This document shows positions 1-45,179 of a stretch of DNA of 45,179 nt, one piece after another (within the stretch, counting starts at the first letter, position 1; the number at the start of each line of letters is the position of its first letter). Source of the DNA: Promethearchaeota archaeon. GTDB lineage: Archaea; Asgardarchaeota; Lokiarchaeia; Sigynarchaeales; SOKP01. A model generated the notes under the pieces. That model did no database searches. It was not told the DNA's origin and worked only from the letters and a program-made list of their open reading frames with translations. A program made the translations under genes and the position numbers. The DNA is taken from positions 1-45,179 of the forward strand of contig JAGXNR010000016.1 of the NCBI GenBank assembly GCA_019894875.1. The letters are read 5' to 3'.

Positions 1-2
1 GA

Positions 3-92
3 ATAATCTATCAGCAAAATCCGAAAAGAGTTTGTATAAATGTTCGTGATATCATAACGAACTTAAAAAGCATGCTTAGATTTTGTCTTTAA
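3..92 (+). CDS. possible 3' end of a gene entering from the left
   Basis: One plus-strand frame is open from the window edge to a TAA at 90-92, giving 29 residues that end in MLRFCL. The stop is followed by an A/T-rich stretch. I do not recognise the peptide. An open frame this short can arise by chance in AT-rich DNA, so it is only a candidate for the tail of an upstream gene. Confidence 0.2.
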   Translation: MIYQQNPKRVCINVRDIITNLKSMLRFCL

Positions 93-141
93 AATAAAAA
101 AGGATGAAAATTTATAATTAAAACAAAAAAAGTTTCAAAAA

Positions 142-2073
142 TCAGAGTTTTTGACCTATAGCATATCCCGCGTGAATTGCTTCTAACATTCTTTTTGCTT
201 GTGTACAATCTCCTATCGTATGTATGTTTGGGATCTTCTCTTTTAACATATTAAGTAATTGATTCTGAGGTTCCATACCCGTAGCGATCACAACTGAATC
301 TGCTTTAACTATTTCAGAGTTCCCATCTCTTTCGATTTCCACTCCTTCATCTATGATTCTAATGACTTTTGAAGAAGTATATTGTTTGATACCCCATCTG
401 GCTATTCTCATTGTAACTGACCATCTTGTTGAGGGACCAATATCTCGAGCAATTTTTGGTAACATCTCAACAATTGAAACATCCTTTCCTCGCGATCTTA
501 AGAACTCAGAAGTTTCGCAACCAATTAATCCACCCCCAATAATTGTTACATTGTCACCGGTAGTTGAAATTCCTTTTAACACATCAAGGGCCATGACTAC
601 ATTATTGGCTTTAATACCGGGTATATCGGGTGTTATTTGTTTTGCACCTGTGGCTAAGATAACCTCATCAGCACTTTCCTTTAAAATAGAGTCTACCGTG
701 GCTTCTTTATTAAGCTGAATATTAACTTTTAATTTCTTCATTTGATTTGTTAAATAATCCGTTAAGCAATTAGTCTCCTCTTTATGAGGTGCTAGGGAAG
801 CTGTAATTAAATTTCCTCCAAGATGATCATTTTTCTCCCAAATAGTTACTTTATGACCTCTTAATGTTGCTACTCTTGCAGCTTCCATCCCAGCGGGACC
901 GCCACCAATTATGAGAAGCTTTTTCGACCTTTCTGCTTTCTCTAATGGATTTCCCTCTTGACCCAATCCCGCGTTTACAGAACATACTACGGGACCTCTA
1001 GTAGTCATGGCATCAAAGCAGCGACTACATGCTATACACATATTAATATCCTCAAAATCCCCTTTCATGGCTTTTTTAGGGAAATGGGGATCAGCTAAAA
1101 ATGGTCGACCAAAATGTACTAAGTCTGCTCTTCCGTCTCTTATAATATCACTTGCTAGTCGAGGATCGTTGATTCTTCCGCCAGTCATAACTGGAACATT
1201 TATTATCTTTTTCATTGCTTCTGCTAGATATACAAATGCACCTCTAGGGACTGACATAGGTAACATAGGTTTTGGTGATTCATGCCATCCTGCCCATGTA
1301 TGTATTATAGAAGCTCCGGCTTGCTCTGCTCGTTTTGCCATAATTTGAGCATCTTCAAGAACAGTACCCCCATCCATGTATTCATCTGCGCTAATTTTAT
1401 AAATTACAGGGAATTGGTTTCCAAGCTTTTTTCTGATATTTCTAATAATTTCAACAATAAAAGTCGCCCGTTCTGATGGAGTTTTACCCCCAAATCTATC
1501 AGTACGCTTATTAGTAAGAGGTGATCCAAATTGACTAATTAAATATCCAGTTGATCCCATCAATAAAACGCCTTTAAATCCTGCTTCAGCACTTCTTCTC
1601 GCAGAATCGGCAAATCTTTCGACTAAGCCTTCAACCTCATCTGTTGTTAGTTCTCTTGGCATTTCACCTCTCCCTTGAAAACCTTTAATTGGAGATGGCG
1701 CTACAGGTTGCATACCAGTAAGAGCTGAATGAGCATATCTACCTCCATGTGATAATTCAATCATCGGTACTGAACCTCCTTTTACTATTGCAGTAGCTAA
1801 CTTTTCCAAACCCGGAACGTATTTATCTTCATCAGTCGCAATCATACCTTTACCGGCTGTACTTCCTATGGGATAATCAATGATACCCATCTCTACACAA
1901 ATAAAACCCGCACCGCCTTTGGCTCTTTCAACATAGTAATCTATTAATTTATCAGTGACAAATCCATCATAGCCAAATCTGGTATTCATCGGTGCCATCA
2001 TTATCCTATTACTTATCTCCACATCCCCAATCGTAATCGGCTGGAATAAATATTTTACTTCTTCTACAACCAT
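142..2073 (-). CDS. NADH:flavin oxidoreductase / 2,4-dienoyl-CoA reductase-like (643 aa)
   Basis: This is an old-yellow-enzyme-type flavoprotein of the FadH/BaiCD class, expected to reduce an activated double bond such as a dienoyl-CoA or enoate with NAD(P)H in the cytoplasm. The N-terminal half is an FMN TIM barrel starting at about residue 8. A 4Fe-4S motif CIACSRC follows near residue 350, with a further Cys in VVCSVN. The C-terminal half has two dinucleotide folds, LLIIGGGPAG and VTIIGGGLIG, and ends with the IHTIGDC FAD signature. The length fits the family (about 640-670). The ATG lies behind an AAAAAGGTTA leader also seen before other genes here. It is divergent from the molybdoenzyme at 2233. 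The family is secure; the substrate, whether fatty acyl, bile-acid-like or another enoate, is unknown. Confidence 0.9.
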   Translation of the reverse strand: MVVEEVKYLFQPITIGDVEISNRIMMAPMNTRFGYDGFVTDKLIDYYVERAKGGAGFICVEMGIIDYPIGSTAGKGMIATDEDKYVPGLEKLATAIVKGGSVPMIELSHGGRYAHSALTGMQPVAPSPIKGFQGRGEMPRELTTDEVEGLVERFADSARRSAEAGFKGVLLMGSTGYLISQFGSPLTNKRTDRFGGKTPSERATFIVEIIRNIRKKLGNQFPVIYKISADEYMDGGTVLEDAQIMAKRAEQAGASIIHTWAGWHESPKPMLPMSVPRGAFVYLAEAMKKIINVPVMTGGRINDPRLASDIIRDGRADLVHFGRPFLADPHFPKKAMKGDFEDINMCIACSRCFDAMTTRGPVVCSVNAGLGQEGNPLEKAERSKKLLIIGGGPAGMEAARVATLRGHKVTIWEKNDHLGGNLITASLAPHKEETNCLTDYLTNQMKKLKVNIQLNKEATVDSILKESADEVILATGAKQITPDIPGIKANNVVMALDVLKGISTTGDNVTIIGGGLIGCETSEFLRSRGKDVSIVEMLPKIARDIGPSTRWSVTMRIARWGIKQYTSSKVIRIIDEGVEIERDGNSEIVKADSVVIATGMEPQNQLLNMLKEKIPNIHTIGDCTQAKRMLEAIHAGYAIGQKL

Positions 2074-2186
2074 GATTTTATTAACCTTTTTATTATATCG
2101 TTTTCATATTTCAACAATAATTTTATTATAGTTTTCTAATAATTTTTCTAATAATAATTATTACAATTTTTTCATTATCTTTATTC

Positions 2187-2199
2187 ATATTTAAAAATA
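2187..2199 (+). promoter_or_regulatory. TATA-like box before the first molybdoenzyme
   Basis: ATATTTAAAAATA lies about 40 bases before the ATG at 2233, in the divergent 159-base gap. It fits an archaeal TATA element giving a leader of roughly 15 bases. This is seen by eye only. Confidence 0.4.
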
Positions 2200-2232
2200 C
2201 GTATTGAAAAATTAAAGTAGTAATGATTTATC

Positions 2233-4494
2233 ATGGCAAAAAGCGAAGAAATTAAACTTATAAGAACTGCCTGTCCTGCTCATTGTGGAATAGATTGTTG
2301 TGGGATATTAGCTCATGTAAAAGGAGATCATGTTATCAAATTAGAACCGGCTGATTTTCCTGATGAAAAAGATCGAAGAATATGTTTGCGAGGTTTAGCT
2401 AGCTTAGATATTACATATCACCCAGATCGTATTAAATTTCCGATGAAGCGAGTAAGTAACCGAGGTGAAGCAAAGTTTGAAAGAATATCATGGGATGAGG
2501 CCTATAATATAATTGTTACAAAATTTAAAGAAATTTCTGAAAAGTATGGATGGAAATCGATTGGATGGGTTTTAGGTGGACCTGGTGCAGGTACCACTAA
2601 ATTTGGGGCTTATCTAAGGTTGGCAAGCCTTACACAAAGCACTCGAGTAAGTGCCTGGGGATATGGAGATGCAGGGCTACCTTGTGGAAGTAGAGTAATT
2701 CTAGGGCACCAATTTCCTTATATGCATTTACATGGGGAATTTTGGCAAAGAAAATATCCTGAACTGTTAATGGTATGGGCTACAAATCCCGCTGAGGCCA
2801 TGCCTTTACAAAATATGCGAAAACTCATGGATGCAAAAGAGACTGGAACTCAAGTTATAGTTGTTGACCCTCGTTTTACAGTTACAGCATCGAAAGCGGA
2901 TGAATATATTGGGTTATATCCGGGAACTGATAGTGCCTTAGCACTGGGTATTATGAATATAATATTCCAAAATGATTTACATGATAAAGAATTCATCTTA
3001 GAACATACCAATGGACCTTATTTAGTAAGAACTGATACTGGTAAAATGCTCCGAGGAAAAGATATCGATGCTAAAAAACCCGATTCGTATGTGATATGGC
3101 ATAATTCTTCTAATTCTCATCAACTTGTATCTCAATCTAATGTAAAAGATTCCAATCTTACTGGGACTTACATCACTGATGGAATCGAATGCAAACCAGT
3201 ACTTCAGTTGTTAATAGAATTAACTACTAAATACACTCCCGAAAAAACTGCAGAGATTACAGGTGTCGATCAAGACCTTATTATTAAGTTAGCTAAAAGA
3301 ATTGCGAATTCAAAAAAAGTTGTCTTTTTAACTCACATGGGTTTTACTCGAACTTATCATGGAGATATTTCGTTAAGGGGAGTAATTTCTGTAGCTGCTA
3401 TTACTGGTAACATAACCACGACAGTAAGCTCTGGATATATGCCTGCTGCTTTGAATTGGAATCCATTCCTTAAAGCGATCCCTGATAAACCAAGCTATCA
3501 TAGAATAGGAATTCTCAATCTCTACGATGCTGTCATTTCTGGAAACCCTTACCCAATAAAAGCTCTCTGGTTTGCTTTTATTAATTTCTTAAACCAATGC
3601 GCTAACTCCAATAAAATTATTGAACAATTTTACCCTACCTTAGAATTTATTGTGCAAACTGAGTTATTTATGACTCCCTCTGCTCGTTACGCTGACTTAT
3701 TACTTCCTGTCTGTAGTTTTTTAGAATTTTCAGATTTTATGGCTCAACCCTATCCGAATGTACAACTCCAACAAAAAGTAATTGAACCGCTATATGAATC
3801 TAAATCAGATGTAAATATTGTTGCTGAACTTGCTAAACGCCTTGGATTTGGAGATTACTTTAAGGGTGGAGAAGAGGGATTAATTGATCTTATCATGCCT
3901 CGTACCCTCCAAGGGATTTCACGTGAAACTTTAAAAACTCAAGCAGTGCAATTACCGCCACTACCAGAAGGAGCAAGTTTTCCTCTTAGCTTTGGCACGC
4001 CTTCGAGAAAAATTGAATTATACGCGGAACAATTATATGAGGATGGAGAAGCACTTCCCGTCTATTTGCCACCAATTGAAGCTCCAATTACTCCTGGTGA
4101 AAAAAAGTATCCTTTAAATCTTATTAATGGTCATAGTCGATTTCGTACACATTCGATGTTTGCAAATGTGCAATCCTTATTAGATTTAAATCCTGAACCA
4201 TTAGTGGATATTCACCCCATTGATGCAGGGAAACGAAATATAAAAAGTGATGACATTGTTACTGTTTATAACGACAGAGCTAAAACAACACTTAAAGCTA
4301 GAGTAACTGAAGGTGTCAAACCTGGAGTAGTTGACATCACAGAAGGTTGGTGGATTGAGCAGTTTAGAGAGGGAAGCTTAAACCATCTAACTCATGATAT
4401 TATTAATCCAGTGCAAAACAAGGTCTATGAGCCTAATATGCATATGAATGATGTTGCTGTTGAAATAAAAAAGAGTGAGGGTGTTAAAAAATGA
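2233..4494 (+). CDS. DMSO-reductase-family molybdopterin oxidoreductase, catalytic subunit (753 aa)
   Basis: This is a catalytic subunit binding Mo- or W-bis(pyranopterin). The N-terminal 4Fe-4S site is Cys14, Cys18, Cys22 and Cys51 (CPAHCGIDC then ICLRG). The RISWDEA motif at 84-90 and the C-terminal cofactor-binding domain (from about 620) are present. Where the metal ligand of this family sits, the sequence reads WGYGDAG, with Asp146 at the position that is Ser150 in the paralogue at 21433. Asp is the ligand in the NarG/ethylbenzene-dehydrogenase branch, so Asp146 is a candidate but not proven. There is no Tat signal, so the protein should be cytoplasmic. The stop overlaps the start of the ferredoxin subunit by 4 bases (ATGA), indicating translational coupling. 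The overall domain order recalls acetylene hydratase, transhydroxylase and polysulfide reductase relatives. The substrate is unknown. Confidence 0.92.
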   Translation: MAKSEEIKLIRTACPAHCGIDCCGILAHVKGDHVIKLEPADFPDEKDRRICLRGLASLDITYHPDRIKFPMKRVSNRGEAKFERISWDEAYNIIVTKFKEISEKYGWKSIGWVLGGPGAGTTKFGAYLRLASLTQSTRVSAWGYGDAGLPCGSRVILGHQFPYMHLHGEFWQRKYPELLMVWATNPAEAMPLQNMRKLMDAKETGTQVIVVDPRFTVTASKADEYIGLYPGTDSALALGIMNIIFQNDLHDKEFILEHTNGPYLVRTDTGKMLRGKDIDAKKPDSYVIWHNSSNSHQLVSQSNVKDSNLTGTYITDGIECKPVLQLLIELTTKYTPEKTAEITGVDQDLIIKLAKRIANSKKVVFLTHMGFTRTYHGDISLRGVISVAAITGNITTTVSSGYMPAALNWNPFLKAIPDKPSYHRIGILNLYDAVISGNPYPIKALWFAFINFLNQCANSNKIIEQFYPTLEFIVQTELFMTPSARYADLLLPVCSFLEFSDFMAQPYPNVQLQQKVIEPLYESKSDVNIVAELAKRLGFGDYFKGGEEGLIDLIMPRTLQGISRETLKTQAVQLPPLPEGASFPLSFGTPSRKIELYAEQLYEDGEALPVYLPPIEAPITPGEKKYPLNLINGHSRFRTHSMFANVQSLLDLNPEPLVDIHPIDAGKRNIKSDDIVTVYNDRAKTTLKARVTEGVKPGVVDITEGWWIEQFREGSLNHLTHDIINPVQNKVYEPNMHMNDVAVEIKKSEGVKK

Positions 4495-5075
4495 GCAATG
4501 GGAAAAAGTTTGGGATGGTCATTGATCAAGAAAGATGCATCGGTTGTGAAGCGTGCAGTATCGCATGTAAGATTGAAAACAATTCTACGGATTATTGGAT
4601 AAAAGTTGAAACTCAAGGTGGTGCTGTGAAGGATACTCCCGGAGGGAATTATCCAAATTTGACAATGGATTTTCTCCCTAAATTATGTAATCATTGTGAA
4701 AATCCACCTTGTGTTGATTCTTGCCCTGAAGATGCTCTCCAAAAAAGAGATGATGGGATTGTTATTTTAGACAAAGAATTATGTACCGGTTGCCAATCCT
4801 GTTTAACAGCATGCCCCTATGATATTATCGTATTCGATGATAGCAATAATCTCGTAGAAAAATGCAATTTTTGCGTACATAGGGTGGATCAGGGGCTTGA
4901 CCCTTTCTGTGTAATTTGTTGTGAAGGTCAAGCGATACACTTTGGAGATTTAAACGACCCTACTAGTGTTGTTTCAAAATTAAAGTCTGAAAAAAACTCT
5001 TTTCGACTTAAACCTGAAGAAGAAACAAGCCCAAAGGTTTATTATTTTCCCCCTCGACCTAAAAGAAGGTTATAA
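4491..5075 (+). CDS. four-cluster 4Fe-4S ferredoxin subunit of the molybdoenzyme (194 aa)
   Basis: This is an electron-transfer subunit of the DmsB/PsrB/HycB type. Sixteen cysteines form four clusters: CIGCEACSIAC near residue 16, CNHCENPPCVDSC near 62, CTGCQSCLTAC near 97, and CNFC with CVICC toward the end. It overlaps the catalytic gene by ATGA and so is surely its partner. It has no membrane segment and no anchor gene follows, so electrons probably pass to a soluble carrier instead of the quinone pool. The gene is followed by an oligo-T run. Confidence 0.92.
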   Translation: MSNGKKFGMVIDQERCIGCEACSIACKIENNSTDYWIKVETQGGAVKDTPGGNYPNLTMDFLPKLCNHCENPPCVDSCPEDALQKRDDGIVILDKELCTGCQSCLTACPYDIIVFDDSNNLVEKCNFCVHRVDQGLDPFCVICCEGQAIHFGDLNDPTSVVSKLKSEKNSFRLKPEEETSPKVYYFPPRPKRRL

Positions 5076-5082
5076 TTTCTAA

Positions 5083-5098
5083 TTTTTTTCTTTTTTTG
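5083..5098 (+). terminator. oligo-T terminator after the first molybdoenzyme operon
   Basis: Two T-runs of seven, split by one C, begin 8 bases after the stop at 5075. This fits the stem-less U-tract terminators of archaea. Confidence 0.5.
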
Positions 5099-5226
5099 TT
5101 ATTCGATTTTAAGATTTACTCAATAAAAATTTCATTAATTAAATTTCCCAAATAAGCAGTTTATTGAGCAAGTTTTTGAAGTTTAAGAAAAAAATTAAAA
5201 AAATTAATTAGTAAAAATTGGTATTT

Positions 5227-6531
5227 TTATACATCAGTATTTTCAATTATCATTGCTGTTCCTTGACCACCGCCACAACACATTGTAGCGAGACCGTATT
5301 TTGCCTTTTTCTCTTTAAGGATTCTTGCTAAACTCCCAACTATTCTAGGTCCTGTTGCTGCGATCGGATGACCAATTGCTATTCCACCACCATAAACGTT
5401 TACATCATCCATTCTATCATCCAATCCCATTTCATGAATCCAATTAAGACCAACGATAGCAAAAGCCTCATTGATTTCCCAATAATCAATATCATCAGTG
5501 GTTAAACCGGCATGTTTTAGTGCCATCCACGATGCTGGAACGGGACCTCGCCCCATAACTGTAGGATCTACTGCTCCGAAGCCATTTGAAACAATACGTG
5601 CTAAAGGTTCTAGATCATGTTTTTTCATAGCATCTTCTGACATCAACAATAAGGTTGCGGCCCCCGCGTTTGTTGGACAGGAATTCCCTGCAGTCACTAA
5701 ACCTTGCTCTGTTCCAAAGGCTTCAACATATTCTTCTTTAGTCATGAGTGGTCTATAGTATCCACCGGCGAAACCAGGAGTACTCAATGATCTCAAATCT
5801 TTTGTTCCTTCATAAGTAGCATTTTTTCGTACTGAAGTATCATGTTCGATTAATAATGGAGAATCTTCATCCCCTTCTGCGTGTGCCATTATAGGGACAA
5901 TTTCATCTTTGAAAAAACCATCTTCTTGACCTTTCCCAGCTAATTGATGACTACGAACTGAAAACCTATCATTATCCTCTTTAGTGAATATCCCCGCGTT
6001 CATTTCATGTAGTTTTTGGGCGGTTTGTAACATTGAGCCAGTGCAACGGAAATCAACAACATCATCAATAAAAAATTCATGTCCTTTTTTCATGGCAGGG
6101 GACAACTCTCTTGATGTTGGAGGTTTTGAGCGTGACAATGTGGCATTGTTTTTCCCTGAAGCTAGAGCGACATCAGAATAACCCAGTGCAATGTTATTAT
6201 ATGCTAAAGACGCGCAGGTCATTCCTGAGCCACATTGCCTATCGAGTGCAATAGTTGAAACCTTTACAGGGAATTTCGATAATGAGACAGGATATTTTCC
6301 CCCAAGAGTCACATATTCATAGTTAAAATGAGTTGCTCCGATATAAAATTCATCAATATCTTCGGGTTTTACTTTACCTTTTAATCTGTTATCAAACATC
6401 TCATTCAAAGTTAAGGCAGTTAATACATCTGGACGTATATTTCCAAACACATCCCTGGGTGGTTCTCTTGGTCGAGATCTTGAAAATGGAGTTCTTATAT
6501 AATCTGTAATATACACATCTCTAATTTTCAT
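5227..6531 (-). CDS. thiolase / acetyl-CoA acetyltransferase with complete active site (434 aa)
   Basis: This thiolase cleaves 3-ketoacyl-CoA, or condenses two acyl-CoAs in reverse. All catalytic elements are present: nucleophile Cys100 in LDRQCGSGM, NEAF in the WEINEAF stretch, His388 in AIGHPIAATG, and Cys418 in CCGGGQG. The length is slightly above the usual 390-400. It starts at an ATG behind a GAGGT site. It lies 40 bases downstream of the second thiolase on the same strand, so the two are probably co-transcribed. The chain-length preference cannot be read from the sequence. Confidence 0.93.
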   Translation of the reverse strand: MKIRDVYITDYIRTPFSRSRPREPPRDVFGNIRPDVLTALTLNEMFDNRLKGKVKPEDIDEFYIGATHFNYEYVTLGGKYPVSLSKFPVKVSTIALDRQCGSGMTCASLAYNNIALGYSDVALASGKNNATLSRSKPPTSRELSPAMKKGHEFFIDDVVDFRCTGSMLQTAQKLHEMNAGIFTKEDNDRFSVRSHQLAGKGQEDGFFKDEIVPIMAHAEGDEDSPLLIEHDTSVRKNATYEGTKDLRSLSTPGFAGGYYRPLMTKEEYVEAFGTEQGLVTAGNSCPTNAGAATLLLMSEDAMKKHDLEPLARIVSNGFGAVDPTVMGRGPVPASWMALKHAGLTTDDIDYWEINEAFAIVGLNWIHEMGLDDRMDDVNVYGGGIAIGHPIAATGPRIVGSLARILKEKKAKYGLATMCCGGGQGTAMIIENTDV

Positions 6532-6571
6532 TTTTTTTACCTCTTTTAATTTTTTTACCTCATAATATATT

Positions 6572-7906
6572 TTAGATATTTAAATTCTCAATTACTACAG
6601 CAGTTCCTTGACCGCCACCACATGATATCGCTGCAAGACCATATTTTGCTTTCTTCTCTTTAAGAATTCTGGCTATTGTTGATGTAATTCTAAGACCTGA
6701 CGCGGATGCAGGATTCCCTATTGCAATTGCTCCTCCATGAATATTCATTTTGTTTTCCCAATCGATCCCCAACTTTTTAGCAGCATTCAGTGCTACAACA
6801 CCAAAACTTTCATTGATTTCCCAAAAATCAATATCATCTACTTTTAAATTTGCATGCTCTAAAGCCATTTGAGCTGCGGGTACTACACCTCGTCCACGTA
6901 CAGTAGGATCAACTCCCGCAAAACCAATTGATATAACCTTCGACATGGGATTTAATTTATATTCCTCAACTGCATCTTTAGACGCTAACAAACAAAGTGA
7001 GGCCCCATCACTTAAAGGAGCACTATTTCCGATGGTTATAATACCTTCTTCTGTTCCAAATTTTGCAACATATGCATCTTTGGAGTAAACAGGGTTTTTA
7101 TAACCACCTGCCCATCCAGGAGTGCTAATAGACGACATTTTAGCAATATCTTCGAAAGAAATTGCTTTTTTTATGGATTGATCTTCTGCAATCTCCATTT
7201 CGTTCTCAGGATCCCCTGCTTTATGGCCTTTAATAGGCACTATTTCTTCTTTAAAAAAACCACTTTCCTGAGCTTTTGCTGCTAAATTGTGACTGCGCGC
7301 ACTAAATTTATCCATCTCATCCTTTGTAATATGATCGGCTTCTTGCTCTGCAAGTTTCTGAGCTGACTGGAATAATAAACGACTAGTATTCCAATCATAT
7401 AAATCATCGTTATACCATTCACTTTCGGGATTAAGCATAATTCTATCTGGAGGCCATCCAAATACTTTTACTTTTCCTCCGTAATCATGTAAAGGTACTC
7501 GAGTAAATTGATCAAAAGCTAAAGTTACCACTACATCGGAGTAACCCATTGAAATATTTCCGAATCCAACATGTAAAGTTGCCATACCGGAACTATCTTG
7601 TTTGTCAAATACAGTTGCAGGCACATGGAAGGGAAAATTTGCCATCCAAATATTAATCCTTCCCCCAAATGTCCCATGTTCATGCTGCAATAAAGCACTA
7701 CCAGTTAAAACCTCACTAACATTCTCACGTTTGAGTGTACTGCCCGTATTTGGTATTCGATTGTCAAACATATCTATTAAGACATGAGCTGCAAGTTCTG
7801 TCCCCCACTTCTTACTAAAAACATCCTTATCAGGTTCCAGAGGATTTGATTGAGAAAAAGCTGTCCTTACATGATCTACTATATATACTTCTCTTGCTTC
7901 TTTCAT
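6572..7906 (-). CDS. thiolase-fold protein with all three catalytic residues replaced (444 aa)
   Basis: The protein aligns along its full length with the thiolases at 5227 and 15169, sharing the DVF segment, the RGRG...VPAA region, WEINE and the KEKKAKYGLA tail. At the nucleophile it reads FDKQDSSGM, so Asp104 stands where Cys is required. At the His box it reads AIGNPASASG, so Asn398 replaces His. At the last Cys box it reads SCGGGQG, so Ser428 sits at the catalytic position, with a Cys one residue later. NEAF is NESF. The codons are GAT, AAT and TCA/TCT-type, and the frame is intact throughout, so this is not simple decay. Normal thiolysis is not expected. By analogy with PqsB and type II PKS chain-length factors, it may be a non-catalytic partner of the thiolase downstream; that is inference. 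Confidence 0.9.
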   Translation of the reverse strand: MKEAREVYIVDHVRTAFSQSNPLEPDKDVFSKKWGTELAAHVLIDMFDNRIPNTGSTLKRENVSEVLTGSALLQHEHGTFGGRINIWMANFPFHVPATVFDKQDSSGMATLHVGFGNISMGYSDVVVTLAFDQFTRVPLHDYGGKVKVFGWPPDRIMLNPESEWYNDDLYDWNTSRLLFQSAQKLAEQEADHITKDEMDKFSARSHNLAAKAQESGFFKEEIVPIKGHKAGDPENEMEIAEDQSIKKAISFEDIAKMSSISTPGWAGGYKNPVYSKDAYVAKFGTEEGIITIGNSAPLSDGASLCLLASKDAVEEYKLNPMSKVISIGFAGVDPTVRGRGVVPAAQMALEHANLKVDDIDFWEINESFGVVALNAAKKLGIDWENKMNIHGGAIAIGNPASASGLRITSTIARILKEKKAKYGLAAISCGGGQGTAVVIENLNI

Positions 7907-8011
7907 ATTTCATTTTCTCTTTTTAGTTTAAAATATAAAGATATAATGTTGAAATTTAATGGTTACATAAATATTTTCATATGAAAAAAAAATAAACATA
8001 GTTTTAATCGG

Positions 8012-8040
8012 AAAAAAATAGAAATTATTAGAAAAAAAAA
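8012..8040 (-). terminator. oligo-T terminator after the crotonase gene
   Basis: On the minus strand, T-runs of nine and seven follow the stop at 8050, just before the second thiolase gene. This is consistent with an archaeal U-tract end, and would separate the crotonase from the thiolase pair. Confidence 0.45.
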
Positions 8041-8049
8041 GATATTTCG

Positions 8050-8832
8050 TTATTTTCCCTTAAAAACTGGTTTACGTTTTTCAACAAAAGCAGTTGCTGC
8101 TTCTCTATGATCCTCAGAAGCATAACATTTGGCATTGAATTCCGTCTCAACTTTTAACATTTCAGCAAAAACTTTATCATAACTTCTGTTTACTGCCTCC
8201 TTAGAAAGTGCTAATGCGAGGGGTGCTTGTTCTGCTAGATGATTTGCAAATTCCATTGTTTTAGGTATTAATTCTTCATGGGGAAATACGGCATTAACTA
8301 ATCCTATCTTAAATGCTTCTTCAGCAAATATTCGTTTACCGCTAAAGATAAGCTCTTTTGCTTTATGAATGCCTATAAATTTAGGGAGCAAAAAACTTCC
8401 ATTCATATCAGGAATTAATCCCATGCGTATAAAGAATTCACCAAAACTGGCTTTTTCTGATGCAAAAATCATGTCACAGCTTAATGTTAAATTGGTTCCA
8501 AATCCTACTGCTACACCATTTACAGCAGCAATAATCGGTTTATATAATCTGAAAAAATCATAGGGGTGAATTATCATATTATTTCCTGCAGCCTCTTCCC
8601 TAAACTTTCCACTGGCAAACTCCTGAACATCTGCACCCGCACAAAATGCTTTTCCCATTCCTGTTATAACTATCACTCTTACACCTGAATCCTCCTTCGC
8701 TTCTTTCAATGAATTTTTCAAATCAGCATTCATCTGAACATTGATAGCGTTCATTCTCTTAGGACGATTAAGAGTTATAACCGCAACTTTATCCTTTTTT
8801 TCATACAAAATAGTTTCATATTCTGGACTCAT
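8050..8832 (-). CDS. enoyl-CoA hydratase/isomerase family protein, PaaG-like (260 aa)
   Basis: This crotonase-fold protein acts on acyl-CoA. The oxyanion-hole segments AFCAGADV and AVNGVAVGFG are present. In the hydratase Glu-144 region it reads FGEFFIRMGLIPDMNGS, so the usual first Glu is missing and an Asp follows IP, as in PaaG-type isomerases. The second Glu (AKELIFSG) is kept. An isomerase or atypical hydratase is more likely than a classic FadB-type hydratase. I place the start at the ATG at 8832, which has GGTGTC about ten bases upstream. An in-frame TTG at 8850 would add six residues but overlaps that site. Confidence 0.85.
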   Translation of the reverse strand: MSPEYETILYEKKDKVAVITLNRPKRMNAINVQMNADLKNSLKEAKEDSGVRVIVITGMGKAFCAGADVQEFASGKFREEAAGNNMIIHPYDFFRLYKPIIAAVNGVAVGFGTNLTLSCDMIFASEKASFGEFFIRMGLIPDMNGSFLLPKFIGIHKAKELIFSGKRIFAEEAFKIGLVNAVFPHEELIPKTMEFANHLAEQAPLALALSKEAVNRSYDKVFAEMLKVETEFNAKCYASEDHREAATAFVEKRKPVFKGK

Positions 8833-9062
8833 TCTCAATGACACCTTCAATTATAACCTAATAAAAATCTGAAATTTGTTGTTTTTATTTAGTATTAATT
8901 AAATTTGATCATCGCACTATTTAATTCTTTTACACTTTCCTTAAAAATAAAGAAATAGCACTATACTAACCAAGATAAAAAAAAACCTTTATAATCATAC
9001 CAATTTTAATAAAATATTGAATAAATTATGACTAAATAACAAATTTTATTTGATGATGAAAA

Positions 9063-10190
9063 ATGAGTGAAGCTGACTATAAAAAAGCTCTTAAAATTTT
9101 GTTTAAGGCCGGAGGATTTCAATTCCCATTTACAGAAACCATTCATGAAATTCTAAAAATAACGATAAAAGATGAAAATCTCGACTTCGTTATGGCTTTT
9201 GAAGAAAAGACCTCTCAAACAATGGAACAATTGAAGGAGAGCAGCGGATTATCTGAAGAAGAGATCTTAAAGAAAGCAGATGCTTTAGCAAAAATGGGTG
9301 TTATAATCAACCAACCTAACCGTAGTGGTGTAATGGTATATCAATTATTCCCATTTCATAGGCAATTTGAATATATTTTTATGCAAAACCTTGAGAAAAC
9401 CGAGGAAAATTATAAGATAGCACGGTTATTCGGTAAATTGAATGAAGAACATAGCGGTGAGGTTCAATCTCAATATGATGGATATAGTGCTGCATTGAAT
9501 CGTATGCCACCAATGGATCGTACAATTCCGATATTAGAAAATCTAGAAACAGGTGAAGAGATTAACGTTGTTGTAAATGAAGAACTGGAAGTGCCTACTG
9601 AAAAAATTCTACCAACTCAACAAATTCGAGAACTTATTGAAAAAGCTGACGATATTGCGGTAGGAAATTGCTATTGTCGTCAACATCAAGAATTCTTAGG
9701 TAACCCCTGCGAGATGATCGAACTTGTACCAAGTTGTATGACCTTAGGGAAATCCGCAAGGCACACTTCTAATCACGGTTTCTCTAAATTAGTGTCTAAA
9801 GAAGAAGCATTGAAAATCCTTAAGCAATGTGAAGATGCAGGATTAGTCCATAAAGCCTATCATAAATACGGTAATTCATCAGCCGAAGAAGTTGCAATCT
9901 GTAATTGTTGTAACTGTTGTTGTATGACTGCCCGAGATTGCTTGATTTTTCCTGTTGTCAATGAAACAAATTATTTAGCTGATATCGATGAAGATTTATG
10001 TATAGGCTGTGGTACCTGTGTAGATATGTGTTATAATAAAGCGATTGAATTGAATGATGACGATAAAGCGGAAAGAATTGAAGAATTCTGTGCGGGATGT
10101 GGTGTGTGCGCTTATCATTGCCCTGAAAACGCAATTTCTCTTATTGAGGGTCCGAGAATGGTAAGAATGCTCCCCCCACGTAAAAATTAG
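9063..10190 (+). CDS. winged-helix / Cys-rich / 2x[4Fe-4S] protein (375 aa)
   Basis: There are three parts. Residues about 45-100 look like a winged helix (SQTMEQLKESSGLSEEEI, then a KMG.II wing and a YQLFPF strand). Residues about 190-310 hold a Cys-rich region with CYCRQH, spaced single Cys residues, and a dense CNCCNCCC cluster. The C-terminus is an eight-iron ferredoxin, CIGCGTCVDMC and CAGCGVCAYHC. This matches a widespread, poorly characterised family of anaerobe proteins usually annotated only as 4Fe-4S ferredoxin. A full paralogue sits at 31939 and a relative at 39178. The leader TGATGAAAA before the ATG is shared with the 31939 gene. A role as electron carrier or Fe-S-based sensor is possible; function unknown. 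Confidence 0.85.
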   Translation: MSEADYKKALKILFKAGGFQFPFTETIHEILKITIKDENLDFVMAFEEKTSQTMEQLKESSGLSEEEILKKADALAKMGVIINQPNRSGVMVYQLFPFHRQFEYIFMQNLEKTEENYKIARLFGKLNEEHSGEVQSQYDGYSAALNRMPPMDRTIPILENLETGEEINVVVNEELEVPTEKILPTQQIRELIEKADDIAVGNCYCRQHQEFLGNPCEMIELVPSCMTLGKSARHTSNHGFSKLVSKEEALKILKQCEDAGLVHKAYHKYGNSSAEEVAICNCCNCCCMTARDCLIFPVVNETNYLADIDEDLCIGCGTCVDMCYNKAIELNDDDKAERIEEFCAGCGVCAYHCPENAISLIEGPRMVRMLPPRKN

Positions 10191-10212
10191 ATCTTTAAAC
10201 AAATAATTTCAT

Positions 10213-10226
10213 TCTTTTTTATTTTT
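10213..10226 (+). terminator. oligo-T terminator
   Basis: Runs of six and five T, interrupted by an A, lie about 25 bases after the stop at 10190. Confidence 0.35.
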
Positions 10227-10285
10227 ACTTTAAATTATCTGTAAATTCATTATACATTAATATAGTATATATAACAGAAAGATGA

Positions 10286-10297
10286 TTTTATATATAA
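10286..10297 (+). promoter_or_regulatory. TATA box of the hepT-mntA operon
   Basis: TTTTATATATAA lies 32-43 bases before the hepT ATG at 10329. It is one of the cleanest TATA-like elements in the window and predicts a very short or absent leader. A GGAG just after it is too far from the ATG to serve translation. Confidence 0.5.
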
Positions 10298-10328
10298 AGG
10301 AGTAAAAATAATTTTGTAAAGATTTCTA

Positions 10329-10733
10329 ATGGATGAATTGAGAATAAAACGCTATCACGATAAAATAAATCATATTGTGGAATATATAAAAGACTTAACA
10401 AAAGATCCAAAAAATGAACTTGAAAAGCGTGGGATATTCTATTCATTACAAACTTCTATCGAGGCGATTATAGATTTAATCGCAATGCTTACAAAAGACT
10501 TAGGGATTCAAGTCAAAGATGATAATACAAACATCTCTGAAATTGTTAAAAAAAGGAACCTAAAATTTGAATTAGGAGAGAAATTGAAAAAAGCTAATGG
10601 TATGCGAAATATAATCGTCCACCGTTACAATGATTTTGAAGAAAAGATTATTTTAGATTCCGTTGACGAAATTAAAGATCTTTTAACAAAATGGATAGAG
10701 GTTGTGGAGGAAATCCTGAATGAGCTCTCTTAA
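10329..10733 (+). CDS. hepT: HepT-like HEPN toxin (134 aa)
   Basis: This is a HEPN-domain (DUF86) protein. The R-x4-H-x-Y signature is exact in RNIIVHRY near residue 97. In characterised pairs, HepT is an RNase toxin whose Tyr in this motif is AMP-modified by MntA. The protein is all-helical in appearance and of normal length. The stop lies 14 bases inside the start of mntA, so the pair is translationally coupled. It is the only clear toxin-antitoxin element in a window otherwise full of metabolic genes. Confidence 0.85.
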   Translation: MDELRIKRYHDKINHIVEYIKDLTKDPKNELEKRGIFYSLQTSIEAIIDLIAMLTKDLGIQVKDDNTNISEIVKKRNLKFELGEKLKKANGMRNIIVHRYNDFEEKIILDSVDEIKDLLTKWIEVVEEILNELS

Positions 10734-11118
10734 GATCGAAGATTTAGCGGAAATATTGAACCCATTAAAAGGAAAATATGAAGTAGTTCTTTATGGATCG
10801 CAAGTGGAAGGAGGGATCCGTCCAGATTCTGATATTGATATTGCAGTGATAACACGGGGAACCGATATTGAAAAAAATATTAAAATACAAAAAGAGCTTC
10901 TAGGAATATTTTCTCTTAAATTTGATATCCGCGTATTTGAATTATTCCCAATTTACATCCAAATTTCTATAATAGAGAATTATCAAGTTGTCTTTGGTGA
11001 TATCTTAGAAATTTCAGAATACTTTTACTCTTTTCGGAAAAAATGGGATGATTGTAAACACCGGATATTATCAAACCAGTTCTCAAGCCATCTTGAAAGG
11101 TTGAATTTAATTAAGTAG
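10720..11118 (+). CDS. mntA: MntA-like nucleotidyltransferase antitoxin (132 aa)
   Basis: This is a minimal nucleotidyltransferase. The GS-x10-D-x-D motif is exact (GSQVEGGIRPDSDID, residues 26-40), and a later Asp in KFDIRV supplies the third metal ligand. In known systems MntA neutralises HepT by transferring AMP to its motif Tyr. A good GGAGG site at 10706-10710 precedes the ATG inside hepT. The intact signatures suggest both partners are functional. Confidence 0.87.
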   Translation: MSSLKIEDLAEILNPLKGKYEVVLYGSQVEGGIRPDSDIDIAVITRGTDIEKNIKIQKELLGIFSLKFDIRVFELFPIYIQISIIENYQVVFGDILEISEYFYSFRKKWDDCKHRILSNQFSSHLERLNLIK

Positions 11119-11211
11119 ACTTTTTCTTATTAGGAATGTAATTTAGAAGTAATAAACTCATTCACTACACTCTCTGGTCTGAATTGGATGATTTTTTAAT
11201 GAAAAATAAGA

Positions 11212-11235
11212 AGTCTTTTTTCCTTAAAAGACTTT
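11212..11235. terminator. 9-bp perfect hairpin in the convergent gap
   Basis: AAGTCTTTT and AAAAGACTT form a perfect 9-bp stem with a 6-base loop. It lies between mntA (ending 11118) and the minus-strand hydratase (ending 11310), so it could act as a bidirectional transcript end. A weaker 7-bp inverted repeat (TATCACA...TGTGATA) follows at 11252-11283. Confidence 0.4.
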
Positions 11236-11309
11236 GCGACAGTCTTTCTATATCACAAACTTGGCTTAATAAATCTGTGATAAAAAGAAAAAAGATAGAA
11301 TTTTTAGTG

Positions 11310-12149
11310 TTATTCTACAATAGCGTATGCGTTACCTAAAACTTTTGCTCTTTCAGTTTTTACTTGGATTATATAGCGCCCGTTATCCTTCCAGCCTTCT
11401 GTTGTTAAAGTTTCTCCTGGATAAACTTCGCTTGTAAATCTCGCATTGAATTCTTTAAAACGTGAAATATCCCCATCACAAAGACCATAAACTATAGACC
11501 TAGTGGCATAACCATATGTACATAATCCATGAAGGATTGGTCTGTCAAATCTTCCACTTCTCTTAGCAAATACAGGATCTAAATGTAACGGGTTGTAATC
11601 ACCGCTTAGTCTATATATAGCTGCTTGATTAATATTGGTTTTATATGATAAACTAAAATCTGGTTCTTTTCCCTCAGGAGGATCTAATGGTTCAGCTTTA
11701 GGACCACGATCCCCACCCCAACCACCTTCACCAATATAAAAATGAACGTATTTGGCGTCGAATATGTGCTCTCCATCAGGGGTTCTACCCGACATTCTAG
11801 TATGAATAACAGCAGCTTTTCCTTTATCAAACATATTTTCACATACTCCTTTTACTCTGATTTCCCCTTCGGACGGAAAGGGCTTTACTAGTTTTATCAT
11901 TTGTTCCCCATGAATAAATCGAGCTCCATCAACAGGTTTGTCACTAAATCTTGGGAATCCGGCTCCTGCGAGAATACAGGCATAACTAGGAAAAACCTGT
12001 ACTCCTCCAGGTGTTCGCTCATAAACAAACTTAAGTTCATCTGGTTGAGCACCAATCCCGAGATTATAAAGTATTACGTCTTTCCACGTATATTTAATGG
12101 TTCTTTCTTCAGTTTCCTTGCCAATAACATCTAAATTTAAACTTGTCAT
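11310..12149 (-). CDS. MaoC-type (R)-enoyl-CoA hydratase, MFE-2 hydratase-2-like (279 aa)
   Basis: This is a double hot-dog protein expected to hydrate trans-2-enoyl-CoA to the (R)-3-hydroxyacyl-CoA. The hydratase-2 signature is complete: LSGDYNPLHLDP at 181-192, with catalytic Asp184 and His189, followed by RPILHGLCTYG. The N-terminal half contains the substrate-side hot-dog (NLGIGA, FIHGEQ). The length matches the stand-alone hydratase 2 domain of peroxisomal MFE-2. The matching (R)-specific dehydrogenase is encoded two genes upstream at 13272, so the module appears split over two genes. Confidence 0.9.
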   Translation of the reverse strand: MTSLNLDVIGKETEERTIKYTWKDVILYNLGIGAQPDELKFVYERTPGGVQVFPSYACILAGAGFPRFSDKPVDGARFIHGEQMIKLVKPFPSEGEIRVKGVCENMFDKGKAAVIHTRMSGRTPDGEHIFDAKYVHFYIGEGGWGGDRGPKAEPLDPPEGKEPDFSLSYKTNINQAAIYRLSGDYNPLHLDPVFAKRSGRFDRPILHGLCTYGYATRSIVYGLCDGDISRFKEFNARFTSEVYPGETLTTEGWKDNGRYIIQVKTERAKVLGNAYAIVE

Positions 12150-12278
12150 TTTTACCAGTTTTTTTAAATTATTTGTTTTTTATTTAGTTTTATCTCTAAT
12201 ATTATATTAATCATTTCAATTGAATATTTTTGGATTTCAAATACTCTGTTTTATTCTTAATATCCCAAGTACCACAAT

Positions 12279-13208
12279 CTAAATAAAACCACTTAACTTC
12301 AAACCTTCTATTAACCAATTTATGTTCATTTCTAAACTGACTAATGCTTCATTTTCTATCTCTCTTGAGTTAGAAATATATTCTTCATGATATTTGAGTG
12401 CTATTTCTTTGTTTGAGAGATTCTCTTTGTACCAATGAATTATTGAATTTTTTGATTTAAAGTGAAAATCTTCCATTTGTTCAAGATATACTTCAAAATC
12501 ACGATCCATGTATACCCCAAAATGAGCTATTGCAATAGAATTCAATCTATCTTTCATGTCTCTAAGTTTTTGAAAGGTTTTAAGTAATTCAGACTCATTA
12601 AACTCTGGTGGCATAAAAGAGGGCTGAATATATAAATCACCTACTTTATTAAAGATAGCATCCCCTGTAAAAATATTTCTATTTTTCTCATCAAAAAGTG
12701 CAATGGAATCCATTGTATGCCCAAAGAAATTAAAAACTTCTAATTTCAGACCATTTAAATCTATTATATCACCTTCTTTTAATGGTGTCACATTCTCTAT
12801 AGGTTTCACCGTAGCGTCAAACTCATCATTCATGAGTTCGGGTTTATTATTTTCAAATACATCGTTCATGATTGATGGATTTTTTAATTTATTAATCGCG
12901 TGCTCAGATGCTAATACTTCAATATCTACCTCAGGGATTAATGCTTTTAACTCATGTACTCCTGCTACATGGTCCCAGTGGCTGTGACTTAGTAGTATCT
13001 TATGGATAGGATAGAGATTAAGCCTTTTTAACGTCTCAATAACAAATTCTGCATTATCTGCTGAAGACGTATCAATAAGCATTCTGGTCCCATTATTCTC
13101 AATTACATATAGAGCTAAACTTCCTTTTCTCCTAAATAAAAAACCATCAAATAAAAAGCTATTTTCATTAAATTTTCCTTCTTTATAGATAAAAACCAAT
13201 TTAATCAC
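12279..13208 (-). CDS. metallo-beta-lactamase-fold hydrolase (309 aa)
   Basis: The metal-binding motif HSHWDH lies near residue 95. It is followed by GHTMDS, FTGDAIF and a C-terminal AHFGV, giving the full His/Asp ligand set of an MBL-fold hydrolase. The substrate is unknown; a thioester or lactone would suit the surrounding acyl-CoA genes, as in glyoxalase II-like enzymes. The start is uncertain: the GTG at 13208 coincides with a GAGTGATT that itself resembles a ribosome site, so a TTG nine bases later is possible. It lies between the hydratase and MFE-2 dehydrogenase genes on the same strand. Confidence 0.85.
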   Translation of the reverse strand: MIKLVFIYKEGKFNENSFLFDGFLFRRKGSLALYVIENNGTRMLIDTSSADNAEFVIETLKRLNLYPIHKILLSHSHWDHVAGVHELKALIPEVDIEVLASEHAINKLKNPSIMNDVFENNKPELMNDEFDATVKPIENVTPLKEGDIIDLNGLKLEVFNFFGHTMDSIALFDEKNRNIFTGDAIFNKVGDLYIQPSFMPPEFNESELLKTFQKLRDMKDRLNSIAIAHFGVYMDRDFEVYLEQMEDFHFKSKNSIIHWYKENLSNKEIALKYHEEYISNSREIENEALVSLEMNINWLIEGLKLSGFI

Positions 13209-13237
13209 TCTTTTAATATGACATATCCTTAGAAATT

Positions 13238-13257
13238 AAAAAAAAAAAATAAAAAAA
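13238..13257 (-). terminator. oligo-T terminator after the MFE-2-like dehydrogenase
   Basis: On the minus strand, T-runs of seven and twelve split by one A follow the stop at 13272. This implies that the metallo-hydrolase gene downstream may have its own promoter. Confidence 0.45.
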
Positions 13258-13271
13258 TGATATAGAATAAT

Positions 13272-14213
13272 TTAAGATTTCATTAACTCGTCGCCACCAG
13301 CAGCACCTTCCCTTTTTGAAGGTAAATCTTTCATTAATTCTGGAAATCGCTCAGCCAACAGTGAAGGAGTAAATGGTTGCCAATTATTTGATATTTTCTT
13401 TACTGCTCTCCAACTTCTATAAACCCAGACTTTATCAGCGATGGCTCTAAAAACTTCTCCATTAATATCTTTAGCTGCATCAGAAGCAAGGTATGCTACT
13501 AAAGGAGCGAAATGTGCAGGATCAAAGATATCAAAACCATCTGCTGTCTTAGCTTTCATATAATCTCCCATTCTTGGAGTTAAATCCGTTGTCATACGCG
13601 TTCTAGCACTTGGTACAACACAATTTACTGTTGCGTATTTCGCAACTTCCCGAGCAATTATCATTGAAAAAGATGCTATACCTGATTTCGCAGCACCATA
13701 ATTTGATTGACCAACATTACCATATAGACCAGAATCAGAAGCAGTATTAATAATTCTACCAAAGTTTCCTAAAGATTCATCAGCTTTTCCTCTTTCCCTA
13801 AAATACGCAGCTGCATGCCGAGTTAAGTTGAAAGTACCCTTTAAATGAACTGCAATAACAAGATCGAATTCCTGTTCTGTCATATTGAAAATCATCCGGT
13901 CTCGTAGAATCCCTGCGTTATTTACAATAATATCTATCTTTCCAAATTCAGCAATTGCTTGGTCGATCATACCTTTTGTCTTGTTAAAATCAACAACAGA
14001 ATCATAGTTTGCTATAGCTTTAACTCCAAGCTTTTTGACTTCTTCTACAACAGTATCAGCGATTTTGGCATCTTCATCCAAATGACTAGCGCCACCACCT
14101 ATATCATTAATTACGAGGTTACAACCTTCTTTTGCCATAACTAGAGCTTCTTCGCGACCTACACCACGACCTGCTCCAGTAATTAAAGCAACTTTGCCTT
14201 CTAACATTCCCAT
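13272..14213 (-). CDS. SDR, MFE-2-type (R)-3-hydroxyacyl-CoA dehydrogenase (313 aa)
   Basis: This short-chain dehydrogenase oxidises 3-hydroxyacyl-CoA with NAD. The cofactor motif TGAGRGVG is at 12-19, NNAG at 98-101, and the catalytic triad Ser159, Tyr172 and Lys176 lies in the NTASDSGLYG and NYGAAK segments. The long first segment (NDIGGGASHLDEDA) and the GLYGN.GQ.NY.AAK stretch are typical of the dehydrogenase part of peroxisomal multifunctional enzyme 2. The ATG has a GTGATC site four bases upstream. With the hydratase at 11310 it would carry a 2-enoyl-CoA to the 3-ketoacyl-CoA through the (R) isomer, feeding the thiolases. Confidence 0.9.
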   Translation of the reverse strand: MGMLEGKVALITGAGRGVGREEALVMAKEGCNLVINDIGGGASHLDEDAKIADTVVEEVKKLGVKAIANYDSVVDFNKTKGMIDQAIAEFGKIDIIVNNAGILRDRMIFNMTEQEFDLVIAVHLKGTFNLTRHAAAYFRERGKADESLGNFGRIINTASDSGLYGNVGQSNYGAAKSGIASFSMIIAREVAKYATVNCVVPSARTRMTTDLTPRMGDYMKAKTADGFDIFDPAHFAPLVAYLASDAAKDINGEVFRAIADKVWVYRSWRAVKKISNNWQPFTPSLLAERFPELMKDLPSKREGAAGGDELMKS

Positions 14214-14294
14214 TTTTGATCACTTTAGATTTTTTAAAAATAATTAAGTGGAAGAAATTTTCCTTAAACTTTAAATCTTTCATATTTAAAAAAC

Positions 14295-15095
14295 TTATAA
14301 TCCCGCGTTGATCGTAAATCCCCCGTCAACAACAATTTTTGCCCCAGTTACATAACTTCCTGCTTTAGATGCTAAGAAAACTATCGTCCCTTTAATGTCA
14401 TCCCCATTACCGAATCTTTTCAAGGGAACTAAGTTTAATAAAGGAACTCCAATCAGTTTATACATTGGGTTATTTTTATCTTGAAGGTACTCCATCATCC
14501 CTTCTTGCATATTTCCTGGGAGGATAGCATTAACTCTAATATTATACCTACCCCACTCAACAGCTAAGGATCTTGAAAGACCAATGACTCCAACTTTGGA
14601 GGTTGCATAAGCCGTCATACCCGAAGAAAAACCTACCTGTCCATTTTCACTAGAGAAATTGACTATGCTTCCGTTTTTCTGTTTAATCATCAATTTTCCT
14701 ATTTCCCGACAGCATAAAAATGTCCCGGTTACATTTGTATCTATAATATTCTTCCAACGATCTAAGCTATACATATTAGATGGAGCCATATCAGAAACTC
14801 CTGCACTGTTAACCAGTACGTCACATTTTCCATATTGTTCATTCATTGTAATAGCCATTTGTTTAACATCCTCCTCCTTAGTTATATCACATTTAATTGA
14901 TATACAATCCCCACCTATATTATTCAGTTTTTGAACTGCATCTTCTAATTTTCCGTGTATATCTCTTCCACAAATAGCTACATCTGCTCCTGCTTCAACT
15001 AAACCTTCAGCTGAGAAATACCCTAAGCCTTTTCCACCACCAGTTACCAGAGCAACAATTCCATCCAGTTTAAATAAATCTGAAATATGAGTCAT
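14295..15095 (-). CDS. short-chain dehydrogenase/reductase (266 aa)
   Basis: This is a classical SDR. TGGGKGLG binds the nucleotide, NSAG stabilises the sheet, Ser lies in NFSSENG, and Tyr/Lys lie in YATSK. The C-terminal DGGFTINAGL is the usual ending of gluconate or 3-oxoacyl-ACP-reductase-like SDRs. It acts in the cytoplasm on a hydroxyl/keto pair, substrate unknown. It sits between the third thiolase and the MFE-2-like dehydrogenase, so a hydroxyacyl-CoA or an alcohol intermediate of the same pathway is plausible. Confidence 0.88.
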   Translation of the reverse strand: MTHISDLFKLDGIVALVTGGGKGLGYFSAEGLVEAGADVAICGRDIHGKLEDAVQKLNNIGGDCISIKCDITKEEDVKQMAITMNEQYGKCDVLVNSAGVSDMAPSNMYSLDRWKNIIDTNVTGTFLCCREIGKLMIKQKNGSIVNFSSENGQVGFSSGMTAYATSKVGVIGLSRSLAVEWGRYNIRVNAILPGNMQEGMMEYLQDKNNPMYKLIGVPLLNLVPLKRFGNGDDIKGTIVFLASKAGSYVTGAKIVVDGGFTINAGL

Positions 15096-15132
15096 AAAAT
15101 CATCTTAGAATCGAAAGTATTAAAAAATTTGT

Positions 15133-15152
15133 AAAAAATAAAAAAAATAAAA
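15133..15152 (-). terminator. oligo-T terminator after the third thiolase
   Basis: On the minus strand, T-rich runs (seven and six T) lie just after the stop at 15169. Confidence 0.4.
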
Positions 15153-15168
15153 TGTTGTTTCTTAACTC

Positions 15169-16446
15169 TTATGCATCAAGGTTTTCAATTACTGTTGCTA
15201 CTCCTTGACCGCCTCCTACACAGGCGTTCGCAACACCATACTTTGCTTTTTTATCCTTCAAGATTCTTGCTAAAGTTCCGGTAAGACGTACCATTGTTGC
15301 TGCTAATGGATGACCAATAGCAGTAGATCCTCCCATTATATTAACCTTCTCCGTTGGAATACCAAGTTTATCCATACAATTTAAAGCTACGATACAGAAC
15401 GCTTCGTTAATCTCCCAATAATCAATGTCATCAGGAGTTAAGCCAGCATATTCTAGAGCCTTCTTAGAAGCAGGAACTGGTCCTCGACCCATTGTTGAAG
15501 GATGAACCCCTGCCCAACCGATTGAGACAATTCTTGCCATTGGTTCAATACCTCTTCCTTTGGCTTCTTCGGCTGTCATTAAGCAAGCGGCAGTAGCTCC
15601 TGCATTTAAAGGAGAGGATGTACCTACGGTTATAACACCCTCCTCTGTCCCTTCTCTTTTTACATAACCATCTTTGCCCCCATTCTTTTCTAAATAAAAG
15701 GGTCTAGATAATCTAGGTAATTTTGCATGACCTTCCATACTGGATTTTCGTACATTCATATCCTTATCTACGATCAGAGGAGTATTAACGTCTCCTGCTA
15801 CATGACCTTCAATCGGAATGATCTCACCTTTAAACCACCCAGACTCTTGAGAGGCAAGAGCTAAGTTATGACTTCGTACACCAAGTTCATCCATGCTTTC
15901 TTTAGTAAAAATTGGTACTTCTTCCTCATACAGCTTTTGAGCTGTTTGTAGCATGTTGAAAGAGGTTCGCATTTCATATTCAGGATGATAAAACTTACTA
16001 TCCTTATCCAACATCTTCATATTAGGCTCAGTTCCCCGTCCTCTCACGCGAGTCATGTGTTCGAAGCCAGTTGATAATACGGCTTTACTATTACCTGTCA
16101 TTAGCTCCATAATTCCAATGTGCATACCGGTTCCTGCTGACCCACATTGTCTATCTAAAGAGAAGGATGGAACGGTTACTGGAAATCCCGCTAAAAAGAG
16201 GGGAATCCTTCCTCCATATGACCAATTCTCTAACACACCTGCAGCAACGCCTACTGATACTTCATTTATATCTCCTTTTTGTATGCCCTTATCTGCTAAT
16301 TTCTCATCAAAGAATTTCATTAGCAACTCAGCGAGCAACTCATCTCCTCTGATTTCACCAAAGACGTCTCTCTCCGGTTGCGTACCCCTTGAGCGAGAAA
16401 ATGCTGTACGAGCATAGTCAATCAGCCAAACTTCTTTTAAGTCCAC
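15169..16446 (-). CDS. thiolase / acetyl-CoA acetyltransferase (425 aa)
   Basis: This is an active-looking thiolase, with nucleophile Cys101 (LDRQCGSAGTGM), WEINEAF, His379 (AIGHPLAAT) and Cys409 (CVGGGQG). It is closely related to the two thiolases at 5227 and 6572, sharing for example the SRSRG...RDVFG start, and probably arose from the same duplications. It starts at GTG, behind AAAAAGGTTA. It is the first gene of a minus-strand run of five beta-oxidation-type genes. Confidence 0.92.
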   Translation of the reverse strand: MDLKEVWLIDYARTAFSRSRGTQPERDVFGEIRGDELLAELLMKFFDEKLADKGIQKGDINEVSVGVAAGVLENWSYGGRIPLFLAGFPVTVPSFSLDRQCGSAGTGMHIGIMELMTGNSKAVLSTGFEHMTRVRGRGTEPNMKMLDKDSKFYHPEYEMRTSFNMLQTAQKLYEEEVPIFTKESMDELGVRSHNLALASQESGWFKGEIIPIEGHVAGDVNTPLIVDKDMNVRKSSMEGHAKLPRLSRPFYLEKNGGKDGYVKREGTEEGVITVGTSSPLNAGATAACLMTAEEAKGRGIEPMARIVSIGWAGVHPSTMGRGPVPASKKALEYAGLTPDDIDYWEINEAFCIVALNCMDKLGIPTEKVNIMGGSTAIGHPLAATMVRLTGTLARILKDKKAKYGVANACVGGGQGVATVIENLDA

Positions 16447-16583
16447 TTTATTTTAACCTTTTTATTGTTTGTTTTTTTAATCTAAATTGAAACCTTCAAT
16501 TATAAAGAAGAATTAATGATATTATTTTAACAATTTTAATTTCTAAAATAAGTTTTATTGAATTTTTTATTGGTGAAAAAGCA

Positions 16584-17399
16584 ATGAGAAAAAGAAATAA
16601 TGACCAAAAAATTAGAAAATCCGAAAGAATAATAATGAAACGACTTGATACTCCTCGAATCCCCCCCTTGGATGAAATTGAGTATGTTAAAGAATTGTTT
16701 ATGTTCCGTAACGCAATAAATCGGTTAGAGTATGCTAAGGGTGAGAATGGTGAATCAGAATGGGAGAATGAGATAAGATTACTTATTCAATGGCTAAAGG
16801 ATTATAAAAATAGAGAGATTAATAATCTAACTTCTTTTCTTAAGCTAGATAAAGGTGGATTAGATATAGAATCTATTGTCTTTGAGGATTTTGAGAATTC
16901 TATCAAATCCTTCATAAAACAAGAAGGAACTATCTTTAACCTTAAAGCAATAATGACAAAATATAAGAAATTAAGGCTAAAGTGGCTTATAATGGCAAGT
17001 CAAATTACCTACGGCTCATCCCTACCTCCACGAGACAAGGAAATTCTTATTCTACGTGTTGCTTGGCTCACAAAGGCTAAATATGAGTGGGATCATCATT
17101 TAATTGTTGGAAAACAAGCAGGACTTACAGAAGGAGAAATCAATAGAATCAAGGAGGGATTAACTGCTAAGGGTTGGGATAATAATGATGCTATTCTGAT
17201 CCGGGCTGTAGACGAACTCTTTACAAACACATTTATTTCGAATACAACTTGGAAATCATTATCAGAACAGTATGATCCCTTCCAACTTATGGATTTAATT
17301 TTTACTGTTGGGGGTTATAATATGTTAGCTATGTTCCTTAATTCTTTCGGAGCACAAACCGAAGATTGCGTGAAAAAGATTATTGAAACAGACTCTTAA
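16584..17399 (+). CDS. carboxymuconolactone decarboxylase-family protein (271 aa)
   Basis: The C-terminal half (from about residue 148) is a CMD/AhpD-like helical domain: LPPRDKEILILRVAWL, then YEWDHH in place of the AhpD CxxC motif, then AGLTEGEI. This shape is common in actinobacterial CMD-family proteins linked to steroid and aromatic catabolism. No peroxidase CxxC is present, so disulfide chemistry is unlikely. The first 100 residues are a family-specific extension beginning near LDTPRIPPLDEIEYV. The start at 16584 has GGTGA nine bases upstream, and its length before the conserved block matches the neighbouring copy. Reaction unknown. Confidence 0.8.
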   Translation: MRKRNNDQKIRKSERIIMKRLDTPRIPPLDEIEYVKELFMFRNAINRLEYAKGENGESEWENEIRLLIQWLKDYKNREINNLTSFLKLDKGGLDIESIVFEDFENSIKSFIKQEGTIFNLKAIMTKYKKLRLKWLIMASQITYGSSLPPRDKEILILRVAWLTKAKYEWDHHLIVGKQAGLTEGEINRIKEGLTAKGWDNNDAILIRAVDELFTNTFISNTTWKSLSEQYDPFQLMDLIFTVGGYNMLAMFLNSFGAQTEDCVKKIIETDS

Positions 17400-17476
17400 G
17401 GTATTAGATTTATAATTAAACCAAACTTTTTATATTTCAAAATAAATTCAACTCTATAATTATAAAAGTGATCTAC

Positions 17477-18283
17477 ATGACTAAAAACAATCAAGAAAAA
17501 GTGGTAAAAGAACTTAATAAAAACAAACTATTAAGACTTGAAACACCACGAATAGCTCCTCTCGACGAAATTGATTATGTAAACGGATTAGTGTTATCCC
17601 GGCGCGCTACAAATCGAGTAAATTATGATGAAGAAGCTAATGGTGAGTCCAATTGGAATGATCCCGTTCTTTCGCTCGTAAAAGAAATGAAAGGAAGCAT
17701 AAGTTTTTATCTTAACCCTATATCTAATTACCTTGAGCTAGAAGAAAAAGGTTTAGATATTAATTAAATTAACATCAAGAATTTCGAAGAACCAATAAAA
17801 GATTTTATAAGCAAAAGGGGAACTATCTTTAATCTAAGGGCTACATTAATGGGGCATAAGGATTTATTTTTGAGATGGGGATTATTTGCTAACCAAGTTT
17901 TTGTTCATTCAGACATTCCACCACGAGAGAAAGAAATAATTATTCTTAGAGCCGCTTGGCTTTGCAAATCAGAATACGAATGGGAACATCATTTATTCGG
18001 AGGAAAAAGAGCGGGACTTACTGATGTTGATATCAGGCGTATAAAAGAAGGTTCAGGTGCTGAAGGCTGGGAGCCATTTGAAGCAGCGTTGGTACGAGCT
18101 GTAGAGGAACTATATATTGATAATTTTATTAAAGATTTGACTTGGGAAATTCTAGCCGAACGATTTGAGCCAAACCAACTTATTGAGATTATCTTCATAG
18201 TTGGTTATTATAGTTTGTTAGCCTCAGTGCTCAACACCCTTGGTGTCCAATTAGAAAATATGTATAAAAATCTCCCAAAATAA
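17477..18283 (+). pseudogene. second CMD-family copy interrupted by one in-frame TAA
   Basis: This copy matches the gene at 16584 in length and sequence (RLETPRIAPLDEIDYV; IPPREKEIIILRAAWL; YEWEHH). After GLDIN at 17764 the frame meets a TAA (17765-17767), then continues in the same frame as INIKNFEEPIKDF to the natural stop. In the intact copy the aligned residue is Ser in DIESI, so one base change (TCA to TAA) explains it. No other lesion is visible. A GTG at 17468 could also start it, but the ATG at 17477 fits the copy. It is either a recent nonsense mutation, or a sequencing or assembly error, or two separately translated halves (an ATG at 17849 exists). Confidence 0.8.
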
Positions 18284-18366
18284 ATCATTACTATAAGAAT
18301 GATAAAATAAATAGGGTTTCCTGAGCTAAAATAAACTGAATTTACTCAAAAAATTTGTTTCAAAAT

Positions 18367-18379
18367 AAAATAAAAAAAA
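18367..18379 (-). terminator. oligo-T terminator after the crotonase ending the second molybdoenzyme run
   Basis: On the minus strand, a run of eight T plus flanking T lies about 17 bases after the stop at 18396. Confidence 0.35.
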
Positions 18380-18395
18380 TATTGAGTTGTAGGAG

Positions 18396-19229
18396 TTATT
18401 TGCCTTGAAATTTAGGTGCTCTTTTTTCATTAAAAGCTCTGACACCCTCCATTGAATCCTGGGAGGTAGAATTCAAAGCATAGCCCCAATATTCAAACTG
18501 TAAACCCACATTCAATGGTACTTGAGTTCCATACTGAATACATTTTTTAATGACATATAATGAATTCGTTGCGGCATTTCCTAGCCAGGATGCTTTTTCC
18601 TGAACAAACTCTTCAAACTTGTCATCATCGACTAAAAACGAGATAAATCCCCATTCGTTCATTTGCTCAGCAGTAAAATGTTCCCCAAAGTATGCCATTC
18701 TATTGACTCTCATCTTTCCTAGATGCCTAATCATGCGTTGAGTTCCCCCATTACCTGGAAAAATTCCTCGTTTAATTTCAGGGAATCCAAATTGTGATCT
18801 CTTTGAAGCAATCACAAGATCACATACTAATACTAATTCTAATCCACCACCTAATGCGAATCCATCAACAGCAGCAATTATAGGTTTTGGAAAGGCCTCG
18901 ATTAAGTCATAGTATCTATGTCTTAAATACATCGCATGTCCTCGATGTCTAAGATTGCTAAAATCGAGAGTTGGACCTCGATCTCCTCTAGAAGAGAGAT
19001 CAGCACCCGCAGAAAACGAAGGTTTCTTAGTAAACTCTTTTGTTCCTCTTATGACAACGCATCTAACACTCGTGTCTACTTCCACAGATTCTAATGCTTT
19101 AGAAATTTCGTAAAGCGTCTGATTTTGAAGAGCATTCAATTTATCCGGTCGAATTATGGATATGACCGCATAATTTCCTTCTTCAACTTTTTCAATTTTT
19201 ACATGTTCAAACTTTATTGGTTCAGTCAT
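18396..19229 (-). CDS. enoyl-CoA hydratase/isomerase family protein (277 aa)
   Basis: This is a crotonase-fold protein. AVDGFALGGGLEL forms the oxyanion-hole helix, and FPEIKRGIFPGNGGTQRM keeps the first catalytic Glu. The second Glu position reads VNRMAYFG, so it is replaced. An insertion around RGDRGPTLDF lengthens the active-site loop. I choose the ATG at 19229 (MTEPIKF) because the open frame upstream is a Phe/Ile-rich, low-complexity translation of intergenic DNA, and an AAAAAGGTTA leader precedes this ATG. It is last in a run of molybdoenzyme, ferredoxin, esterase and crotonase genes. Confidence 0.87.
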   Translation of the reverse strand: MTEPIKFEHVKIEKVEEGNYAVISIIRPDKLNALQNQTLYEISKALESVEVDTSVRCVVIRGTKEFTKKPSFSAGADLSSRGDRGPTLDFSNLRHRGHAMYLRHRYYDLIEAFPKPIIAAVDGFALGGGLELVLVCDLVIASKRSQFGFPEIKRGIFPGNGGTQRMIRHLGKMRVNRMAYFGEHFTAEQMNEWGFISFLVDDDKFEEFVQEKASWLGNAATNSLYVIKKCIQYGTQVPLNVGLQFEYWGYALNSTSQDSMEGVRAFNEKRAPKFQGK

Positions 19230-19357
19230 AATTTCTAACCTTTTTATTTCATATGATTCTAAATTATTAAGTGCATTAATTAAAGAACTATTATGAAAAA
19301 AAGTTTCTAAAAAGAAAATAAAAAAGAAGAATTTACTTCTAAATATTTGAGATATAA

Positions 19358-20866
19358 CTAAATAATACCATCCCACGTTGCCCTTTCATTTCCATAAGGA
19401 TCTGTTTCGACTGTGACCTCTTTATCAAAGAGTATTGTAGCTCTATTTTTTTTATCATAAGGTGGTAATTCTGGGATATTCTTATGATTTGGGTTACCTG
19501 AACGAGCAAATGCAATCCACGCATCCATCATTTGTTCTGATAACCTCTGAGTTTCTTCAGTTCTACCCGGAACAATACCTATATCTCTATTTCCAAGAAG
19601 TCCAAATACAAAAGAAAGTTCAAGAGCATGCATAGCTCCATATTTCCCTCCATCCAAAGGACTCTGCCAAGTGAAAAGATACATATAAATGTTCTTTTGA
19701 TATTTAGATTGTTCTTCAGCAAGACGAATAGAAGGTATTCTAAACGTAAAATCTGATAATATTGCATCCGCGATATTTCTTGGGGTTTTTCTTAATTCTC
19801 GATACGTATCAATTATCTCCTTAGCTTTACTTTCTTTCTGCTTTGTAAATCTCATAAATGCATTTACTGTTCGATTTAATCCTTCCTCTGTAAGCTCGAA
19901 AGCCTTCGGTGTCCACATCAAAAATAATTTGTTTTCATCCAAGTTAGACCCGATAAATACATCGATATCTTTTGCAAAACCCTTAGATATGGCTTCTAGT
20001 GGGTGATCTGGTAAAGTCTTTTTATCTACCACCGGACCCACTCTTAGTCCGCCTGCTCGGAATTCTGTCATGTCCATCTGTGGTACAATAAATTTTTCAG
20101 CAGGAACTTTCCTTAATGCTTCTATATCTCCTTTTTCAACTCCAAATTTTTGAATTAATTCTTCATAGACCTTAATCGCAGCGTCAGGATTATAACCAAA
20201 TTTGTTTGCAGCTCCAGATTGAGGGATAGCTCTATGAAACAATCCCTTAGCCGAAGGAAAAGCAAGTAAGCTAGAAACCGCCATACCACCCGCAGATTCC
20301 CCAAAAATAGTGACATTATTAGGATCTCCTCCAAATTTTGAGATATTATCTCTTACCCATTCAAGTGCTGCAACCATGTCAAGTAATCCGGCATTAGCAG
20401 TCGTATCAGGCATATCTGGCATATACAAAAAACCAAAATATCCTAGCCGATAATTTATACTAACAACAACCACATCACCCCTAAGGACTAACCGAGATCC
20501 ATCTAGAGATGCCCCATTTCCAGTTATAAATCCCCCACCATGTATCCAAAACATAACTGGACGTTTATCATCTTTATAATTTTGAGTCCAGATATTCAAG
20601 GTGAGGCAGTCGGATTCACTTTGAGGCATTGGTTCGGCAAACATATTTTCGAGATTTGAGGGTGGTTGAATTGAAACTGGACTATATTTTGTTGCATCAC
20701 GAACTCCACTCCATGGTTCAAAAGGAGCAGGAGGTTTAAATCGCAGTTCTCCCACAGGTGGTGCTGCATAAGGGATCCCTTTAAATTTTATAACTCCCCT
20801 TCTAATATATCCACGTATTTTACCATGGGTCGTTTCTACTATAACATCTTCTTCCATAATATCCAC
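19358..20866 (-). CDS. type-B carboxylesterase (502 aa)
   Basis: This alpha/beta hydrolase of the cholinesterase/carboxylesterase B family cleaves carboxylic esters. The nucleophile Ser191 lies in FGESAGG, the oxyanion hole in IHGGGF, an acidic residue in the NLDENKLF segment, and the likely His in AMHALELSFVFG. The length (about 500) is normal. There is no signal peptide, so it should act inside the cell. The GTG start lies three bases after the ferredoxin subunit stop, implying one transcript with the molybdoenzyme; an ATG nine bases later is equally possible. Such esterases are unusual inside a molybdoenzyme operon and suggest an ester, or an ester-forming product, in the pathway. Confidence 0.92.
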   Translation of the reverse strand: MDIMEEDVIVETTHGKIRGYIRRGVIKFKGIPYAAPPVGELRFKPPAPFEPWSGVRDATKYSPVSIQPPSNLENMFAEPMPQSESDCLTLNIWTQNYKDDKRPVMFWIHGGGFITGNGASLDGSRLVLRGDVVVVSINYRLGYFGFLYMPDMPDTTANAGLLDMVAALEWVRDNISKFGGDPNNVTIFGESAGGMAVSSLLAFPSAKGLFHRAIPQSGAANKFGYNPDAAIKVYEELIQKFGVEKGDIEALRKVPAEKFIVPQMDMTEFRAGGLRVGPVVDKKTLPDHPLEAISKGFAKDIDVFIGSNLDENKLFLMWTPKAFELTEEGLNRTVNAFMRFTKQKESKAKEIIDTYRELRKTPRNIADAILSDFTFRIPSIRLAEEQSKYQKNIYMYLFTWQSPLDGGKYGAMHALELSFVFGLLGNRDIGIVPGRTEETQRLSEQMMDAWIAFARSGNPNHKNIPELPPYDKKNRATILFDKEVTVETDPYGNERATWDGII

Positions 20867-20869
20867 TTT

Positions 20870-21436
20870 TTATTTATTTTTTACTTTTGATTTAAAATTT
20901 ATTGAAGGTTTAAATTTGTTATTATTTTTGAAACCTATTGCACTTGCATTGGTTCCATATTTTTGTTGTAACTGTTCAACTGGTCCAACATCTAGAGCAT
21001 ACATCGGACAAGCTTCAACACAAACTGTTTGCTTTCCTTGCTCTAACCTTTCTACACAAAGATCGCATTTCCTCATTTTAGCATTAGTTATTGCGTTAAA
21101 TTGGGGTGAATCCCAAGGGCACACTTTCAAACATTTAGCCCCGCATTCGTTTTTTCCTAGACAAGTATCTTGGTTTACTATTACAATTCCGTCGGATTCT
21201 CGTTTTGAGATAGCGCTTGTAGGACAAGCCTTGATACAGGGAGGATCAGCACAATGGTTACACGCAAGAGCTAAATATGCTAGAAATAAATTCGGAAACT
21301 TACCTTCTTCTATAGTAATTATACGCATCCAATTTTCAGGCCCAGCATCGATATCATTCCAATCTTTGCATGCAACAGAGCAAGTATAGCATCCAGTACA
21401 TCGCGTTTGATCAAAATAAAATCCCAATTGCTTCAT
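20870..21436 (-). CDS. four-cluster 4Fe-4S subunit of the second molybdoenzyme (188 aa)
   Basis: This is a DmsB-like electron-transfer subunit with CTGCYTCSVAC, CNHCADPPCIKAC, CLGKNECGAKCLKVC and CDLC...CVEAC. The third group has the wider DmsB/NrfC-type spacing, unlike the ferredoxin at 4491. Its start overlaps the catalytic gene's stop by four bases. It has no membrane segment. The C-terminal 30 residues are Lys/Asn-rich and look disordered. Confidence 0.92.
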   Translation of the reverse strand: MKQLGFYFDQTRCTGCYTCSVACKDWNDIDAGPENWMRIITIEEGKFPNLFLAYLALACNHCADPPCIKACPTSAISKRESDGIVIVNQDTCLGKNECGAKCLKVCPWDSPQFNAITNAKMRKCDLCVERLEQGKQTVCVEACPMYALDVGPVEQLQQKYGTNASAIGFKNNNKFKPSINFKSKVKNK

Positions 21437-23730
21437 GCTAATCCCTCCGTTTCTTTTTTGGAAAATAGTTCTACTTGGACTAGAGCACTATTCATAGGAA
21501 AAGCACCTCCCGGTGAGCGCGTATCTTTTGTTAAGACATTTCCACATCCACCAAGATCAACACCCTCTTCATTTGGGTTATACCATGCTCCTTGATACAC
21601 AACAACTACTCCGGGGATAATTCGTTCTGTCACCTTAGCAGGGATCCGAACTCGTCCTCTATCATTATACACATCAATCAAATCACCATTTTTAATGTCT
21701 CTTGATTCTGCATCAGAAGGGTTAATCCATACTGCATGAGGCTCAACTTCTTCTAACCATGGAATCATACTCAAACTTGAATGAGTTCTCCTTTTATTAT
21801 GAGGAGTAAGAAGCTGTAAAGGATACTTTTTTGCTAAAGGAGAGTCATAATGCTCTTCATGGCTTAAATATTTAGGAATTGGGGGCATATCAGGGACATC
21901 TAATTCTGCTATATGCTCACAATATATCTCAATTTTCCCAGATAGTGTAGGAAATGAATTATTCTCTAGATCTTCTATTTGTTCTTTAAAAGCAACAAAT
22001 GGTTCCTCCACTTTAACTTTATAAAAACCATCCTTTTTCATTTGATCATAACTTTTAATATCCTTACGAGGTGAAGTAAATATTCGTAAGATTTGATCTT
22101 CTGATAGGTTTAATAAACCAGCTTCTATTCCTAATTTTAAAGAAAGCTCTTTGCATATTTCCGGATCTGATTTTGATTCATATAATGAATCAATGACCTT
22201 GTTCAAATAAATATAGTATGGAGAACCGAGCCAGGGAACTGCAATATCATTACGTTCCATAAAAGTATTAACTGGTAATAAAATATCAGCAAATTTAGCA
22301 GTAGGTGTCATAAATTGCTCATGAATTACAATGAATTCAAGAGATTTGAGAGCTTTTATACCTTTATTCACATTACTATATTGGTTCAAACGATTTTCTG
22401 CTGCTATATATGCCATTTTCAAATCTGCAGGAAATCCACCTTTGCGACCTTGTAAAATAGCATCGTAATATTGATTAAAGTGGATTCGGGTACTCGCTGG
22501 GTTTGTCCCTCCTCTTAATTTATAAAGGCTGTCATTACGGGGAGGTGCTTTCCAATCAACAGGATTCCCTCGAGGGGTTTGTTTCTTTGATGTTTCTTTT
22601 TTCTCTTCCGGTTTAATAGGATCTGAACTCTTTTTCCGACCAGATGATACCGTTTCACGACTGTAATATGCTCGCATAAAACCAGAAGCATATCCACCAT
22701 TAATACCAATATTTCCGGTAATAATGCAAAGTACATTAGCTGCTCTTGAATATTGTTCTCCCCTTGCAGTCCGTGCGGGCCCCCATCCTGCCATGAGTGC
22801 TGCTGGTTTTGCGGACGCATATTCCCGTGCTAAACTTATTATTGTTTCTGCCGGTACTTTAGTAATTTCTTCTGCCCATTGTGGAGTTTTGGGTAACTCA
22901 TCCTCTTCACCCAAAATATACGTTTTATACTTATCAAATCCAACAGTATATTTATCAATGAAATTTTGATCTTGAAGGTTTTCAGTGATAATTACATATG
23001 CCATAGCTATTAACATAGCGGTATCGGTACCTGGTCTAATAGGTATCCACTGATCTGCTATGATTGCTGCTGAATCAGTAAAAATCGGATCAATATTTAT
23101 GATCTTGATTCCTTTTTCTCTTGCTTTAGTCAACATTAAAGGTGTTCCTGGGTCCCATACTGTATTAGCGGGATTCCAGCCCCACATAATAATAAGTTTG
23201 GAATTGAGTAAATCCTCACGAGCGTTTCCAGTCGTCATGGTTCCATAGGTTGCCATAGATGCAAAAAGAGCACCTTCATAAGAAGCTGCGCCCCACATCC
23301 GAGTATATCCTCCAAATTGGTTAAGCATTAATCCTACAGGCGTCACACCATGGAGCATACCCTGATTTCCGGCACCAGGGACGAATAAAATAGAAGAATT
23401 GCCATATTTTTCTTTAATTTCTTTCATTTTATTTGCTACGATATCTAATGCCTCATCCCATGATATCCTTTCAAATTTACCCTCACCTCGTTCTCCTATA
23501 CGACGCATGGGATATTTTAACCTATCTGGATGATAAACTTTTTGTCGGTATGCTCTTCCGCGTAAACATGCTCGTAGTTGAGGTTCTTCACCATTATCTG
23601 TTTCAAAACGTATTATTTTACCGTCTTTCACGTGAGCTTTAAGTGTACAGCGACCCCCGCAATCATGGCAGCAACCAGTGTTAATTATTTTAATATCGCT
23701 ATCTTTTGTTTCGATATTATTTTCACTCAT
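21433..23730 (-). CDS. DMSO-reductase-family molybdopterin oxidoreductase, second copy (765 aa)
   Basis: This is a catalytic Mo/W-bis-pyranopterin subunit. The Fe-S ligands are Cys21, Cys24, Cys28 and Cys55 (CHDCGGRC, then ACLRGRA). RISWDEA follows at 88-94. The metal-ligand region reads MWGAASYEGA, with Ser150 aligned to Asp146 of the enzyme at 2233, which suggests a DMSO/TMAO-reductase-like Ser ligand. A charged Lys/Glu-rich insertion lies near residues 360-390. There is no Tat signal, so it should be cytoplasmic. It heads an operon with its Fe-S subunit (4-base overlap), a carboxylesterase and a crotonase. The substrate is unknown; hydroxylation or dehydroxylation of a hydrophobic compound is one option. 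Confidence 0.92.
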   Translation of the reverse strand: MSENNIETKDSDIKIINTGCCHDCGGRCTLKAHVKDGKIIRFETDNGEEPQLRACLRGRAYRQKVYHPDRLKYPMRRIGERGEGKFERISWDEALDIVANKMKEIKEKYGNSSILFVPGAGNQGMLHGVTPVGLMLNQFGGYTRMWGAASYEGALFASMATYGTMTTGNAREDLLNSKLIIMWGWNPANTVWDPGTPLMLTKAREKGIKIINIDPIFTDSAAIIADQWIPIRPGTDTAMLIAMAYVIITENLQDQNFIDKYTVGFDKYKTYILGEEDELPKTPQWAEEITKVPAETIISLAREYASAKPAALMAGWGPARTARGEQYSRAANVLCIITGNIGINGGYASGFMRAYYSRETVSSGRKKSSDPIKPEEKKETSKKQTPRGNPVDWKAPPRNDSLYKLRGGTNPASTRIHFNQYYDAILQGRKGGFPADLKMAYIAAENRLNQYSNVNKGIKALKSLEFIVIHEQFMTPTAKFADILLPVNTFMERNDIAVPWLGSPYYIYLNKVIDSLYESKSDPEICKELSLKLGIEAGLLNLSEDQILRIFTSPRKDIKSYDQMKKDGFYKVKVEEPFVAFKEQIEDLENNSFPTLSGKIEIYCEHIAELDVPDMPPIPKYLSHEEHYDSPLAKKYPLQLLTPHNKRRTHSSLSMIPWLEEVEPHAVWINPSDAESRDIKNGDLIDVYNDRGRVRIPAKVTERIIPGVVVVYQGAWYNPNEEGVDLGGCGNVLTKDTRSPGGAFPMNSALVQVELFSKKETEGLA

Positions 23731-23839
23731 AATCTTTATTCATTCTCAAGAAATTATTAATTACACAAAAATTTGATATCATTTTAATGTTTATCGAGAA
23801 ATTCTATAATTAAAAATTGAAGAACTATAATCAATAACT

Positions 23840-24829
23840 TCAATACTGGTGTTCTTTATCAACCTGATTTATAGGAGGTTTTCCCTCAGCTATATTCCTG
23901 ATATTTTCAGTGATGATCTTAAGTGGGTTTTCAGAGAACCTAGTAAAATCGCCAAATCCGATATTGTGGGGTGTTGTAATTACATTGGGTAACTCCCAAA
24001 AAGGATACCTCGATGGTTTATCAAGCTCAGGTTTCCATTTGGGATCCCACCAGTGCGGAATCCACCATACATCCAGAGCAGCTCCTGCTAATCTGTTTTC
24101 TTTAAGAGCGAAATATAAAGGCTTTTCTTCAATTATTGCCGCCCTTGCGATGTTAATCAGATAAGCCGATGGTTTCATTAATCGTATTTCGCGCTCTCCG
24201 ATCAAACCTCGAGTTGCGGGAGTAAGTGGTATGATTACAACAATAAAATCAGATTCGGAGAGGACATAATCGAGATCTTCAGGACCACCTAAAAATTCCA
24301 GTTTCATCTCACTTTGTAAATCTTCTGATTTGCGCCTTTTTAGAGCTAATATTTTCATTTCGAAAGCTTGTAATCGTTTTGCGATTTCGATACCAATATG
24401 TCCCAGGCCAATTATACCTACTTTTTTCCCCCGCAATTCGGTAGCTCGATGACGATCAATATTGGGGAATAATTTGTTCCGTTGAACAACACGTCTTGCT
24501 AATGCAAGAAGTAAGCTTATTGCTCCTTCAGCCAGAGGTACGGGATTCGCTCCCGATGTGTTTGCTACAAAAACATCATCATCAATTACATCAAACGGTA
24601 GAGCATCCACACCAGCACCAGTTTTTTGAATCAGCTTTAGTTTTTTAGCCCCCTTCACGACAGAGGCCGATAAACGGGTACATACGATAATCTCAACATC
24701 TCGAGCGAGTTCTACTAGCTCCTCTTCAGTTCCCTTTTCGGGGATGATTAACTCAACATTATCGGGTAATAGATCCTTTTGTTTTGCTATCCAATCTGCT
24801 AAATAGGATCGTACAACTAATACTTTCAT
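23840..24829 (-). CDS. D-isomer-specific 2-hydroxyacid dehydrogenase (329 aa)
   Basis: This NAD-dependent dehydrogenase belongs to the phosphoglycerate/glycerate dehydrogenase superfamily. The nucleotide motif GKKVGIIGLGHIG, the Arg of NIARAAIIEE, AALDVWW and the catalytic His of TPHNIGFGDF are all visible. It lacks the ACT domain of SerA, so it is a short form. It probably interconverts a 2-hydroxy acid and 2-keto acid. It stands alone on the minus strand, 110 bases below the start of the molybdoenzyme operon, and its place in the acyl pathway is unclear. Confidence 0.88.
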   Translation of the reverse strand: MKVLVVRSYLADWIAKQKDLLPDNVELIIPEKGTEEELVELARDVEIIVCTRLSASVVKGAKKLKLIQKTGAGVDALPFDVIDDDVFVANTSGANPVPLAEGAISLLLALARRVVQRNKLFPNIDRHRATELRGKKVGIIGLGHIGIEIAKRLQAFEMKILALKRRKSEDLQSEMKLEFLGGPEDLDYVLSESDFIVVIIPLTPATRGLIGEREIRLMKPSAYLINIARAAIIEEKPLYFALKENRLAGAALDVWWIPHWWDPKWKPELDKPSRYPFWELPNVITTPHNIGFGDFTRFSENPLKIITENIRNIAEGKPPINQVDKEHQY

Positions 24830-24845
24830 GATTTAATATAATATT

Positions 24846-25079
24846 TTAGTTTTTTTTCCCTATTAAATAGATTAGTCCTTCCGGAAGTTGCTCTCTCCAC
24901 GCAATATATTCGTGACCACCTGGATATTCTTCGTAATAATGCTCATATCCTTTTTCTTCGAGCATTTTATGAAATCGATACACAGAAGGCATAGTTCGAG
25001 TTTCAAGATTTCCCACGTTAACATAAAACTTTAATGGCAGTCTTTTACTTTTATTAAATTGACTAATTAATTTAGAGTT
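24846..25079 (-). pseudogene. C-terminal fragment of an esterase
   Basis: A minus-strand frame of 77 residues ends at a TAA at 24846-24848. It reads like the tail of an enterochelin-esterase/esterase-D-type alpha/beta hydrolase: PLKFYVNVGNLET, then YRFHKMLEEKG, then EYPGGHEYIAWREQLPEGL, with the catalytic His in GGHEY. No start codon or N-terminal domain is present. Its 5' end runs directly into the 5' end of another fragment on the plus strand. Confidence 0.6.
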
Positions 25080-25308
25080 TGTGAATGATAAGATACCTAT
25101 TTATGCGATTCCAATTTTCCTACGTGTTAAAAAAGAATTTGCAACCACCGCAACAGATAAAATTCAGAAAGTTAAATTAAAGCAAGAAGGATATAATGTG
25201 AATGAAATTGAAGAACCAATCTATATTCTACTCCCAAGGTCATCTAAGTATGTTCCATTGACGAAAGAAATCTATGAGGGGGTAATAGCTGGAAAGTATC
25301 GATATTAA
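25078..25308 (+). pseudogene. C-terminal fragment of an acyl-CoA ligase
   Basis: This plus-strand frame of 76 residues, starting FVNDKIPIYAIPIFLRV and ending GVIAGKYRY, matches only the last 75 residues of the FATP-like ligases at 25554 and 29660. The AMP-binding domain is absent. A GTG at 25081 opens the frame, but no functional protein of this size is known from the family. It abuts the esterase fragment head to head, so a deletion or recombination removed both upstream parts. Confidence 0.7.
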
Positions 25309-25328
25309 TGTTTATCTTTTTTCCCAAA

Positions 25329-25500
25329 TTATTGTTTTGCCATTTCTTCGTTAAACCTATTTTGGTTATCCACTGGTGTTGGAGTATAATTTGCTAACTC
25401 GATCTTTACATTTTTTATCTTACCCTTAAATTCTTCAAATCCACTTAATTTTTTAACCTTATCTTAAAGTGAATAGCAAGGGGAAAGGTGATTTCACCAT
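25329..25500 (-). pseudogene. possible frameshifted gene tail
   Basis: On the minus strand, a frame reading NGEITFPLAIHFK is followed, one base out of frame, by DKVKKLSGFEEFKGKI and on to EEMAKQ and a TAA at 25329-25331. Together they resemble one protein tail broken by a frameshift near 25463. I do not recognise the family. This and its neighbours fill the 24830-25553 gap with remnants. Confidence 0.3.
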
Positions 25501-25524
25501 TTTAGTATAATAAAAGATAAGATC

Positions 25525-25534
25525 TTTTATAAAA
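25525..25534 (+). promoter_or_regulatory. TATA box of the first FATP-like ligase
   Basis: TTTTATAAAA is centred about 25 bases before the ATG at 25554, the spacing expected for transcription starting at or next to the start codon. No ribosome site is seen in between, so a leaderless message is likely. Confidence 0.55.
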
Positions 25535-25553
25535 CTAAACATAAGAGTTATTT

Positions 25554-27326
25554 ATGGCAAATGAAATTCCGTTAAGTCCAGAGGAATTGGATTATTCAAA
25601 GAGAGAACAGAAAATATATGAAGAAAGAGAAAATAATCCAAATATAAGCCCAGGAATTCTTGTAGAAAAATTAGCAGAAAAAATCTCTGACAAATATGCT
25701 GTTTTGTTTGAAGATGTTAAATGGACATGGGAAGATTTAAATCAAGCCAGTAATAAGGTTGCGAATTATTTCCTGAATAATGGATACAAAACTGGGGAAA
25801 CTATCGCACTTATGATGGAAAATAGTCCTGAAATACTTTCTTTCCCACTTGGTATTAATAAAATCCAAGGGATTGTGTCGTATATCAATATCAATCAAAG
25901 AATGGATGCATTAATTCACGCATTTCGAATAAGTGAACCAAGTTGGATTGTGATTGACGGAAGCAATTTACCTTTTTTTATTGATATTTATGACAAATTA
26001 AACTTTGAAACGAATAATGTTTTGGTGATAAACGAAAGAACCAAATTAAATCATAAATTTTTTGATTTAGGTTGGGAATTTTACGCCGTAAGCAATGAAA
26101 ACCCTTCAACTACTTTTAATTCATATTTGACAGATGTCAGCTCTTATATTTTCACATCTGGAACAACTGGTCTCCCAAAGCCAGCAACACAGAGTAATGT
26201 GCGTTTGCTTAACCCTTTTGCTAGTTTGACATTGAAATTATCTCAAGAAGATGTTATTTATTGTCCTTTGCCATTATACCACTCACATGCTTTGGTTAAT
26301 GGATGGGGATCTTCCTTACAGTCAGGATGTACTTTCGCTTTCCGAATAAAATTTTCAGCTTCCAATTTTTGGAAAGATATTAAAAAATTTAACGCTACAT
26401 GTTTCTTTTATATAGGAGAAATCCCCAGATACCTGCTCAATCGTCCAAAATCTGAATATGTTGAAAATTCTACCCTAAAAAAAATGTTTGGTTTAGGTCT
26501 GCGAAAAGATATTTGGGAAGAATTTAAATCAAGATTTAAAATTGAACAAATTCATGAATTTTATGGAGCAACAGATGGTGCTGGTGGGTTTTATAATATG
26601 GAAGGAAGACCAGGTATGCTAGGGAAAATATCTACACCGGGGACACATGCTATTGTAAAAGTTGATCAAGATACAGGTGAAATTCTTACAGATGAGAAAG
26701 GAACCTACATCAAATGTAAACCAGGTGAAATCGGTATGCTTTTAGTCGCTATATCTGAAAATTCCCATTATCTAGGTTATAAAGATAAAGATCAAACAGA
26801 GAAAAGAATAATCCGAAACGTATTACAAGAAAGTGATATTTTTTTCAATACTGGAGATCTAGTCAATTTACATGATGGAAATTGGGTCTCTTTTGCAGAT
26901 AGGTCTGGAGATACTTTTAGATGGAAAGGTGAAAACGTTTCAACGTTAGAGGTTGAAAATATAATAAATGATTTTCCGGATATTGAGATGTGTAATGTGT
27001 TCGGAGTGGAAATACCAAACCACGATGGTAAAGCGGGGATGGCAGCAATTAAATTGAAATCATCTATTGATTTTAATCCAACGGAGTTTGCAGTTTTTGT
27101 TATTGATAAATTACCAAAATATTCAATTCCTATCTTTGTTAGAGTTCAAAGTGAACTGGAATTAACGGGAACACTCAAATTGAGGAAAGTTAACCTTCGA
27201 AAACAAGGTTATAACATTAATTTGATAAAAAACGCTATTTACATATGGAAATCATCCACTCAATCCTATAAATTACTTGAGAAAGATGATTATTCGATGA
27301 TTGTGGCGGGGAAAATGAATATTTAA
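25554..27326 (+). CDS. FATP/very-long-chain acyl-CoA synthetase-like ligase (590 aa)
   Basis: This AMP-forming ligase activates a carboxylic acid to its CoA thioester. The P-loop is TSGTTGLPK at 201-209. The adenine-binding motif reads FYGATDG, with Asp where YGxTE usually has Glu. The FATP/VLCS signature GDTFRWKGENVST is followed by the C-terminal TGTLKLRKVNL, in which the usual catalytic-Lys region is preserved. This subfamily includes animal fatty-acid transport proteins and bile-acid CoA ligases, and typically takes long or bulky hydrophobic acids. No transmembrane segment is evident. It lies downstream of remnants of a related ligase. Confidence 0.9.
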   Translation: MANEIPLSPEELDYSKREQKIYEERENNPNISPGILVEKLAEKISDKYAVLFEDVKWTWEDLNQASNKVANYFLNNGYKTGETIALMMENSPEILSFPLGINKIQGIVSYININQRMDALIHAFRISEPSWIVIDGSNLPFFIDIYDKLNFETNNVLVINERTKLNHKFFDLGWEFYAVSNENPSTTFNSYLTDVSSYIFTSGTTGLPKPATQSNVRLLNPFASLTLKLSQEDVIYCPLPLYHSHALVNGWGSSLQSGCTFAFRIKFSASNFWKDIKKFNATCFFYIGEIPRYLLNRPKSEYVENSTLKKMFGLGLRKDIWEEFKSRFKIEQIHEFYGATDGAGGFYNMEGRPGMLGKISTPGTHAIVKVDQDTGEILTDEKGTYIKCKPGEIGMLLVAISENSHYLGYKDKDQTEKRIIRNVLQESDIFFNTGDLVNLHDGNWVSFADRSGDTFRWKGENVSTLEVENIINDFPDIEMCNVFGVEIPNHDGKAGMAAIKLKSSIDFNPTEFAVFVIDKLPKYSIPIFVRVQSELELTGTLKLRKVNLRKQGYNINLIKNAIYIWKSSTQSYKLLEKDDYSMIVAGKMNI

Positions 27327-27351
27327 TTAAATTACCAGAAAAAATGAAAGT

Positions 27352-28284
27352 TTATCCCCCAATTTGAGCCTTTACACCACAAGATTCAACAATATCTTTA
27401 AGCCTTAGCATTTGGTCGTCACTGGGTGGTTCAACATCTGTAAGTTTATACTCCATTCCAATACGGCTGTATGTCTGAGTTCCAAATTTATGGTAAGGTA
27501 AAAGATCTATTCTTTGAAGATTTTCACCTAAACTGGAAGCAAATCTTGCTGTAGCCGCTATATTTTCTTCAGAATCATTACAACCCTGTATCGTGGGAAT
27601 GCGTATTATCAAAGGCTTTATCGCAGAAATTTTTTTAGCGTTTTCTAAAATTAGTTCATTAGAAACACCAGTTAATTCTTTATGGACAACTGGATCCATG
27701 TGTTTAATATCCATATACACAAGGTCTACATATTTAAGGAGTTCTTCCATTTTGTCCCATTTTACATATCCACATGTTTCTATTGCAGTATGTATGTAAG
27801 TCTGTTTACATCTTTTAAGGAATGCTGTAACAAAATCAAGTTGCATAGTGGGCTCACCACCACCAACAGTAACACCACCATTTGATCGCCTATAAAATGG
27901 ACTATCCTTATTAACATCTTGGAAAAGTTCCTCAACTGTTACATATTCACCTATACGTGTTAATCCCTGATTAAGGCAGATTTCAATACATTCATCGCAA
28001 CCTGTACAGAGTTCTCTTTTTATTTGTATTCCCTCGTTTGCGGAAATGGTAATCCCTTCAATAGGACATACTTCAACACAACGACCGCATAATTTGCAAT
28101 TAACCTCATTGTACAAAATCTCGGGTTTTGATTTCTGGGTTTGAGGAGAAGAACACCACAGGCACTTTAAGGGGCATCCCTTCATGTAAATCAGAGTTCG
28201 AATTCCGGGACCATCATGAATGGCGAACCTTTCTAAACCGTAAATAAAACCTTTACGTTTAGGTTCATCTATTGTTGAGACCAT
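27352..28284 (-). CDS. glycyl-radical enzyme activating protein, radical SAM (310 aa)
   Basis: This PflA-family activase installs a glycyl radical on a partner enzyme using S-adenosylmethionine. The radical SAM cysteines are Cys37, Cys41 and Cys44 (CPLKCLWC). An inserted ferredoxin domain has CKLCGRCVEVC (Cys63-73) and CTGCDECIEIC (Cys93-103), the two-cluster layout of activases for non-PFL enzymes such as fumarate-adding, hydroxyphenylacetate or diol/choline types. GGGEPTMQ is the SAM-binding Gly-rich motif. The ATG has a GAGG site 11 bases upstream. No glycyl-radical enzyme is encoded in this window, so its partner must lie elsewhere. Confidence 0.93.
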   Translation of the reverse strand: MVSTIDEPKRKGFIYGLERFAIHDGPGIRTLIYMKGCPLKCLWCSSPQTQKSKPEILYNEVNCKLCGRCVEVCPIEGITISANEGIQIKRELCTGCDECIEICLNQGLTRIGEYVTVEELFQDVNKDSPFYRRSNGGVTVGGGEPTMQLDFVTAFLKRCKQTYIHTAIETCGYVKWDKMEELLKYVDLVYMDIKHMDPVVHKELTGVSNELILENAKKISAIKPLIIRIPTIQGCNDSEENIAATARFASSLGENLQRIDLLPYHKFGTQTYSRIGMEYKLTDVEPPSDDQMLRLKDIVESCGVKAQIGG

Positions 28285-28608
28285 AGTTTTTTCCTCATAA
28301 TGCTGTTAGGATTATGGATGTAAACATATATTAAATCAATTTACGATTTTGTTTTATCAAAATACTATTACTTACTTAAATTTTTTTCATTTGAAAAAAA
28401 GGTCTGGATGTTTCTTATAAGATTTATTTCCAATACTGTATTTTTTTTTTTTATGATAAGTTCTCAATAGAATTATCAAAATGGTCATAACAATTCATCA
28501 AGGGTGATAACTTAGTCACTCTTAATGAGAATTTATCAGAATTCATCGAGATATTAATTCTTTTCGAAAAATATTATAATTAGGAATAAATTTATTTATA
28601 CTATTATT
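28285..28608. other. 324-base divergent gap with inverted repeats
   Basis: No gene was found between the activase and the SDR at 28609. The gap holds a T-run at 28441-28452 and an inverted-repeat cluster (28455-28537). TATA-like AT runs near 28567-28597 precede the SDR. It is the largest apparently regulatory gap in the window. Confidence 0.5.
28455..28537. repeat. cluster of inverted repeats, candidate operator
   Basis: GATAAGTTCTCA (28455-28466) pairs with AGAATTATC (28469-28477) except for one bulged base. It pairs again, with one mismatch, with TGAGAATTTATC (28526-28537). Between them lies GTGATAACTTAGTCAC (28504-28519), with GTGA/TCAC arms. Repeated arms of this kind suggest a regulator-binding region, but AT-rich DNA produces weak palindromes often. 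Confidence 0.35.
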
Positions 28609-29529
28609 ATGCTTGATAAAAATTTACTCAAGGGAAAAAAAACTATTATTACTGGAGCATCATACGGAATTGGGAAGTCTCTTGCAATCGGTTTTGCCGA
28701 TCTTGGCTCCGAAGTTGGAATTTTAAGCCGTAGTGAGGATAAGCTAAAAGATGTAGTAAAAGAAATTAAAGAGAAGGGTCATAGTGCCTTTTATGAAAAA
28801 GGGGATGTTACAAATTATGATGATGTAAAAAAATCAATCGAGAATCTCATTGAAAAAATGGGGAATATCGATGTGTTCATCAACAATGCTGGAATATCGA
28901 GAATTAAGGAATTTGAAAAACTTAAAGTGCATCAAATAGAACTCCTTACGGATGTAAATTTAAGGGGTGTAATATTTTGTACGCATATCATTCTTCCGCA
29001 TTTTATTAAGAATAATGGAGGTGTTATTATAAACACCAGTAGTGTAGGTGGTTTATTTCCTTACCCAACAAATATAATCTACGGAGCAACAAAAGCTGGT
29101 GTCAATCTTTTCACACAAGGGTTAGCTGCTGAATTGAATACTTATGAATCTAAAAAAAATATTACAACTCATGCTATTATGCCAGGACCCGTGGATACAC
29201 CTATGTATAACTTCGGGTTGTCCAGACAAGAGGTTTTATCAAGAGTTCCTATTCAGTCAGATGAATTAATCCCATATTATGCATTTTATGCGTCTGATTT
29301 AGCTAATAATGCTCCATCTGGGAGATTAGTGAACATTGAAAGCTTCAGAGCTTTATTTAGAATTTTAGACAAACGAACCGATATTTCACCTAAAAATTGG
29401 GAGCAATTAGAACCGATAATTAAGGATAAATTAACACCCTCAATACAGCGGGATATTAAATCGTGTGAAAAACTGTTGGAAATGCTTTTATCAAGGGGCA
29501 TATCTTTTAGGAAAACTGTAACAAGTTAA
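28609..29529 (+). CDS. short-chain dehydrogenase/reductase (306 aa)
   Basis: This SDR has a TGASYGIG cofactor motif, NNAG, Ser in NTSSVGG, and Tyr/Lys in YGATKAG. It carries a longer C-terminus (about 50 residues beyond the core, ending RGISFRKTVTS) than the 266-residue SDR at 14295. It precedes the winged-helix ligase gene on the same strand by 130 bases and probably belongs to the same acyl pathway. Substrate unknown. Confidence 0.88.
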   Translation: MLDKNLLKGKKTIITGASYGIGKSLAIGFADLGSEVGILSRSEDKLKDVVKEIKEKGHSAFYEKGDVTNYDDVKKSIENLIEKMGNIDVFINNAGISRIKEFEKLKVHQIELLTDVNLRGVIFCTHIILPHFIKNNGGVIINTSSVGGLFPYPTNIIYGATKAGVNLFTQGLAAELNTYESKKNITTHAIMPGPVDTPMYNFGLSRQEVLSRVPIQSDELIPYYAFYASDLANNAPSGRLVNIESFRALFRILDKRTDISPKNWEQLEPIIKDKLTPSIQRDIKSCEKLLEMLLSRGISFRKTVTS

Positions 29530-29659
29530 CAAAAATGTTATTCTCATTGAAATTTAATTATATACAGAATAAATTTTAAAAAAATCAGATTATTTTCTCT
29601 ATCAAAATTATTTATTATTTATATTTTATTTCTCATATAACAAGATACCATCACTGATT

Positions 29660-31840
29660 ATGATAAACACAATTCCACATAAAATTCCAGGACTTATACG
29701 GGAACACTTAGAAAAGGGTAATTATGACAAGATTATTTTATTTTCCCTTGCGGTTTATGGATCTCATAAATTAAAGGAGTTTGTTAATAATCCTGGCGAA
29801 TCTATTGATAATAGGATGGATAAAGCATTATTTTTTCAATGGGCAGACAAATTAAAGAAAAACCAGTTTATAGAAGAGTATGAGTTGGATGATGAGATTT
29901 CTTATCGAATTTCTTCTAAAGGTGAAGATGAAGTACTGAGTTATCCAGAAGTTTTAAATATAATAAAAATGTTTGAGGAAATCTTTGGTCCAATTGAAAA
30001 AGGAAAAAACTTATCTTCTAAATCTGTTTCTGGTTATAGAATTACGTATAAAGATTATATATTTGGTTTATTAACACTACTCTGGCGTTTAGATTCATTT
30101 TTACTTAAGGGGGAATTTGATAAAATAGGACCAGATAAAAAAGTGTCTTTGGGAAAGTGTTTAGAGCGTAATGCTGTAAAATTTCCAAATAATAAAGCCC
30201 TTCTCTTTGAAGATCAAGAATATGCATATAAAGAATTAAACGAATGGATAAATCGATATAGCAACTTCTTTCTATCATTAGGTGTTGAAAGAGGAGAAAT
30301 AATCAATGTCTTTTTAGAAAATAGACCTGAATTGATGTTTATAATGGCAGCAATGTCAAAAATAGGTACCATTGGTTCTTTAATAAACACTAGACAACGA
30401 TCAGCAACACTTCGACACAGTTTGAAATTAAATCCAGTAAGAATCTATTTGATTGGTGAAGAACTTTTAGATGCTTTTGAAGAGGTAAAAGGGGATCTAG
30501 ATTTAACTCAAGAAGATAAGCTTTATTTTATTGTAGATAAAGGAGAAATGGACATACCAGAAGGATATATTGACTTTAGAGCTCAAGTAAAAAATCAAAA
30601 TATCAAAAATCCTTCCACCACAGCTGATATTTTAGGAAAGGAAACTTATGTATTTATTTTTACTTCAGGTACAACAGGACTGCCGAAAGCAGCTCATATC
30701 CGAAATGTTCATACTGTTGGATCTATGTTAGGATGGGGAAAAATGGCATTAAATATGCAACCAGATGATATTTATTATATTTCTCTACCAATCTATCATA
30801 GCAATGCTCTACATATCGGATGGGCCTCAGCAATCGTTAATGGATCAGCGGTAGCGTTGGCGCGTAGATTTAGCGTAAGAACCTTTTGGAAAGATATAAC
30901 TAAATTTAAAGCTACCTGTTTTAATTATATAGGTGAAATTTGTAGGTACCTATACAACCAGCCACCCAATCCAAATGATAGAAAACATACCGTCTACAAA
31001 ATTGCTGGTAATGGACTTAGACCGGAGATATGGAAGGAATTTAAAGAGAGATTTGGGATAAGAGAGGTATATGAGCATTATGGAATGACAGAAATGCAAG
31101 GAATGTTTTGTAATTATCTTAATAGAGACTGTACTATTGGGATCTGTCTAAGTGATTATACCATTGTTAAATACGATATTGAAAATGACGAGCCTATCCG
31201 TGGAGAAGATGGATTTCTTCAAGTGGTTGATGAAGGGGAAGCGGGATTATTTCTTATGAAAATTCAGGATCCTTATACATTTGCGGGATATACAAGCAAA
31301 TCAGCAAATCAGCAAAAAATTCTTGAAAATGCTTTTGAAGAAGGTGATATATGGTTGTATTCAGGTGATTTGATTAGAAATATAGGACATAACCATGCTC
31401 AGTTTGTGGATCGTCTTGGTGATACTTTTCGGTGGAAAGGAGAGAATGTATCTACATCTGAAGTCGAAGACGTCATATCTTCTTTTGAAGAAGTTGAACA
31501 TTCATCAGTTTATGGCATTCTTATCCCTAACACAGAAGGAAGAGCGGGAATGGCATCAATTATCTCCAATAAAAATCATAAAGAATTTAATTTTGATGGG
31601 TTAAAAAAAGTGGTTAACGAGAATTTACCTAAATACGCTATCCCCCTTTTTATACGCTTTTTGGATGAATTATCTACAACTGATACCTACAAAATCCCAA
31701 AATCAGATATGAAAAAAGTTGGTTTCGATATTGGTAAAACTGAGGACTCGATTTATGTACTTTTACCAGACAGTACGGATTATACTCTTCTAACGGAAGA
31801 AATTTACTCGGATGTTATGAATGAAAAATACCGATTTTAA
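29660..31840 (+). CDS. FATP-like acyl-CoA synthetase with N-terminal winged-helix domain (726 aa)
   Basis: The catalytic part (from about residue 165) is an AMP-forming ligase: TSGTTGLPKAA P-loop, EHYGMTEMQG with the normal Glu, the FATP signature GDTFRWKGENVST, and a C-terminal TDTYKIPKSDM. Its closest relative here is the 590-residue ligase at 25554. The extra first ~160 residues are not part of FATP ligases. Residues 45-100 (ALFFQWADKLKKNQFIEEY, then SYRISSKGEDEVL) have the helix-helix-wing look of an archaeal winged helix, followed by a hydrophobic helix near 135-150. The frame is continuous. The extension could make the enzyme regulatory, be a recruited scaffold, or be an unrelated helical domain. 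Confidence 0.88.
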   Translation: MINTIPHKIPGLIREHLEKGNYDKIILFSLAVYGSHKLKEFVNNPGESIDNRMDKALFFQWADKLKKNQFIEEYELDDEISYRISSKGEDEVLSYPEVLNIIKMFEEIFGPIEKGKNLSSKSVSGYRITYKDYIFGLLTLLWRLDSFLLKGEFDKIGPDKKVSLGKCLERNAVKFPNNKALLFEDQEYAYKELNEWINRYSNFFLSLGVERGEIINVFLENRPELMFIMAAMSKIGTIGSLINTRQRSATLRHSLKLNPVRIYLIGEELLDAFEEVKGDLDLTQEDKLYFIVDKGEMDIPEGYIDFRAQVKNQNIKNPSTTADILGKETYVFIFTSGTTGLPKAAHIRNVHTVGSMLGWGKMALNMQPDDIYYISLPIYHSNALHIGWASAIVNGSAVALARRFSVRTFWKDITKFKATCFNYIGEICRYLYNQPPNPNDRKHTVYKIAGNGLRPEIWKEFKERFGIREVYEHYGMTEMQGMFCNYLNRDCTIGICLSDYTIVKYDIENDEPIRGEDGFLQVVDEGEAGLFLMKIQDPYTFAGYTSKSANQQKILENAFEEGDIWLYSGDLIRNIGHNHAQFVDRLGDTFRWKGENVSTSEVEDVISSFEEVEHSSVYGILIPNTEGRAGMASIISNKNHKEFNFDGLKKVVNENLPKYAIPLFIRFLDELSTTDTYKIPKSDMKKVGFDIGKTEDSIYVLLPDSTDYTLLTEEIYSDVMNEKYRF

Positions 31841-31938
31841 GAAAAGGATTATATACTTTAACGAGAAATTTTAAAATTACAGATAATTTTTATAAATTAA
31901 TTAATCATAAAGAGAATTTTATAAAATATTGATGAAAA

Positions 31939-33072
31939 ATGTCAGATGCAGTAAAAGAAAAATATTCAGAAGCAGTAAAGGCAATTAATAGCGCTAGTGG
32001 TACACCTCTTGGAGTTACTGATACAACAATTGATATATTGAAGTTTATAGTGCCAGAGGAGTATTTAGATCTCATAATAGCATTCAAAAGCCGAAAATCT
32101 CAAACTATGGAACAATTAAAAGAAAATAGTGGTATGTCTGAAGAAGAAATTTTAAGGATGGTTGAATTTTTAGCGAAAAAAGGTTTAATTATGAATCAGC
32201 TAAGTAGTTCTGGTTTAATGATTTTCAGATTGATGCCGTTTATTAATGTAGGTGTTTTTGAATATACATTCATGAAAAAACTTGAATACACAGATAAAGA
32301 AAAAGAACTAGCCGCACTTTTTCAGAAGTTAAGAGATGAGGGACATAATCGAATGATGGCTAACTATGATTTTGTTATTAAAAACATCCTCCCAAATATA
32401 CGGCCAATTGATAGAACTATACCTTTTACCAAAAATAGGGAAACTGGAAATGAAATTGAGATTATTGTTGATAAAGAACTAGAAACCCCAGAAGAAAAAA
32501 TATTACCAACTCAAAATGTAAGAGATATCATAAATAAGTTCGATGAGATTGCAGTAGGACATTGTTATTGTCGACACCATAAAGATTTAGTAGGACATTC
32601 TTGTACGCAGACAGATCTTCGAGAGAATTGTTTTTCGTTTGGAAAATCTGCTCGCTATACAACAGAACAAGGTTTTGCTAGAATGATTACTAAAGAGGAA
32701 GCTTTGGATATAATGGAAAAATCTGAAGCAGATGGGTTAGTGCATAAAGCTTATCATCCTAATATGGACTTTAAACGTGAGGAAGATAGTATATGTAATT
32801 GTTGTGCAGATTGTTGCGGGCAGTGGAGTAGCATAACAGTAAATCTATCAAATTATGTGTCACAAGTTAACCAGGATATATGTGCTGGATGTGGGACATG
32901 TGTTGAAAAATGCCCTACAGGCTCATTAGAATTAAACGATGAAGGAAAATCTCAAAAGGTTGGGGATAGATGCATTGGTTGTGGAATCTGTGCTGCTTTC
33001 TGCCCTGAAAATGCTATTTCTTTAGTTGAAAAGGAAAGAACTGTCAGATTAGCAGCACCAAAACCTGCCTAA
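31939..33072 (+). CDS. winged-helix / Cys-rich / 2x[4Fe-4S] protein, second copy (377 aa)
   Basis: This is a paralogue of the protein at 9063 along its full length: the winged helix (SQTMEQLKENSGMSEEEI), CYCRHH, GLVHKAYHPN, then a CNCCADCC cluster, then CAGCGTCVEKC and CIGCGICAAFC. The Cys cluster is slightly shorter than CNCCNCCC of the first copy. The leader TGATGAAAA before the ATG is also shared. It follows the winged-helix ligase by about 100 bases. Its role as carrier or redox sensor is unproven. Confidence 0.85.
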   Translation: MSDAVKEKYSEAVKAINSASGTPLGVTDTTIDILKFIVPEEYLDLIIAFKSRKSQTMEQLKENSGMSEEEILRMVEFLAKKGLIMNQLSSSGLMIFRLMPFINVGVFEYTFMKKLEYTDKEKELAALFQKLRDEGHNRMMANYDFVIKNILPNIRPIDRTIPFTKNRETGNEIEIIVDKELETPEEKILPTQNVRDIINKFDEIAVGHCYCRHHKDLVGHSCTQTDLRENCFSFGKSARYTTEQGFARMITKEEALDIMEKSEADGLVHKAYHPNMDFKREEDSICNCCADCCGQWSSITVNLSNYVSQVNQDICAGCGTCVEKCPTGSLELNDEGKSQKVGDRCIGCGICAAFCPENAISLVEKERTVRLAAPKPA

Positions 33073-33081
33073 TTTAAATCT

Positions 33082-33099
33082 ATTTTTATTTTTTTATTT
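33082..33099 (+). terminator. oligo-T terminator
   Basis: T-runs of five, seven and three, separated by single A residues, lie ten bases after the stop at 33072. Confidence 0.4.
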
Positions 33100-33166
33100 C
33101 AATGTTAATGCTATAGGTTTCTTAGATAAAGTTTAATTTACTTTTTCTATTATACAATAAGTAAAT

Positions 33167-34087
33167 ATGTCATTTTTGGAAATCAAAGGAATTGATCCAA
33201 ATCTTAAATGTATAAGTCTGGACAATTTTATAAACACTTGGGTATATTGTAGTGACAACTTATGTTTCTTGGTCGATCCGGGTCCTACAGTATTTATCAA
33301 TTCACTAAAAAAGAGCTTAGATTATTTAAAAATTAAAAAAAATGATCTTGATTATATATTTCTAACCCATCCTCATATTGACCATGCTGGCGGGACGGGA
33401 ATATTACTCAAATCTTTCCCTCAAGCTAAAGTAATAAGTCACCCAAGAGGGATAAAGCATCTAATAAATCCTAAAAAACTTTGGGAGGGGAGTCTTAGGG
33501 TGTTGGGTAAGGCAGCTGAATTTTATGGAAAAATCGAACCAGTTCCTGAGGATCGTATATTCTTTCAGGAAAAGATTGAAAATGGACTAATAAGGGTAAT
33601 AGAAACTTTAGGACATTCACCCCATCATCAATCCTATCTTTTTAAAAATATCTTATTTGTTGGAGAAGCCTGTGGTCATAACTATCCATCGGAGGAAATT
33701 ATATATATCCGTCCAGCGACACCACCTATCTTTGATTATGATATATACGTTTCTTCAATTCAAAAATTACTCAGTTTAAATTTAATTGATTATAAAATAT
33801 GCTTCCCACACTGGGGGATGAGAGATAACGCTGCATTGATGGTAGAAATCGCTTATAATCAAATTAAAACTTGGTTGAGGGTGATTGAATCTCTTTACGA
33901 CAAAAGAAAACAATCAGATTTTATGGAGTTCCTATTTGTGGAACTATTAAAGGCAGATACAATATTTTCCAACCTAAAGTTATTAGATCAAGAAAAACAA
34001 TCACGAGAACCATTTACCATGAGACAGAGTGTTGCTGGAATTTTGGGGTATATTAAGAAAACGAGAGAAGAAAAAGAAATTAAATGA
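33167..34087 (+). CDS. metallo-beta-lactamase-fold hydrolase (306 aa)
   Basis: This protein has the MBL metal-binding motif HPHIDHAGG near residue 65, followed by GHSPHHQS, VGEACGHN in place of the usual xxGD, and FPHWGM toward the end. The middle Asp ligand position is therefore altered (GEACG), unlike the copy at 12279 (TGDAIF), which may change metal loading. Glyoxalase-II/thioesterase-like activity is possible but unproven. Confidence 0.83.
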   Translation: MSFLEIKGIDPNLKCISLDNFINTWVYCSDNLCFLVDPGPTVFINSLKKSLDYLKIKKNDLDYIFLTHPHIDHAGGTGILLKSFPQAKVISHPRGIKHLINPKKLWEGSLRVLGKAAEFYGKIEPVPEDRIFFQEKIENGLIRVIETLGHSPHHQSYLFKNILFVGEACGHNYPSEEIIYIRPATPPIFDYDIYVSSIQKLLSLNLIDYKICFPHWGMRDNAALMVEIAYNQIKTWLRVIESLYDKRKQSDFMEFLFVELLKADTIFSNLKLLDQEKQSREPFTMRQSVAGILGYIKKTREEKEIK

Positions 34088-34154
34088 CGACTATAAAATA
34101 TTCTCAAAATGATTTATTAATCTTATAACCATATTATTTCCTGTTTTTCTAATT

Positions 34155-35018
34155 CTAACCGCCAAGATTGTTCTTCTCTAAATATTTTTTTAAGGCATCA
34201 ATACCACCTAACATCCATTTATAACGTCCATCAATTCCCTCTTTCATACCCATTTCAGTAAAGATATAGAAAATGTCTTTTTCAATTGCATCGAAAGTCA
34301 TATCTGCTACGAGATCCGGGGACATTGAACCACGGTATCTATCTCTTACTTCTTCTAATCTTTTATTCAGATCATCCCAATTCCTTGTACCTTTACTAGG
34401 ATTCTTTAGGTTTTGAGGACGATTTCTGTTGCTATCAACAATTCCTGTATCTACAATTCCTGGAATCAACAAAGAAACGCTTACATTTGATTCTATTTTT
34501 TTTAGTACTATTCTCATGTTTTCTGATAATGCGGTTACGCCATATTTTGTAATATCATAAGCTCCATTTCCCGGAAAAAAGGCACTTCCTGAGGATGTGT
34601 TTACAATATGAGATTCTTCACTTTGCTCAAACATTATTGGTAGAAAAGTGTTAACTCCATAGATGACACCCCAAAGGTTTACGCCTATTACCCATTCAAA
34701 ATCTTTAATGGTATTTTTAAGAATATTTGTTCCAGGTATTACTCCTGCATTGTTAAAAAGTAAATTAATCTTTCCAAATTCTTTTAAAGTTTGATCAGCA
34801 AGATTCTTTACTTCTTCCAGTGAAGATACGTCCGCAATAACTGGAATTACATCGCCACCAGCATCTTTTAAATCATCTGTTACTTTTAAGAGCAACTCTT
34901 CCTCAATATCAGATAGAACTGTTTTAATACCTTTCTTTACGCAATATTTTGCGAGACCTAATCCTATCCCACTTGCAGCCCCTGTAATTACTGCGACTTT
35001 ATTTTTGAAATCTTTCAT
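34155..35018 (-). CDS. short-chain dehydrogenase/reductase (287 aa)
   Basis: This SDR has TGAASGIG, NNAG, Ser in NTSSGSAF, and Tyr/Lys in YDITKYG. The C-terminal ~80 residues form a helical extension (GTRNWDDLNKRLEEVRDRY) typical of SDRs acting on larger hydrophobic alcohols. It is divergent from the crotonase at 35114, sharing a 95-base promoter gap. Confidence 0.88.
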   Translation of the reverse strand: MKDFKNKVAVITGAASGIGLGLAKYCVKKGIKTVLSDIEEELLLKVTDDLKDAGGDVIPVIADVSSLEEVKNLADQTLKEFGKINLLFNNAGVIPGTNILKNTIKDFEWVIGVNLWGVIYGVNTFLPIMFEQSEESHIVNTSSGSAFFPGNGAYDITKYGVTALSENMRIVLKKIESNVSVSLLIPGIVDTGIVDSNRNRPQNLKNPSKGTRNWDDLNKRLEEVRDRYRGSMSPDLVADMTFDAIEKDIFYIFTEMGMKEGIDGRYKWMLGGIDALKKYLEKNNLGG

Positions 35019-35113
35019 ATTTGTTAAAAAACTAAAGTAAATATTAATTTAGATAGACAATCATATAAAATTATTCACGTATTTAAAAATTAAGAAGATA
35101 GGAATGATTTAAA

Positions 35114-35911
35114 ATGGATTACAAATATATAATTGTTGAAAAGAAAGAACATCTTACCATTGTTCGCATCAATAGACCAGAAGTAAGAAATGCAATCAAT
35201 CCCCATGTAAGCATTGAGATAGAAGATGCATTTAATGAGTTTGAAAATGATTCAAATGCGTGGATTGCTATCGTGACGGGCGTTGGTGATAAATCCTTTT
35301 CAGCAGGATTTGATTTAAAATGGGGGGCTACTGCTAGTATTGAAGAACAAAGAGAAGCGTTCGGTAAACTTAAATTCAAGGCAGTTACCGGAGGAGTTAC
35401 TTTTAATCCCAATATTACAAAACCCGTTATCGCTGCGGTGAATGGTTTTGCCTTTGGTGGAGGTTTCGAACTTGCATTGGGTTGTGACCTCATCATTGCA
35501 GCTGAACATGCAGTTTTTTCATTGCCTGAACCATTAGTAGGACGTGTTCCTACTGAAGGAGGTGTTCATAGATTGGTGAGATATCTTCCCTATCACATAG
35601 CAATGGAAGTCCTCTTCACATACAAACGGATTTCAGCTCAAGAAGGAGTAGAACTTGGGTTTGTAAATAAAGTAGTCCCGTTAGACCAATTAATGGATGA
35701 AGCAGAGAAAATGGCAAATACTATAATGGAAGGGTCACCACTGGCTATTCGAGCAATTAAACAAATGGCTAATGATGGGTTAGAAATGACGTTGAGAAAA
35801 GCATTTGCTACAACGTTCCCTCTATATAGAACGTTTACCCAGTCTCAAGATTTCATTGAAGGTCCTAGAGCTTTCTCAGAAAAAAGAAAACCTAAATGGA
35901 AAGGTACCTAA
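35114..35911 (+). CDS. enoyl-CoA hydratase, tandem copy 1 (265 aa)
   Basis: This crotonase has both catalytic Glu residues: LPEPLVGRVPTEGGVHRL carries the first and YHIAMEVLF the second. AVNGFAFGGGFEL is the oxyanion-hole helix. Classic 2-enoyl-CoA hydration is therefore plausible. It begins with the same first residues (MDYK.IIVEKKEHL) as the next gene, 35 bases downstream, so the two are a recent tandem duplication. Confidence 0.9.
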   Translation: MDYKYIIVEKKEHLTIVRINRPEVRNAINPHVSIEIEDAFNEFENDSNAWIAIVTGVGDKSFSAGFDLKWGATASIEEQREAFGKLKFKAVTGGVTFNPNITKPVIAAVNGFAFGGGFELALGCDLIIAAEHAVFSLPEPLVGRVPTEGGVHRLVRYLPYHIAMEVLFTYKRISAQEGVELGFVNKVVPLDQLMDEAEKMANTIMEGSPLAIRAIKQMANDGLEMTLRKAFATTFPLYRTFTQSQDFIEGPRAFSEKRKPKWKGT

Positions 35912-35946
35912 ATTAGTTAGAAGCAATAAAAAAGAAGTGAATAAAA

Positions 35947-36738
35947 GTGGATTATAAACATATAATTGTTGAAAAAAAGGAACACCTTCTAATTGTACGT
36001 CTTAATCGACCAGAAGTGTTAAACGCACTTCACCCTTATATTCAATTAGAACTTGGGCACGTGTTTAATGAATTTGAGGATGATCCAAATTTATGGGTTG
36101 CCATCTTAACAGGGATGGGGGAAAGAGCATTTTCGGCGGGATTTGATTTAAAATGGGGTGCTACTGCTAGTGCTGAAGAACAGAGAGATGCCTATGAGAA
36201 GGTTAGGGCTCAAGGAGGTTACCTCATAAGAAACTTTAAACTTACAAAACCTTTGATTGCTGCAATTAATGGTCTTGCATTTGGTGGGGGGTTTGAACTT
36301 GCTTTAAGCTGCGATCTTATGATAGCTGCGGAAAATGCTACTTTTTGCTTGCCTGAACCTATGGTTGGAAGAATTCCTTCAGGTGGTGGAATTCATCGAT
36401 TAGTAAGATACCTCCCATATCATGCTGCAATGGACATTCTTCTTACTCGTAAACGTATGACTGCTCAAGAAGGGGTAGAGCTTGGTTTTGTAAAAAAAGT
36501 CGTCCCATTTGATCAATTAATAGAAGAAGCAGAAAAAATTGCTAATCTCATAATGGAAGGCTCACCTTTAGCTGTTCGAACAATAAAGCAAATGGCGATT
36601 GACGGTCTTCAAATGACACTTAAAGAAGCACTGTTCGCAAATTTTCCGTTATTTACCAAATTTATGCAATCTCATGATTTTAGAGAAGGTCCGAAAGCTT
36701 TTGCTGAAAAAAGAGAACCTATTTGGAAAGGAGAATAA
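35947..36738 (+). CDS. enoyl-CoA hydratase/isomerase, tandem copy 2 (263 aa)
   Basis: This close paralogue of the preceding gene starts at GTG with GAAGTGA upstream. It keeps the first Glu (LPEPMVGRIPSGGG) but has Asp in place of the second (YHAAMDILL). The change could shift it from hydratase to isomerase or another substrate. Both copies are of normal length and uninterrupted. Confidence 0.88.
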   Translation: MDYKHIIVEKKEHLLIVRLNRPEVLNALHPYIQLELGHVFNEFEDDPNLWVAILTGMGERAFSAGFDLKWGATASAEEQRDAYEKVRAQGGYLIRNFKLTKPLIAAINGLAFGGGFELALSCDLMIAAENATFCLPEPMVGRIPSGGGIHRLVRYLPYHAAMDILLTRKRMTAQEGVELGFVKKVVPFDQLIEEAEKIANLIMEGSPLAVRTIKQMAIDGLQMTLKEALFANFPLFTKFMQSHDFREGPKAFAEKREPIWKGE

Positions 36739-36765
36739 CTTACAAATTAATTTTAGTTGTAAAAA

Positions 36766-36780
36766 TTTTTTTTATTTTTT
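36766..36780 (+). terminator. oligo-T terminator after the tandem crotonases
   Basis: T-runs of eight and six lie about 27 bases after the stop at 36738. Confidence 0.5.
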
Positions 36781-36870
36781 AAAAATGATATTTATTCCGA
36801 TATAACAATTTAAAGACAAACATACATTAGTCTTAATACAAAAGAAGAATAATTTTTATAGGTGATGAGA

Positions 36871-38115
36871 ATGAAATACCGAAAAATGGGAAGTAAAATC
36901 AAATGGGAAGTATCTGCTCTTGGTTTTGGGACAATGAGGTTACCAACCTTAGAAGTCGAAGAAAACGGTGAGAAAAAAACCATTATTGACGAGAAACAAT
37001 CAATTGATATGATCCGTTACGCTATTGACCATGGATGCAACTATGTAGATACCGCTTGGACGTATATGGATAGTAAAAGCGAAGAATTAGTAGGTAGGGC
37101 TTTACAAGATGGTTATAGAGAAAAAGTCCACCTTGTAACGAAATTACCGATCGGTCAAGGTTTTGTTAAGAATGAAGAAGATTTTAACCGAATATTAGAA
37201 ACCCAACTTAAAAGATTGCAAACCAAATACCTCGATATTTACCATTTACATGGATTAAGTAGAATGAGTTTTGAAAAAGTAAAAGAATTGAAGATTTTGG
37301 AAAAAATGGAACAAGCTAAAGCAGACGGAAAAATCAAAAATATTGGGTTTTCTTTCCACGATTCTTTTAATACATTCAAAAAGATAATAGACTTTTATGA
37401 TTGGGATGCATGTCAAGTCCAATATAATTATATGGATGTGAATTTCCAAGCTGGTACTGAAGGAGTGAAATACGCAGCTGGAAAAGGAATCGCAGTTATT
37501 GTTATGGAACCCCTTCGAGGAGGAAAACTCTTTATTGATGAAAAGAATTTAAATGAGAATAGTCCAGAGATAAAGAGAATTTTAGATGTGTCAAAAGTAA
37601 AAAGAAGCCTACCAGAATGGGCTCTCCAGTGGGTGTGGAATCAAGAGGAAGTCTCTGTTGTTCTCTCTGGGATGAGTGCTATGAATCAAGTAGTGGAGAA
37701 CATAGAATCTGCAAATAATTCAGGGATCAACATTCTGACTAAAGATGAATCACAAACTATTGAAGATTTAAAAGGAGCATTTGCCAAACAAATATTCGTG
37801 GTTCCTTGTACCACTTGTCGTTATTGTATGCCATGTCCTGAAGGAGTCAACATTCCGGTTCTATTCAACATACTTAATCAATTTAATCAATATGGAGAAA
37901 ATACAAGAGCAGGCTTTACTGGTTATTACAAATCACTCCCTAAAACTCAAGAAGAATTAGAAAAAAGTGGTAGGAAAGACATTGGATCTGCAAACTTATG
38001 TATCGAATGCGGGGAATGTATGGAGAAATGTCCTCAGCAAATTGAGATACCTGATGAATTAAAAAAAATTAGATCAATTTTCGAAGATGGTAAAAAAGTC
38101 GCTGACTTCTATTAA
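36871..38115 (+). CDS. aldo-keto reductase with C-terminal ferredoxin domain (414 aa)
   Basis: Residues 1-280 form an aldo-keto reductase barrel with the catalytic Asp and Tyr in VDTAWTYMDSKSEE, Lys in VTKLP and His in YHLHG. The C-terminal domain carries CTTCRYCMPCPEGV and CIECGECMEKCP, two Fe-S motifs typical of the iron-sulfur AKR family in anaerobes. It would reduce an aldehyde or ketone with electrons linked to NAD(P)H or ferredoxin. I chose the ATG at 36871 because GGTGA lies five bases before it; the GTG at 36862 is part of that ribosome site. Confidence 0.88.
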   Translation: MKYRKMGSKIKWEVSALGFGTMRLPTLEVEENGEKKTIIDEKQSIDMIRYAIDHGCNYVDTAWTYMDSKSEELVGRALQDGYREKVHLVTKLPIGQGFVKNEEDFNRILETQLKRLQTKYLDIYHLHGLSRMSFEKVKELKILEKMEQAKADGKIKNIGFSFHDSFNTFKKIIDFYDWDACQVQYNYMDVNFQAGTEGVKYAAGKGIAVIVMEPLRGGKLFIDEKNLNENSPEIKRILDVSKVKRSLPEWALQWVWNQEEVSVVLSGMSAMNQVVENIESANNSGINILTKDESQTIEDLKGAFAKQIFVVPCTTCRYCMPCPEGVNIPVLFNILNQFNQYGENTRAGFTGYYKSLPKTQEELEKSGRKDIGSANLCIECGECMEKCPQQIEIPDELKKIRSIFEDGKKVADFY

Positions 38116-38216
38116 ATGATTTAAGCGTCTTTTTTATACTAATTTATTATCTTTTTATTTACAGAAAGTGCTAATTTTACCAATATAAAAGAAGGGAGTA
38201 AAAAAAATTATAGTAA

Positions 38217-38762
38217 TTATTTTCTTGGAGCCAGAAAAGTACACATCCCATCACAGGGGATTTCTTGAGTTTGACTGACTTCAACATCATCCATTTTAAG
38301 GATATTAAAAATTGTCTGCCAGGCAGTTTTACACCCACCTTTGCATGGTAGAGATTTCAATTCCTCTTCGGACAAGGCTTCCTTTAACTTGTTATGAACT
38401 GTACATGTTCCTTCGACAATAGAAAAACTTAACTCTTTGTGATATGCGGTCTGGATTAATACAACACTCATTAAATGAATTGAAAGACACGCTAGTTCTA
38501 TAAATCTTTGAGCTTCATGTGGAAATCTTACTTCTCCAGTTTTTTCACTAACCAGTTGAACCATTTCATAAAGATGATCAACAAATCCTGGCTCAGTTCC
38601 TAATTTGTAAGTTTTTTCCATCAGACTTTTTCCCCACTCCTCAAAAACCGAAACATCTTTCGATTCAATGTATTTCTGAGCAATTTTTGCACCCCCAAAT
38701 TCATCTTCAATCGCTTTAAAGAGCTCTTCCTTGAGATTATAATCAAATCTTGGTTGCATCAT
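38217..38762 (-). CDS. uncharacterised protein with paired Cys motifs (181 aa)
   Basis: I do not recognise this protein. It is mostly helical (residues 1-120) and ends with two close Cys pairs, PCKGGCKTAW and PCDGMCTF, that could bind a metal or cluster. It overlaps the upstream ferredoxin gene by the ATGA junction, so it is translationally coupled to a 4Fe-4S protein and very likely works with it. Met-Met at the start makes 38762 or 38759 equally possible. Confidence 0.75.
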   Translation of the reverse strand: MMQPRFDYNLKEELFKAIEDEFGGAKIAQKYIESKDVSVFEEWGKSLMEKTYKLGTEPGFVDHLYEMVQLVSEKTGEVRFPHEAQRFIELACLSIHLMSVVLIQTAYHKELSFSIVEGTCTVHNKLKEALSEEELKSLPCKGGCKTAWQTIFNILKMDDVEVSQTQEIPCDGMCTFLAPRK

Positions 38763-39166
38763 ATTTTTTTCAACCCCTTGTACATACTATCTAGCTTTTC
38801 AATTTGTTCTTGATTTTCCATCGCAACCTTTAATGATTCGAATGGATGCTTATAGGGATTTTCTCCCTCTTTTATTTCAGGAAGTGTAATTTCAATCGTA
38901 ATCGCATCTACTGGGCAATATTTTGTGCATTCCATACAGCCGATACACTTTGGGGCAGCAGATCCTGCTACTAAATAGTGTTTAGGTTTGTTAGGATCTG
39001 GTTTCATATATGCACCTGAAACATTTGGGTATGAGTGGACATGAAAAACTCCTTGAGGGCATTTAATATAACATTTATAATCACAAACCATAGGTAATTG
39101 GCATTTTTCTCTATCTACATTAACTCTTATTGCAGGTATATCCTGATTTTTTATTTGTATTGCCAT
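38759..39166 (-). CDS. 2x[4Fe-4S] ferredoxin-like protein (135 aa)
   Basis: This protein has one regular cluster motif, CIGCMECTKYCP, in the C-terminal half. A first group, CQLPMVCDYKCYIKCP, has wider spacing than a standard ferredoxin, so the first cluster may be atypical. The true start is the ATG at 39166, four bases after GGTGATC (39169-39175). The in-frame TTG at 39184 would include that site in the coding sequence and is rejected. It lies 11 bases below the gene at 39178 and is coupled to the gene at 38217. Confidence 0.82.
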   Translation of the reverse strand: MAIQIKNQDIPAIRVNVDREKCQLPMVCDYKCYIKCPQGVFHVHSYPNVSGAYMKPDPNKPKHYLVAGSAAPKCIGCMECTKYCPVDAITIEITLPEIKEGENPYKHPFESLKVAMENQEQIEKLDSMYKGLKKI

Positions 39167-39168
39167 AT

Positions 39169-39175
39169 GATCACC
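39169..39175 (-). promoter_or_regulatory. ribosome binding site GGTGATC
   Basis: This near-complete match to the archaeal anti-Shine-Dalgarno sequence lies two bases before the ATG at 39166. It decides the start of the ferredoxin-like gene and overlaps the intergenic 11 bases after the upstream stop. Confidence 0.6.
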
Positions 39176-39177
39176 TT

Positions 39178-40038
39178 TTACCAATCATATCTAAGAATTG
39201 GGAAATCTCGCCTATCACATAGATCGATTGCTCCAAACTCGCAAACACCTTCGCAAAGTCCGCATCCAAAACACATTTGAGCATCAATTTGCACCCTCTT
39301 TTGTCGAATGTCGGCAGCTATAGCCCCGAATTGACATCTCTGAACACATTTAAAGCATCCTGTACATTTTTCCATATTATGGATTGCTACTCTTTCACCT
39401 TTAATTAACTGTTTTTCACCATAACGTAATCTCATTTCAATCGATGCACAATCAGGTCTCGAGCAATTACATAAACCTCCGATATAAGGACCTCCATTTC
39501 TTTCTCCAAAATTCATCAAATTTTGAACAAGTCCTTTCTTATTCCATTTAATTACCCATTCTCGCGCTTCATCGTGATCAACCCATTCTGCTCCTGCAAC
39601 ATACCTAGCAGGGGTTCTTTCCCATCTAAACATACCAATTCCGAGACCTAAACAAGTCATTTTAGAGCGATCTCTTTCCACATAACCAAATTTGAATTTT
39701 CTACATTCGCAATGAATAAAGCAAATCGGTGAACTAATGTCGATTAAATCTAATGAGTCTTGAAGAGTAAGTGTTTGAGCACCTTGAACTTTAGTATGCA
39801 ATCGATTTGCAGCTCGCATAAGATCAGGAAATCTATCATCCTTAAGATTATAAGCATTTATTGCTTGAGCAATAAGTGGTCCGGCAGCAGCTTCAATAGC
39901 AGCAGTTCCGCCTTTTATACGTGTTGTGTTTTTTTTAGTTTGCTCTACTCGATTTCTGTGATACATGAATCTGGCATATCGTTTAGCATCTTTGAACCAC
40001 AATTTCCCAGTTCCGTGAGTAAAACACGTATTACACAT
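39178..40038 (-). CDS. Cys-rich / 2x[4Fe-4S] protein related to the winged-helix ferredoxin family (286 aa)
   Basis: This protein shares the middle and C-terminal architecture of the proteins at 9063 and 31939: CFIHCECR, a spaced Cys, a GLVQN turn, LCNCSRPDC in place of CNCCNCCC, then CTGCFKCVQRCQ and CFGCGLCEGVC. The N-terminal winged helix is absent and is replaced by a helical segment starting MCNTCFTHGTG, with its own Cys pair. It heads a three-gene operon with a ferredoxin and an unknown protein. The three together look like a soluble electron-transfer unit; the partner enzyme is unknown. Confidence 0.78.
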   Translation of the reverse strand: MCNTCFTHGTGKLWFKDAKRYARFMYHRNRVEQTKKNTTRIKGGTAAIEAAAGPLIAQAINAYNLKDDRFPDLMRAANRLHTKVQGAQTLTLQDSLDLIDISSPICFIHCECRKFKFGYVERDRSKMTCLGLGIGMFRWERTPARYVAGAEWVDHDEAREWVIKWNKKGLVQNLMNFGERNGGPYIGGLCNCSRPDCASIEMRLRYGEKQLIKGERVAIHNMEKCTGCFKCVQRCQFGAIAADIRQKRVQIDAQMCFGCGLCEGVCEFGAIDLCDRRDFPILRYDW

Positions 40039-40171
40039 TTCTATTTTCCCCTTATTTTTTTCAAAATTTGTTAGTTTTTATTAGATCATATTTAATCTTG
40101 ATAAAATATAATTCTTGTGATTAACCTTTATATCAATTTGTTTTAAATTTTGATTGTCTTATTTGTTAGAT

Positions 40172-40184
40172 TTTGATAATCAAA
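40172..40184. repeat. perfect palindrome TTTGATAATCAAA
   Basis: This 6-base-arm palindrome with a one-base centre lies just before a TATA-like TTTTAAATATTTT in the divergent gap between 40038 and 40249. A TTTTGAT half-site occurs 23 bases upstream (40148-40154). It is a candidate operator. Confidence 0.35.
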
Positions 40185-40248
40185 GTTTTAAATATTTTGG
40201 GAGATAAAATCAGTTAAACATAAAAAAAATAAATGGTGAAAATTAAAA

Positions 40249-41019
40249 ATGGGCTCAAAAGAATTTGAAACAGTTCTATATGAAACAAATGAAGAAATTA
40301 AAGTTGGATACATTACTTTAAACAGACCTGAAAAACATAATGCACTAAGTTATCAATTACTTGATGATATAGACGCGGTTTTTGACCATGCAGAAGAAGA
40401 TAATAGTGTAAATGTTATAGTATTAAAAGGCGCGGGTAAGAGTTTTTGCTCAGGATTTGATCTCAAGGGATCCTATTATTTAACAGCACCTGAAGGGGGC
40501 TGGAAATACAAGAATTCTTATGACATACTACGTAAAAAAATATATGCAAAATATACTCGCATATTTAATTTTCCAAAGGTAACGATTGCTCAGATTCATG
40601 GCAATTGTACTGATGCAGGATGCTACCTTCAACTTTGCTGTGATATCTCAGTAGCAGCGGATGATGCAATATTAGGACATCCCGCTCAATTATGGGGTGG
40701 TTCACAAAGTTTACCACTTTGGCAAATGTATTTAGGTGAAAAAAAAGCACGCTATCTTTTGATAAGTGGGAGAAGAATTTCGGGAAAAGCAGCGGCAGAC
40801 ATGGGACTAGTGAGTATAAGTGTTCCTCGAGATAAACTTGATGAAGAGGTGAATAAATTAGGCGCTGAAATTGCCAGAATACCCGCCTATGGTGCTTTAC
40901 ATAATAAACTTGCCATGAATACTGCTCTTAAAATTCGAGGTATCGATGCCTTATTCGAGTATTTTGGTCAGATGAATAGGTTCACTAGATTTATTCCTGA
41001 TAGACCACCTCGAGAATAA
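40249..41019 (+). CDS. crotonase-family protein lacking both catalytic Glu (256 aa)
   Basis: The crotonase fold is clear (ITLNRPEKHNAL, SFCSGFDLKG, and an oxyanion-hole helix at GNCTDAGCYLQLCCD). The first catalytic position reads LGHPAQLWGGSQS, and the second reads KKARYLLISG, so neither Glu is kept. The oxyanion helix also has unusual Cys residues instead of the Gly-rich run. A hydratase reaction is unlikely; isomerase, hydrolase or C-C cleavage are known in this superfamily and remain possible. Confidence 0.85.
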   Translation: MGSKEFETVLYETNEEIKVGYITLNRPEKHNALSYQLLDDIDAVFDHAEEDNSVNVIVLKGAGKSFCSGFDLKGSYYLTAPEGGWKYKNSYDILRKKIYAKYTRIFNFPKVTIAQIHGNCTDAGCYLQLCCDISVAADDAILGHPAQLWGGSQSLPLWQMYLGEKKARYLLISGRRISGKAAADMGLVSISVPRDKLDEEVNKLGAEIARIPAYGALHNKLAMNTALKIRGIDALFEYFGQMNRFTRFIPDRPPRE

Positions 41020-41120
41020 TAACAACCAAATACTAATACTAATATTTTTTCTATCTATTTTTTATTGTAAAGACGTTTAATTTAAATTATATTCATTAAA
41101 AAAAAACGGTTTTAGTAAAA

Positions 41121-41954
41121 ATGGATTATAAAGAAATAATTTTTGAAAGTTCGAACCAGATTGCCACAATAACGTTCAACAGACCAGATAAGCTTAATGC
41201 GATGACACCTCGAATGATGGCTGAATTCTGGGACGCAATTAGGAGAGTAGAAGATGATCCAGACCTAAGAGTTACAATATTAACTGGTGCGGGAAGAGGG
41301 TTTTGTGCTGGTCAGGATTTATCCAGTGGTGGGGGTACTTTTGATGAGTTAGATACACCTCAAGAAGCAGCCGAAAGAGTAAAAAAGGAAGGAGCAACTA
41401 TTAAATGGTATTTTTCATTGAAAAAACCTGTCATTGTAGCGATAAATGGTCCTGTTGTTGGGGTAGGAGTAACGACTATCTTACCTTTCGATATCAGGAT
41501 TGCTTCTGAGAGTGCCCGTATCGGAATTGTGTTTAATCGACGCGGTGTTATCCCCGAATTTGCTTCCCCTTGGTTATTACCTCGGATTATTGGAGTTAGT
41601 AGAGCCGCTGAATTAATGTATACTGGCAGAATAATCAATGCAAAAGAAGCGTTAGAATTTGGGCTGGTCAGTCGGGTAGTACCTGATGAAAAATTGATGG
41701 ATACAGCAAGAGAAATAGCTGAAGAAATATTATTAAGTGCTCCGGTGAGTGTTACGCTCACAAAAAGAATGATTTATCAATTCCTTACTGAAACAGATAT
41801 AGATAAGATAGAGAGCATTAACCATCAATATCTTGGGTGGGTTTCAACAAAAGCAGATACCCGTGAAGGAGTAATGTCATTTCTTGAAAAGAGGAAACCT
41901 GAATGGAAATTACATGTTCCTGGAGATTTACCCGATTTTTACCCTCTGGAGTGA
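41121..41954 (+). CDS. enoyl-CoA hydratase/isomerase family protein (277 aa)
   Basis: This is a PaaG-like crotonase, with GFCAGQDLSSGGG and AINGPVVGVG for the oxyanion hole, GVIPEFASPWLLPR with a Glu after IP, and SRAAELMYTG keeping the second Glu. The C-terminus is extended (PEWKLHVPGDLPDFYPLE). It is followed by the small protein at 41962 with a gap of seven bases, so they are probably translated together. Confidence 0.87.
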   Translation: MDYKEIIFESSNQIATITFNRPDKLNAMTPRMMAEFWDAIRRVEDDPDLRVTILTGAGRGFCAGQDLSSGGGTFDELDTPQEAAERVKKEGATIKWYFSLKKPVIVAINGPVVGVGVTTILPFDIRIASESARIGIVFNRRGVIPEFASPWLLPRIIGVSRAAELMYTGRIINAKEALEFGLVSRVVPDEKLMDTAREIAEEILLSAPVSVTLTKRMIYQFLTETDIDKIESINHQYLGWVSTKADTREGVMSFLEKRKPEWKLHVPGDLPDFYPLE

Positions 41955-41961
41955 TGTTCTC

Positions 41962-42318
41962 ATGTGTGCAAAATTCAAAGGGATTCCAGCCTTGATTTAT
42001 TCGGCTTTATGGAGACGGCAGATATTCGGAAAATTAAAGAAGGATTTTCCAGAAAAAACTACACTGGTAGTATATATAACTGATCAACCCCCCGCAGTTT
42101 TAATTAATATTGATAAAGATAATTTTGAAATGGAAAAATTAGAGGAAATAAATGATATTAACGAATTAGATAATTTAAAATGTGACGGCTATTTTGCAAC
42201 TCCACAAAATTATCTTTATGGGGGTCTTCCTACTTTGATGAAAGGAGTAGAAGAAGGAATAGTTAAAATGAAAAATGAATCTATTTTTTTTGGGATATTA
42301 GGAGGAATTATAAATTAA
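41962..42318 (+). CDS. small protein, possibly SCP2-like (118 aa)
   Basis: The ATG at 41962 is preceded by GGAGTGATG, which overlaps the stop of the crotonase gene. The earlier in-frame start at 41884 would lie within that gene and is rejected. The strand pattern (TTLVVYITDQPPAVLINI, then CDGYFATPQNYLYGGLPTLMKG) resembles the SCP2 sterol-carrier fold, which holds acyl or sterol groups. This is weak pattern matching only; the gene may belong to an unnamed family. Confidence 0.6.
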   Translation: MCAKFKGIPALIYSALWRRQIFGKLKKDFPEKTTLVVYITDQPPAVLINIDKDNFEMEKLEEINDINELDNLKCDGYFATPQNYLYGGLPTLMKGVEEGIVKMKNESIFFGILGGIIN

Positions 42319-42333
42319 TGAGTGATGTTAAAA

Positions 42334-43491
42334 ATGGTTAAAGTTCAGAAAATGTCTGCTCTTGAAAGAGTTTTAACAGTATTGGAGGGAAAAATTCCTG
42401 ATCGAGTTCCAAGTTTTATATTAGGAGGGGATTATGAATTTGTTTATAGGTTTATGAATTCTCCCTACAAACTAACTAAGGAAGATATGAAGAAATTAGA
42501 TAAAGATCGAGTTTCCTTTAATATTCCCTTTATTCATTCGATTATAGCTAAATTCAATCCACCAGATATCTTTCCTGGAGGACTTGATGCCAAGATCGAT
42601 ATGTGTTGGAGCACAACGGGAGGTAGTTTGATAAAGTTAAGTTTTACAGATCAAATTTTATCTGGTAATGGAGGAAAATTTGATGCGTTGATAAAAGATA
42701 ATGGGATACCCCATTTATGGTATACAGGACCGGGACTCCAAACAAAAGAACATATAGAAGAATATTGGGAAAGGGGAAAGGATTTAACACCTAATCCAGC
42801 GGCATTTCGAAATTTATCAAGAATTAGAAAAACTATGTCAGATAAATACGATATTGTAGTTTCCCAAGGAATTACAGGTCCCTTCGAAAATTGTGTATTT
42901 GGGATAGGACATGCAAATTTTACTCGGTTTGCGCGAAAGGATCCAAAATTTCTACAGCAACACATAGATTTTCAATGGGAAACATTTGAAGAACCCTCAT
43001 TAAAGTTATTAATGAATCAAAAACCAGATGTTGTAATGTGTGGAGATGATTATGGATATAATAGGGGTTTACAAATACATGTTGACCAATGGAGAAAATA
43101 CATTAAACCTAAGTTAGCAGAATATGTTAAATATACTCATGACGGGGGCGCTAAATTTGTTTTACATAGTTGCGGTAATTTAGGACAGATTTTCCCTGAT
43201 TTTGTAGAAATTGGGATTGATGGCGTCGAATCTTTAAAACCAAAAAGTAATGATTTAAAAATGTATAGAGAGAAATATCCAGAAATTGCTTTAATTGGAA
43301 CTATTGATGATTCTGAGATGCTTATTTATGAATCTCCTGCATATATAAGAAACTCTGTAAAAGAAAGCATAAAAGAACTAGGAAAAAAAGGAGGATATAT
43401 ACCGGGGCCAACAAACTTCCTGTTAGATCACCCCGCGGAAAAAATTGTTTCTCTTTACAAAGCAATTCAAGAATTTGGGGCTATATATTAA
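42334..43491 (+). CDS. uroporphyrinogen decarboxylase / MtaA-like methyltransferase family protein (385 aa)
   Basis: This is a URO-D-fold protein: ALERVLTVLEGKIPDRVP at the start, DDYGYNRGLQIH in the middle, and FVLHSCGNLGQIFPDFVEIGIDG with the His-x-x-Cys characteristic of the zinc-dependent MtaA/CmuA/MtbA branch. Such proteins transfer methyl groups to or from corrinoid proteins or coenzyme M; haem synthesis is less likely. No corrinoid protein is encoded nearby. I choose the ATG at 42334, which has GTGAT seven bases upstream; ATG 42325 or GTG 42322 are alternatives. Confidence 0.8.
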   Translation: MVKVQKMSALERVLTVLEGKIPDRVPSFILGGDYEFVYRFMNSPYKLTKEDMKKLDKDRVSFNIPFIHSIIAKFNPPDIFPGGLDAKIDMCWSTTGGSLIKLSFTDQILSGNGGKFDALIKDNGIPHLWYTGPGLQTKEHIEEYWERGKDLTPNPAAFRNLSRIRKTMSDKYDIVVSQGITGPFENCVFGIGHANFTRFARKDPKFLQQHIDFQWETFEEPSLKLLMNQKPDVVMCGDDYGYNRGLQIHVDQWRKYIKPKLAEYVKYTHDGGAKFVLHSCGNLGQIFPDFVEIGIDGVESLKPKSNDLKMYREKYPEIALIGTIDDSEMLIYESPAYIRNSVKESIKELGKKGGYIPGPTNFLLDHPAEKIVSLYKAIQEFGAIY

Positions 43492-43594
43492 TTTCTTTTT
43501 TCCCAAAATTATTGAATAAAATTATTTAACGATACCAGATGAATATAATAATAAAAAAAATCATCTTCAAAAACAAAAAAAGTGATATTTATCT

Positions 43595-44644
43595 ATGGTT
43601 ATTGAAACAAGTATTACGAAGATGCTCGGGATTAAGCATCCAATTATAGCCGCCCCAATGGGACCTTTTTATACTACGGATTTGACAATAGCTGTATCAG
43701 AAGCAGGTGGTCTTGGAGTATTAAGTCACACCGGATTAATTAGCGACATGCAAGCAAGAAGATTTCCGGTAGAGATAATGAAGGAAAATATGCTTAAGGT
43801 AGTTGAGCATACCGATAAACCATTTGGTTTTAACATCAGAACTTCTCGAACTGAACGTCCAGAAGTACTCTGTGATGAAATCCCAAAATTTATCATGGAA
43901 AACCCAAAAATAAAAGAACAGTGTGTTTATGTAGTGACCAGTGCTGGTTCTTCAAGAATGTTACCTGAAACAAAATCCTTCCAAAAATTGAAAGAAAGTG
44001 GCTCTAATATCAAACATTTTCATGTAGCCCCCGCCTTATGGCTTGCAGATAAATGCGTGAAAACGGGTGTTGATGGTTTAGCGATTACTGGAGGTGAAGG
44101 TGGAGGTCATCAATCTTATGAGAGAGTTAGCACTTTAGTTTTACTACAACAAGCTATACAAAAGTATCCTGATTATCCTATAGTAGGATGTGGAGGATTT
44201 GCTACGGGTCAAGGTTTAGCGGCTGCTATAGCTATGGGTGCAGGGGCAGTTGTGATGGGATCGCGATTCATAGCATCCCTTGAAAGTGAATTTCATGAGA
44301 CCTATAAAAATATTGTTCCTCCTGCCAAAGCTCAAGATACAGTATTAACTACTGGAGCGTTAGGTTTAATTCGTTTATGGAAGAATGAATATTCTCTACA
44401 TCATGAACTTGTTGCAAATAAAGAAGAAAAGATGGCTCAAGAGGCAGCACTGACCCTGGAAGCAGCACTTGACGTAGGAATAAAATATGAGTTAGCTTAT
44501 AAAGGTAATATCAACGATGGTGCCGTTCCTCTAGGACAAAGTATTGGAACTATCGACAAAATCGAAAGTGTAACAGATATAATCAATAAAATAATGAAAG
44601 ATGCTGAAAAAAATTTAAACAGCGCTTATCAATACATCAAATAG
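43595..44644 (+). CDS. NAD(P)H-dependent flavin oxidoreductase, nitronate monooxygenase-like (349 aa)
   Basis: This FMN barrel protein is of the NMO/2-nitropropane dioxygenase/FabK superfamily. PIIAAPMGPF starts the barrel, ITGGEGGGHQ carries the catalytic-type His, and GCGGFATGQG with VVMGSRF binds the phosphate. In an anaerobe an enoyl reductase or disulfide/quinone role is more likely than nitronate oxidation. GTGAT precedes the ATG. Confidence 0.83.
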   Translation: MVIETSITKMLGIKHPIIAAPMGPFYTTDLTIAVSEAGGLGVLSHTGLISDMQARRFPVEIMKENMLKVVEHTDKPFGFNIRTSRTERPEVLCDEIPKFIMENPKIKEQCVYVVTSAGSSRMLPETKSFQKLKESGSNIKHFHVAPALWLADKCVKTGVDGLAITGGEGGGHQSYERVSTLVLLQQAIQKYPDYPIVGCGGFATGQGLAAAIAMGAGAVVMGSRFIASLESEFHETYKNIVPPAKAQDTVLTTGALGLIRLWKNEYSLHHELVANKEEKMAQEAALTLEAALDVGIKYELAYKGNINDGAVPLGQSIGTIDKIESVTDIINKIMKDAEKNLNSAYQYIK

Positions 44645-44814
44645 TAATTTCTTTTCTCTTTTATAATCTTTACTTGATCCTTCTTCCTAAATTGGATCCT
44701 TCTTGAATTCTTTAAAGTTAATAACCGAAGGATTCTAGAATAACTTTAATAAAACTAAATATTTTCAAAAAACAAAATAATTTCTGAAAAAAATATAAAA
44801 TTATCAAAAATCAA

Positions 44815-45179
44815 ATGGTAGATAATATGGTAAGTCAAGAAGAAGATGAAGGAGTAAAAATAGTAAGAACTACATCTGCATTTGACTGTGGAGGTCGGTG
44901 TCTCTTAAGATTCCATGTTAAGGATGGAAAGATAATAAGAGTAGAAGGTGATGATCACCCTGATCCAGATAAACAACTTCGTGCATGCCTAAGATGTAGG
45001 TCAATTAGACAGTATATCTATCACCCAGAGAGATTGAGATATCCACTAAAGAGAGCGGGTCCTAAGGGTTCCGGTAAATTTGAACGAATCTCTTGGGATG
45101 AAGCCTATACTATAATCGCAGAGAAGCTAAAAGAAACAATCGAGAAATATGGAAATCAAAGTATTCTTTATATTACTGG
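44815..45179 (+). CDS. DMSO-reductase-family molybdopterin oxidoreductase, N-terminus (cut by window end)
   Basis: The first 121 residues of a third molybdoenzyme are present: YHPERLRYPLKR, then FERISWDEAY, then EKYGNQSILYIT. The Fe-S motif reads TSAFDCGGRC...RACLRC. The first Cys of the usual set is replaced by Ala22, while Cys25, Cys29 and the later Cys remain. A second ATG at 44827 is an alternative start. There is no Tat signal. A TATA-like AAAATATAAAATT lies about 25 bases upstream. Its Fe-S subunit, if any, would be beyond the window. Confidence 0.9.
   Translation, partial: MVDNMVSQEEDEGVKIVRTTSAFDCGGRCLLRFHVKDGKIIRVEGDDHPDPDKQLRACLRCRSIRQYIYHPERLRYPLKRAGPKGSGKFERISWDEAYTIIAEKLKETIEKYGNQSILYIT

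Follow-up and report, generated by a model that had tools for sequence, protein, structure and literature searches.

In type II polyketide synthases, the ketosynthase stands beside a chain-length factor, a duplicated condensing enzyme in which a non-catalytic subunit accompanies the catalytic one; this ACP-dependent ketosynthase family is biosynthetic, unlike the thiolase pair described here. PqsB and PqsC of Pseudomonas aeruginosa are described as a FabH-like heterodimer that mimics the homodimer of its family, PqsB lacking all three catalytic residues (PMC4807248). Two thiolase-superfamily subunits also occur together in the PhlA/PhlC/PhlB complex and in archaeal thiolase/HMGCS/DUF35 complexes, and PhlA is reported to lack key catalytic residues (PMC6392133). 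In the heteromeric MaoC hydratases ChsH1-ChsH2, HadAB, and HadBC, a non-catalytic paralogue serves steroid or long-chain substrates, as outlined in PMC11321319. Thiolase chemistry is absent from some relatives: according to PMC3406046, MsTLP1 has the thiolase fold, none of the five thiolase fingerprints and no thiolase activity, and the steroid aldolases Sal and Ltp2 are likewise presented as thiolase relatives without thiolase chemistry (PMC12329534). Pairing of a catalytic with a non-catalytic subunit is known from other thiolase-fold enzymes and from steroid hydratases, whereas our searches of a PMC collection showed no such pair among degradative CoA thiolases. No paper on a thiolase pseudoenzyme, on an inactive or noncatalytic thiolase subunit or on a heteromeric, heterodimeric, or heterotetrameric thiolase turned up in that collection, outside which most subscription journals lie.

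The window analysed here, a stretch of 45,179 nucleotides of contig JAGXNR010000016.1 from a Promethearchaeota archaeon (Lokiarchaeia), contains three recognised thiolase genes, all on the minus strand. One of these (6572..7906, running from 7906 to 6572, ATG to stop) encodes a protein of 444 amino acids, P0001, in which all five fingerprints are altered. Instead of CxS, VMG, NEAF, GHP, and CxG, the list given in PMC3406046, it carries DSS, VRG, NESF, GNP, and SCG, which is not the pattern of a catalytic thiolase. Asp104 (codon 7595..7597) takes the place of the nucleophilic Cys, Asn398 (codon 6713..6715) that of the His in GHP and Ser428 (codon 6623..6625) that of the second Cys; Cys429 follows directly, one position off the second-Cys site. 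The correspondence of the three sites was obtained by alignment with the two other thiolases of the window and by structure alignment with solved thiolase chains, including that of C. acetobutylicum, and it bears out the triad replacement claimed in the first-pass annotation. The annotation had given no strand and had understated the extent of the loss, as changes also affect the VMG motif (Arg337 in the place of Met, codon 6896..6898), NEAF, Arg19/Arg21, and several further positions that are otherwise conserved.

The thiolase fold, which the same annotation had taken to be retained, is recognised in sequence and in structure. Both Pfam domains are found well above their cut-offs (Thiolase_N, 91.7 against 26.4 bits; Thiolase_C, 118.6 against 27 bits), the AlphaFold2 model of the monomer has the thiolase fold over its whole length with a mean pLDDT of 95.0, and the best Foldseek match is 1wdk_C, which comes from the beta-oxidation complex of P. 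fragi and is its 3-ketoacyl-CoA thiolase chain, the best 50 PDB matches all being thiolases or thiolase chains by title. The loop domain of thiolases binds CoA; that of P0001 (residues 132-290) keeps 17 of 25 conserved positions. The protein does not belong to FabH/KAS III, the closest models and structures being CoA thiolases, nor does it have the extra C-terminal beta-barrel of MsTLP1, since Thiolase_C extends to residue 440 of 444. MsTLP1 further differs, as described in PMC3406046, in being monomeric, in having YSCF at the NEAF site and in sharing 15% identity with the Z. ramigera thiolase.

Downstream of P0001, in the same orientation and after an intergenic gap of exactly 40 bases (6532..6571), lies the gene of P0002 (5227..6531, minus strand; 434 amino acids), the complete thiolase that had been noted at this place. 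P0002 has Cys100, His388, and Cys418 and all five fingerprints (CGS, VMG, NEAF, GHP, and CCG), is 46% identical to P0001 and is predicted by AlphaFold2 as a monomer with a mean pLDDT of 95.2. An AGAGGT sequence, read by eye, is present at 6539-6544 (minus strand), just upstream of its ATG; the two genes may be co-translated. The third thiolase of the cluster (15169..16446, minus strand) is intact, with all three catalytic residues. As in PqsBC, two thiolase-superfamily subunits are involved, the apparently non-catalytic one being encoded beside the intact one in all six loci in which the pair was found. Unlike the FabH-like, condensing PqsBC, in which PqsC is stated to have lost the conserved Asn (PMC4807248), the window pair is of the CoA thiolase subfamily and P0002 is canonical. 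The parallels with PqsBC and with the ketosynthase/chain-length factor that had been drawn beforehand would hold for a similar way of working, whereas the pair is a member of neither family. PhlA and PhlC are remote relatives, each homodimeric and joined by a DUF35 protein in the description of PMC6392133, whereas P0001 and P0002 are close sisters and Pfam scans of 39 window proteins revealed no DUF35 domain (ORFs below 120 amino acids and overlapping antisense ORFs set aside). With ChsH1-ChsH2, HadAB, and HadBC (PMC11321319), the principle is common; fold and reaction step differ and no relationship exists. We regard it as quite probable that P0001 and P0002 together make up one heteromeric thiolase of beta-oxidation, each as one half, and that they would be physically associated in it.

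The linkage of the two genes is constant. In the window and in five related loci (L001-L005), the degenerate gene is followed by its partner on one strand, with gaps of 40, 42, 40, 40, 41, and 46 bases. Among 227 genomes of the phylum (that of the Lokiarchaeal genome G003), at most seven candidates being scored per genome, five had a complete P0001 orthologue and the same five had a P0002 orthologue of 81-87% identity, each adjoining the complete degenerate copy; these are the genomes of L001-L005, so that the genome count and the locus count are not independent. In a sixth genome (L059), the degenerate copy is cut by the contig end, Asp104 being present. Two further matches to P0002 in the 227 genomes, at 49-50%, are other thiolases by identity. 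Five named Lokiarchaeal contigs have the P0001 gene at 77-82% identity, by search patterns that exclude the three sites. When plasmids were searched, 1529 records had a match, none of which reached 60% identity, the five listed being at 31-32%.

For more distant relatives, linkage was judged from contig sizes, which are an indirect sign of it, one size per 90% cluster among the matches listed. Eight of the 36 relatives are on contigs equal in size to that of a listed partner, and 28 are without a match; P0184 and all three Trp types belong to these 28. P0037 and P0046 are both from contigs of 35433 bases and P0185 and P0050 both from contigs of 9335 bases; from these equal sizes, one Ala type and one Ser type appear to be still paired with intact partners. 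LCGC14_1293860 (P0027) and LCGC14_1293850 (P0041) have neighbouring locus tags and both lie on a contig of 5885 bases. Over 13 matched pairs (six adjacent, seven by equal contig size), the distances within the two families were correlated with r 0.91, or 0.78 when the P0037 pair was omitted, and none of 5000 permutations reached either value. The mirrored distances show co-inheritance rather than contact and would be expected from vertical inheritance alone.

P0001 and its relatives, at least 36 among the matches listed (120 per protein search, about 8000 best word-sharing candidates being scored in each), form one clade, and in all 37 full or near-full rows the Cys, the His, and the Cys are missing from the three sites. 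The protein search gave orthologues of 56-90% identity, and a profile of deep and early-branching members added two; where named, the source organisms are Promethearchaeota, Lokiarchaeota, or Thorarchaeota, all Asgard archaea. Sequencing error or chance as the origin of the altered sites is ruled out by the 36 relatives. The nucleophile site is occupied by Asp (31 rows), Trp (3), Ser (2), or Ala (1). At the His site stands Asn (34), Leu (2), or Glu (1), and at the second-Cys site Ser (32), Pro (2), Ala (2), or Thr (1). The combinations of the three residues form a series that includes Ala/Glu/Thr, Ser/Leu/Ser, Trp/Asn/Ser, and Asp/Asn/Ser. VMG is kept in 7 and NEAF in 1 of the 37 rows; the NEAF site reads NESF, NEAF, NESS, NETS, DESF, DEVF, or DEGF, and its first residue, position 365, is Asn in 31 rows and Asp in 6. 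Asp104, Asn398, and Asn365 do not vary in any of the 29 rows that make up the core of the clade (for these residue counts, 33 of the 37 rows of the degenerate type were used and 11 of the 25 from partners). The orthologues were checked for random substitutions or broken frames, which had been named as evidence against the proposed pairing, and none were seen; the frames are open and the genes adjacent in all six loci. Of the positions conserved in at least 90% of 30 outgroup thiolases, 21 are retained in less than half of the degenerate clade, three of them (116, 132, and 133) being lost in the partner as well.

Two sequences were left out of all trees, namely P0031, which has an aberrant C-terminus and Asp at the first site, and P0038, a fragment of 267 amino acids. 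P0088, from a contig of 2108 bases, has Cys at the first site and Asn and Ser at the other two. Its first 280 residues are closest to other thiolases (54-57%, best five) and its last 123 to the degenerate clade (78-82%, best five), so that it is probably a chimeric assembly of the two; it was an ungrouped row in the 106-row tree and was omitted from later trees and counts. All three catalytic residues are present in 29 of the 30 outgroup thiolases. The exception is P0149 (on a contig of 34565 bases), a thiolase of Asgard type that falls into neither clade; Gly replaces its second Cys, and the nucleophilic Cys and the His are kept.

The partner clade keeps the fingerprints: all five are present in 23 of 25 rows, the exceptions being P0049 (FMG) and P0067, which has a broken C-terminus. 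At P0001 positions 132-133, other thiolases have Glu (28 of 28) and His (27 of 28), whereas 11 of 11 partners have Asn-Asn and none of 24 (P0067 being absent from this count) retains the Glu or the His. The degenerate clade has Asp (34) or Glu (3) followed by Gln (29) or His (8). The Asn-Asn of the partners and the predominant Asp-Gln of the degenerate copies would fit mutual adaptation, short of proving it.

In another reading, P0001 would be an enzyme of changed chemistry, a homomer that uses Asp104 and Asn398 to act as an acyl-CoA lyase, hydrolase, hydratase, or aldolase, and a new chemistry based on Asp had been offered as the alternative in the first-pass annotation. The invariance of Asp104, Asn398, and Asn365 in the core clade agrees with it; for Asp104 and Asn398 it exceeds what a pure scaffold needs, so that a retained chemical or binding role fits too. 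A precedent exists in Sal, in which the thiolase fold is reported to support retro-aldol cleavage with Tyr302 and Cys304 (PMC12329534). Set against this, Asp104 is replaced by Trp, Ser, or Ala in sister lineages, two of which seem to be still paired, Asn365 is Asp in six rows, and the 21 outgroup-conserved positions are mostly lost, albeit three of them also in the partner. The variety of residues at the nucleophile site argues that the site no longer does chemistry and speaks for a non-catalytic subunit rather than for a reaction based on Asp, which is thereby weakened and which we hold to be improbable. An aldolase of the Sal/Ltp2 type was rejected: these enzymes use Tyr/Cys or Tyr/Tyr catalysis with a DUF35 partner (PMC12329534), whereas P0001 has NESF and neither YDCY nor YDHF, nor any other YDxY/F motif, and none of the 39 scanned window proteins has a DUF35 domain.

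Degenerate and partner sequences separate into two clades, each with a support of 100, in trees of 106, 92, and 53 rows (the two smaller trees being built without the motif columns), and these clades are sisters. In the 53-row tree (20 degenerate, 16 partner, and 17 outgroup rows), this sisterhood has a bootstrap of 100 and an SH-aLRT of 97. The two genes therefore stem from a duplication of an Asgard thiolase, followed by loss of the machinery in one copy. The deepest fork inside the degenerate clade has a support of only 51 in the 92-row tree and is not settled in the 53-row tree. P0046 and P0050 branch first among the partners, and P0037 and P0185 stand together in one of the deepest degenerate branches. 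The partner stem (0.45) is not special when compared with two outgroup stems of the same tree (0.45 and 0.53).

The genes around the pair point to anaerobic beta-oxidation of some acyl-CoA. Directly upstream lies an enoyl-CoA hydratase/isomerase-family gene (8050..8850, minus strand), present in four of the five related loci, L005 being the exception. Judged by eye, the pair of catalytic Glu found in classical hydratases seems not to be conserved in this crotonase-family protein, which may be an isomerase. On the other side, the pair is adjoined by a molybdopterin oxidoreductase gene (2233..4494, plus strand), the end of which is overlapped by a gene for a 4Fe-4S protein (4491..5075, plus strand). 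The order of hydratase, pair, 4Fe-4S, and molybdopterin genes is retained in L001-L004. In L005, the pair is accompanied by the third thiolase and by MaoC genes, with no hydratase or molybdopterin gene next to it. The window further contains an NADH:flavin oxidoreductase of the old-yellow-enzyme type (142..2073, minus strand), with BaiCD as the nearest NCBIfam model, below cut-off; mycofactocin-type OYE models are near as well, also below their cut-offs. An MFE-2-type MaoC hydratase with the D-x-NP-x-H motif (11310..12149, minus strand) and SDR dehydrogenases, one of them at 13272..14213 (minus strand), belong to the same beta-oxidation-like set. Farther off are two acyl-CoA synthetases, for both of which PRK08279 is the nearest model (one scores above its cut-off, the other just below), and a glycyl-radical-enzyme activase (27352..28284, minus strand; TIGR02494, above cut-off); the Pfam scans of 39 window proteins showed no glycyl radical enzyme.

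Some further features of these clusters were seen. In L002-L005, another MaoC gene lies beside the cluster; it shares about 61-63% identity with the single one of the window and has the dyad motif. A second degenerate pair, of MaoC proteins, was considered and rejected, as all seven MaoC frames checked in L002-L005, one of them (L003) cut by the locus start, have D-x-NP-x-H. Inside the beta-oxidation cluster of the window, a HepT-like ribonuclease and a nucleotidyltransferase (10329-11118, plus strand) form a HEPN/MNT toxin-antitoxin-like pair, and L003 and L004 have similar genes at the corresponding position. In L005, a leucine-rich-repeat protein with a TIR domain (2815-4713, plus strand) is encoded next to the Lokiarchaeal thiolase cluster.

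P0001 could also serve the same pathway as a non-catalytic protein that binds acyl-CoA, regulates, or acts as a scaffold and that forms no mixed thiolase dimer, for instance by holding the neighbouring hydratase or by docking as homodimers on homodimers of the partner, like PhlA and PhlC. The conserved positions kept in the CoA-binding loop domain agree with this. Adjacent paralogues need not share a dimer, because PhlA and PhlC of PpATase are each homodimeric within one larger complex in the description of PMC6392133. However, the one-to-one adjacency is conserved with one thiolase and not with the hydratase, which is off the pair in L005, and the common origin of P0001 and P0002 favours a shared dimer interface; such a role therefore seems unlikely to us. 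That P0001 is a decaying duplicate without function, as the loss of all catalytic residues might suggest, can be dismissed almost with certainty, and a pseudogene is ruled out, since the frames are open in all six loci, dN/dS among the six orthologues (Nei-Gojobori, own script) is 0.11-0.20 for the degenerate gene vs 0.075-0.14 for the partner, and the clade of 37 rows has invariant replacement residues in its core.

Joint action of P0001 and P0002 in one heteromeric thiolase, a pairing of catalytic with non-catalytic subunit that had been suggested from the first, remains the best explanation of the conservation, the adjacency and the open frames, which support it in part. The conserved fold and the linkage argue that the P0001 protein is needed. 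We lean towards a true CoA thiolase that is an obligate heteromer with a pseudoenzyme subunit, both subunits having specialised after one Asgard duplication, and that acts in beta-oxidation of a bulky acyl-CoA. After the duplication, the P0002 type would have kept the full machinery and the P0001 type would have lost it but retained the fold. A thiolase subunit houses its own catalytic residues, and two subunits are joined about a two-fold axis. P0001 and P0002 would most likely form a heterodimer, or a dimer of such dimers, in this standard arrangement. The intact P0002 would carry out acyl transfer to Cys100 and thiolysis, and the degenerate P0001 would complete the dimer, its loop domain shaping the neighbouring pocket and aiding the binding of a large or unusual acyl-CoA; a bulky substrate is suggested by analogy with the heteromeric steroid enzymes. 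Helices are well capped by Asp, Ser, and Asn, and the helix predicted by AlphaFold2 in P0001 begins at residue 103; Asp104 probably caps this helix at the former nucleophile, which may explain the Asp of the main clade. The Trp of one lineage could fill the pocket.

In conclusion, the series of site states makes the conversion of an enzyme subunit into a helper directly testable. Where sources give a name, proteins of both kinds are called acetyl-CoA C-acyltransferase or acetyltransferase, or hypothetical. For the degenerate copy such an enzyme name is probably wrong, and it would mislead metabolic reconstructions of Asgard genomes.
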